A DNA stretch of 39,088 nt from Chitinophagales bacterium (GTDB lineage Bacteria; Bacteroidota; Bacteroidia; Chitinophagales; Saprospiraceae), in the NCBI GenBank assembly GCA_013298955.1, contig JAAFJT010000020.1, positions 19,194 to 58,281 of the forward strand, given 5' to 3'. Positions within the stretch are counted from its first letter, which is position 1; each line of letters starts with the position of its first letter. The notes under the pieces are model-generated. The model worked only from the letters and a program-made list of their open reading frames with translations. It ran no database searches and had not been told where the DNA came from. Made by a program: the position numbers and the translations under genes. Shown in pieces: positions 1-39,088 of this stretch.

Positions 1-194
1 TATGTGAACTATGTCCTCCTATGTGAACTATGTGTTTCAAAAGCGACTAAAATAAAAATTTACGACATTTATCTTTAAAAAACACATAGTTCACATAGGA
101 AGGCATAGTTCACATAGGCAAATCTATGTCCTCCTATGTGAACTATGTCCTCCTATGTGAACTATGTGTTTCAAAAGCGACTAAAATAAAATTT
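1..194. repeat. CTATGTG-family repeat block with direct and inverted copies
   Basis: The motif CTATGTGAACTATGTC/G recurs in direct orientation at 1-34 and 124-168. Each block is followed by the same tail, TTTCAAAAGCGACTAAAATA (35-54 and 169-188). Between them, at 80-118, lies an inverted copy (ACACATAGTTCACATAGG type). The inverted copy could pair with either direct copy, so two alternative hairpins are possible. The same 9-mer theme, ACACATAGG, returns near 18.3 kb and 36.3 kb. No coding potential is seen. From 195 to about 600 the sequence is AT-rich and I see no gene in it. Confidence 0.8.
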
Positions 195-612
195 TAAAAT
201 AATTGTTTTTTTAAAATTTTATATTGATTTAAAAAAAATATTTTAAACAAACCTCTTTTTTTATACTAAAATTGAACTATTTACACTGAAAAATAAATAA
301 ATACGACATTTAGTCCATATCTTGCCGCCTTAAAACAAACTCCGTGCAATGGAACTGAGCCGATTTACCTTATCAAACCATTGTTTTTAATAAATTGTTC
401 ACAAAAACAGGTTTGGTTTCCCGCGTAACTCGTATAAAGTATGTCCTCAACCGTCTTGCTATTCGCTCAAAACCAGCCTTCAACGCCTTTAACAAGGCTT
501 TGACGAATGGAGTTTATATAATAAACTTTCGGCATAATATTTCGTTTGAAAAAATATTGCGTTACAAAATGCGTTTTTGCGTCAAAATAAATAATTTAAC
601 CAAACATTTCAT

Positions 613-620
613 TAACTTTG
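613..620 (+). promoter_or_regulatory. Bacteroidota -7 box (TAACTTTG) for the L,D-transpeptidase gene
   Basis: TAACTTTG matches the Bacteroidota -7 consensus TAnnTTTG exactly. No TTG lies at the expected -33 spacing. Transcription would start near 626-628, which excludes the far-upstream ATG at 395 and favours the start at 662. Confidence 0.45.
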
Positions 621-661
621 TTACCCAAATGATGAGTTTTAACATTTTACTAAAAAAAACT

Positions 662-1939
662 ATGACTAACTCAAGATTTAGTTTTTTACTCGCTTTATTG
701 TTGCTCTCTTTCGGGGCTTCTGCAAGCGAAATTGCAAGCAGATTTCTGCTTTTCCAGATTGAAAACCCCGAACCGGTGTCTGAATGTGGGCGATTGAAGG
801 GGTATGTGAGTTTGGTCGAAATCGTGAACGACCAAATGATGGTGACAAGCCAATTTCCAACCGTTTATGGACTCAACGGCTGCAATAAACAGTGGCGCGG
901 CGATAAAAAAACGCCTCTTGGCAAGTACAAAATTGACATTATCAACCGAAAAAGCCTTACAAATGTCAATGAACGCAATAAATTTGGTGGTTTTAGCCTT
1001 GTTTTGGATTACCCAAACGCACATGACCGCAACAAAGGACGGACTGGAGAAGCGATTGCGATTCACGGCGGGCGGAATAGCCCGACTTTGGGCTGCGCAC
1101 GCGTCTTGGACGGTGACCGTTTTGAGCCGAGTTTTGGCGTAGATAACATTCGCCGCGTGGCAGAATTTGTGCAAAAAGGCACACCTGTCATCTTTATGGA
1201 GAATGCTGAATCGGATTTAATTGGCACAGAAGGCGGTATTTTTTCCGCCGAAGCAACTCAGTTTTGGAAGAATGTATTGTTGAGTGACCTTAGTAGAGAA
1301 GATTTGTTGGGCTGGGTACGTGATTACCGAAATCATATTTCGCCTGTGGATCCATATGCAACGGTTGCGCCAAGTGCAAGTGTTTTGGGTGCGTCTATTT
1401 CGGGGGCGGTAACGAGTGCGCCGATAACGAATTATCCTGCTGCGGTGATGACTCCCGCGCCTGCACCTGTGGAAGCGGCTCCTGTTCCAGTTGCTGCTGC
1501 GCCGACTCGCGCAAAAGCGGAATCGGCAAGCAGTTCTGACGTTTCAGTACGCGCTTCTTCCACGTTGAATGGTAGTAGTCGTTACTCTGCGCAAAATTTG
1601 TCGGACAATAGCGATGCGACGGCTTGGTGTATTGAGGGCACTGAAAAGAAAAAAGTGATTGTTTTTGAGTTTCCTGCGGAACGCACTTTGCACAAAATGA
1701 GCATTATCACAGGGTACGACCGCGATAATCTTTGGAAACAAAATGGACGCGCTGCGGAAGTCAAAATCAGTTTTGATGGAGACAAACCGATGAATTTTGA
1801 TTTAAAAGATTCACGCAATCGCCAAACATTTAGTTTCAAAAAAAGTGTGAAAACGAAATTAGTGCGGGTCGAAATCACGCGTTATAAAAAAGGCGCGAAA
1901 GGCAATGATATGTGTATTTCTGAATTGGAATTTCATTAA
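662..1939 (+). CDS. Secreted L,D-transpeptidase (YkuD)-like protein with a C-terminal discoidin-like domain
   Basis: Of several in-frame ATGs (395, 629, 632, 662), 662 gives a clean signal peptide ending FGASAS and lies downstream of a consensus -7 box. The product is 425 aa. Residues about 44-190 look like a YkuD domain: the GDKKTPLGKYKI strand, then IHGG (His135) and TLGCAR (Cys145, Arg147), the catalytic His/Cys/Arg pattern. A Pro/Ala/Ser-rich linker (about 225-280) leads to a C-terminal beta domain (about 285-425). That domain contains NLSDNSDATAWC, FKKSVKTKLVRVEI and a terminal CISELEF, resembling the discoidin-like glycan-binding domain known from NADase-type toxins. Inference: an envelope enzyme that crosslinks or edits peptidoglycan and is tethered to glycan by its tail. 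The YkuD call is firm, the substrate is unknown. Confidence 0.8.
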   Translation: MTNSRFSFLLALLLLSFGASASEIASRFLLFQIENPEPVSECGRLKGYVSLVEIVNDQMMVTSQFPTVYGLNGCNKQWRGDKKTPLGKYKIDIINRKSLTNVNERNKFGGFSLVLDYPNAHDRNKGRTGEAIAIHGGRNSPTLGCARVLDGDRFEPSFGVDNIRRVAEFVQKGTPVIFMENAESDLIGTEGGIFSAEATQFWKNVLLSDLSREDLLGWVRDYRNHISPVDPYATVAPSASVLGASISGAVTSAPITNYPAAVMTPAPAPVEAAPVPVAAAPTRAKAESASSSDVSVRASSTLNGSSRYSAQNLSDNSDATAWCIEGTEKKKVIVFEFPAERTLHKMSIITGYDRDNLWKQNGRAAEVKISFDGDKPMNFDLKDSRNRQTFSFKKSVKTKLVRVEITRYKKGAKGNDMCISELEFH

Positions 1940-1943
1940 TTTT

Positions 1944-1997
1944 TAAACTTGGATAGATTGGATTCTTTTTACAAAAAATCCAATCCATTCAAGTTTA
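1944..1997 (+). terminator. Hairpin after the L,D-transpeptidase gene
   Basis: Arms 1944-1964 and 1977-1997 pair over 21 nt with two wobble or mismatch positions. The hairpin begins 5 nt after the stop codon. No T-tract follows it. Confidence 0.55.
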
Positions 1998-2016
1998 AAT
2001 GGATACAAATAAAATC

Positions 2017-2060
2017 AACAGAGGCGCGATAACAGGGTTATAGCGACTCTGTTTTTTTTT
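2017..2060 (+). terminator. Rho-independent terminator
   Basis: AACAGAG...CTCTGTT closes a near-perfect palindrome (2017-2053) that is followed directly by nine T residues (2052-2060). It is the best canonical terminator in the window. It sits 22 nt before the next ATG, so the following lipoprotein gene may depend on readthrough or on a promoter inside this segment. Confidence 0.7.
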
Positions 2061-2081
2061 AAATTATTAAAATCTAACATC

Positions 2082-2702
2082 ATGTTTACAAACCAATCTT
2101 TTTTTATAAATTATGTTTTTTTATGCTTTATGGTTTGCGCAAGTTGCAAAAATGAAGCGGCAGATACCCAAAAAACAAATATCTTAGCTTCCCAAACGGT
2201 TGTAAATCAATCTTTTAATACCGAAGATGATTGTGCATGGATGTCAAAATGGTTTTCGGAGGAATGCGCGGATAGCATGACGCGTTTCGCCTGCAATGGG
2301 AATGAACCATTGATTCAAGAAATGGCTGCGGACCATGATTGGTGTTCTGGCGCGGGCTATTTGAAGGTCAAAACCTTATTTCGGAAAGGTTTTTATGAAA
2401 ATGGGCAAGCAAAAATGTTGGTTTTAGTGGGCATGGAACCCGAAAAACAGTTGAATAATCCGAAATTGCAAGAATGTATTTTGGGCGGTTCCATTTGGGC
2501 GCAAGAAGCAACAGGTTGGATGCCTATTTTAAAAACAAATATGATTGTTTTTTTACAATCCAATTTACATCGCCCCATGAAAATCAATATGACCGATAAC
2601 GAAACCATTCGATTGGAATATTTGGAAGGCAAAAAACGCAAAGTGATGACCTTGAAAGTGAAAAAAGAAGGTTTTGAAGAACCGATATTGGAAGATTTGT
2701 AG
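2082..2702 (+). CDS. Unknown lipoprotein
   Basis: The protein has 206 aa. The N-terminus (about residues 1-23) is a hydrophobic signal ending VCASC-K, a lipobox followed by Lys, so lipidation at this Cys and surface or outer-membrane placement are likely. The mature part carries further Cys residues (DDCAW, EECAD, FACNG, DWCSG, QECIL), enough for two disulfides in the periplasm. A FYENGQAKM segment suggests an antiparallel-sheet repeat. I do not recognise the family. The stop codon directly abuts a perfect hairpin repeat, and polA converges from the other side. Confidence 0.65.
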   Translation: MFTNQSFFINYVFLCFMVCASCKNEAADTQKTNILASQTVVNQSFNTEDDCAWMSKWFSEECADSMTRFACNGNEPLIQEMAADHDWCSGAGYLKVKTLFRKGFYENGQAKMLVLVGMEPEKQLNNPKLQECILGGSIWAQEATGWMPILKTNMIVFLQSNLHRPMKINMTDNETIRLEYLEGKKRKVMTLKVKKEGFEEPILEDL

Positions 2703-2750
2703 AGGACTTACGTAAAGTCCCCCTAAAATGGGGGACTTTACGTAAGTCCT
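2703..2750. repeat. GGACTTACGTAAAGTCC-family hairpin, copy 1
   Basis: Two perfectly complementary 21-nt arms (2703-2723 and 2730-2750) enclose a TAAAAT loop. The hairpin starts at the base after the lipoprotein stop codon. Related copies lie at 6251-6284 and 22082-22153, each also at gene 3' ends. A bidirectional terminator or 3' stabiliser is likely. The hairpin also marks the broken end of a methyltransferase fragment. Confidence 0.85.
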
Positions 2751-2758
2751 TCTTTTGG

Positions 2759-2986
2759 TCATGTCCTGCTGGACAGTAACGTTTCATATTTGCCTGTCCA
2801 AGCATCCGCAAAAATCAAATCAAACTTTTGGTCTTGATTGTTTTTTATCCAAAGGCTAAAATGCGCTCGCGCAATCGCAAGATAGGTTTCAGCATTATCA
2901 ATCGAAGTCACAAATAATTGATAATCAATGACTTCCATTATCCATGCGAGCGAAAGTCCTGTACCTTGATGCGCTTTAATGGGCTT
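2759..2986 (-). pseudogene. Fragment of a class I SAM-dependent O-methyltransferase
   Basis: The minus strand is open for 75 codons, from a TAG beside the polA 3' end to the TGA at 2759. The translation holds QGTGLSLAW (SAM-binding motif I), FVTSIDNAETYLAIA (motif II region) and FDLIFADAWTGKYETL (the DxxFxDAxxGKY region), in the order and spacing of O-methyltransferases. The N-terminal roughly 40 residues and everything after motif IV are missing. The only ATG, at 2938, would start inside the fold. The fragment is bounded by the polA 3' end (11-nt overlap) on one side and the palindromic repeat on the other. It is almost certainly non-functional. Confidence 0.6.
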
Positions 2987-5828
2987 CTAACCAATTGTTT
3001 CCAACGCCCATGCCCACCATAATCGGCACTTTCAAATTTGGAATCGCTGTTTTCATCAACCGTTCTACCATCGGTTTCACGATTTCCAATTCGGATTTAG
3101 GCACCTCAAAAACCAATTCATCATGCACCTGCAAAATCATTTTAGTTTGTAAATGATTGTCTTTCAAATAATTATGAATATGAATCATCGCAATTTTAAT
3201 CATATCCGCCGCAGAACCTTGAATCGGCGTATTAATTGCCATTCGTTCCGCATTCGTGCGGGCAAGGTCATTGCGACTATTGATGTCGCGCAAATAACGG
3301 CGGCGACCCATCAAAGTCGTCACAAAACCATCGGTTCGCGCCTGTTCCACCACCTTATCCATATACTTTTTGAGTCCCACATATTGAGCGAAATAATTGT
3401 CTATCAATGTTTTAGCTTCCGAACGCGAAATATCCAATTGCTTACTTAGGTTCGTGCTGCCCGCCCCGTACAAAATCGCAAAATTGACCGTTTTAGCATT
3501 GCGCCGTTGTGTTGCCGTGACCTCCTGTAACGGCACGCCATAGACTTTCGCCGCCGTCGCTTGATGAATGTCATGTCCCGCATGGAACGCTTCAAGCATT
3601 GCCTGTTCATCCGCCGCATGTGCGATGAGACGCAATTCTATTTGGCTATAATCGGCAGATAACAAAATATGATTTGCATCACGCGGGATAAAAGCCTGTC
3701 TTATTTTGCGCCCTTGCTCCGTCCGAATCGGAATATTTTGCAAATTCGGCTGATTACTACTTAAACGCCCTGTTGCCGTCAACGCTTGATTGAACGAAGA
3801 ATGCACTCGTCCCGTGCGTTGATGAATCAATTTCGGCAACGCTTCCACATAAGTCGATTGCAATTTTGACAAACTCCGATAATCCAAAATCGCGGCTGCA
3901 ATCGGGTGACTCAAAGCCAATTCCGCCAATTTTTCCTCATCGGTGCTATATTGTTCGGTTTTGCTCGTCTTTTTCCACCGATAAGGCAATTTTAATTTGT
4001 CAAACAAGGTTTCTCCAACCTGTTTCGGGGAACCAATATTGAATGGAAAACCTGCAATTTCATATATCTTTTTTTCAGCCGCCACAATATCCACCTTCAA
4101 AATTTTGGAATATGCTTCCAAAAAAGCGGCATCCAATCGAATCCCTTCCGATTCCACCGCCGCAAGCACCGAAACCAAAGGCATTTCCATCGTTCTAAAC
4201 AAATCGTATAAGATTTTATCCGATTGAATGGTTGGTTTAAAAAACGAATACAATTGAAAAGTCATATCGGCATCTTCCGCCGCGTAATCCGACACTTTTT
4301 CAACAGGTATATCGCGCATCGACAATTGATTTTTGCCTTTTCCAATCAAGGTTTCAATCCGAATCGGTGCATATTTCAAATATGTTTCAGACATATAATC
4401 CAAATTATGCCGCAATTCGGGTTCAATTAAGTAATGCGCCAACATCGTATCGAAATAAATGCCGTTCAAAACAATATTATAATTGTTTAAAACAATGATT
4501 TCATACTTTATATTTTGTCCAATCTTTTGAATCGCAGGATTTTCAAAAATGGGTTTAAACGCTTCTAAAAAAGCCCGCGCTTGTTGTGGGTCTGCGGGAA
4601 CAGGCACATAATACGCCTCTGCTGCCGTCACCGAAAACGACATGCCCACTAATTCCGCCCGAACAGGCTCAATATGAGTCGTCTCGGTATCAAAAGCAAC
4701 CGTTTTAGCTTGTTTTAATTTTAAAATTAAAGCATCTATATCTGCTTGATTATCAACTAAATAGTATTGATGGGTTGTATTATGAATATTTTTATCGGCA
4801 ACAGAATAAGCCGCTTCTGCTTCGCCTGTGGCTTCATTTTTAACCACTTTGGTTGGTGGCTGATTCAAATTTTGTTTTGAAACAATGGGATTCCCAAATA
4901 AATCAAGTTGTTGATTTTCAATGATTTGTGTTGGGGTTTCTTCTATTTTTTCCTCATATTTCCCCAAAACCTCTTTTGCAACACTCCGCATTGCCAATTC
5001 CTTAAAAATCGCTGACAAACGCGGTTTATCAATATCTTCACTCACTTCAAAACTTTTTGCGTCAAATTGAACAGGCACATTCGTATCAATCGTTGCCAAT
5101 TCTTTGGAAAGCAAGCCCATTGCGCCATACATTTCGACCATTTCGCGCTGTTTCCCTTTCAATTCGGGCGCGTGTGCGACAATATTTTCAACAGTATCAT
5201 ACTTTTCCAACAATAAAGTCGCCGTTTTGGGTCCAATTCCTTTGATGCCGGGAATATTATCCACCGCATCCCCCTGCAACCCCAAAAAATCGGTCACTTG
5301 TTCGACGCGTTTGATACCCCAATTTTTTAATATATCTTCTACACCCAAAACCGCTACCTCATTACCACTGCGGGCAGGTTTATATAAAAAAATGTTATTC
5401 GTAACTAATTGAGCATAATCCTTATCAGGAGTCATCATATACACCGTAAAGCCTTCTTTTTCAGCCTGTTGCGCAAGCGTTCCAATAACATCATCCGCTT
5501 CAAAACCCGCTTTTGTGATAATCGGAATACGCATTCCTTCCAAAATATCCATCACCGATTTCAAACCAATCGTTATATCTTCGGGTTGCGCATCTCGATT
5601 TGCCTTATATTCAGGATAGCGTTCATGCCGAAAAGTGGGACCTGATAAATCAAATGCGACCGCTAAATGCGTCGGTTTTTCCTTTTTTAAAACGTCTAAA
5701 ACAGTACGTGTAAACCCTGTTACGCAAGAAATATTCACCCCATTTGCATTGATAAGCGGGCGGGCAATAAACGCATAATGAGCGCGGTACGCCAGCGCAT
5801 GACCGTCTAATAAAAATAATTTTTTCAT
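2976..5828 (-). CDS. polA: DNA polymerase I
   Basis: The 950-aa product is full length for a three-domain Pol I, which fills gaps and removes RNA primers. Residues 1 to about 290 form the 5'-3' FEN-type nuclease (FEADDVIGTLA, GIKGIGPKTA). A variable linker ends near residue 350. The 3'-5' exonuclease follows (FDTET with Asp/Glu; GQNIKYE; YAAEDADMT), and its metal ligands are kept, so proofreading is expected to be active. The polymerase core has motif A (SADYSQIELRLIAH), the O-helix (RRNAKTVNFAILYG) and motif C (LQVHDELVFE). The gene is transcribed alone and converges on the lipoprotein gene at 2082. No clear -7 box was found upstream. Confidence 0.97.
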   Translation of the reverse strand: MKKLFLLDGHALAYRAHYAFIARPLINANGVNISCVTGFTRTVLDVLKKEKPTHLAVAFDLSGPTFRHERYPEYKANRDAQPEDITIGLKSVMDILEGMRIPIITKAGFEADDVIGTLAQQAEKEGFTVYMMTPDKDYAQLVTNNIFLYKPARSGNEVAVLGVEDILKNWGIKRVEQVTDFLGLQGDAVDNIPGIKGIGPKTATLLLEKYDTVENIVAHAPELKGKQREMVEMYGAMGLLSKELATIDTNVPVQFDAKSFEVSEDIDKPRLSAIFKELAMRSVAKEVLGKYEEKIEETPTQIIENQQLDLFGNPIVSKQNLNQPPTKVVKNEATGEAEAAYSVADKNIHNTTHQYYLVDNQADIDALILKLKQAKTVAFDTETTHIEPVRAELVGMSFSVTAAEAYYVPVPADPQQARAFLEAFKPIFENPAIQKIGQNIKYEIIVLNNYNIVLNGIYFDTMLAHYLIEPELRHNLDYMSETYLKYAPIRIETLIGKGKNQLSMRDIPVEKVSDYAAEDADMTFQLYSFFKPTIQSDKILYDLFRTMEMPLVSVLAAVESEGIRLDAAFLEAYSKILKVDIVAAEKKIYEIAGFPFNIGSPKQVGETLFDKLKLPYRWKKTSKTEQYSTDEEKLAELALSHPIAAAILDYRSLSKLQSTYVEALPKLIHQRTGRVHSSFNQALTATGRLSSNQPNLQNIPIRTEQGRKIRQAFIPRDANHILLSADYSQIELRLIAHAADEQAMLEAFHAGHDIHQATAAKVYGVPLQEVTATQRRNAKTVNFAILYGAGSTNLSKQLDISRSEAKTLIDNYFAQYVGLKKYMDKVVEQARTDGFVTTLMGRRRYLRDINSRNDLARTNAERMAINTPIQGSAADMIKIAMIHIHNYLKDNHLQTKMILQVHDELVFEVPKSELEIVKPMVERLMKTAIPNLKVPIMVGMGVGNNWLEAH

Positions 5829-6052
5829 AACGAATTGAAAATGAATGATAATGGTTTTAGTTGGAAAAGGAATCTATTATATTTTCGCTTCATTAGCGAA
5901 ATGATTTTTGTGAAACTCAAAAATGGTTGTCAATACAGAAAACAACTCATTTAAATTCCTCAAAATAAAAATTTCTGTCAATTAATTACTATTTTAATAC
6001 ACCTTTATTACAACAAATTTTTGTTTAAAAAGATGCGAAAAAGAGCATGGAT
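5829..6052. other. AT-rich leader of polA, no gene seen
   Basis: This part of the 454-bp gap between polA and the acyl-CoA dehydrogenase has no convincing reading frame on either strand. The polA promoter should lie here, but no TAnnTTTG box at a good distance was found. The rest of the gap holds gene remnants. Confidence 0.4.
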
Positions 6053-6172
6053 CTATTGGTTTCTATTCACCATAATCCGTTGTACCAAATCCCGATACAA
6101 CCCAACTTTTTCGCGCAATAATTGATTCGCTTTCATAGCCGTTTCAAAAGCCTGTTCTTCGGAGGGCGTTCA
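6053..6172 (-). pseudogene. Remnant resembling an anti-sigma N-terminal region
   Basis: After the TGA at 6170, the same minus-strand frame continues open for 38 codons: SEEQAFETAMKANQLLREKV, then GLYRDLVQRI, then a stop (TAG 6053-6055). The pattern EEQ-FE-A---N--LREKV-LYRDL resembles the cytosolic head of Bacteroidota anti-sigma-like membrane proteins, usually encoded just after an ECF sigma gene. Nothing resembling the membrane segment follows. The family call is an inference from the pattern only. Confidence 0.35.
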
Positions 6173-6256
6173 GAAACCCTCCTTTGAACCATTGTTTTGG
6201 CGGACGCAAGCCGCCATCATTTTGTAATATTGGCGATAAACGGATTCAAAAGCACT
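6170..6256 (-). pseudogene. Remnant of an ECF sigma factor N-terminus (region 2)
   Basis: On the minus strand, AFESVYRQYYKMMAACVRQN then NGSKEGF-stop matches the start of sigma-70 region 2 in Bacteroidota ECF factors (AF--vY--YY-M----V--NnGs-ED). The frame is cut upstream by the TAA inside the palindromic repeat at 6251-6284. It is cut downstream where the ED-A motif would follow, exactly at a GGAGGG...CCCTCC palindrome (6161-6182). An internal deletion seems to have joined this to the anti-sigma-like remnant. Confidence 0.4.
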
Positions 6257-6284
6257 TATGTAAATGGGACTTTACGTAAGTGCT
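6251..6284. repeat. GGACTTACGTAAAGTCC-family hairpin, copy 2
   Basis: AGCACTTATGTAAA (6251-6264) pairs with TTTACGTAAGTGCT (6271-6284) with one wobble. The element overlaps the stop codon of the acyl-CoA dehydrogenase (6283-6285) and probably acts as its terminator. Confidence 0.65.
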
Positions 6285-7422
6285 AACTCAATATACTCCG
6301 CGCAATCACCATTTTCTGTATTTCAGAAGTCCCTTCATAGATTTGCGTAATTTTCGCATCGCGCATCAGCCGTTCTACATGATATTCTTTCACAAAACCG
6401 TATCCGCCATGAATTTGCACCGCCTCCACCGTATGTCGCATCGCCGCATCAGAGGCAAATAATTTTGCCATCGCCGCCGCCGTCGTGTAATCTTCGCCCG
6501 AATCCTTGATACGCGCCGCCCGATACACCATTAATTTGGCAGCTTCGTAATCGGTTGCCATATCCGCCAATTTGAACGCAATCGCTTGATGTTGCGCAAT
6601 CGGTTTTCCAAACGTTTCGCGTTGTTTGGAATACGCCAACGCGAGTTCATACGCGCCGCCCAAAATGCCCAAAGCCTGCGCCGCAATGCCAATCCGCCCG
6701 CCCGACAAGGTTTTCATGGCGAATTTAAACCCAAAACCGTCCGCGCCAATCCGATTCGCTTTTGGCACTTTGACATCATTATACATAATCGTGTGCGTAT
6801 CCGACGAGCGAATCCCCAATTTATCCTCTTTTGCACCAATTTCAACGCCTTTCCATTTGGTTTCGACGATTAAAGCATTGATGCCGCGATGTCCTGCCGC
6901 CACATTCGTCTGCGCAACCACCAAATGAATTTTGGAAGTGCCGCCATTCGTAATCCAATTTTTCGTGCCATTGAGCAGATAATAATCGCCCATATCGACT
7001 GCGGTGGTGCGCTGCCGCGTCGCGTCACTGCCCGCTTCAGGCTCAGAAAGGCAAAAAGAACCGATTTTTTTACCCGAAGCCAAATCGGGTAAATATTTCT
7101 TTTTCTGTTCAGGCGTTCCATAATGTTCTAATCCCCAACAAACTAAGGAATTATTGACCGACATGATGACCGAACACGAATTATCAATTTTTGAAATCTC
7201 TTCCATCGCCAAAACGTAGGAAAGGGTATCCATCCCGCCACCGCCGTATTCGGGCGAGACCATCATGCCTAAAAAACCCAATTCACCCATCATTTTGACT
7301 TCGTTTTTAGGATATTTAGCGCGACTATCGCGGTCGATGACACCCGATTTAAGCTTCTGTTGTGCGAAACTACGGGCTGCTTCTTGAACGGCAAGTTGCT
7401 CTTCAGTTAATTGAAATTGCAC
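6283..7422 (-). CDS. Acyl-CoA dehydrogenase (short-chain type)
   Basis: The 379-aa product is a typical FAD-dependent acyl-CoA dehydrogenase, which oxidises acyl-CoA to enoyl-CoA in fatty-acid or branched-chain amino-acid breakdown. Evidence: an N-terminal helical domain (LTEEQLAVQEAARSFA), the FAD/substrate signature SEPEAGSD, the second signature GGYGFVKEYHVERLMRDAKI, and YEGTSEIQ near the C-terminus, where Glu363 is the expected catalytic base. The start codon is GTG (7420-7422). A consensus -7 box and a 30-bp perfect palindrome lie about 90 nt upstream, so repression by a dimeric regulator is likely. Chain-length specificity cannot be read from the sequence. Confidence 0.95.
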   Translation of the reverse strand: MQFQLTEEQLAVQEAARSFAQQKLKSGVIDRDSRAKYPKNEVKMMGELGFLGMMVSPEYGGGGMDTLSYVLAMEEISKIDNSCSVIMSVNNSLVCWGLEHYGTPEQKKKYLPDLASGKKIGSFCLSEPEAGSDATRQRTTAVDMGDYYLLNGTKNWITNGGTSKIHLVVAQTNVAAGHRGINALIVETKWKGVEIGAKEDKLGIRSSDTHTIMYNDVKVPKANRIGADGFGFKFAMKTLSGGRIGIAAQALGILGGAYELALAYSKQRETFGKPIAQHQAIAFKLADMATDYEAAKLMVYRAARIKDSGEDYTTAAAMAKLFASDAAMRHTVEAVQIHGGYGFVKEYHVERLMRDAKITQIYEGTSEIQKMVIARSILS

Positions 7423-7508
7423 AGTTTTATTTAGTTAAATAATTAAAATAAAATGATTTATAATTTAGAATTATTTTTAATTAAAATGATAGATTTTAAT
7501 TCGTTATG

Positions 7509-7539
7509 CAAAGATAATTTCAAATTTGAAATTATCTTT
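7509..7539 (-). promoter_or_regulatory. Perfect 30-bp palindrome over the -7 box of the acyl-CoA dehydrogenase
   Basis: Bases 7510-7539 are a perfect palindrome with half-site AAAGATAATTTCAAA. Its left edge on the minus strand reads TATCTTTG (7509-7516), an exact TAnnTTTG box. Transcription would start near 7502, giving a leader of about 80 nt. A TetR- or FadR-type dimer bound here would block the promoter. No regulator gene is adjacent. Confidence 0.55.
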
Positions 7540-7604
7540 ATTTTAATCTTAACAACGGTTGCACAAATGATTATGAATAGCGATATTGGGCAAAAAATAT
7601 TGAA

Positions 7605-7778
7605 ATGGAAAGAGATTGCATCCTCAGACATGCCAAAGATATGGGCAACATATTGGCTTCATGGCTCGGATTTGCAAAAAAAGAAAATTGTGCAACTGCT
7701 CTTGAAGCCATTGCTCAAACGGAGCGTCTAAGGTATGATTTAGCGGCATGGCACGTGATGCAATCCTTAAAATTATAG
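7605..7778 (+). CDS. Small unknown ORF (57 aa) in the 7423-8002 gap
   Basis: MERDCILRHAKDMGNILASW continues with LGFAKKENCATALEAIAQTE and ends MQSLKL-stop. The composition is that of a soluble helical protein. The frame stays open upstream to a TAG at 7574-7576 (RYWAKNIE precedes the ATG), so it could be the tail of a broken larger gene. An overlapping frame (7453-7731) runs through the palindromic operator and looks less protein-like. No family is recognised. Confidence 0.3.
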   Translation: MERDCILRHAKDMGNILASWLGFAKKENCATALEAIAQTERLRYDLAAWHVMQSLKL

Positions 7779-7807
7779 ACTTGGATTCTTTAAAATACGG
7801 TTGAGGA

Positions 7808-7881
7808 TGTATGGATTGATGCGGATTGTCATGGGATTGAATCTGGAAATTCGCGCCAATCCCGTGAAATCCATAGATACA
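7808..7881. repeat. Imperfect hairpin upstream of the TPR gene
   Basis: CATGGGATTG (7830-7839) pairs with CAATCCCGTG (7857-7866), and outer flanks TGTATGGATT and AATCCATAGATACA extend the stem imperfectly. It may terminate transcription from the small ORF. Confidence 0.4.
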
Positions 7882-7921
7882 CTATCTTTTGACGAAGGAA
7901 AAAATATAATTTACACTTTTT

Positions 7922-7955
7922 TTGCAAAATTATTTTAATAAAAAGCGTATTTTTG
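7922..7955 (+). promoter_or_regulatory. Putative promoter of the TPR membrane protein gene
   Basis: TTG at 7922-7924 and TATTTTTG at 7948-7955 (TAnnTTTG) are separated by 23 bp, slightly longer than the usual 19-21. The ATG is 47 nt further on. Confidence 0.4.
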
Positions 7956-8002
7956 GGCTTTAATTTAAATCAATTCTATTCACTTTTGAGTGCATCTGCC
8001 CC

Positions 8003-8677
8003 ATGTCAGCATCTTCCTATACGATTCATTCGCGGTTGTATCAACGTTTTAAGTCGATAGAACCGACTGATTTTAGACGTATTATCGCCTTTGTCGAGCA
8101 AAATAAAAAATATGTTTTTCAATTAGATGGAGAAACATATGCTGAAATCGCATGGGTTTATTCCAACGCCTTGTTTGGAATCGGCGATTATTGGCAAGTG
8201 ATTCGGCTTTCGGACGAATTGATTGCTTATGTCATGGAACATAATATAGTGGAAATCAATGGAGAACGTATTTTTGAATCAATCTTATGTCAAAAAGGAA
8301 TGGCATTCATGCACGAAAGGCAATATGATAAAGCTGTTTATATTTTTGAAGAATTGATTAAAATTAACCCTAAAGAGGAGCATGTTGCTATTTTATTGGA
8401 AAAAGCAATGCATGCTGCAAATCCAAATTTAATTCGGCGATGTCGAGCCGTAGCGATTTTTTTATGGTTGACGACCGCGCTTTTAGTGCTTTTAGAGTTG
8501 ATTTTAATACGAACTTTGTTTAAATCTTATCAAAATGTATTTAAATATAGTTATTGGATGACTTTTGGAATGGCGATTTTGGTATGGATTTGTGGGTATT
8601 TGTACCAATATTGGCGGGTACATCGTGCTGTAAATCAACGCATTAAGGTTGCAAAATATAAAAAAATAGTTTTATAA
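8003..8677 (+). CDS. Unknown TPR-like protein with two C-terminal membrane helices
   Basis: The product has 224 aa. Residues about 15-135 are helical. The last part, GMAFMHERQYDKAVYIFEEL followed by IKINPKEEH, reads as a TPR unit (G-AF---qYdkA---FeelikinP). Two hydrophobic segments follow (about 150-170 and 183-203), ending in a basic tail, so both termini should face the cytoplasm. There is no signal peptide. The gene is monocistronic and its TAA lies inside the arm of a 50-bp inverted repeat. Role unknown; membrane-bound protein-protein contacts are a reasonable guess. Confidence 0.65.
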   Translation: MSASSYTIHSRLYQRFKSIEPTDFRRIIAFVEQNKKYVFQLDGETYAEIAWVYSNALFGIGDYWQVIRLSDELIAYVMEHNIVEINGERIFESILCQKGMAFMHERQYDKAVYIFEELIKINPKEEHVAILLEKAMHAANPNLIRRCRAVAIFLWLTTALLVLLELILIRTLFKSYQNVFKYSYWMTFGMAILVWICGYLYQYWRVHRAVNQRIKVAKYKKIVL

Positions 8678-8776
8678 ATTGGAACGCGGAAGACACGGAT
8701 TGAGGAGATTTTCGCGGATTTTTTACAAAAAATCCGCGAAAATCTCCTCAATCCGTGTCTTCCGCGTTCCAATTTA
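8675..8776. repeat. 50-bp perfect inverted repeat (GGAACGCGGA family), copy 1
   Basis: Arms 8675-8724 and 8727-8776 are perfectly complementary with a 2-nt loop. The left arm contains the TAA of the TPR gene. The right arm ends 18 nt from the stop of the convergent beta-barrel gene. A related copy at 33193-33302 shares the backbone GGAACGCGGA...GATTTTCGCGGATTTTTT. Bidirectional termination is likely. Confidence 0.9.
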
Positions 8777-8793
8777 TCCTAATTTATCTGTCA

Positions 8794-10383
8794 TTACAAA
8801 CGCGCTTTCGCACCCACTTGTACAGAAAAAGTACTAATTTTATCTTGATTCGTGCCAACACCTTGTTTCCCAATATGTTGTTGATACAAGGCTTGCGCAA
8901 AAAGGCTCCACCGCCCTCTAAACGTCGGATGATATTCGATACCCGTTCCGACATTGGCAGTGAAATAATAATTATCTTTCAACTGACCAGATTCAAGCAA
9001 ACCACCTTTATAAAATTCTTTAATCGCTTGTTTGGTGAAAGACGTATTATCTGAAACGCGCGCTGCCACAGGCTCACTTGTTTCAATATCGTAATCCGTT
9101 TGTAAAACGCCATTTGCCGAACCGCCAACAATCCCATACATACTCCATTTTTGTTTTTCCACTAAATAACGATTCATATGAATTGGAATATGTACCATAT
9201 TGAAAGCGACCAATTTAGGCTTTGTTCGCTCATAGCCGCCCCCAAAAGTACCCGTAATCGAAATCGCTTCAACAGGACGATAACTTTTGTAAGAATACGT
9301 CAAACCCGATTCAATTTCGGTTTTGCCTTTGCGATATCCTGCCGTCACCCCTGCACCATACCCGTCCGTGACAGACTTGCCTCCAATCGAAAGCGCACTG
9401 TAAAAAGTACTCGCGTGATCCGCATTGAACGCTCCAAACATCCCTATCCGAACACGGCGCGGTTTATAAACAGGTGTTTCCCGCAAAGAAACAGGTGCTA
9501 AAACCGTCGATTCCGCTTTCAATAATTCGGGTTGAATCATAGCGATGGCATCAATTAATTCAATATTTTTTTTATCTATATTTAAATCGTTGATAGCAAT
9601 ACCATTCGATTTATTTTCGGATTCAATTCGTTGTAAATTTGCGTCATTCAAAATGGGTTGTTGTGACAAATCAGTGACTTTCTGAGTGGGTAACATCGCC
9701 GCAATTGCTGACGAAGCCCGATTCACTCGCTCCTCAACTGCTTTTTCGACAGGCAAATTGGGATTTTCAATCGCCGCTTGAGGTGCATTTTCACCTGCTC
9801 CTTTAAATTGGAATTTATTTTCAATCTTCACAGGCGCATCTTTTGTCAAAGGCGCATCTCCTGCTCTCTGATTCCAATCTTTTTTCGGATTAAAATTTGA
9901 TTTAGCTTGTGGCGCAATAGGCACGACTTTACCTTGCACCGACGAATTTGCAGGTGTAATCGATTGATTGATAACCGATTGTGCTTTTAAGTCAACCTTA
10001 TTCGGCACATTCGCTTGTGGAAAACTGCCTTCAAAAACATTGAAAAAAGTCCAAATCGCTAAACCCGATAGTACTAATTCTGGAATTTTGAAACGGATGA
10101 TATAACGTTTCCAAGAAAAAGTTTCCTCCAAAAGTTGCTCCATCCGCGTCCAATGCGCCGCCTTGAAGGGTACATCCTGCCGTTCTGCCGCCTTCCGAAT
10201 CCAATAATCAAACGCCTCATCATCGTTTTCCTCGACGCGCCGAAGCCGTTTTTCAAATAAATCGAAATCAGGTGCAGGGCTATTGTCCCCCTTCTGGTCC
10301 GCATTTGCCTCCATTTGCTGCATGGATTGGCGGATTATATCATCAAAAAATGAATCATTTTCTCTATTCTCCATGTGCTGCAT
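8794..10383 (-). CDS. Trans-envelope anti-sigma-like protein with an outer-membrane beta-barrel
   Basis: The product is 529 aa; ATG 10374 is an alternative start. Residues 1-95 are acidic and helical, with no signal peptide (FDLFEKRLRRVEENDDEAFD, HWTRMEQLLEETF), as expected for a cytosolic sigma-binding head. One hydrophobic helix follows (about 101-119, LVLSGLAIWTFFNVF). A disordered linker of about 180 residues leads to a C-terminal region (about 310-529) of alternating aromatic strands (VRIGMFGAFNAD, YGAGVTAGYRKGKTEIESGL, YYFTANVGTGIEY, WSLFAQALYQQHIG), typical of an OMP_b-brl barrel. The protein could span both membranes and signal to the sigma factor encoded just upstream, whose gene it overlaps by 20 nt. 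This topology is inferred. Confidence 0.75.
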   Translation of the reverse strand: MQHMENRENDSFFDDIIRQSMQQMEANADQKGDNSPAPDFDLFEKRLRRVEENDDEAFDYWIRKAAERQDVPFKAAHWTRMEQLLEETFSWKRYIIRFKIPELVLSGLAIWTFFNVFEGSFPQANVPNKVDLKAQSVINQSITPANSSVQGKVVPIAPQAKSNFNPKKDWNQRAGDAPLTKDAPVKIENKFQFKGAGENAPQAAIENPNLPVEKAVEERVNRASSAIAAMLPTQKVTDLSQQPILNDANLQRIESENKSNGIAINDLNIDKKNIELIDAIAMIQPELLKAESTVLAPVSLRETPVYKPRRVRIGMFGAFNADHASTFYSALSIGGKSVTDGYGAGVTAGYRKGKTEIESGLTYSYKSYRPVEAISITGTFGGGYERTKPKLVAFNMVHIPIHMNRYLVEKQKWSMYGIVGGSANGVLQTDYDIETSEPVAARVSDNTSFTKQAIKEFYKGGLLESGQLKDNYYFTANVGTGIEYHPTFRGRWSLFAQALYQQHIGKQGVGTNQDKISTFSVQVGAKARL

Positions 10384-10930
10384 ACTTTCCTGACAATAAA
10401 ACTTGTAATTTCAATCTTGCTTTGACCAAATTAGACCGAGAAGTACTTTCTGTAATCTCTAATTGTTCCGCAATTTCCTTATGTGAATAACCCTCAATCA
10501 CATACAAATTAAAAACAGCTCTATATGCAGGCGTAAGTTGCCGAATCGCCTGCAAAATATCTTTTTCTGAACACCGCGAAATCGCATCAGGTATATCCGT
10601 ACTCAATGAATAGGCTTGGTCGAGGTCGTCCGTGCGCCTGCGCACCGCTTTTCGGTAATAATCAATTGATGTATTGACCATAATCGTCCGAATCCAAGCG
10701 GTCAAAGCCGTTCCGGGCTGATATTTAGCAATATTTTTAAATATTTTTATAAAACCTTCATGTAAAATATCCAATGCATCATCCTCATTATCCGCGTAAC
10801 GTAGGCACACAGACATCATCTTGCTGTAATGATCCTCATACAGCTTTTTTTGCGCCCATCGCTCCCGAGCGATGCAGGCTTCCACTAAATGTTGTTCCTC
10901 TGCGTAACCTAAATCCAAAGCAATATTCAT
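10364..10930 (-). CDS. ECF-family RNA polymerase sigma factor
   Basis: The 188-aa product has sigma-70 region 2 at about 25-95 (YEDHYSKMMSVCLRYADNED, then ALDILHEGFIKIF; AWIRTIMVNTSIDYYRK) and region 4 at about 125-180 (LTPAYRAVFNLYVIEGYSHK, EIAEQLEITESTSRSNLVKA). It lacks regions 1 and 3, as ECF factors do. The downstream membrane/beta-barrel gene overlaps its end by 20 nt, which implies translational coupling and a sigma/anti-sigma pair. It has its own near-consensus promoter. Its regulon is unknown; envelope or surface functions are typical for such pairs. Confidence 0.92.
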   Translation of the reverse strand: MNIALDLGYAEEQHLVEACIARERWAQKKLYEDHYSKMMSVCLRYADNEDDALDILHEGFIKIFKNIAKYQPGTALTAWIRTIMVNTSIDYYRKAVRRRTDDLDQAYSLSTDIPDAISRCSEKDILQAIRQLTPAYRAVFNLYVIEGYSHKEIAEQLEITESTSRSNLVKARLKLQVLLSGKYAAHGE

Positions 10931-10946
10931 TAGATGAAACGATTTG

Positions 10947-10979
10947 TAAAGTTAGTCAATTTTGCTTGATATATGCAAA
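10947..10979 (-). promoter_or_regulatory. Promoter of the sigma/anti-sigma operon
   Basis: On the minus strand, TTTG (10979-10976) is followed after 21 bp by TAACTTTA (10954-10947). This differs from TAnnTTTG only in the last base. The ATG lies 17 nt downstream of the box. Confidence 0.55.
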
Positions 10980-11068
10980 TTCCGTTTTAAAATTTCTATG
11001 AATTGAACGGTATTAGCGTCTAAATCGCTGCTTTTCCATCTTTTTTTTATTTTTTGCCTAAAACGATT

Positions 11069-11076
11069 TATCTTTG
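11069..11076 (+). promoter_or_regulatory. -7 box (TATCTTTG) of the Rpn gene
   Basis: This is an exact match to TAnnTTTG. The expected transcription start near 11083 lies after the ATG at 11074, so the real start codon should be 11095. No TTG was found at the -33 position. Confidence 0.5.
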
Positions 11077-11094
11077 TTAGCAAATTCAATAACA

Positions 11095-12021
11095 ATGGCA
11101 ACATCAGAGAAATTCATCAATCCGTTTACCGATTTCGGGTTTAAAAAAATCTTCGGCACAGAGGAAAATAAAGAATTATTAATTCATTTTTTAAATACGT
11201 TACTCCCTGTGCATCACCAAATTACGACGTTGGAGTACAAACGAACCGACCGATATGGCAATACGCCCTTAGATAGAAAAGCGGTCTATGATTTGTATTG
11301 TCAGGGCGCAGACGGTTCGCGGTTTACGGTGGAAATGCAGAAGGCGAAACAGACCTATTTTAAGGATCGAGCCCTTTTTTACACCACCTTTCCCATTCAA
11401 GAACAAGCGATTCAGAAAGATAACTGGAATTTCAAATTAGCGGCAGTTTATACGATTGCGGTGTTGGATTTCACTTTTGATAGAAAGGGTTCCAAAGTGG
11501 TGCGCACCATTCAACTTAAAGACGAAGATAATGAGGTTTTTTATAAAAAACTCTTATTCGTCTATTTGGTGATGCCCAATTTTAACAAACCGTTATCTGA
11601 TTTAAAAACGTTTCAAGATAAATGGCTTTTTGTTTTGAAAAATCTTCAAAATTTAGATGAAATACCATCTGTCTTACAAGATGGTATCTTTAAAAAGCTC
11701 TTTAAAGTGGCAGACCTTGCAGGCATGAACCGCAAAGAACGCCAAGATTATGAAGAAAGTTTAAAATATTATCGGGATTTAAAAAATGTAACCGATACCG
11801 CTAAAACCGAAGGTAAAATGGAGGGTAAAATCGAAGGTAAAATGGAGGGTAAAATCGAAGGTAAAATCGAAGGTAAAATGCAAAGTCAAGTTGAAATAGT
11901 GATGCGGAATCACAAAAAAGGGCGGACGAATGATTTCATTGAAGACATTACAGGACTTACTGCCGCAGAAGTGCATCAAATTATTCAAGATTACCAAAAT
12001 GGATTGTATCCTAATTTGTAA
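11095..12021 (+). CDS. Rpn family PD-(D/E)XK nuclease / putative transposase
   Basis: From the ATG at 11095 the product is 308 aa. The opening FINPFTDFGFKKIFGTEENK is the hallmark of the Rpn / PD-(D/E)XK nuclease-transposase family. The nuclease core shows VYDLY (Asp66) and VEMQ (Glu80, Gln82), the D...ExQ catalytic pattern. Residues about 239-262 are six tandem EGK[M/I] units encoded by a 12-bp repeat, followed by a helical tail (GLTAAEVHQIIQDYQNGL). Relatives of E. coli RpnA-E stimulate RecA-independent recombination, and some act in phage defence. The gene stands alone, with a hairpin after the stop. Whether it moves DNA or defends the cell cannot be told here. Confidence 0.9.
   Translation: MATSEKFINPFTDFGFKKIFGTEENKELLIHFLNTLLPVHHQITTLEYKRTDRYGNTPLDRKAVYDLYCQGADGSRFTVEMQKAKQTYFKDRALFYTTFPIQEQAIQKDNWNFKLAAVYTIAVLDFTFDRKGSKVVRTIQLKDEDNEVFYKKLLFVYLVMPNFNKPLSDLKTFQDKWLFVLKNLQNLDEIPSVLQDGIFKKLFKVADLAGMNRKERQDYEESLKYYRDLKNVTDTAKTEGKMEGKIEGKMEGKIEGKIEGKMQSQVEIVMRNHKKGRTNDFIEDITGLTAAEVHQIIQDYQNGLYPNL
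11809..11880 (+). repeat. In-frame 12-bp tandem repeat (six units) in the Rpn gene
   Basis: Six units of GA[A/G]GGTAAAAT[G/C] encode EGKM/EGKI. Such a repeat can gain or lose units without shifting the frame, so tail length may vary between strains. Confidence 0.9.
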
Positions 12022-12027
12022 GGGTGA

Positions 12028-12065
12028 ATTGGGTAGTCGGGAAATAAATTTCCCGACTACCCAAT
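12028..12065 (+). terminator. 18-bp perfect hairpin after the Rpn gene
   Basis: ATTGGGTAGTCGGGAAAT (12028-12045) pairs perfectly with 12048-12065 across a 2-nt loop. It lies 7 nt after the stop and 40 nt before the next ATG, on the same strand. No T-tract follows. Confidence 0.7.
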
Positions 12066-12104
12066 CGCTTATATTGCTCACAATGGATTTAGAATCAACT
12101 TGTT

Positions 12105-13760
12105 ATGACCAATAAAGAAATCGCTCGCGCTTTCCAAGACCTTGCGGCTATCATGGAATTGCATGAGGAAAATGCGTTTAAAATTAAAACGTATCAAAAT
12201 GCGTATATCACCTTGCGCAAATTGGAAACGCCTCTTGCCGATTGCCCTTTGCCTGTGATGCAAGCCATCAAAGGCATTGGCAAAAGTACGGCTGAAAAAA
12301 TCATGGAATTGTTGCAAACAGGGCAACTTCAGGCTTTCCAAACTTATGCCCAAAAAACGCCCGCAGGTGTGATTAAAATGTTGCAAATCAAAGGATTAGG
12401 CGTTAAAAAAATCCACGCGATTTGGAAACAATTGGGCATTGAAACCATTGGAGAATTATTATATGCGTGTGCTGAAAATCGATTGATTGAACTACATGGT
12501 TTTGGCAAAAAAACGCAAACGGAAATCCAAAAAGTATTAGAATATTATTTCAAATCAGAACATCAAATCCACTTTGCAACGGTAGAAGCAACTGCCCATC
12601 ATTTTTTAAATCTTTTGAAAAAAATGTTTCCAAACGCGCCGATTGCTTTCGTCGGTGCCTTTCGACGCAAATTGCCTGTGATTGAGCGCGTTGAAATTTT
12701 ATTAGGATTGAATCCATTGGAAATCAATGAATTAGAAGGTTTAAAAACCATTCAAAAAAAAGAACAACAGTACGTATTCACGCCCGAAACGTTGGATAAT
12801 GCCATCGAATCGGCGATTTTATACACTTGTGAACCGAATGATTTTGGTTCAAAACAATTTTTATATACAGGAACGCGCCCTTTTTTAGACGCTTTTGTGC
12901 AACAAACCCAAGGTATTTCTTTCAAAAACTTGCCTACTGAAACAACCGTTTTTGAAAAAGCGAATATCCCATATCTTGACCCCGTTTTGCGCGAAAACGC
13001 TGATTTTATTTTAAAAAAACAGCGTCCGCAACTTATCACGGTTGCGGATTTGCAAGGGGTGATTCATACGCATACGACGTATTCAGATGGATTGAATACG
13101 TTATCCGAAATGGCGCATTATGCCAAAACAAAAGGTTTTAAATATATTGGGATTACAGACCATTCCAAAGCCGCTTTTTATGCAAATGGGCTCAAAGAAG
13201 AGCGTTTGTACCAACAATGGGCAGAAATTGACGCGCTCAACAAAACATTTACGGATTTTAAAATCTTAAAAGGCATCGAATCCGATATTTTAAATGATGG
13301 TTCGTTGGATTATGCGGAGGATATTTTAAAACAATTTGATTTTATCATCGCCTCTATCCACACCAACCTCAAAATGGACATCGACAAAGCAACCACTCGA
13401 CTTATCAAAGCGATTGAAAATCCCTATACAACCATTCTTGGACATCCAACAGGGCGATTATTGCTCTCACGGGAAGGCTATCCCATTGATTATCAAAAGG
13501 TTATAGATGCATGTGCAGCCAATCGAGTCGCCATAGAATTGAATGCCCATCCCTATCGATTGGATTTGGATTGGACGAAAATACCCATGGCAATGGATAA
13601 GGGGGTTTTAATTGGGATTCATCCAGACGCGCATAGTTGTGCGGGGATAGACCATGTTCAGTATGGTGTTTTTGCCGCCCAAAAAGGTGGTTTAGAACCT
13701 AAAAATTGTCTTAATTGCTTGAATATCAATGATTTTTTAAATTATAAAAAAACAATCTAA
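12105..13760 (+). CDS. PolX-type protein: HhH and PHP phosphoesterase, polymerase site degenerate
   Basis: The 551-aa product has the layout of bacterial PolX. N-terminal helix-hairpin-helix units (IKGIGKSTAEKI, IKGLGVKKIHAI, LHGFGKKTQTEI) cover about 1-145, a PolX-like thumb/palm about 150-320, and a PHP domain about 335-545. In the palm, the GSxRR...DxD motif of active polymerases reads GAFRRKLPVIERVEILLG, so the paired catalytic Asp residues are missing and nucleotide transfer is unlikely. The PHP metal ligands look complete (HTHTTYSDG, GITDHS, GIESDI, ASIHTNL, GHPTGR, ELNAHPYR, GIHPDAHS). Inference: a DNA-binding 3'-5' exonuclease or AP-type phosphoesterase used in repair. Confidence 0.88.
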   Translation: MTNKEIARAFQDLAAIMELHEENAFKIKTYQNAYITLRKLETPLADCPLPVMQAIKGIGKSTAEKIMELLQTGQLQAFQTYAQKTPAGVIKMLQIKGLGVKKIHAIWKQLGIETIGELLYACAENRLIELHGFGKKTQTEIQKVLEYYFKSEHQIHFATVEATAHHFLNLLKKMFPNAPIAFVGAFRRKLPVIERVEILLGLNPLEINELEGLKTIQKKEQQYVFTPETLDNAIESAILYTCEPNDFGSKQFLYTGTRPFLDAFVQQTQGISFKNLPTETTVFEKANIPYLDPVLRENADFILKKQRPQLITVADLQGVIHTHTTYSDGLNTLSEMAHYAKTKGFKYIGITDHSKAAFYANGLKEERLYQQWAEIDALNKTFTDFKILKGIESDILNDGSLDYAEDILKQFDFIIASIHTNLKMDIDKATTRLIKAIENPYTTILGHPTGRLLLSREGYPIDYQKVIDACAANRVAIELNAHPYRLDLDWTKIPMAMDKGVLIGIHPDAHSCAGIDHVQYGVFAAQKGGLEPKNCLNCLNINDFLNYKKTI

Positions 13761-13767
13761 GATTCGG

Positions 13768-14310
13768 TTACGATTTGGGTGCGAGTGCGAATTTTTCAAT
13801 ACAATATTTTAAAAATCCGAAAAAATTCTGTTTGTCATCCGCCGTCAGGTCTGCCAACAATTTGCGATTGGATTTTCGGCGAATCGGCTCAATGCCATCA
13901 ATGATTTTCCAACCGTCTTCCGTCAAGGCTAAATATTTTTGGCGGCGGTCGCGCTTATTTTCGATTTGCCGAACTAAATTTTTCTCAATCAATGAATTAA
14001 TTAAATTTGTAATATTAGGACGAGACACATTAAGTGCATCCGCTAATTCGGCAGCAACCATTTGTTTTTTCATACGGCTGCCTTCAAAGTACGGAATATT
14101 AGGGTCATTAGCAAGGTGCAACATCAAAATCCATTGTTGTGTGGTGATGTTGTATCGATGACAAATGACATCGCCTTTCTTGCGAATCGTATCAGCAAGA
14201 TTGATAATGCCGAGTATAATAGACTCTTCGACACTTTTGCGAATGTGTTTCAATTCGGTTGGGTTCGTAGCTTCGGGCATGGTGGACGCTTTTGAGGACG
14301 ATTTAAGCAT
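13768..14310 (-). CDS. MarR-family transcriptional regulator
   Basis: The 180-aa product has a winged helix-turn-helix of MarR type: a helical dimer arm (about 22-55), MVAAELADALNVSRPNITNL then INSLIEKNLV (helices 3-4 with the recognition helix), the wing ENKRDRRQKYLALTEDG, and a C-terminal dimer helix. The conserved wing Asp-Arg (KRDRR) is present. ATG 14280 (MPEAT) is a possible shorter start. The gene converges on polX (7-bp gap) and is divergent from the OmpH-like gene, with 416 bp of AT-rich DNA between them that holds a small palindrome. Ligand and targets are unknown; autoregulation is usual. Confidence 0.88.
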   Translation of the reverse strand: MLKSSSKASTMPEATNPTELKHIRKSVEESIILGIINLADTIRKKGDVICHRYNITTQQWILMLHLANDPNIPYFEGSRMKKQMVAAELADALNVSRPNITNLINSLIEKNLVRQIENKRDRRQKYLALTEDGWKIIDGIEPIRRKSNRKLLADLTADDKQNFFGFLKYCIEKFALAPKS

Positions 14311-14660
14311 GAATATAATTTGGTTTTAAAAAAAGGTTACAAGAATATGACCACTTTCTGAGTTCTCAAAATAAATGTAAATATAGTTAATCATTTTTGA
14401 ATTAACCAAATAAAAATTCATTTTTTTTTGTATCTATCAAACTACATATGTAGATATGACAATGAATTTTATTCTAAAAAAAAGGTAAAATACATTTTAT
14501 ATTTTGAAAATATTTAAAAAATAAATATAAAATTGGGCATATTGGATGCGAATTTTCGCAAAAAAAAAGTTAATTCAACAACAAAATAATTTACTTAGTG
14601 AACTATTGACGAAAGAATCGTGCAAAGTAGCAAGGGTTTTGACAAAAAATAATGATTAGA
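14311..14660. promoter_or_regulatory. AT-rich divergent region with a candidate MarR operator
   Basis: CTACATATGTAG (14442-14453) is a perfect 12-bp palindrome inside a longer imperfect one (TATCTA at 14431-14436, TAGATA at 14451-14456). It lies 132 nt upstream of the MarR gene start. I see no reading frame in this segment. Operator assignment is an inference from position. Confidence 0.35.
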
Positions 14661-14676
14661 ATTGGAAGGATTTCAG

Positions 14677-14684
14677 TAGCTTTG
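14677..14684 (+). promoter_or_regulatory. -7 box (TAGCTTTG) of the OmpH-like gene
   Basis: This is an exact TAnnTTTG match. It lies inside the longest reading frame (ATG 14652), so the true start must be downstream, at 14727. No TTG at proper -33 spacing was found. Confidence 0.45.
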
Positions 14685-14726
14685 CCGCCGAAAAATAGGA
14701 TTTTGTCAACAAAACCATTCGTACAT

Positions 14727-15338
14727 ATGAAAAATCTTGGCGCAATTTCATTAGCCTTGAACGCCGTTTTACTCCTTTTAGTGGGTAATTTATATTGGAA
14801 ACGCAGTGCGCCGCCCGCGCCTGTGATGGTCACAAAAAAAGACTCCACTGGTGCAACCGTAACGGTTCCTGTACCTGTTGCTCCGTCTTTGAAAGTGATG
14901 TATGTCAACTTGGATTCGCTTTACGAAAAATATACTTTTTTCAAAAGCGAGAAAAAGGCATTTGAGAAAAAAGAGCGTGATTTATCGGCTTCTTTGGAGG
15001 AAAAAGGACGGGCATTGCAACAAAAAGCCATGAGTTTGCAAGAAAAAGCGCAAAAAGGCGATACACCGCGTGCGACTTTGGAGGCAGAACAACAGCAATT
15101 GATGCAGGAAGAAAAGTCGATTATGGAAGAACGCGACCGCCGTGCCAAAGGTTTGATGGAGGAAACGCAGAAATTTAATGAGACGTTGCAGAAAAAAGTA
15201 ACGGCGATTTTGGAGAAAATGAAGGAAGACAAAGGGTATGATTTTGTAATGAGTTATGTTAAAGGTGGCTCGTTTTTATATGCCAATACTTCCTATGATA
15301 TTACACATGATGTGATTGATGCTTTGAATAAAAAATAA
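14727..15338 (+). CDS. OmpH/Skp-like periplasmic chaperone
   Basis: With start 14727 the product is 203 aa and begins MKNLGAISLALNAVLLLLVG, a membrane anchor or uncleaved signal followed by a Pro/Val-rich stretch. The core begins LKVMYVNLDSLYEKYTFFKS, the typical first strand and helix of OmpH, followed by a long charged coiled coil (about 75-160, e.g. EKKERDLSASLEEKGRALQQ). It closes with YDFVMSYVKGGSFLYANTSY and DITHDVIDALN, the OmpH C-terminal signature. Skp-type proteins hold outer-membrane proteins unfolded in the periplasm; here the anchor would keep it at the inner membrane. The gene converges with rel across a large repeat. Confidence 0.85.
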   Translation: MKNLGAISLALNAVLLLLVGNLYWKRSAPPAPVMVTKKDSTGATVTVPVPVAPSLKVMYVNLDSLYEKYTFFKSEKKAFEKKERDLSASLEEKGRALQQKAMSLQEKAQKGDTPRATLEAEQQQLMQEEKSIMEERDRRAKGLMEETQKFNETLQKKVTAILEKMKEDKGYDFVMSYVKGGSFLYANTSYDITHDVIDALNKK

Positions 15339-15391
15339 GCGTATAAGTTTATTTTCAATTGAAAACGGAGTTTTGGTGGAAAAAAAGTGCG

Positions 15392-15665
15392 ACAAGTTTT
15401 AACTTGTATCGAATCAAGGTCGGCGAGCTTGCAACCCTATCCAGTACCCACAGAATCAAAAAGGTGCGTCGCACCGCAACATTTGTAGCACCGTAACATT
15501 CGCATCGTTTCACCAATGTTACGGTGCTACGCACTCCGAAACGGCTTGATTCATCGTTTTGCTACAAATGTTGTGGTGCTACGCACCTTTTTTATTTTGT
15601 AGAATCCTTTGAATACCAACAATCATTTTGTGGGTATTGGATAGGGTTGCAACCTCGCCGACCTT
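15392..15665. repeat. Nested inverted repeats between convergent ompH-like and rel genes
   Basis: Three concentric inverted repeats are visible: outer arms 15416-15452 and 15629-15665 (AGGTCGGCGAG, CAACCCTATCC), middle arms 15458-15490 and 15560-15592 (GGTGCGT[C/A]GCACC, ACATTTGTAGCA), and inner arms 15486-15500 and 15515-15529 (TAGCACCGTAACATT). A separate 16-nt hairpin, ACAAGTT-TT-AACTTGT, sits at 15392-15407. The whole could extrude as a cruciform or fold as one long RNA on either strand. There is no gene in 15339-15718. Confidence 0.85.
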
Positions 15666-15718
15666 TTGGATAGGTTATTTCACTTGAAGTACTTAATTGA
15701 AAAATCGAAGCCTATTTT

Positions 15719-17950
15719 TTAATCTTCGCGCATGACCGACGAAACATCTGACAGGCTTTTCAGCGCACGAATCGACAATTCTAATTGGTCTCTATTCTTT
15801 ACAACAATGCTAATACGTCCTTCAAAACCGCCGTGTGGCAAACTTTTCATATAAAAAGTACGCATATTCAAATCCAATTCCCGCGAAATCTGCCGCGAAA
15901 GGCGTTCAATCACGCCTTGTCCGTCGATGCCTGTGAGGATTAAATCTGCTACAAAAGTTGCATTTGTTGCCGCGCCCCACTCGGCGCGTCGGATTTTAAA
16001 ACCATAATTTGCCATCATATTCGTTGCATTCGGGCAACCTGTTCGATGGATTTTAAACGCGCCGCCACTGCCCAAGTACGCAAAAATATCATCGCCTTGC
16101 ACGGGATTACAACAATTTGAAAAATGATGCACGTATAAATTCGCAGGTTCGCCGCCGATGAATAATTGTGCTTTTGCCGTTCCAGCCTTGAAAACACTTT
16201 TGCGATTATCGGTTTTAGCATCGCCTTTGACTTCTTCTTCGACAATGATTTGTGGGAAAATCAATCGCCCTTTTTCAACTTTAAAAATCTTAAAATCTTG
16301 TAAATCAACGATTTGCGCCGCAATCGCGCAATACAAATCCAAGGGTGTTTTATAACCAAAATGTTTGGACAAAAATTCAACGGATTCATTAAAATCAACA
16401 TCCATTCGGTTCAATTTCCGTTCTAACGCTTCTTTGCCAAACGCACCTGCTTGTTTTTGTTCTTCGCGCAAGGCTTGACGGATGCGGTCTCGCGCTTTGC
16501 CTGTGGTCACTAATTCCAACCAACCTTCATTTGGGCGTTGATTTTTAGCCGTCATCACCGTTACTTGGTCGCCATTTTTCAATTCATATCCCATTGGCAC
16601 GAGTCGGTCATTGACTCGCACCGCTTGACACCGATAACCGACATCGGTATGCACCGAAAATGCAAAATCTAAAGCGGTCGCGCCTTTCGGCAACAATTTC
16701 GTATCGCCTTTCGGCGTATAAACATAAACTTCTTCGGTGAAAAGGCTGGTTGCGCGGAAATTTTCAATGAAATCAACCGTACTGCTGCCCGCATTTGTCG
16801 CAATCACATCGCGCACACTGTCCAACCAAGCCTCATAGACATCGGTTTGATTACCAACCCCTTTGTATTTCCAATGCGCCGCAAAACCGCGTTCCGCAAT
16901 ATCATCCATGCGTTCCGTCCGAATCTGCACTTCCACATAACGCCCTTGCGGACCAATCACCGTCGTATGTAGGGACGCATAACCATTCGCTTTGGGCGTA
17001 TTAATCCAATCTTTCAAGCGTTCCGCGACACTTTTATACACTTCCGTCACGCCCGCGTAGGCTTGCCAACAAGCATTTCGTTCCTTATTCGGCGGCACAT
17101 CCAACACAATCCGAACCGCAAACAAGTCATAAATCTCAGAAATGGGAACATTTTTGGCTTTGAGCTTCTGCCAAATGGAAAAAATCGACTTCGGACGACC
17201 CGCAATGCGGTATTTAAACTCACTTTCATTCAACGCAATTTTGATGGGTTGAATAAAATTTTCAATATATTGTTCGCGCACGCGTTTGGTCTCGGCGAGT
17301 TCGCGGGCGATTTGTTTATACTCGGTCGGGTGGGTGATTTTCATACAGAGGTCTTGAAACTCTGTTTTGATTTTATACAAACCCAATCGATGCGCTAACG
17401 GCGCGTAAATATAATCCGTCTCTGCCGCGATTTTCAATTGTTTATGGCGCGGCATCGATCCAAGCGTCCGCATATTGTGCAATCGATCCGCCATTTTTAT
17501 CAAAACGACGCGCACATCTTGCAACAACGTGGCTAATACTTTTTTAAAATTCTCCGCTTGAGGGCTTTCTACATCATAATTATTTTCCAATTTGGTCAAA
17601 CCATTGACCAAAAGGGCGATTCTTTCGCCAAAAATATTGTGAATTTCTTTTAACGTCACGTCTGTATCCTCGACAACATCGTGGAGCAACGCCGCAATCA
17701 CAGCAGTAGGTCCCAATCCAATCTCTTCGCTACAAATGCGCGCCACTTCAATCGGGTGCAAAATATACGGTTCGCCCGATTTTCGGCGTTGCAAACTATG
17801 GGCTTGCACGGCGAGTTCAAAGGCTTTGCGAATGTTTCGATGGTCTTCGGGTGTTACTTCGGTTTTAATCGAGCGCAACAATTGGCGATACGCATTCCGA
17901 ATGAGTCCTTTTTCGGTCTCATCGTAGGTTAATACTTCTTGTAGTACCAT
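15719..17950 (-). CDS. Bifunctional (p)ppGpp synthetase/hydrolase (Rel/SpoT)
   Basis: The 743-aa product sets the level of the stringent-response alarmone. The HD hydrolase domain (about 40-200) keeps its metal ligands: ILHPIEVA (His65), ALLHDVVEDTDV (His90-Asp91, Glu94-Asp95) and IKMADRLHNMRTL. The synthetase domain (about 240-370) has AGRPKSIFSIWQKLK, YDLFAVRIVL, NGYASLHTTV and the catalytic VEVQIRTERMDDIAERG. TGS follows (VYVYTPKGDTKLLPKGATAL), then a zinc-finger/RIS-like segment with NCCNPVQGDDI, and a C-terminal ACT domain. Both activities should work, as usual for the single long Rel of Bacteroidota. The gene is divergent from rfaE2. Confidence 0.96.
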   Translation of the reverse strand: MVLQEVLTYDETEKGLIRNAYRQLLRSIKTEVTPEDHRNIRKAFELAVQAHSLQRRKSGEPYILHPIEVARICSEEIGLGPTAVIAALLHDVVEDTDVTLKEIHNIFGERIALLVNGLTKLENNYDVESPQAENFKKVLATLLQDVRVVLIKMADRLHNMRTLGSMPRHKQLKIAAETDYIYAPLAHRLGLYKIKTEFQDLCMKITHPTEYKQIARELAETKRVREQYIENFIQPIKIALNESEFKYRIAGRPKSIFSIWQKLKAKNVPISEIYDLFAVRIVLDVPPNKERNACWQAYAGVTEVYKSVAERLKDWINTPKANGYASLHTTVIGPQGRYVEVQIRTERMDDIAERGFAAHWKYKGVGNQTDVYEAWLDSVRDVIATNAGSSTVDFIENFRATSLFTEEVYVYTPKGDTKLLPKGATALDFAFSVHTDVGYRCQAVRVNDRLVPMGYELKNGDQVTVMTAKNQRPNEGWLELVTTGKARDRIRQALREEQKQAGAFGKEALERKLNRMDVDFNESVEFLSKHFGYKTPLDLYCAIAAQIVDLQDFKIFKVEKGRLIFPQIIVEEEVKGDAKTDNRKSVFKAGTAKAQLFIGGEPANLYVHHFSNCCNPVQGDDIFAYLGSGGAFKIHRTGCPNATNMMANYGFKIRRAEWGAATNATFVADLILTGIDGQGVIERLSRQISRELDLNMRTFYMKSLPHGGFEGRISIVVKNRDQLELSIRALKSLSDVSSVMRED

Positions 17951-18202
17951 AATTCGGGTGCATTGTGTTATCTCTTGTTAAACAATCAGGGTGATAATAA
18001 TATGTTGGTTCGGTGTCTGCGAAAAAAAAAAGAAAAAACAATTCCAACAAGAGCAATGCTTTCCGAAAAAAAACGGTTTTCGTTAGGCAGAGCTATGAAT
18101 GGAAAACTTTTGCATGTAACGATTCGTTCCCAAGTACAAAGTTTTTTTTAATGAAAAAAACGATTTTTTGATACAGCTACAGGTTTTTTTAAACAGTCGA
18201 TG

Positions 18203-18232
18203 TTGCTCAAAAGCGAACATAAAGTATCTTTA
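18203..18232 (+). promoter_or_regulatory. Putative promoter upstream of rfaE2
   Basis: TTG (18203-18205) and TATCTTTA (18225-18232) are 19 bp apart, matching the Bacteroidota -33/-7 layout except for the last base. A second box, TAATTTTG, lies at 18267-18274. Either would give rfaE2 a leader of about 270-310 nt that includes the ACACATAGG hairpin. Apart from this and the repeat, 17951-18546 shows no gene. Confidence 0.35.
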
Positions 18233-18311
18233 ACAATTGTCATTCCTATTAGAGACTGTAAAATGTTAATTTTGCCACATGAGGCAAAAAAAATTTCTAA
18301 CAGCCTTTTTA

Positions 18312-18520
18312 AAACACATAGGAAACATAGGAAGACATAGGACACATAGGACACATAGGACACATAGGACACATAGGAAGAGGGGTGAGCTTTCATGGAT
18401 ATACTTATTATTGGGATTCACTCCTTGTTTTCAAGGTTTTATATCCGAAAAATAAACGAATCTAATAAGCAATGCCCCTATGTGTTCTATGTCTTTCTAT
18501 ATGCCCTATGTGTTTTAAAA
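18312..18520. repeat. ACACATAGG tandem/inverted repeat, second locus
   Basis: A tandem block at 18312-18374 contains [G]ACACATAGG units, four of them consecutive. About 100 nt later an inverted copy (18474-18520, ending CCCTATGTGTTTTAAAA) can pair with it over roughly 45 nt with some mismatches. The loop has no coding signal. The tandem block gives a spurious minus-strand frame reading YVSYVSYVSYV. Confidence 0.8.
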
Positions 18521-18546
18521 ATATTAAATCATAAATTTTATTTAAA

Positions 18547-19038
18547 ATGTTTAAAACAATAGAATCCAAAATATTAGACGCAACAACAGCGCAATTACAA
18601 GTTGAAAAATGGCAATCTGAAGGACTTGAAATCGTCTTTACGAATGGTTGTTTTGACTTGCTGCATTATGGGCATGTGCGTTATTTGGCGGAAGCGCGGG
18701 CATTAGGCGATAAATTGGTCGTTGGTCTCAATTCGACGGATTCGGTGCGCCGCCTCAAAGGGGAACATCGACCGATTAATGACGAATTGACCCGCCAAAC
18801 CGTTTTAGCGGCATTGCAAAGTGTGGATATAGTCGTTGTCTTTCAATCGGATACACCTTATGATTTAATCTATTTGTTGAAACCCGATATTTTGGTCAAA
18901 GGCGGCGATTGGCAACCTACTCAAATTGTTGGGTCGGATTGGGTGTTGGAAAACGGCGGACAAGTATTGAGTTTACCGTTTCGAGACGGCTATTCGACCA
19001 CGAATTTGGAAACCAAAATAAAAGCAACTTCCAAATAA
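18547..19038 (+). CDS. rfaE2: D-glycero-beta-D-manno-heptose 1-phosphate adenylyltransferase
   Basis: The 163-aa single-domain nucleotidyltransferase corresponds to the C-terminal half of E. coli HldE. It transfers AMP to heptose 1-phosphate to make ADP-heptose for the lipopolysaccharide core. Motifs: FTNGCFDLLHYGHVRYLAEA with the HxGH nucleotide-binding motif (His40-Tyr-Gly-His43), NSTDSVRRLKGEHRPI, LKPDILVKGGDW, and the terminal YSTTNLETKI (the family's GxSTTxxI). The kinase half is not nearby, as expected for organisms with separate rfaE1 and rfaE2. It is divergent from rel and followed at 143 bp by gcvP. Confidence 0.93.
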   Translation: MFKTIESKILDATTAQLQVEKWQSEGLEIVFTNGCFDLLHYGHVRYLAEARALGDKLVVGLNSTDSVRRLKGEHRPINDELTRQTVLAALQSVDIVVVFQSDTPYDLIYLLKPDILVKGGDWQPTQIVGSDWVLENGGQVLSLPFRDGYSTTNLETKIKATSK

Positions 19039-19099
19039 TTGTGCGAACCAATCTGCCAACTTTTTACCCGTTTAAATGTTTAGGTTTTCATAAAATTGT

Positions 19100-19107
19100 T
19101 ACTTTTG
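19100..19107 (+). promoter_or_regulatory. -7 box (TACTTTTG) of gcvP
   Basis: This is an exact TAnnTTTG match located 74 nt before the gcvP ATG. No TTG at the -33 position is clear. Confidence 0.45.
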
Positions 19108-19181
19108 TACGCAATTTCAATACAAGTTCGTTCATTTTCAACTAAAAACCGCATAACCACCCGTTTTGCTGCTGTACCGTT

Positions 19182-22082
19182 ATGATACAAAATCCATTTA
19201 GACCTTTCGACCAATTTCACAAAAGACATATTGGCATTAACAAAACTGATTGTGCCGAAATGCTTCAAACCATTGGGGTCAAATCCTTAGAAGAATTGAT
19301 TGACCAGACCGTTCCTGCGTCGATTCGCTCGCGCAAAGACCTTCATTTGCCAGATGCCTTATCCGAATTTGAATACCTTCAATCTTTGAAAGAAACTGCC
19401 GCTTTAAACAAAGTGTTTACCAATTTCATTGGTCAAGGCTACTTTGGGACGATTACGCCTGCGGTTTTGTTGCGGAATATTTTCCAAAATCCGGGTTGGT
19501 ACACGCAATATACGCCGTATCAAGCCGAGATTGCGCAAGGGCGTTTGGAGGCTTTGCTGAATTACCAAACGATGGTTTCCGATTTGACGGGTTTGCCGAT
19601 TGCCAATGCGTCCTTATTGGACGAAGCAACCGCCGCCGCCGAAGCAATGGCGATGTTTTACGCTTGGCGCAATAAAAAATCAAAAAAAGAATTTTTAAAC
19701 GATTTCATCGTATCCGATAAAGTGTTGCCCGCAACGATTGATGTATTGAAAAGTCGCGCTAAACCGTTGAAAATCAATGTTATCGTTGGCAATATTCATA
19801 AAATGGTTTGGTCGGATAAGACTTTTGGTATCCTCTTGCAATATCCCAATATGGATGGCGCAGTGGAAGATTATCGGGCTTTGACGGCAGAAGCGGCGGC
19901 AAAACAAGTCTATGTGACGGTCGCAACCGACTTATTGAGCCTTGCTTTGTTGCAACCGCCAGGAGAATGGGGGGCAGATGCAGTCGTGGGTAATTCGCAA
20001 CGTTTTGGGGTTCCAATGGGTTTTGGCGGACCGCATGCAGCCTTTTTTGCCACGAAAGACGAGTTTAAACGCGTGATTGCAGGTCGAATCATTGGCGTTT
20101 CGACGGATGCGCATGGCAAACCTGCCCTCAGAATGGCGTTGCAAACCCGCGAACAACACATTCGCCGCGAAAAAGCGACTTCTAATATTTGTACGGCGCA
20201 GGCATTATTGGCGATTATGGCGGGCATGTATGCTACGTATCATGGACAAACTGGGATTCGGGCGATTGCGGAACGCGTGCATCAATCGGCTGTTGCCTTA
20301 GAATCGGCATTGGCAAAATTAGGTTTTAAAAATAGCAATGTCAACTTTTTCGATACGTTGAAAATCATTGCGCCACCCGATATTTTGCGCAAAATCCAAA
20401 AAATTGCTTCGGATTCGGGGGTGAATTTCCATTTTTGTTTAAATTATTTGACGATTAGCGTCGATGAAACGCATCACCGCGCTGAATTGGAACGCGTCGT
20501 CAAAATATTTGCGCAAGCAACCACCACTGCTTTTGGAAATGCCGCTTTTGATTTTGGATTAGATATTTCTAAAAATAATATGAAAATTGGGATGCCGCGT
20601 ACTACGCCGTTTTTGACGCACCCTGTTTTCAACTCGTATCATACCGAAACGGAAATGATGCGTTACCTTAAACGATTGGAAAACAAGGACTTATCCTTGA
20701 CGCATTCGATGATTTCATTGGGTTCATGCACGATGAAATTGAATGCGGCAGCAGAATTATTGCCTGTCAGTTGGGAAGCGTTTGCGAATATTCATCCTTA
20801 CGCGCCTGCCCGTCAGACGAAAGGGTATTTGAAAATCCTGCATGAATTAGAACAATGGTTGTGCGAATGTACGGGTTTTGACGCGTGTTCTTTGCAACCC
20901 AATTCGGGTGCGCAGGGCGAATATGCGGGTTTATTGGTGATTCAGGCGTACCATGAGGCGAAAGGCGACATGGATCGAAAGATTGCCTTGATACCTGCAT
21001 CGGCGCATGGCACGAATCCCGCAAGTGCGGTGATGGCAGGCATGGAAGTTGTGGTCGTCGCTTGTGATGAAAAAGGCAATATTGATGTAGCCGATTTATT
21101 GGCGAAAGCCGATTTACATGCGGCGCAATTGTCTTGTTTGATGGTGACGTATCCATCAACGCATGGTGTTTTTGAAACAGAGATTAAAACGATTTGTAAA
21201 ATCATCCACGATAGAGGCGGCAAAGTCTATATGGACGGCGCGAACATGAATGCCCAAGTTGGTTTGACGAGTCCGGGCAAGATTGGCGCGGATGTCTGCC
21301 ATTTGAACCTGCATAAAACGTTTGCGATTCCACACGGCGGCGGTGGACCGGGTATGGGACCCATTTGTGTCAACAAGAGTCTTGCACCGTATTTGCCAAG
21401 TCATCCTGTCTTGCGGACGGGCGGGCGCAATGCCATCAAAGCGATTTCAGCCGCACCGTATGGCAGCGCGAGTATCTTGTTAATTTCATATGGTTATATC
21501 CGAATGCTTGGTAGTCAAGGCGTTACGAATGCAACAAAATATGCTATTTTAAATGCCAATTATATCAAAGCGCGTTTAGAAGGTGCGTATTCCATCTTAT
21601 TTTCGGGTGAAAATGGACGGGCTGCCCATGAATTAATTCTGGATTTACGTCCGTTTAAAGCCGTTGTTTCGGCGGAAGATGTGGCAAAACGATTGCCAGA
21701 TTATGGTTTTCACGCGCCGACGTTGAGTTTCCCAGTGGCGGGAACGATTATGATTGAACCCACCGAAAGTGAATCCAAAGCCGAATTAGACCGTTTTTGT
21801 GATGCCATGTTGTCGATTCGACAAGAAATCGATGAAATTGCGGAAGGAAAATATCCATTGCATGATAATGTGTTGTCCAATGCGCCGCATCCTTGCGATA
21901 TTGTGACGGCAGATGAGTGGAAATATCCATACAGTCGGTCGAAAGCGGCGTATCCATTGCCGTATTTGCGGCAGGGCTACAAGTTTTGGGCGAGTGTAGG
22001 GCGCGTCAATAATGCAGCAGGCGATAGAAATTTGGTTTGTACGTGTCCGCCGATAGAGGCGTATAGTACTGTGGCGCAATAA
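19182..22082 (+). CDS. gcvP: Glycine dehydrogenase (decarboxylating), glycine cleavage P protein
   Basis: The 966-aa product is the long homodimeric P protein. It decarboxylates glycine with pyridoxal phosphate and passes the aminomethyl group to the H-protein lipoyl arm. The N-terminal half begins FDQFHKRHIGINKTDCAEML and holds FIGQGYFGTITPAVLLRNI. The C-terminal half holds the PLP site HLNLHKTFAIPHGGGGPGMG (Lys712). Also typical are THSMISLGSCTMKLNAAAEL and QPNSGAQGEYAGLL. gcvT and gcvH are not in the window. The gene stands alone, and a palindromic repeat runs over its stop codon. Confidence 0.97.
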   Translation: MIQNPFRPFDQFHKRHIGINKTDCAEMLQTIGVKSLEELIDQTVPASIRSRKDLHLPDALSEFEYLQSLKETAALNKVFTNFIGQGYFGTITPAVLLRNIFQNPGWYTQYTPYQAEIAQGRLEALLNYQTMVSDLTGLPIANASLLDEATAAAEAMAMFYAWRNKKSKKEFLNDFIVSDKVLPATIDVLKSRAKPLKINVIVGNIHKMVWSDKTFGILLQYPNMDGAVEDYRALTAEAAAKQVYVTVATDLLSLALLQPPGEWGADAVVGNSQRFGVPMGFGGPHAAFFATKDEFKRVIAGRIIGVSTDAHGKPALRMALQTREQHIRREKATSNICTAQALLAIMAGMYATYHGQTGIRAIAERVHQSAVALESALAKLGFKNSNVNFFDTLKIIAPPDILRKIQKIASDSGVNFHFCLNYLTISVDETHHRAELERVVKIFAQATTTAFGNAAFDFGLDISKNNMKIGMPRTTPFLTHPVFNSYHTETEMMRYLKRLENKDLSLTHSMISLGSCTMKLNAAAELLPVSWEAFANIHPYAPARQTKGYLKILHELEQWLCECTGFDACSLQPNSGAQGEYAGLLVIQAYHEAKGDMDRKIALIPASAHGTNPASAVMAGMEVVVVACDEKGNIDVADLLAKADLHAAQLSCLMVTYPSTHGVFETEIKTICKIIHDRGGKVYMDGANMNAQVGLTSPGKIGADVCHLNLHKTFAIPHGGGGPGMGPICVNKSLAPYLPSHPVLRTGGRNAIKAISAAPYGSASILLISYGYIRMLGSQGVTNATKYAILNANYIKARLEGAYSILFSGENGRAAHELILDLRPFKAVVSAEDVAKRLPDYGFHAPTLSFPVAGTIMIEPTESESKAELDRFCDAMLSIRQEIDEIAEGKYPLHDNVLSNAPHPCDIVTADEWKYPYSRSKAAYPLPYLRQGYKFWASVGRVNNAAGDRNLVCTCPPIEAYSTVAQ

Positions 22083-22153
22083 ATAGGACTTTACGTAAGT
22101 CCCCCAAAATGGGGGACTTACGTAAAGTCCCCTGACTTACGTAAAGTCCTATT
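22082..22153. repeat. GGACTTACGTAAAGTCC-family repeat, copy 3 (three units)
   Basis: Arms 22086-22105 and 22111-22130 pair perfectly over 20 nt. A third unit at 22134-22153 is perfectly complementary to AATAGGACTTTACGTAAGTC (22082-22101), so two mutually exclusive hairpins exist. The outer one touches the stop codons of both convergent genes (gcvP 22080-22082; T9SS protein 22149-22151). Confidence 0.85.
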
Positions 22154-24557
22154 GCACTTGTATCTTCGTCATCACGGTCTGATTATCCAATTTGGTTTCC
22201 ACTAAGTACATTCCAGCAGCCAAATTAGACACATTAAATGATTCTACATATTCACCTGCACCGACCAAACGCGGTTTCACAATATGTACTGGTTGTCCCA
22301 ATAAATTGAGGATGCGGAAACACACTGTTTTCGGAGCGTCTAAATCCATTTTCACTGAAAAATCGCCTTGTGTCGGATTCGGATATACCAATAGACTTTG
22401 CAAAGCGGCAATTTCACCTGTTCCGACTCGACATTGCACGATTTTCACGGGCGCAATAATCTGACGCGTTGACGGGGGCGCAGGACAAACATCGGTACCG
22501 ACATTCATCACCAATTGAACGCGTTTGCCCACTGCATTCGCTAATATCAATTCGCGTCTGCCGCCCACCAAAACACCATCGACCAACCAATCAAAATACG
22601 GAGTCGCGCCTTCATTCGTACCCACTGCCCGCAACGTCATCTCGGGTCCGGGACAGCCCAATCCAATGAAATCAACCGTCGGCGTAACGTTATCGCGCAC
22701 GGTCACAGTCGTCGAATTGTAATTTAAACACAAACTCACAGGGTCTGTCACCTTGACATTGATGGTTTGAACCCCAAAAGTAGTCGGTTTGACCATCACA
22801 CTTCCCAAAGAAACTTGTCTAAAAGGCGTATTCGTAGCTGATGACCATAACATCGTGCCTGTCGCGCCCGACGAAATGGAGACCGAATCGCCATAACAAA
22901 TCAATTTCGGGGTAGCAATCCCCGCCGAAGGCAACGGTCGAACCGTAACATTGATGGTTTGCGAAGCAAAACAGTTTTGAGAACGCGGTTGTGCCGCTAT
23001 CGTGAAGGCAACAGTGCCGACATTAGGTAACGCAATTTTAAACGTCGAATCGGTTCGCGCACTCGGCAAGCCTAATAAACTCGTCCATAGATAATTCGAC
23101 GCGCCCGAAGCAGTGACGGTTACCGAATCATAAGCGCAGATTGCCAACGGCGTAATGGCGGCGGTCACAATGCCCGGTGCGCAAATTTGTGCCGTACATA
23201 AAGTGGAAGTTGCGCCAAGCGGTGCATTCGCACTATTGGGAATCGCGTCCGTGTAAGTCGTTAGATTGGCTAAGGGCGTTGCCAAACCAATGTATTGTTG
23301 CAAAATCGGTAAAAAAGCAGTGCTGCTCACTTCTTCTACGGGTCCATAAGAACCGTAATTGCAAGAATTGACCCCACCAGAATCCGTTTTAACAAAATAA
23401 AAATTGGATGTATTCAAGTTTCCACCCAATGATGTTCTGCCTGCACCCAATAATTGACCATTCGACAAAGGGAAAACCCTTGAAAAACTATCTACGGTCG
23501 TCCCAGTCCCTTGTCCATAAGTGCGCGTCCAAAGCCAGTTTTTACCACCGACACTTGGCACTGCTGTATCCACTGCGGTAATCGTCGCATTGCTATACAT
23601 TTTATGTTCATTCAAAATGCTACCCGCTACATACAATTTCCGACCCACCAATTGAATATGATTCCCAACTGTAAATCGCCAAGTGGTGTCAATGCCGCGT
23701 CCGCCATTTTTGATTAAAGGCAAAACCGTCGTCCAACGAACCAGACCGATTTGGGTCAATTTGCCCACATGGATTTGGCGCAATTCGTACGCACCCACTT
23801 TGTAATCGCCTGTAAAATAGAGATTGCCCGCCGCATCCGTTGTCAAATCCATAAAACGACCCGTGTTGAAAATACCCGTATATTCCCGCGCCCATTGAAT
23901 CGTATCGCGGTTCATCATAATAATATAATCCTCCGAAGTCGGGAATCTGCCCATCACCGCAAAACGTTCTGGACCCACTTTCACCACTTTACGCATGATG
24001 AAATCTTCAGCCCCATTCGTCGGACTGATACCCGCATTGGCAGGCGTTCCGAGTTTATCCGCCTTCATGTACGAACTCGTCAACGCGCCCGCCACAAAAT
24101 AACGCAAGCTACTATCCGCCTCTTGGGTTACTTTGACAATGGTTTCAGTACCGTCAAATTTAATAATGCGTTGCCATTGCGTCACGCCAAGGGAGTCCGT
24201 TTTGATGACAAAACCACCTTGTTTGGCTGCCGCAGTTGGTGTCTGCCAAGTGCGCCCTGCGATGATGAAACCTTTATCTAAGGTTTGCGTGATTTCGGTA
24301 GGCTTCATTTGGTTGTTAAACGAGAAGGTGCGCGCCCAAATCACATTCATATTAGAATCCAATTTGAAAAATTGAGCATACGTACTATCGCGTTGCGCCG
24401 TATAGCCCAAAGTCACATATTTGCCATCGGGCAGTTGCTGCATGTCGGTCATGTAATCCGCGCCCGCCGAACCTAAATGTTTTTGATAAACCGTTTGTGC
24501 CGAAAGAGGCGTTCCGCAGAGCAAACATCCAACTAAAAATGTCAAAAAATGCTTCAT
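22149..24557 (-). CDS. Secreted T9SS cargo protein (type A sorting domain)
   Basis: The frame opens at a TTG (24605), but ATG 24557 gives a proper signal peptide (MKHFLTFLVGCLLCGTPLSA-Q), so the product is 802 aa. The first half (about 20-430) has repeats of the type LPDGKYVTLGYTAQRDSTYA and DKGFIIAGRTWQ, each a strand with a short turn, as in the beta-propellers of 'delta-60'-like secreted proteins. Two Ig/PKD-like beta modules follow (VTAAITPLAICAYDSVTVTA; LPSAGIATPKLICYGDSVSI). The last 80 residues are a T9SS type A domain (LLVYPNPTQGDFSVKM, GMYLVETKLDN). It is exported by Sec, then T9SS, and probably attached to the surface. The binding target is unknown. Confidence 0.85.
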   Translation of the reverse strand: MKHFLTFLVGCLLCGTPLSAQTVYQKHLGSAGADYMTDMQQLPDGKYVTLGYTAQRDSTYAQFFKLDSNMNVIWARTFSFNNQMKPTEITQTLDKGFIIAGRTWQTPTAAAKQGGFVIKTDSLGVTQWQRIIKFDGTETIVKVTQEADSSLRYFVAGALTSSYMKADKLGTPANAGISPTNGAEDFIMRKVVKVGPERFAVMGRFPTSEDYIIMMNRDTIQWAREYTGIFNTGRFMDLTTDAAGNLYFTGDYKVGAYELRQIHVGKLTQIGLVRWTTVLPLIKNGGRGIDTTWRFTVGNHIQLVGRKLYVAGSILNEHKMYSNATITAVDTAVPSVGGKNWLWTRTYGQGTGTTVDSFSRVFPLSNGQLLGAGRTSLGGNLNTSNFYFVKTDSGGVNSCNYGSYGPVEEVSSTAFLPILQQYIGLATPLANLTTYTDAIPNSANAPLGATSTLCTAQICAPGIVTAAITPLAICAYDSVTVTASGASNYLWTSLLGLPSARTDSTFKIALPNVGTVAFTIAAQPRSQNCFASQTINVTVRPLPSAGIATPKLICYGDSVSISSGATGTMLWSSATNTPFRQVSLGSVMVKPTTFGVQTINVKVTDPVSLCLNYNSTTVTVRDNVTPTVDFIGLGCPGPEMTLRAVGTNEGATPYFDWLVDGVLVGGRRELILANAVGKRVQLVMNVGTDVCPAPPSTRQIIAPVKIVQCRVGTGEIAALQSLLVYPNPTQGDFSVKMDLDAPKTVCFRILNLLGQPVHIVKPRLVGAGEYVESFNVSNLAAGMYLVETKLDNQTVMTKIQVQ

Positions 24558-24639
24558 ACTATTGAGTTTTTTTTGAAAGAATGAATTTTTTACCTTTTTT
24601 TCCAACCCTTTTGGGGTGAAAAAAGAATCTCTTATGACG

Positions 24640-24647
24640 CAAAATTA
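24640..24647 (-). promoter_or_regulatory. -7 box (TAATTTTG) of the T9SS type A gene
   Basis: On the minus strand TAATTTTG matches TAnnTTTG. Transcription would start near 24633, giving a leader of about 75 nt to ATG 24557. Confidence 0.45.
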
Positions 24648-24780
24648 AATATTTTTTTTACTTTTGCCTTGATTATGAAAATATATTTTTACTTTTACTC
24701 TTGATTTTTATTTAAAAGTATTGGTAAATAATCATTTGACTGTGAATCATTAAGACATCATAAAAAAAAATTGTTTTACT

Positions 24781-27078
24781 TTGAAAAAAGTATTTTATTG
24801 CATCGTCGCATTTTGGCTGCTGCCGCAAATCGCTTTCGCAACCCATATTGTTGGCGGCGATATGACCTATCGTTTCATGGAGCGACAAGGCGATAATAAT
24901 CGCTATGCATTTACCTTGAAAATTTATTACGATTGTTATCCTGCGGATGGACATATTGCAATTGATTCGGATTCGACGATTACGATTGCCGTCTATCAGC
25001 AGATGACGGTTTCGCCTGAATTGTGGCGTTTGGTGGGTAATAATAATAGTTCGCGGATGCTTTTGGTGCGCCGCCAACCTGTGATAACGATTCCAAATCC
25101 GACTTTTGAGTGCATCGTGCCACCACCGAATATTTGTGTTTATGAAGGCATTTTTGAATTTGAATTGATATTGAAACGCCTTCCGATGCCGTATTGTATC
25201 ACGTATCAACGTTGCTGTCGCAATCAAAGTTCGATTGCGAATCTGCCCACTAATTCTCAAAATATGGGTAGTAATTATCATGTATTTTTGTCGCCCGAAG
25301 CCCAACAAGCCAATAATTCCACTCCAAAATTCAATAATTATCCGAATACGACGATTTGTTTAGGTGAATCATTGATATATGACCATTCTGCCTTTGAATC
25401 CGAAGGCGATAGTTTGTCGTATCGGTTTAGCCAACCGTTGACGAGTCCCGGCATGGCAGGTCGTCCGGGTTGTTACGCGTCTCCTGCGGCAACGCCTGTG
25501 GGGAATTACAATTGTCCACCGCCTTTGCAGTATGCGGCTTCGTTTCCACAATATCCGTTTACACAGCCGATGGCAGGCAATCCCGTAGTGGCGATTGACC
25601 CCGTAACGGGCATGATTCGAGGGAAACCCTATTCTTTGGGTCAGTTTGTGGTAGCCGTTTGTGTGGAAGAATGGCGTGCAGGTGTTTTGTTAGGAAAGGT
25701 TTATCGAGAATTTCAATTCAATGTGGTCAATTGTCCCAAAAAAGTGGATATTGCCCTCAATCAAGCGGATTCCGTACGGCGCGTTGGCGATAAAGAATTT
25801 ATTATTGCCAAATGCGATTCGACAACGATTACGATTTTGAATCATAGTAAACAATTGCGTTATGTAAACCAATTTTATTGGGAATTTAACATCGGTGGAG
25901 TCCTGCGCCGATTCACGGATTGGCATCCCACGATTGCCTTTCCCGATACGGGCTATTATCGCGGCGTGCTTTGGGTGAACAAGGGAGAACGGTGTTATGA
26001 TTCGGCATATGTGAATGTATTGATTGGTTCAGGCATCAAAAACACGTTTGGAATGACTTTCGATTCGTGTAAAGCGGGTCCCATTCGGTTCAAAAGTGAG
26101 ATTTTGAGCAGTTATTTTCCCATAAAATGGGTTCGTTGGCAATTGCCCGATACGACTTTTTATGGAGATGTGCCTTTCCGCGATTACGAATACAAAACGC
26201 AGGGAGCGCAAAAAGCGCGGTTGACCATTCGCAATAGTTTTGGTTGTGATGCTGATAAATTTTTAAATTTCAATTACCAACCCATTCCCGATGATGTCAA
26301 TTTATTGGCAACACCGATTAAAGGTTGTTTAAATACGAATGTTGTTTTCAAAAGTACGCCGATTTTACCCGATTCGTTGTTTCAATTGAAATGGACTTTT
26401 GGCGATGTAGGCAGCAGTACCCTCCCGAATCCTACTCATGTATATGCGCAAGCGGGCAATTATCCCGTTACGATGAGTCTGCGCAATCGGAATGGTTGTG
26501 AAAAAACGTTTAGTTTGCGGAATGGGATTTCCATTTATCCAAAACCGACAGCCGATTTTGATTATAATCCAAAAACCATTCACACGGCAACAGGCGATGT
26601 ACAGTTTAAAAACGCGTCTTCAACCGATGTAACGCGGTGGATTTGGCAATTTGGGAGCAAAGGCGGTTCTGTTTTAGAAAATCCGACCCATTTATTCCGC
26701 GATACAGGCAATGTGACGGTTCGGTTATGGGTGAAAACGCCGTATGGTTGTTCGGATTCGATAGCGAAAACGGTTTACATAGAACCTTTTGTGTCCTATG
26801 CTTTGCCGAATGCGTTCACCCCGAATTACGATGGTCATAATGATATTTTCAAAGGAATTGGTTATGCGACGAGCAGTTTTAAAACCTTTTCGATGCAAAT
26901 TTACAATCGCTGGGGCGAAGTGGTTTTTCAAACCGACTCAGCAGATGAAGGTTGGAACGGGCGCAAATACAATACAGGAGAAATGATGCCTGAAGGTATT
27001 TATTTGTATGTGGTTCGGTATCAAAGTTTTACAGGAAAGGAAACCATTTTAAATAACTATATTACACTCATTCGATAA
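24781..27078 (+). CDS. Secreted PKD-domain protein with gliding-motility-associated CHU_C terminus (T9SS type B)
   Basis: The 765-aa frame starts with TTG. No in-frame ATG lies between the upstream stop (24751) and the signal peptide KKVFYCIVAFWLLPQIAFA, so TTG is the likely start. The first roughly 330 residues form a Cys-rich beta region (IYYDCYPADG, CITYQRCCRN). Two PKD domains follow (about 505-580 with LKWTFGDVGS...PTHVYAQAGNYPVTM; about 590-670 with WIWQFGSKGG...PTHLFRDTGNVTV). The end, LPNAFTPNYDGHNDIF, IYNRWGEVVFQTD and GWNGRKY...GIYLYVVRY, is the CHU_C / T9SS type B domain. It resembles large adhesin-like surface proteins. It is probably co-transcribed with the next gene, 29 bp downstream. 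Confidence 0.87.
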   Translation: MKKVFYCIVAFWLLPQIAFATHIVGGDMTYRFMERQGDNNRYAFTLKIYYDCYPADGHIAIDSDSTITIAVYQQMTVSPELWRLVGNNNSSRMLLVRRQPVITIPNPTFECIVPPPNICVYEGIFEFELILKRLPMPYCITYQRCCRNQSSIANLPTNSQNMGSNYHVFLSPEAQQANNSTPKFNNYPNTTICLGESLIYDHSAFESEGDSLSYRFSQPLTSPGMAGRPGCYASPAATPVGNYNCPPPLQYAASFPQYPFTQPMAGNPVVAIDPVTGMIRGKPYSLGQFVVAVCVEEWRAGVLLGKVYREFQFNVVNCPKKVDIALNQADSVRRVGDKEFIIAKCDSTTITILNHSKQLRYVNQFYWEFNIGGVLRRFTDWHPTIAFPDTGYYRGVLWVNKGERCYDSAYVNVLIGSGIKNTFGMTFDSCKAGPIRFKSEILSSYFPIKWVRWQLPDTTFYGDVPFRDYEYKTQGAQKARLTIRNSFGCDADKFLNFNYQPIPDDVNLLATPIKGCLNTNVVFKSTPILPDSLFQLKWTFGDVGSSTLPNPTHVYAQAGNYPVTMSLRNRNGCEKTFSLRNGISIYPKPTADFDYNPKTIHTATGDVQFKNASSTDVTRWIWQFGSKGGSVLENPTHLFRDTGNVTVRLWVKTPYGCSDSIAKTVYIEPFVSYALPNAFTPNYDGHNDIFKGIGYATSSFKTFSMQIYNRWGEVVFQTDSADEGWNGRKYNTGEMMPEGIYLYVVRYQSFTGKETILNNYITLIR

Positions 27079-27107
27079 TTCTTTTTGAATTTAAATTTTA
27101 AATTGAT

Positions 27108-29198
27108 ATGAAAAAAAATTTCACAATCATTGCTCTTTTAAGTTTTTTTACAACCCTGACAGCGCAAGATAATCGGCGCAATTTCGTCATGAAATTTGCG
27201 TTTAGCGCGGCGGACACGTTGCGTAAAGCATTGCCTGTCAACTCTATAGCGAATACAAGTGCCTTTATTTACAATTCGGTGACGAATGAATTTTGGGCAT
27301 CCAGTTCGCATAATGACAGTATTATTCGCTTCAGCGTGCCAAACGGCAGTTATTTGGGCGCGTTGAGAACCGACCGGTTGACGAATGGCAATACAACTCG
27401 TTTTTTCCGAGCCTTTACGCAAAAAGATAATTATATTTGGGGGGTGAATAATACCGATACAATTCGCAAACTCGACCCTATTACAGGACAGGAAGTGCAA
27501 CGTTTCCCGTTTCCGAAATGGATGAGTACACAAAATCAAGTTGCCTATGATTCCGTGAGTAAAGGATTCTGGGTTGCGGGTTCGGCGTATCGGTATCGGC
27601 TCATGGACACGACTTTTACCACGGTCAAAGACTCTTTTTATCTGGGCGATACCGAAGTCGCTTTGAATGGAGTGGGTCAAGTAGCCCTTTTATTTGATGC
27701 CGCCACTCCCGGCGGTCCTTATTTTTGGTTTTATGGCGGTCGGAGCATCGAATATCCGTTGAATGTCGGCGCAGGTGGTTCGCCTTATTTTACAGGTTAT
27801 CCTGCAACGTTGTCACAAGTTTCGGCAGGCACGAAAAAACGGACTGGCGTTCAAAAAATGATTGCAGATGATTTTGACTTGATTCAAAACATCAATCAAG
27901 CCCCCCGAGCTGCTGCCTTAGTGCGCCTACCGGGAGTGACAAACCCTGTTTTAATCATGCACGTTGCGAAATTCACCTCAGGCACTTCGGTTTTACCTGC
28001 AACGGATTTGTCAGGCGTAACGGTTGGTTATGAAATTGTGACCCCTTGGTATCCAGAAGCGGGCATTGATTCGATGAAAATTGCACCGAATTATGCCATG
28101 GTTCCGACTCCTTTTGCACGCCCCTTGACGGTCAGCGCGAAAGTGCGCAATGTGATTTTAAATCAAAACGCTGTTGGCAATGTTCGTTTTGACACACGGA
28201 GTGAAGCAGGTAGTTTATTGAACACTCAAAGTGTTCCGTTCAGTTTGGGAGGGATGACTGCTGCGTTTTATAATGGCAGCAATACGGTCAGCAATTTGAA
28301 GCCGGGACGCAACCAAATCAAGGCAAACCTTTTACATCCAAACGATTTTGTATTAAGAAATGATACCATGTCTTCATATGTCACGTTGACCGACTCGACT
28401 TTGGCACGCGATTATGTCGAATATTTGCCTTTTACGCGGAACAATCGGACGTGTTTTTGTGCGACTTCCACACAAGTTTTTGTCGAAAAACCAGAAATTG
28501 GTACTTCGTATAAATTAGATGTGCCTTCAACGGTCAATTCGATTACGATTCGTTTTTCACCTTACCGCTCTGGTGACACCACTCGTTTTAGAATTTACAC
28601 CATTGATGCACAAGGCAAACCTGTTTTCAAAGGACAATCGGCTTTATACCAAATCACGGCGGCGGATTCTGCGTCAACGTATTTGACCTTGCCTTTGTTA
28701 ACGCCTGTACAAATCCCTGCAAATCAAACGTTTATGGTTTCGATGACAGAAGGGATTCAACCACCAGTAGTGTTCTGGTCTAAATTGGGCTATGAAAAAA
28801 GTGCGGTCTATGTGTATTCTGCCATCACATTGAAAGGTTGGGTTGTAGCAGACACGTCTTCTTTGTATCTTTCCCCTGGTTTGAAAGATGCGGCATTGGC
28901 GATTCGCCCGAATTTCTTATTGCGAACGGCAGTAGAGGAGTCGATTGGGGTAAATCAATGGACAGTTGCACCAAATCCGACAGAAGGCGTTATCAATTTA
29001 AACATTGATTTGACGACTGAAGCGGCAGTACAATTGCGGATTTATAATTTGAATGGTCAAATGATTCATCAAACAACGTACGATAAAGCGAAACATTTTG
29101 AACCGACGTTGGATATGAGTGGTTTTGCGAATGGGATGTATATCCTCTCGTTGACGACTCCGCAAGGAACGGTGAATCGAAAAGTGGTGAAAGAATAG
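27108..29198 (+). CDS. Secreted T9SS cargo protein (type A sorting domain), propeller-like N-terminus
   Basis: The 696-aa product has a clear signal peptide (MKKNFTIIALLSFFTTLTAQ). The N-terminal part (about 30-230) has repeated 'value in context' strands (NEFWASSSHNDSIIRFSVPN, YIWGVNNTDTIRKLDPITGQ, KGFWVAGSAYRYRLMDTTF), suggesting a beta-propeller. The middle has beta-sandwich-like sequence. The C-terminus is a type A T9SS domain (VAPNPTEGVINLNIDL, RIYNLNGQMIHQTTYD, GMYILSLTTPQGTVNRKVVK). It lies 29 bp after the CHU_C gene on the same strand, so the two are probably exported together. Function not recognised. Confidence 0.83.
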   Translation: MKKNFTIIALLSFFTTLTAQDNRRNFVMKFAFSAADTLRKALPVNSIANTSAFIYNSVTNEFWASSSHNDSIIRFSVPNGSYLGALRTDRLTNGNTTRFFRAFTQKDNYIWGVNNTDTIRKLDPITGQEVQRFPFPKWMSTQNQVAYDSVSKGFWVAGSAYRYRLMDTTFTTVKDSFYLGDTEVALNGVGQVALLFDAATPGGPYFWFYGGRSIEYPLNVGAGGSPYFTGYPATLSQVSAGTKKRTGVQKMIADDFDLIQNINQAPRAAALVRLPGVTNPVLIMHVAKFTSGTSVLPATDLSGVTVGYEIVTPWYPEAGIDSMKIAPNYAMVPTPFARPLTVSAKVRNVILNQNAVGNVRFDTRSEAGSLLNTQSVPFSLGGMTAAFYNGSNTVSNLKPGRNQIKANLLHPNDFVLRNDTMSSYVTLTDSTLARDYVEYLPFTRNNRTCFCATSTQVFVEKPEIGTSYKLDVPSTVNSITIRFSPYRSGDTTRFRIYTIDAQGKPVFKGQSALYQITAADSASTYLTLPLLTPVQIPANQTFMVSMTEGIQPPVVFWSKLGYEKSAVYVYSAITLKGWVVADTSSLYLSPGLKDAALAIRPNFLLRTAVEESIGVNQWTVAPNPTEGVINLNIDLTTEAAVQLRIYNLNGQMIHQTTYDKAKHFEPTLDMSGFANGMYILSLTTPQGTVNRKVVKE

Positions 29199-29199
29199 A

Positions 29200-29289
29200 T
29201 TGAATTAGGATTTTTAGGATTTTCAAGATTTGTAGGATTGATTTTATCAATCCTACAAATCTTGAAAATCCTAAAAAATCCTAATTCAA
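29200..29289. repeat. 43-bp inverted repeat between convergent genes (AGGATTTTCAAGATT family)
   Basis: Arms 29200-29242 and 29246-29289 are complementary except for one extra base in a T/A run. The repeat starts 2 nt after the stop of the T9SS gene. Its core, TAGGATTTTCAAGATTTGTA, is of a kind often seen as dispersed repeats in Bacteroidota. Bidirectional terminator likely. Confidence 0.85.
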
Positions 29290-29359
29290 CCCCTGTAATG
29301 CTCCTAAAAAATTTAGGGATGTTTCATCTGTGGGTTACACTTTGGAAAAAGGCATGCTT

Positions 29360-29491
29360 CAGTTTCGGAAAATTGAAAATTTTCCGAAACTGAGTGCAAA
29401 AAGGCACTTTAGGTTCAAAAACACTTCGCTTTTTTGCGTTGAAGTAAACACAATTTTGAAAACAATTTGTGTTTTTAAAATTTGTGTTTAC
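29360..29491. terminator. Two further hairpins before the lipoprotein gene end
   Basis: CAGTTTCGGAAAATT pairs perfectly with its complement (29360-29392, 15-bp stem, 3-nt loop). GTAAACACAATTTT (29444-29457) pairs with AAAATTTGTGTTTAC (29477-29491). Both lie downstream of the minus-strand lipoprotein gene and could end its transcript. No gene is seen in 29199-29512. Confidence 0.5.
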
Positions 29492-29512
29492 AAAACTTAT
29501 ACTCAACTCAAT

Positions 29513-30346
29513 CTATTTTCGCAATAAAATCGTCCGTGTTCCGCCCAAAGGCAAGGTCAATAACGCTTGACGGTCACACTCATTATTGGAAACGCCATAA
29601 TCAATGGAAAACGTTTGTGGATTCAACAAATCTTCTTTGGTAAACGTCCGCACACCCGTCACCAACCATGGACAAGTCACTTTATGCACCAAATTGGTGG
29701 TCGTGACCGCTTTGTAACGATTGCCATTGCGATTCGTACCCGATTCAGTGCCTGCAACACTGAAAACATTGTCACTCCAAGCCGGCGTTGTTGCGCCTTC
29801 CGTTTGCGTAACCGTGTGAATGGATTCCCAAGTTGAAATCAAATTGCCCGGATAGCTCAACGAAATATTCACGGTTCTTTTGAACGCAGGAAAACCTTGA
29901 GCATTCGGACCCAAGTTATTCCAAGTCCGCGTTCCTTCTAATTTGACCGTATCAATATAAAAATTATTGAAAGTGACCGTCCGCAACGAACCTGTGGTTG
30001 TCGGCGCAGCACTCCAACTGATAAGCACTTTGCCCTTGCGCAATCGCCCACTACGCCCTGCACAACCTGTCGTACCATAATCGACCGTCAATTGATTGGG
30101 AAAAGTGCCGCGCGTGCCTGTCCAAGTCAAGGTCGGACAAGTGCCTGCGGGATTATTGCCGCGTAAAAAAACGACTTCATCGCTTTCATCTTCAGCCGTT
30201 TGGAGATACGATTCGGCATTGCCTAAATCCTCCGTTGCAACGGACATATCTTGAACTTCAGTTTCGGTTGGTTCTAATGAATCTTTTTTACACGCCGCGA
30301 AGAAAAGCATGGAAAGTGCAGCGAATCCCAGTAATGTCTTTTTCAT
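29513..30346 (-). CDS. Unknown lipoprotein
   Basis: The 277-aa product begins MKKTLLGFAALSMLFFAACK, a class II signal with lipobox FAAC followed by KKD, consistent with lipid attachment. An acidic stretch (about 22-60) precedes a beta-rich body starting CPTLTWTGTRGTFPNQLTVD, with the pattern TGCAGRSGRLRKGKVLISWS, LEGTRTWNNL and SYPGNLISTWES. The Cys residues CPTL, TGCAG, VTCPW and NECDR could form disulfides. I have the impression this is a recurrent uncharacterised Bacteroidota lipoprotein type but cannot name it. It is transcribed alone, separated from the PorE-like gene by a 29-bp-stem hairpin. Confidence 0.7.
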   Translation of the reverse strand: MKKTLLGFAALSMLFFAACKKDSLEPTETEVQDMSVATEDLGNAESYLQTAEDESDEVVFLRGNNPAGTCPTLTWTGTRGTFPNQLTVDYGTTGCAGRSGRLRKGKVLISWSAAPTTTGSLRTVTFNNFYIDTVKLEGTRTWNNLGPNAQGFPAFKRTVNISLSYPGNLISTWESIHTVTQTEGATTPAWSDNVFSVAGTESGTNRNGNRYKAVTTTNLVHKVTCPWLVTGVRTFTKEDLLNPQTFSIDYGVSNNECDRQALLTLPLGGTRTILLRK

Positions 30347-30520
30347 TTTGTTGTTTTTATTGAAACAAGGTAATGGTTTAAAAACGCTTTAACGCAATAG
30401 ACTTGCCAGTATTTTTGTGGATGGGTAATTTACCATTTTTTTAAACTTTTTTTAGGAGAATTTTAACGAAATAGAAGACAATTCGCAGCATCTTTCCATT
30501 GAAAAACGAAGATAGTGTGC

Positions 30521-30585
30521 ATTTCCTAAATGAGTTGTGAAAATAAACTGGCGTCAAGTTTATTTTCACAACTCATTTAGGAAAT
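30521..30585 (-). terminator. 29-bp perfect hairpin after the OmpA/PD40 gene
   Basis: Arms 30521-30549 and 30557-30585 (ATTTCCTAAATGAGTTGTGA core) are perfectly complementary around GGCGTCA. It lies 19 nt downstream of the stop of the OmpA-family gene on the minus strand. The rest of 30347-30603 holds nothing else I can identify. Confidence 0.75.
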
Positions 30586-30603
30586 ATGAAGTTTAAATTA
30601 TTT

Positions 30604-32361
30604 TTATAAACCTTTGATTTTTAATTCAATGCGTTCATTCGCAGCCGCTTCGATGGGCGTACAATCCATTTCAAGACAATTTTTAAACGGTTGTAATGTA
30701 CCATAACCTTTGGCTTTAAGGCGATTCGGTGGCACGCCTTGTTCGAGCAGAAAAGCAATAATCAATTCCGCACGTTCTAAGGTAATTTTTTTACATAAAC
30801 CTTTTTCACCCTCATTTTGTCCTAAATGACTGCCAATTTCCATCACAAAACGCGGATTTTCTTTCAAAAAGGCAGCTAATTTTTCAAAAGTAGGTTTCAT
30901 AGATGTTGAAATCGTGGATTGAGTAAGGCTGTCAAAAACGATGTTATCCATCACAAAACGTTGATTGATTCTCAATAAATTACTATCTGCCAAATCTGTA
31001 ATGTGTTGTAAATAAGACCGTTGTGGTTTTAAAACGGTCACATTAGCATCCAAACGCGCTATCGTATAACGGGTGCTATCATCGGGTTTCGGATAACGCG
31101 GTGCTTGTTTGATTTTAAAAAGAAAAATATCGTCTCCGCGCCCTGCCCGCGACGACGTAAATGCGCCATTAAAGCCCGTCGAATCCAAACAAAAAGTATG
31201 GTCATCATACGAGCTGTTCAAGGGCAATCCTAAATTGACAGGTTTTCCCCATTTGTTAATCGTTGAATCATAATGACTTACAAACATATCAAATCCACCA
31301 AAACCGGCATGTCCTTTCGAGGCAAAATATAAATCGCCCTGCCCTGTGTAAAAAGGAAAGGCTTCATGCGCCGCCGTATTGATAAGATTGCCCAAATTTT
31401 CGGGGCGCGACCAACCTTTTTTCGTTTTTCGGGAAACGTAAATATCCATGCCACCCAAACCTTGTGCTTTATCAGCAATAAAAAATAGCATTTTGCCATC
31501 AGGCGAAACCGAAGGATATAAATAATTGTTATCAGGCGTACAAAAGGATAACAATTTAGCATGTTGCCAATTCAAACCGTCTTTGGCGTTTGCCGTGTAT
31601 AATTGCATATTATAATGACCCGTTTTACTCGGAATGAGGCTGTTTCGACAGAAAAAAATATCTTCTCCCGCTTTCGTGAAGGTCAAATTACCCGTATTTT
31701 TGTTCAATTCGTTGACTTTTGGGAACAATTCCGCACTGCCAAAAGAGCTTTCATCCCATTGTTCAGCATAGTAAATGTTGATATAGTCGCGCCCTGTCGT
31801 CCCATTAGGCACTTTTAACAATTCAAAACCCCTATCGCGGTCGGACGCATAAACCAGCCATTCTTTATAGAAAAACGGTGCATTTTCATCTGCGTTTGTA
31901 TTATGTTGGAAATCAATGAGTTCAATCTCTTTGTAATACGGCGGAATCAAATTTACCTTGTCACAAGCCGCCAATAATAGGCTTACATGTGCGTCTTCGG
32001 GTATGATTTGTTGGTACCGTTGAAAATATTTTTTTGCCAATTCATAATCGCCTTTTGACATCAGCGTTTCGCCATAATGCAACACATCTTTACTCGTAAC
32101 AGCTTCATTTTCAACTAATTGTGCGTATAAAGGAACTGCTTTTTGGGGTTGATTCAGAATCCGATACGCATTGGCTAATTTGGATTTAATAGCCGTCAAA
32201 TCAGGTTTCTGTGCAATCGCCTTTTCGTAAATCGGAATCGCTTTGGAGTATGCACCTACTTGATAGAAATGATTGGCTTTATCAATATCTTGGCTGTAAA
32301 GGGGGGAATCGATGCAAATAGATAGGGCGAAAAATAAAAGTTTAAAATTTGTGACATTCAT
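30604..32361 (-). CDS. OmpA-family protein with TPR and PD40 propeller (PorE-like)
   Basis: The 585-aa product has a signal peptide (to about residue 23, SPLYSQ). TPR units follow (about 24-125: HFYQVGAYSKAIPIYEKAIA, then AYRILNQPQKAVPLYAQLV). A PD40/WD40-like propeller covers about 150-420 (YPSVSPDGKMLFFIADKAQG, DIYVSRKTKKGWSRPENLG, FPFYTGQGDLYFASKGHAGF, DDIFLFK). The C-terminal OmpA peptidoglycan-binding domain covers about 470-585 (FVMEIGSHLGQNEGE, ERAELIIAFLLEQGVPPNRL, KAKGYGTLQPF). The order TPR-propeller-OmpA matches PorE of the T9SS, which ties the secreton to peptidoglycan, but many Bacteroidota have paralogues, so the T9SS role is an inference. Confidence 0.85.
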   Translation of the reverse strand: MNVTNFKLLFFALSICIDSPLYSQDIDKANHFYQVGAYSKAIPIYEKAIAQKPDLTAIKSKLANAYRILNQPQKAVPLYAQLVENEAVTSKDVLHYGETLMSKGDYELAKKYFQRYQQIIPEDAHVSLLLAACDKVNLIPPYYKEIELIDFQHNTNADENAPFFYKEWLVYASDRDRGFELLKVPNGTTGRDYINIYYAEQWDESSFGSAELFPKVNELNKNTGNLTFTKAGEDIFFCRNSLIPSKTGHYNMQLYTANAKDGLNWQHAKLLSFCTPDNNYLYPSVSPDGKMLFFIADKAQGLGGMDIYVSRKTKKGWSRPENLGNLINTAAHEAFPFYTGQGDLYFASKGHAGFGGFDMFVSHYDSTINKWGKPVNLGLPLNSSYDDHTFCLDSTGFNGAFTSSRAGRGDDIFLFKIKQAPRYPKPDDSTRYTIARLDANVTVLKPQRSYLQHITDLADSNLLRINQRFVMDNIVFDSLTQSTISTSMKPTFEKLAAFLKENPRFVMEIGSHLGQNEGEKGLCKKITLERAELIIAFLLEQGVPPNRLKAKGYGTLQPFKNCLEMDCTPIEAAANERIELKIKGL

Positions 32362-32503
32362 TTTTTATACAATTTTAGTTAAAATTTGTTTAAGGATTAT
32401 GAATTATGGGTTCTTGTGTAGTACCTTTATCAAAAATTATGCAACTTTTAGGCTTTAAAAATAACAAAGTAATCTATTTTTCAATTTAAACAAAATCATA
32501 TTC

Positions 32504-33175
32504 ATGAAAAAAATCTCGTTGTATGCACTCCTTCTTTTGGTCATGATTTTACCCATGATGGCTTCTGCACAGGTTAAAGAAGGCGAAAAATTAATGAGTT
32601 TGGGCAATAATAATTCGCTTTCTATCGAATTACCCAAAGTAAAAACGGATTTTGCCGAAAAAATTTGGAAAAATTTTGTAAAACCCCTCAAAGGCAAATA
32701 TTCCAGAGATAAAAAAAATAATGAATATTTCTTGGACAATGCCTTGATTCCGGGCATCGGCGCAGGCAATACAGTCGATTTACATACTAATTTTCTTCAA
32801 ATGGGTGAAAATACCATTTGTACGGTATGGTTCAATTTGGGTGGCGCGTATGTTTCTTCGGCGCAATTCAAGGAGCAATACACGGAAGCGGAAAAATTGG
32901 TTTTGAAATATGCCATCGAAACGGCGGCGGAACAAACCAAAATTCAATTGGCAGACCAACAAGAAGAGTTGAAAAAACAGGAAAAACAACTTAAAAAGTT
33001 GGAAGAAAAAAATGCAGACCATAAAAAAGATATTGAAAACTGGAAAGCTAAAATCAAACAAGCCGAATCGGATATTGAGGTGAATATCAAAAATCAAGGC
33101 GAGCAAAAAACTAAAATTGGCGACCAACGCAAATTGATTGATGAAATTCAGAAAAAATTGGATAGTTTGAAATAA
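32504..33175 (+). CDS. Secreted coiled-coil protein of unknown function
   Basis: The 223-aa product begins with a signal peptide (MKKISLYALLLLVMILPMMA-SAQ). Residues about 25-130 form a small alpha/beta region (LGNNNSLSIELPKVKTDFAE, TICTVWFNLGGAYVSSAQF). Residues about 135-223 are one continuous charged coiled coil (QLADQQEELKKQEKQLKKLE, WKAKIKQAESDIEVNIKNQ, LIDEIQKKLDSLK). It should be periplasmic and oligomeric. It is divergent from the PorE-like gene (142 bp between) and converges on the M48 protease across a long inverted repeat. Family not recognised. Confidence 0.7.
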   Translation: MKKISLYALLLLVMILPMMASAQVKEGEKLMSLGNNNSLSIELPKVKTDFAEKIWKNFVKPLKGKYSRDKKNNEYFLDNALIPGIGAGNTVDLHTNFLQMGENTICTVWFNLGGAYVSSAQFKEQYTEAEKLVLKYAIETAAEQTKIQLADQQEELKKQEKQLKKLEEKNADHKKDIENWKAKIKQAESDIEVNIKNQGEQKTKIGDQRKLIDEIQKKLDSLK

Positions 33176-33192
33176 TGAACTTCGTTTTTTAG

Positions 33193-33302
33193 GATACAAT
33201 TGGAACGCGGATGACACAGATGGGGCGGATTTTCGCGGATTTTTTTAATAAAAAATCCGCGAAAATCCGCCCCATCTGCGTCATCCGCGTTCCAATTGTA
33301 TC
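33193..33302. repeat. Long inverted repeat (GGAACGCGGA family), copy 2
   Basis: Arms 33193-33246 and about 33250-33302 pair nearly perfectly (one internal mismatch, small offset in the A/T run). The copy shares GGAACGCGGA-GACAC and GATTTTCGCGGATTTTTT with the repeat at 8675-8776. It differs at about six arm positions, each compensated on the opposite arm. It separates two convergent genes. Confidence 0.88.
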
Positions 33303-33314
33303 GCGAAGGAGCAT

Positions 33315-34175
33315 TTAATTTTTAGACAACAACGCTTTTATCCGTTGATATTTATCTAAATTTTTAGCTGTACCAGTACATTTTTTGATATTTGCCTGAC
33401 TATGAATATTTTGGACCCGATTCGTCGGACTTGGATGGGTACTCATAAATTCTGGTGGAGAGCCTCCATTCCCAATTTTCTCAAAGAAACCTGCCGCACC
33501 TGCCGCATTATATTCGGTTGGACAGAGATAAGCGACGGAACTATTATCCGCCTCTGTCTCATGGTCGCGGCTAAATTTCAAGCCCACCAAGTTCGTTGCC
33601 AATTGTCCAATCGTCATCGCCGCTTGATTGGGCGCATTTGGGTCTTTGGAAGCCGCCTGCGAACCAATCGCCACCAAAACTTGCACCCCATACGATTTCA
33701 TCATTTGCCGCATGGAATGTCGTTTATCCGCATGAGCAATTTCATGTGCCATCACGCCCGCCAATTGGTCTTCCGAATCCAAATACTTTACTAAACCTGT
33801 ATATACGTAAATGAAACCTCCCGGCGTACAAAACGCATTTAAAGTTTTATCATTTTTAATAATCTTGACCACCCAAGGGAAATCTTTCCGATGTTCGACC
33901 ACACCCGAATTTAAGATTTTACTCGTCAAACCGCGTATATAAGCATAGGCTTCTTCATTGCCAGCTTCGGGGAGAATCGGATATTCGGCAGGTTTGCTTT
34001 CCAATTCTTGACTCACTTGTTGCCCCATTTTAACATCTTCTGTCACCGCAGGCAGGAGGAAATTGCCAACGGCACTGCCTGCTTTGCTCAACGTGCTGCA
34101 TTGCCAATGAGCCAGCGGCGCACTCACCAGTGCGGCAAAAGCGGTAATCGAAGCGAACTTAATTTTAAAACGCAT
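33315..34175 (-). CDS. M48-family zinc metalloprotease
   Basis: The 286-aa product has the zinc motif HEIAH (144-148) in VMAHEIAHADKRHSMRQMMK, a third ligand in HETEAD (Glu208 region), and the M48 downstream pattern STHPSPTNRVQNI. It has no multi-spanning membrane region, so it is of the BepA/LoiP type that degrades misfolded outer-membrane proteins in the periplasm. The N-terminus is a signal (to about 25) followed by WQC, so it may be a lipoprotein on Cys26, although the lipobox is weak. FCTPGGFIYVYTGLVKYLDS is the typical strand before the active-site helix. Likely envelope quality control. Confidence 0.92.
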   Translation of the reverse strand: MRFKIKFASITAFAALVSAPLAHWQCSTLSKAGSAVGNFLLPAVTEDVKMGQQVSQELESKPAEYPILPEAGNEEAYAYIRGLTSKILNSGVVEHRKDFPWVVKIIKNDKTLNAFCTPGGFIYVYTGLVKYLDSEDQLAGVMAHEIAHADKRHSMRQMMKSYGVQVLVAIGSQAASKDPNAPNQAAMTIGQLATNLVGLKFSRDHETEADNSSVAYLCPTEYNAAGAAGFFEKIGNGGSPPEFMSTHPSPTNRVQNIHSQANIKKCTGTAKNLDKYQRIKALLSKN

Positions 34176-34222
34176 GATTTTATGGATATGAATGTAAATA
34201 ATTGATGATTAATGAGTTATAA

Positions 34223-34255
34223 AACCTTTGGAGGGTTTAAAACCCTCCAAAGGTT
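34223..34255 (-). terminator. 16-bp perfect hairpin (GGAGGGTTT family)
   Basis: AACCTTTGGAGGGTTT (34223-34238) pairs perfectly with 34240-34255 over a single-base loop. It lies downstream of the minus-strand isoprenoid gene. A similar GGAGGG...CCCTCC palindrome sits at 6161-6182, where it interrupts a sigma remnant. Confidence 0.7.
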
Positions 34256-34283
34256 GTTGTAATTAGCTTGTTGTAATTAGCTT
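34256..34283. repeat. 14-bp tandem duplication over a stop codon
   Basis: GTTGTAATTAGCTT occurs twice head to tail (34256-34269, 34270-34283). The second copy contains the TAA (34277-34279) of the isoprenoid gene, and a partial third unit follows inside the gene. Replication slippage is the simplest origin. Confidence 0.85.
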
Positions 34284-35269
34284 GTTGAATCACTTAATTC
34301 TCTATAAGCCTGATACCATTTCCAAGTATTGATGGGTTTTTCCATGTCGCAAACCAATTCAGAACGCACTAAACGAGACGGGTCAAAAGTTCCACCATAT
34401 TTCAATTGCGCCTTATGCAACTGTTTCAAGGCAACCGTCCCAATCCCAAAAGCCAATCGAACCCGCGCTTCAAATTGTTTGCGTGCTTTCAATGGAAAAT
34501 CAGTCAAGGCTGCTAAATCAAATATTTTTTGAATTTCGTTATGATAATCATTCATTAACGATTGAATATCAATACTTTCTGTAACCAATGTGCGAATCCC
34601 TGCATTCAAATCTTCGCGGATGTCCAAAATATCATCCATGAATTGAATGGCTCCCCCCATTTGCATCACCACTGTTGATTCTGCATCAGACATCGGGTGG
34701 TCTAAAAAAAGGCGCGTCATCCAAAGCGCGTAACCTCCTTTTTTGAACATGATTTGGTTTAATTCAGCTAATGACAAATTTAATACGGTTTGCTTGCAAC
34801 TTTCGGCTTGTGCCTCTGTCAATTGATGTGCGATGGTTTGCCATTCCACTGTTTTTGGGGCGAGCGCGTGTAAACGTTGTAATAACGTCAAACTAAGGCT
34901 TTCCATTTTATGCGTGGGTGAAAAATTTGTGGGGTCAAACAAGGCTGATTGAATATCTTCATGTTTAAGGTTTTGATTATCAAACCATTCGTCGTAAACA
35001 GGCGTAAATAAACTTAAATAATCTTGCATTTCGCGCTCTCGCACAGACATCGGATAACCGCGCAATAAACAATATAAATCGCCTACCGCAACAGGCATCA
35101 AAGTTCCATATTTTTCCATGCGCCGCCATAAATCGATGCTTAAAGGCTCTTTTTGCCAAAAAGTTTGGTTCAAATCTCGTAATAAGGGTTGAATGCGGCG
35201 GTTTTGTGCGTAAAAACGGGTGATGAAAAAATAAATGCCTTGCAAAAAAGCGATACTTTGTGTGAACAT
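34277..35269 (-). CDS. Class 1 isoprenoid synthase-fold protein
   Basis: The 330-aa product is all helical and has two Asp-rich motifs with the spacing of trans-prenyltransferase or terpene-synthase-like enzymes: DEWFD (93-97) and, in GGAIQFMDDILDIREDLNAG, DDILD (212-216). The second resembles the conserved QxxDDxxD...G region that binds diphosphate through Mg2+. The first is a variant of DDxxD. It could make, transfer or cyclise a prenyl diphosphate; substrate and product cannot be read. No other isoprenoid genes are nearby, and it is transcribed alone from a good promoter. Confidence 0.65.
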   Translation of the reverse strand: MFTQSIAFLQGIYFFITRFYAQNRRIQPLLRDLNQTFWQKEPLSIDLWRRMEKYGTLMPVAVGDLYCLLRGYPMSVREREMQDYLSLFTPVYDEWFDNQNLKHEDIQSALFDPTNFSPTHKMESLSLTLLQRLHALAPKTVEWQTIAHQLTEAQAESCKQTVLNLSLAELNQIMFKKGGYALWMTRLFLDHPMSDAESTVVMQMGGAIQFMDDILDIREDLNAGIRTLVTESIDIQSLMNDYHNEIQKIFDLAALTDFPLKARKQFEARVRLAFGIGTVALKQLHKAQLKYGGTFDPSRLVRSELVCDMEKPINTWKWYQAYRELSDSTS

Positions 35270-35290
35270 GGTTTTTATTTAAATAAAAAA

Positions 35291-35323
35291 CAAAGTTACA
35301 AATAAGTAGATAGTTGAACTCAA
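35291..35323 (-). promoter_or_regulatory. Promoter of the isoprenoid enzyme gene
   Basis: On the minus strand TTG (35323-35321) and TAACTTTG (35298-35291) are 22 bp apart, with a perfect -7 box. The ATG is 21 nt downstream. Confidence 0.6.
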
Positions 35324-35335
35324 TTAAATGCACCA

Positions 35336-35540
35336 AACTTGCGTCAAGTTTTAAACAGCAATTTCTGCTTTGGAAATTGTTGAAATAGGATGCTCCTGAT
35401 TTGAAGGATTGCGAGGATGTTTTGAGTGCTCATTGGCGTTTTTCAATCCCCAAAAATCCTTCCAATCGTTGAAATCAGGAGCATCCTATTTCAACAATTT
35501 CCAAAGCGGAAACTGCTGAGTTTTAAATTTGACGCAAGTT
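35336..35540. repeat. Large inverted repeat with about 67-nt arms
   Basis: Left arm 35336-35402 and right arm 35472-35540 pair over nearly their full length (cores AACTTGCGTCAA and GGAAATTGTTGAAATAGGAT, then GCTCCTGATTT), with a few mismatches near TAAACAGCAATTTC. The roughly 70-nt middle is itself partly self-complementary (GAAGGATT, AATCCTTCC). It occupies most of the 372-bp gap between the isoprenoid gene promoter and the DUF4159 gene stop. The remainder, 35541-35641, shows no gene. Confidence 0.85.
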
Positions 35541-35641
35541 AATTTGCTGATTTTCAATTATTTATGTCTAATTTTTTAAAGAAAAAATAGCTTCCGCAAG
35601 CAAATATAGCAGATTGTTATTTGATTTTTGATTCAAATCAT

Positions 35642-36295
35642 TTACTGTTCAAAAGCAAATCGCACTAAATTTGCCCCCATTTTCAAGGATAAAATCCGTT
35701 TATCTTCGGGGTCTTTATGCACATCATCCCAGCCATCGCCCAAATCCGTTTCATAATTGTAATAAACCACCAATCGATTTTTCCAAAAAATGCCATATCC
35801 TTTGGCAGGCAACCCATTATGTTCATGGATTTTGGGCGTACCTGTTGGAAAATCATATTTTTGATGGTAAATCGGATGTGAAAAAGGCAATTCAACCAAT
35901 TCAGACTCTGGAAACACCTTTTTCAAAAACGGGCGCACATATGGATCCATCCCGAAATCGTCATTTACACACAAAAAACCACCGCCTATCAAGTAATTGC
36001 GCATGTTTTCTGCTTCTTGACTGTTGAAAACCACATTCCCATGACCCGTCATATACACAAACGGATGGTTAAACAACTCCGCACTGCCGGCTTCCACTGT
36101 TGCAAATTCGCGGTCGAAGTTCGTTCCAAGGTTTTGATTACAAAAAGTTGCCAAATTAGCGAGCGAATTGACATCATTATACCAATCGCCGCCGCCACTG
36201 TATTTCAATAAAGCTAATTTAAGTGGTGCTACGGGTTTGAAAGCCGCCGTTGAAATAATTAAAATAGCAATAAAAATAATTTGTAATGATTTCAT
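35642..36295 (-). CDS. DUF4159-family secreted protein
   Basis: The 217-aa product has a short signal peptide (MKSLQIIFIAILIISTAAFK). The body matches DUF4159: ALLKYSGGGDWYND, FVYMTGHGNVVFNSQEAENM, LIGGGFLCVNDDFGMDPYVR and YNYETDLGDGWDDVHKDPE. The fold is thought to resemble the glutamine-amidotransferase/ThuA group, but no catalytic activity is established. In many Bacteroidota DUF4159 proteins sit near MoxR/BatA-type operons; here none is present. Its start codon lies only 6 nt from the arm of an ACACATAGG hairpin, which would fold over the ribosome-binding region. Confidence 0.88.
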   Translation of the reverse strand: MKSLQIIFIAILIISTAAFKPVAPLKLALLKYSGGGDWYNDVNSLANLATFCNQNLGTNFDREFATVEAGSAELFNHPFVYMTGHGNVVFNSQEAENMRNYLIGGGFLCVNDDFGMDPYVRPFLKKVFPESELVELPFSHPIYHQKYDFPTGTPKIHEHNGLPAKGYGIFWKNRLVVYYNYETDLGDGWDDVHKDPEDKRILSLKMGANLVRFAFEQ

Positions 36296-36301
36296 TTTTT
36301 A

Positions 36302-36448
36302 AACACATAGTTTACATAGGTGACATAGGACACATAGGACACATAGGACACATAGGTTGATATAGATTTATATAGGTTATCTATGGTGCGTAAATAATTT
36401 AAAATCAACGCACTATATTTTCTATGTAAATCTACGTGTCCTATGTGT
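36302..36448. repeat. ACACATAGG tandem/inverted repeat, third locus
   Basis: A left block (36302-36356) contains several ACACATAGG units. The right block (about 36413-36450) is its inverted partner (TCCTATGTGTTATAAATT) and includes the stop codon of rsmE (36448-36450). It fills the whole gap between rsmE and the DUF4159 gene, both on the minus strand. Confidence 0.8.
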
Positions 36449-37143
36449 TATAAATTCATAATTTGACAAGCAACGATTCCTGCCGTCTCGGTGCGCAATC
36501 GATGATTGCCCAAACTCACACCTTGAAACCCTTTTGAAAAGGCAAAAGTTACTTCTTCGGGCATAAAATCGCCTTCGGGCCCAATCAATATTAAATTGGG
36601 CTGTTCTTTTTGCGCCACTTGTTGTAACGGCAAACGCGTTGTTTCGGTACAATACGCAATCCATTTAGCAACATTATCGAGTTGATTTATATTCATAAAT
36701 GATTTAAAATCAATTGGTTCATTCAATTTGGGTAAGTGAACGCGCAAAGATTGTTTCATCGCTGTCACTAAAATATGATTCAAACGGTCGCGTTTTAAAA
36801 CGGTTCGTTCACTACGCCGACAAATCAAGGGCGTGATTTCCGCAATCCCGATTTCAGTGGCTTTTTCCAAAAACCATTCAAATCGATCCATATTTTTAGT
36901 GGGCGCGATGGCAATATGTAACGGCGTTCTGATTTCAAGATTGTTTTGTTGGGCAACAATCTTCAAAGTAGCCTTTTTTTTGCCGATTTCAAAAAGATGC
37001 GTTTCAAAAAGCGTCCCTTGTCCGTCTGTGCAAAAGACGGTATCACCGATACGCTTGCGCAAAACTTGCACGAGATGTCGCGTTTCATCCTCCGCTAACT
37101 CCATGAAATGCAAATCACTACATATAGCATAAAATAATTGCAT
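36448..37143 (-). CDS. rsmE: 16S rRNA (uracil(1498)-N3)-methyltransferase
   Basis: The 231-aa product is a SPOUT-class methyltransferase that methylates U1498 of 16S rRNA in the 30S subunit. The N-terminal PUA-like part reads MQLFYAICSDLHFMELAEDE, TRHLVQVLRKRIGDTVFCTD. The catalytic domain has PTKNMDRFEWFLEKATEIGI, the characteristic RSERTVLKRDRLNHILVTAM region and the knot LILIGPEGDFMPEEV, then VSLGNHRLRTETAGIVA. Length and motifs are normal for the family. A terminator-like hairpin lies 20 nt upstream, so it probably has its own promoter. Confidence 0.95.
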   Translation of the reverse strand: MQLFYAICSDLHFMELAEDETRHLVQVLRKRIGDTVFCTDGQGTLFETHLFEIGKKKATLKIVAQQNNLEIRTPLHIAIAPTKNMDRFEWFLEKATEIGIAEITPLICRRSERTVLKRDRLNHILVTAMKQSLRVHLPKLNEPIDFKSFMNINQLDNVAKWIAYCTETTRLPLQQVAQKEQPNLILIGPEGDFMPEEVTFAFSKGFQGVSLGNHRLRTETAGIVACQIMNL

Positions 37144-37391
37144 GATAATTGGTTTAAATTAAAAAAGTCTTTAATAACCAAAATATTGATTATCAAAGAC
37201 TTTTGTTTCCTACGGAAGGACAAGAGTAGTGGTAGCGGTACAGGCGTTTTATCCTGCTCTTTCGGTAGCTCTGGCAAGGTCTCCTTTGGTTGCTCCTGCA
37301 ATGACAAGGGTTCTGTAGGCTTCTCCGATTCTGTTGAATCCTTTTTGTTAACTTTAAAAATGAAAAACGCAATTGCTGCTAAGACAATCAT
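37095..37391 (-). CDS. Small putative membrane-anchored Pro/Glu-rich protein (uncertain)
   Basis: The 98-aa frame begins MIVLAAIAFFIFKVNKKDST, one hydrophobic helix, then a Pro/Glu/Lys-rich stretch (PTEPLSLQEQPKETLPELPK). After SFRRKQKSLI the translation crosses a terminator-like hairpin and overlaps the rsmE start by 49 nt, which looks non-coding. A frameshift near 37215 would end the protein at LVLP-stop. The frame also stays open upstream (NNFIIIDSTT), so a non-ATG start is possible. It follows the 353-aa gene by 50 bp. Real gene possible, boundaries doubtful. Confidence 0.35.
   Translation of the reverse strand: MIVLAAIAFFIFKVNKKDSTESEKPTEPLSLQEQPKETLPELPKEQDKTPVPLPLLLSFRRKQKSLIINILVIKDFFNLNQLSCNYFMLYVVICISWS
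37163..37204 (-). terminator. Terminator-like hairpin upstream of rsmE
   Basis: On the minus strand AAAAGTCTTTGATAATC pairs with GGTTATTAAAGACTTTT and is followed by more T residues, as in a Rho-independent terminator. It should end transcripts from the genes at 37.4-38.9 kb. It lies inside the reading frame at 37095-37391, which argues that the 3' part of that frame is not coding. Confidence 0.55.
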
Positions 37392-37441
37392 TGTTGTTGA
37401 ATCTATAATAATGAAATTGTTAAATATGATTAAAAAAATAA

Positions 37442-38503
37442 TTACTTACCTATTTTTTTTATTCTTCCAATTAATTCTTTAAACAAATCGAAATACTCTT
37501 CAAAGTATTCTTGTTCTGCAATGATGCTGAACATGACAGTTCTACCTTCGTGATAGCAAACATAAGTTTCTAATCTGTTAAACCCTCCTTTTCCAATATT
37601 TTTTTTCTGTTTAGAATCATATTCATATGCTTTGTAAGCATATGAGATTTCCCTATAAAAATAAATATCATTAATTGTTATTGTGTCTTTTTCTGACTTA
37701 AATATGACAAATGCACCACTATAAAAATTTATAAGGTTTTGAGCCTTATATGGAATCAGCATATCTTCATTTACTATAAAAATAATACCGTGTTTTATAC
37801 CTTTTTTATATGACTTTTCACTATAAACTTCTGTAAAGACTCCATTTTCAGCAGATGATGCATGAAATTTCCAAAATTCGGGAATGTCATATTTAATATT
37901 GAACAAACGATTATTTATCGTTTTCCATTTGGTTTCTTTTGTCCAAGTGATTGATTCTGATTCTATCTCTGCTACTGCTTCAATAACAACTCTTATACGT
38001 TGGCGAATATTCGTATTCTCTATGGCTATCCATATTTTATCGCCTAAGTTTTCAATGTCATCTGTATCTAAAAAACCATTTGCTCTTATGACACTGCTTT
38101 GATATTGTGATGTTGATGATTTTCCACCCAAAAAATCAAAATAGTCATCTGTATTTTTTAATATACCTATATTTACAGGAAAACCTACAGATGGCGTATT
38201 TAACATACTTCCCAACACTGCTATACCCTGCAAGGCGGGATTCGGAATCGTTTTAAGCACGTTAATTAATGATTTATTTGAATTATATACAAAATCTTCT
38301 TTGGGTTGAAGCACAACTACATTATAATACAAATATTTTGTATTTTTGGGAATGCGAATATCAATTGTTTCTTTTGTTGTAAGTCGTGCAGACGCAGGTT
38401 CTATAATAATCTCTTGGACGGGCGCAAAAATGCTCACCCTATTTTGCCCAAAAATTGCATCAACAAGTAGCAATAAGGAAATGGTTATTGAATGTACTTT
38501 CAT
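37442..38503 (-). CDS. Secreted protein of unknown function
   Basis: The 353-aa product has a signal peptide (MKVHSITISLLLLVDAIFG-Q). The first half (about 25-180) contains ETIDIRIPKNTKYLYYNVVV, NPALQGIAVLGSMLNTPSVG and KIWIAIENTNIRQRIRVVIE, a beta-rich module that looks like a recurrent uncharacterised Bacteroidota domain. The second half (about 190-353) is mixed alpha/beta, ending EQEYFEEYFDLFKELIGRIK. The gene is clearly more AT-rich than its neighbours to the left. It starts 31 bp after the XRE repressor gene on the same strand, so co-transcription with the repressor is likely. No function is proposed. Confidence 0.65.
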   Translation of the reverse strand: MKVHSITISLLLLVDAIFGQNRVSIFAPVQEIIIEPASARLTTKETIDIRIPKNTKYLYYNVVVLQPKEDFVYNSNKSLINVLKTIPNPALQGIAVLGSMLNTPSVGFPVNIGILKNTDDYFDFLGGKSSTSQYQSSVIRANGFLDTDDIENLGDKIWIAIENTNIRQRIRVVIEAVAEIESESITWTKETKWKTINNRLFNIKYDIPEFWKFHASSAENGVFTEVYSEKSYKKGIKHGIIFIVNEDMLIPYKAQNLINFYSGAFVIFKSEKDTITINDIYFYREISYAYKAYEYDSKQKKNIGKGGFNRLETYVCYHEGRTVMFSIIAEQEYFEEYFDLFKELIGRIKKIGK

Positions 38504-38534
38504 GTTTTAATAGCTAATATGTAAATAAATATAA

Positions 38535-38933
38535 TTACTTGCCTACAATTATTTCCAATTCAGAAACACGTTTTTCAAGATAAGATATTCTCATATCTTT
38601 CTCTTTCAATAACATTTCATATAATTCATTAGTATTTTTACCAATGATTTGTTTGTTGCTATTCCCGTTACTCACTTGCATATTTTTAGTAAAATTATCG
38701 TCATTTTTACTAAAATCGTCAATTTTTTTAGTGAATTTATCTCCTACGCCTCTAATAAGCCAATTTGCATTCACGCTGTAAACTTCCAAAATTGATACAA
38801 TTGCCTCAATTGCGGGGCTTGATTGTGGGTTTTTTATCCAATAAGCTATCTTAGAAGAACCAATTCCAGTTTTTCTACAGAAGTCTGCTTGACTTTTCTC
38901 AATGTTGACTATTTCTAATATTCTCTCAATCAT
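38535..38933 (-). CDS. XRE-family (CI-like) transcriptional repressor
   Basis: The 132-aa product has an N-terminal helix-turn-helix (about 1-62: KSQADFCRKTGIGSSKIAYW as HTH, then VYSVNANWLIRGVGDKF, the conserved end of CI-like repressors in Bacteroidota). A polar linker with a repeat (DDFSKN, DNFTKN) follows, then a C-terminal coiled coil (ELYEMLLKEKDMRISYLEKR) probably for dimerisation. There is no peptidase domain, so SOS-type self-cleavage is not expected. Two TTTTA[C/G]TAAAA sites lie 14 nt before the start codon and two more inside the gene. A divergent gene starts at 39053. The arrangement is like a lysogeny or mobile-element switch. Confidence 0.85.
   Translation of the reverse strand: MIERILEIVNIEKSQADFCRKTGIGSSKIAYWIKNPQSSPAIEAIVSILEVYSVNANWLIRGVGDKFTKKIDDFSKNDDNFTKNMQVSNGNSNKQIIGKNTNELYEMLLKEKDMRISYLEKRVSELEIIVGK
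38684..38715. promoter_or_regulatory. Intragenic pair of TTTTA[C/G]TAAAA sites
   Basis: TTTTAGTAAAA (38684-38694) and TTTTACTAAAA (38705-38715) lie inside the repressor gene, with a degenerate third site at 38727-38737. They encode the repeated F-T/S-K-N of the linker, so a coding explanation is possible. Confidence 0.4.
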
Positions 38934-38946
38934 AAAAAAAATTTAA

Positions 38947-38970
38947 TTTTAGTAAAAATTTTTACTAAAA
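38947..38970. promoter_or_regulatory. 24-bp perfect palindrome, likely operator of the XRE repressor
   Basis: Two 11-mers, TTTTAGTAAAA (38947-38957) and TTTTACTAAAA (38960-38970), are separated by 2 bp and form a perfect 24-bp palindrome. It lies 14 nt upstream of the repressor ATG and directly before the -33 element of the divergent promoter, so one bound dimer pair could control both. Confidence 0.6.
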
Positions 38971-38973
38971 ATT

Positions 38974-39004
38974 TTGATTATTTTAATTTATCATTATACC
39001 TTTG
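38974..39004 (+). promoter_or_regulatory. Consensus promoter of the divergent gene
   Basis: TTG (38974-38976) and TACCTTTG (38997-39004) are 20 bp apart, a perfect Bacteroidota -33/-7 promoter. The expected start is near 39011, and the ATG at 39053 follows. Confidence 0.65.
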
Positions 39005-39052
39005 TGTGGTCAAAAGAATAAATTGAATTTATCTAAGAACAAAGGTACTAAG

Positions 39053-39088
39053 ATGAAAATCAAATCAAACAATACTATCAATAATTTT
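39053..39088 (+). CDS. Start of a divergent gene (partial, runs off the window)
   Basis: MKIKSNNTINNF is the only part visible (12 codons, open to the window end). A consensus promoter and a leader of about 42 nt precede it. Its product cannot be guessed; its place opposite a CI-like repressor suggests an early gene of a mobile element. Confidence 0.45.
   Translation, partial: MKIKSNNTINNF

What the first reader, a model, noticed from the sequence alone, without database searches (positions are those of the whole stretch)
8794..10930. Sigma factor coupled to a protein that may span both membranes
The anti-sigma-like protein has a cytosolic head, one membrane helix, a long linker and a C-terminal barrel, which would give a direct path from the outer membrane to RNA polymerase. 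The genes overlap by 20 nt.
Basis: inference. Interest (0 to 1): 0.6.

Follow-up and report, generated by a model that had tools for sequence, protein, structure and literature searches.

The report
Sigma factor with two-membrane-spanning brake
This is a gene pair for a transcription switch and a brake protein predicted to run from the cell interior through both membranes to the outer surface; the kind is known from gut Bacteroides as Dma or Reo, but in this bacterium's wider group the putative switch-binding part of the brake is repeated one to five times.

Summary
Confirmed. Window 10364-10930(-) encodes an ECF sigma factor. The overlapping gene 8794-10383(-) encodes a head, one membrane helix, a ~190-residue disordered linker and a C-terminal barrel. 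AlphaFold gives an 8-strand barrel at high confidence whose best solved matches are OmpA, NspA, OprF and OmpW; the stated refutation (a soluble C-terminal fold) did not occur. [quoted passage not shown] thetaiotaomicron; EcfO-Reo). Beyond the papers I could read: (1) in Saprospiraceae-type relatives the head is a tandem array of 1-5 copies of a 30-residue unit (window: 2, the first degenerate), similarly conserved along the array, with 16 copy-number changes on the best barrel tree; heads outside the family that I read show one or none detectable. (2) The sigma gene carries GCAGC-N16/17-CGTT upstream in 79 of 81 loci, window included, implying autoregulation. (3) A stricter site elsewhere in the family precedes mostly exported-like genes (22 of 27; SusC-like receptors, BamA-like, barrels), hinting at an outer-membrane regulon, though not in the window's own genome. 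Spanning, sigma release and multi-sigma binding are inferred. The overlap is probably 11 nt (start at Met4), not 20.

The parts
10364..10930 (-). ECF sigma factor gene, 188 aa
   Evidence: Sigma70_r2 and Sigma70_r4_2; TIGR02937 over its cut-off, TIGR02985 below its cut-off; 64-73% identical relatives in the 80 named-genome loci kept
8794..10383 (-). dual-membrane-spanning anti-sigma-type partner, 529 aa (likely start Met4 at 10374)
   Evidence: ORF; start column; model
10240..10350 (-). head unit 1 (residues about 12-48), degenerate: Phe where at least 90% of relatives have Trp, longer loop
   Evidence: unit HMM i-E 2e-4 on residues 13-30 only, not found by the out-of-family model; alignment A3
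10123..10212 (-). head unit 2 (residues 58-87), canonical unit; its second helix runs into the membrane helix in the model
   Evidence: unit HMM i-E 2e-10; out-of-family model E 0.011; helix 75-119
10027..10086 (-). membrane helix (residues about 100-119), preceded by conserved KxxE (K99, E102)
   Evidence: K in 71 and E in 71 of 73 rows; more positive charge before than after the helix in 64 of 73
9469..10023 (-). disordered linker (residues about 121-305)
   Evidence: pLDDT below 50 over most of it; 189 aa by alignment, 129-222 in 73 rows, unconserved sequence
8797..9465 (-). C-terminal 8-strand outer-membrane barrel (residues 307-529)
   Evidence: strands, pLDDT mostly above 90; VIA NspA Z 18.3 (rmsd 3.0, 155 aligned), OprF Z 17.0 (rmsd 1.9, 132 aligned), OmpA Z 17.1 (rmsd 2.9, 161 aligned); Pfam OMP_b-brl_2 at E 0.01 in 59 of 73 rows, not in the window protein itself
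11006..11031 (-). putative sigma-dependent promoter GCAGC-N17-CGTT, 101 nt upstream of the sigma start codon
   Evidence: same dyad in 79 of 81 loci, none on the reverse strand, mean 0.0 in shuffles, 5 of 5 further family loci; one such site in the window would not be remarkable alone (0.53 expected)
10948..10954 (-). TAACTTT close to the sigma start, possible second (housekeeping-type) promoter element
   Evidence: TAA[CT]TT within 60 nt of the start in 35 of 80 loci, no control computed; its role is recalled knowledge and inference

Best explanation
A sigma/anti-sigma pair of the Dma (Das-Dma, EcfO-Reo) kind. The head holds the ECF sigma factor at the inner membrane through two-helix units. 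The last unit's second helix is continuous with the membrane helix. A disordered tether crosses the periplasm, and the C-terminus is an OmpA-type barrel in the outer membrane. A fault or ligand at the outer membrane (barrel not assembled, barrel bound, or tether cut) changes the head or leads to its destruction and frees sigma. Sigma then transcribes its own operon from GCAGC-N17-CGTT and a small set of mostly exported genes. Shown by computation: gene pair, barrel, helix, linker, units, conserved promoter. Inferred: sigma binding, spanning in the cell, the signal, the release step, the regulon and its purpose.
For: Adjacency 80 of 80 loci in the family, 29 of 29 further loci read, 5 of 5 named Bacteroidota records read. 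Barrel fold. Topology and linker. Putative autoregulatory motif in 79 of 81, spacer sequence unconserved (the motif was found on the same loci), and in 5 of 5 further family loci not used to find it. Stricter motif in 41 family genomes 109 vs 38 for the reversed control (sums mine); 22 of 27 non-sigma downstream genes exported-like vs 94 of 309 flank genes, p 2.5e-7. Published genetics of the same architecture: PMC13088901 (sections read), PMC9308784 and PMC13114119 (passages).
Against: No direct evidence of sigma binding: no complex could be modelled. The head has no PDB relative by sequence. The window's first unit is degenerate. In the window's own genome neither form of the motif exceeds its control (loose 73 vs 69; strict 5 vs 5), and the window's own sigma promoter does not fit the strict form. 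The only other intergenic spacer-17 site there with a gene downstream precedes a lipoprotein-like gene that is hardly conserved: besides the own genome, 1 of the 39 relatives searched has a weak match. In relatives the predicted regulon rests on genes that, apart from the receptors, occur once each. pTM of the whole model is 0.49, so the relative placing of head and barrel is unknown. No 19-residue stretch of the window protein reaches mean hydropathy 1.5; the helix is supported by its relatives and the model. 14 of 73 rows do not reach Pfam's barrel model at E 0.01.
Confidence: 0.85

Rival explanations
1. The chain is cleaved in the periplasm as normal maturation, giving an inner-membrane anti-sigma factor and a separate outer-membrane protein, with no through-signal.
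For: The linker is unconserved and disordered, so it could be cut; regulated proteolysis is a usual fate of anti-sigma factors (recalled knowledge).
Against: Head, helix, linker and C-terminal domain stay in one ORF in the 73 rows of A3, and the linker never falls below 129 residues, which a cut protein would not need. The published Dma and Reo models treat it as one spanning chain.
Confidence: 0.1
2. The partner is an ordinary outer-membrane barrel whose N-terminal helix is an odd export signal; the sigma factor merely sits next to it.
For: The window protein has no anti-sigma family match.
Against: The head unit is conserved along the array (about 2.2 bits per column), lies on the presumed cytosolic side, and is detectable in the heads of a Bacteroides and a Parabacteroides protein beside sigma genes (i-E 0.007 and 0.009); adjacency is 80 of 80. 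The genetics of similar pairs show that the sigma is held in check (PMC13088901, PMC9308784).
Confidence: 0.04
3. Extra head units do not bind sigma but dock another protein (for example a protease adaptor or a different sigma factor), so the array is a hub rather than a sigma store.
For: First units resemble the out-of-family single unit more than last units do (25 of 76 vs 3 of 76 at E<0.01), so first and last units have diverged; the genome holds 22 matches to the TIGR02985 sigma model.
Against: First, middle and last units keep the same core D..W..(M/L)...L at similar information content.
Confidence: 0.3

Closest known systems
Dma1/Dma2 with Das1/Das2 of Bacteroides thetaiotaomicron (PMC13088901, sections read; founding PNAS 2024 paper not held)
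   Same: N-terminal anti-sigma domain, membrane helix, long disordered tether, C-terminal barrel, adjacent ECF sigma gene, Bacteroidota
   Different: Nearest named relatives are Saprospiraceae-type; head unit repeated (2 here, 1-5 in relatives); family-specific promoter; sequences only distantly alike (profile A3 on a B. finegoldii protein whose sigma gene lies beside a NigD-like gene: whole-protein E 6.9e-8 at Z=1000)
EcfO-Reo of Bacteroides fragilis and Phocaeicola vulgatus (PMC9308784, PMC13114119 passages)
   Same: Sigma gene followed by a large anti-sigma with a C-terminal outer-membrane barrel; said to span all compartments and proposed to answer outer-membrane stress
   Different: As above; its regulon is reported to include three nigD genes, whereas the candidates here are SusC-like receptors, a BamA-like protein, barrels and lipoprotein-like proteins
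CnrY-CnrH class II anti-sigma (PMC7406223 passages)
   Same: Two helices joined by a linker as the sigma-binding domain, comparable in size to one unit here (size of CnrY recalled)
   Different: No sequence relation was found; CnrY is not a barrel protein (recalled); single copy
FecR/FpvR-type cell-surface signalling (search-listing abstracts of PMC9249621 and PMC4256889; otherwise recalled)
   Same: Outer-membrane event to an ECF sigma through an inner-membrane anti-sigma
   Different: There the outer-membrane receptor is a separate protein; here receptor and brake are one chain
OmpA / NspA / OprF / OmpW small barrels
   Same: 8-strand barrel fold, Z about 16-18
   Different: Here the barrel is the C-terminal domain of a protein with a presumed cytosolic head

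Membership tests
Dma (dual membrane-spanning anti-sigma) | C-terminal outer-membrane barrel | tested here: met
   by prediction only:
Dma (dual membrane-spanning anti-sigma) | single membrane helix after the N-terminal domain, N-in | tested here: met
   by prediction only; weak in the window sequence alone
Dma (dual membrane-spanning anti-sigma) | long disordered tether | tested here: met
   by prediction only:
Dma (dual membrane-spanning anti-sigma) | encoded next to an ECF sigma gene, in Bacteroidota | tested here: met
Dma (dual membrane-spanning anti-sigma) | the sigma belongs to group ECF21 | not testable with these tools
   no ECF21 model held; the sigma is 38% identical over 172 positions to the sigma of a B. 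finegoldii pair beside a NigD-like gene
Dma (dual membrane-spanning anti-sigma) | sequence relation to Bacteroides pairs of this kind | tested here: met
   profile A3 hits 4 of 5 named comparators, including both B. finegoldii proteins; Dma1-3 of B. thetaiotaomicron themselves were not compared
Dma (dual membrane-spanning anti-sigma) | N-terminal domain binds and inhibits the sigma | not testable with these tools
   no complex modelling or expression data
class I anti-sigma domain (ASDI) | Hx3Cx2C zinc signature (only some members) | tested here: not met
   no cysteine in head residues 1-98
class I anti-sigma domain (ASDI) | four-helix domain | tested here: inconclusive
   no anti-sigma Pfam or NCBIfam model hit; two units could mimic four helices
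class II anti-sigma domain (CnrY type) | two helices wrapping sigma4 and sigma2 | not testable with these tools
   unit size and helix-loop-helix pattern fit; no complex was modelled

The most novel reading that the evidence does not exclude
Each repeated unit is a complete minimal anti-sigma domain, so in Saprospiraceae-type bacteria one outer-membrane sensor carries one to five sigma factors. Copy number, which changes often, would set the store, the threshold and the size of the burst released by one surface event, with sigma feeding back on its own operon.
Probability: 0.3. Interest if true: 0.7.

Novelty: new variant of a known kind. Interest (0 to 1): 0.45.

Why it matters
A single chain from the cell surface to RNA polymerase would be one of the shortest signalling routes there are, and the experimental papers I could find study it in gut Bacteroidales. 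This work shows the same arrangement in every one of 80 Saprospiraceae-type loci read, gives a promoter for a reporter, and shows a natural copy-number series of the putative sigma-binding unit, including named type strains (Flavilitoribacter nigricans with 4 units, two of them nearly alike; Lewinella cohaerens with 2). That makes it possible to test how brake copy number sets threshold and gain.

Tried and rejected
Direct family search: the window partner matches nothing meaningful in Pfam or NCBIfam; relatives reveal OMP_b-brl_2. PDB sequence search with the profile gave two weak hits to designed TIM barrels (about 19 bits) and one weaker hit, taken as chance; the head alone gave two hits at E 0.71 and 3.9. 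No Rfam family reaches its gathering score in the window.

Second fold: I submitted the five-unit relative L083 without an alignment by mistake; mean pLDDT 32, unusable. It used the last job, so the repeat array was not modelled in a long-array member.

Conserved neighbours: an acyl-CoA dehydrogenase gene as in the window lies near 3 of 80 loci, but on the other side of the pair; a gyrA/parC-like gene (naming from the sequence, no family search made) lies upstream in 40 of 80 and is not in the window region compared. Rejected as part of the system.

Regulon from the window's own genome alone: the motif is at background there. I counted 48 sites in 49 loci: the first 30 listed matches and all 19 further spacer-17 ones; 24 spacer-16 matches were not read; 5 of 48 were intergenic. 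One precedes a lipoprotein-like gene that nearly all relatives lack: kept only as a lead. In one search I read 97 of the 109 strict sites; left out were 8 that I took for sigma promoters by contig or sequence and 4 of the window's own genome already read. Of the 27 non-sigma downstream genes, 19 were scanned against Pfam, 8 were not. My signal-peptide rule cannot tell a signal peptide from an N-terminal membrane helix (it counts an FtsH-like gene), and the flank-gene control is not matched for genome or operon position.

Phylum promoter: the dyad is absent from 24 of 24 out-of-family loci read, also in a relaxed form; of the five named comparators one, B. finegoldii L296, has a relaxed match. 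I do not claim it beyond the family. Strand alternation of the barrel is beyond shuffles at 0.05 in 3 of 8 strands only, so I do not lean on it.

Copy counts: the profile was iterated on the same heads. Out of family one unit was found in 19 of 24 and none in 5 of 24. L096 is counted as 1 but seems to hold a second, weak unit; L034 is cut by its contig end and its count is wrong. Conservation per column leaves gaps out and was computed on units found by a profile, which favours conserved columns. The 16 copy-number changes are the fewest on one best tree; well-supported branches alone force fewer (3 to 6 per copy-number class among the classes listed with 8 or more rows).

Full report
OBSERVATION. 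The sigma gene 10364-10930(-) has Sigma70_r2 and Sigma70_r4_2. The partner 8794-10383(-) has no meaningful family match by itself. The 20-nt overlap is real for the longest ORFs. In the alignment of 73 partners the invariant Met is Met4 of the window protein, which would make the overlap 11 nt; that spacing is the commonest one in the family, 24 of 80 longest ORFs, with a start codon at that spacing in 35 of 80. The longest ORFs overlap in 66 of 80 loci.

RELATIVES. The partner is found in 23 of 40 genomes searched as relatives, own genome included, all 23 in the same family group. A scan of named genomes with a sigma alignment kept the best 80 of 361 loci; the titles name Saprospiraceae, Saprospirales, Lewinella, Phaeodactylibacter and Flavilitoribacter, and some only Bacteroidota-level or Chitinophagales bins. 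In 80 of 80 the next gene downstream on the same strand is the partner, 6 of them cut by the contig end. I used 72 of these 80 plus the window for alignment A3, leaving out the 6 cut ones and 2 near-duplicates. A profile of A3 finds a match in 94 of 392 genomes of the phylum; I read the 29 further loci that were returned and 29 of 29 have an ECF sigma gene beside the match; the others were not read.

FOLD. AlphaFold with A3 gives helices 10-24, 40-68 and 75-119, a low-confidence stretch 121-270 and eight long strands between 309 and 528, mostly at pLDDT above 90; pTM is 0.49, so the domains are not placed relative to each other. Foldseek's best match is OmpA (E 5.9e-9). VIA-align puts OmpA, NspA, a Legionella porin, OprF and OmpW at the top over residues 307-529, for example NspA Z 18.3, rmsd 3.0, 155 aligned, and OprF Z 17.0, rmsd 1.9, 132 aligned. 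59 of 73 rows match Pfam OMP_b-brl_2 at E 0.01, the window row does not. Positive charges are more frequent before than after the helix in 64 of 73 rows, K and E of a KxxE motif at the helix start are each present in 71 of 73, and the linker is 129-222 residues (189 here) with unconserved sequence.

THE HEAD IS A REPEAT ARRAY. The heads consist of a 30-residue unit, consensus FDEIIRDKLENLEVPYDPAHWDLMEQRLDE. Counts over the 80 loci plus the window are 1 unit in 5, 2 in 36, 3 in 31, 4 in 8 and 5 in 1; the window has 2, the first weak. L034 is cut and miscounted, and L096 seems to have a second weak unit. First, middle and last units carry 2.23, 2.18 and 2.20 bits per column, with D and W kept in all units that reach those columns (the window's degenerate first unit does not reach the W column in that alignment). 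On a tree of the barrel domain alone copy number needs 16 changes on the best tree against a shuffled mean of 32.8, the least possible being 4; well-supported branches alone force fewer. In Flavilitoribacter nigricans (L064) the second and third units are nearly alike, which looks like a recent duplication relative to the three-unit L054. Outside the family heads hold one detectable unit in 19 of 24 loci and none in 5. In five named records, chosen from the first six rows of 540 matching plasmid-collection records (Bacteroides finegoldii twice, Parabacteroides distasonis, Emticicia, Fibrella), all 5 have sigma followed by a gene annotated as outer-membrane barrel or porin family; their heads show one unit in 4 of 5, with i-E from 2e-7 to 0.02. 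One B. finegoldii pair lies beside a divergent NigD-like gene, which recalls the reported Dma1-NigD1 link (PMC13088901 discussion).

PROMOTER AND REGULON. Upstream of the sigma gene GCAGC-N16/17-CGTT is present in 79 of 81 loci (missing in L042 and L062), 0 on the reverse strand and 0 on average in 50 shuffles, with an unconserved spacer sequence; the motif was found on these same loci. It is also present in 5 of 5 further family loci and in 0 of 24 outside the family. In the window it lies at 11006-11031(-); a single site in 39 kb is by itself at chance level, 0.53 expected, so the case rests on conservation. The loose form is at background in the window's genome (73 vs 69). The stricter form RGCAGCA-N16-CGTTNT, which the window's own sigma promoter does not fit, gives 109 sites in 41 family genomes against 38 for the reversed-pattern control, but 5 against 5 in the window's own genome (sums are mine from the table). 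Of the 97 of these 109 that I read, 41 are intergenic and 36 have a gene start within 350 nt; 9 of these are the sigma gene itself. Of the other 27, 22 have a signal-peptide-like start against 94 of 309 flank genes, Fisher p 2.5e-7 (my own simple rule, not a trained predictor). The 19 of these 27 that I scanned against Pfam include four SusC-like receptors (Plug plus CarboxypepD_reg domains), a POTRA/Omp85 protein, three with OMP_b-brl models (one below the cut-off) and two with a type IX secretion tail; others look like lipoproteins by eye. By BLASTP clustering all but the receptors occur once, so this is a trend, not a gene list.

KNOWN KIND. PMC13088901 (abstract, introduction, section on Das2, discussion, passages and the first part of the reference list read) defines Dma proteins by the same four parts beside ECF21 sigma genes in Bacteroidota, and shows that the hypervesiculation of a dma2 mutant needs das2. 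PMC9308784 and PMC13114119 (passages read) describe the EcfO-Reo pair as spanning the envelope and propose that it answers envelope or outer-membrane stress. The founding PNAS 2024 paper and the B. fragilis EcfO paper are not held. PMC7406223 (passages) describes CnrY, a two-helix class II anti-sigma, and states that only 6% of Bacteroidetes ECFs are associated with class I anti-sigma domains. PMC8999054 and PMC12045153 were seen in passages only and add nothing on this point. I found no description of tandem anti-sigma units in the search listings; these cover open-licence PMC papers only, listings were capped, and only the six papers named here were opened.

MECHANISM. Most likely sigma is held by the head; the membrane helix, which continues the last unit's second helix in the model, and the tether link the head to the barrel; disturbance at the outer membrane frees sigma, which transcribes its own operon and envelope genes. 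Binding, signal and release step are inference. What the extra units do is open: store, avidity, or docking of other partners.

Noticed in passing
window 8676-8790; second copy about 33189-33297: A near-perfect palindrome of about 100 bp between the convergent partner gene and a TPR gene; a search of the own genome lists 103 matches counting both strands, with only 40 of 351 candidates scored, so some 50 places or more: a genome-wide palindromic repeat.
   Followed up: partly
window 11074-12021 (+): Rpn/PDDEXK_2-family transposase-nuclease gene divergent from the sigma gene, with an internal run of GKMEGKIEGK repeats.
   Followed up: no
own genome G000: 22 matches to the Bacteroidetes sigma model TIGR02985, none over its cut-off, the window's sigma among them: many ECF-type sigma factors.
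   Followed up: no
window 10948-10954 (-): TAACTTT just before the sigma start, seen as TAA[CT]TT within 60 nt of the start in 35 of 80 loci, no control computed: possible second, housekeeping-type promoter.
   Followed up: partly
L255, L215: Strict motif upstream of a POTRA/Omp85 (BamA-like) gene and of an FtsH-like gene in relatives; the FtsH naming is from the sequence, no family search made.
   Followed up: partly
L064 residues 45-111: Two adjacent head units nearly alike in Flavilitoribacter nigricans DSM 23189: looks like a recent duplication.
   Followed up: partly
L182 1-1304 (-): In the window's own genome a GCAGC-N17-CGTT site lies 110 nt upstream of a lipoprotein-like gene without Pfam match; hardly any relative has the gene.
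   Followed up: partly
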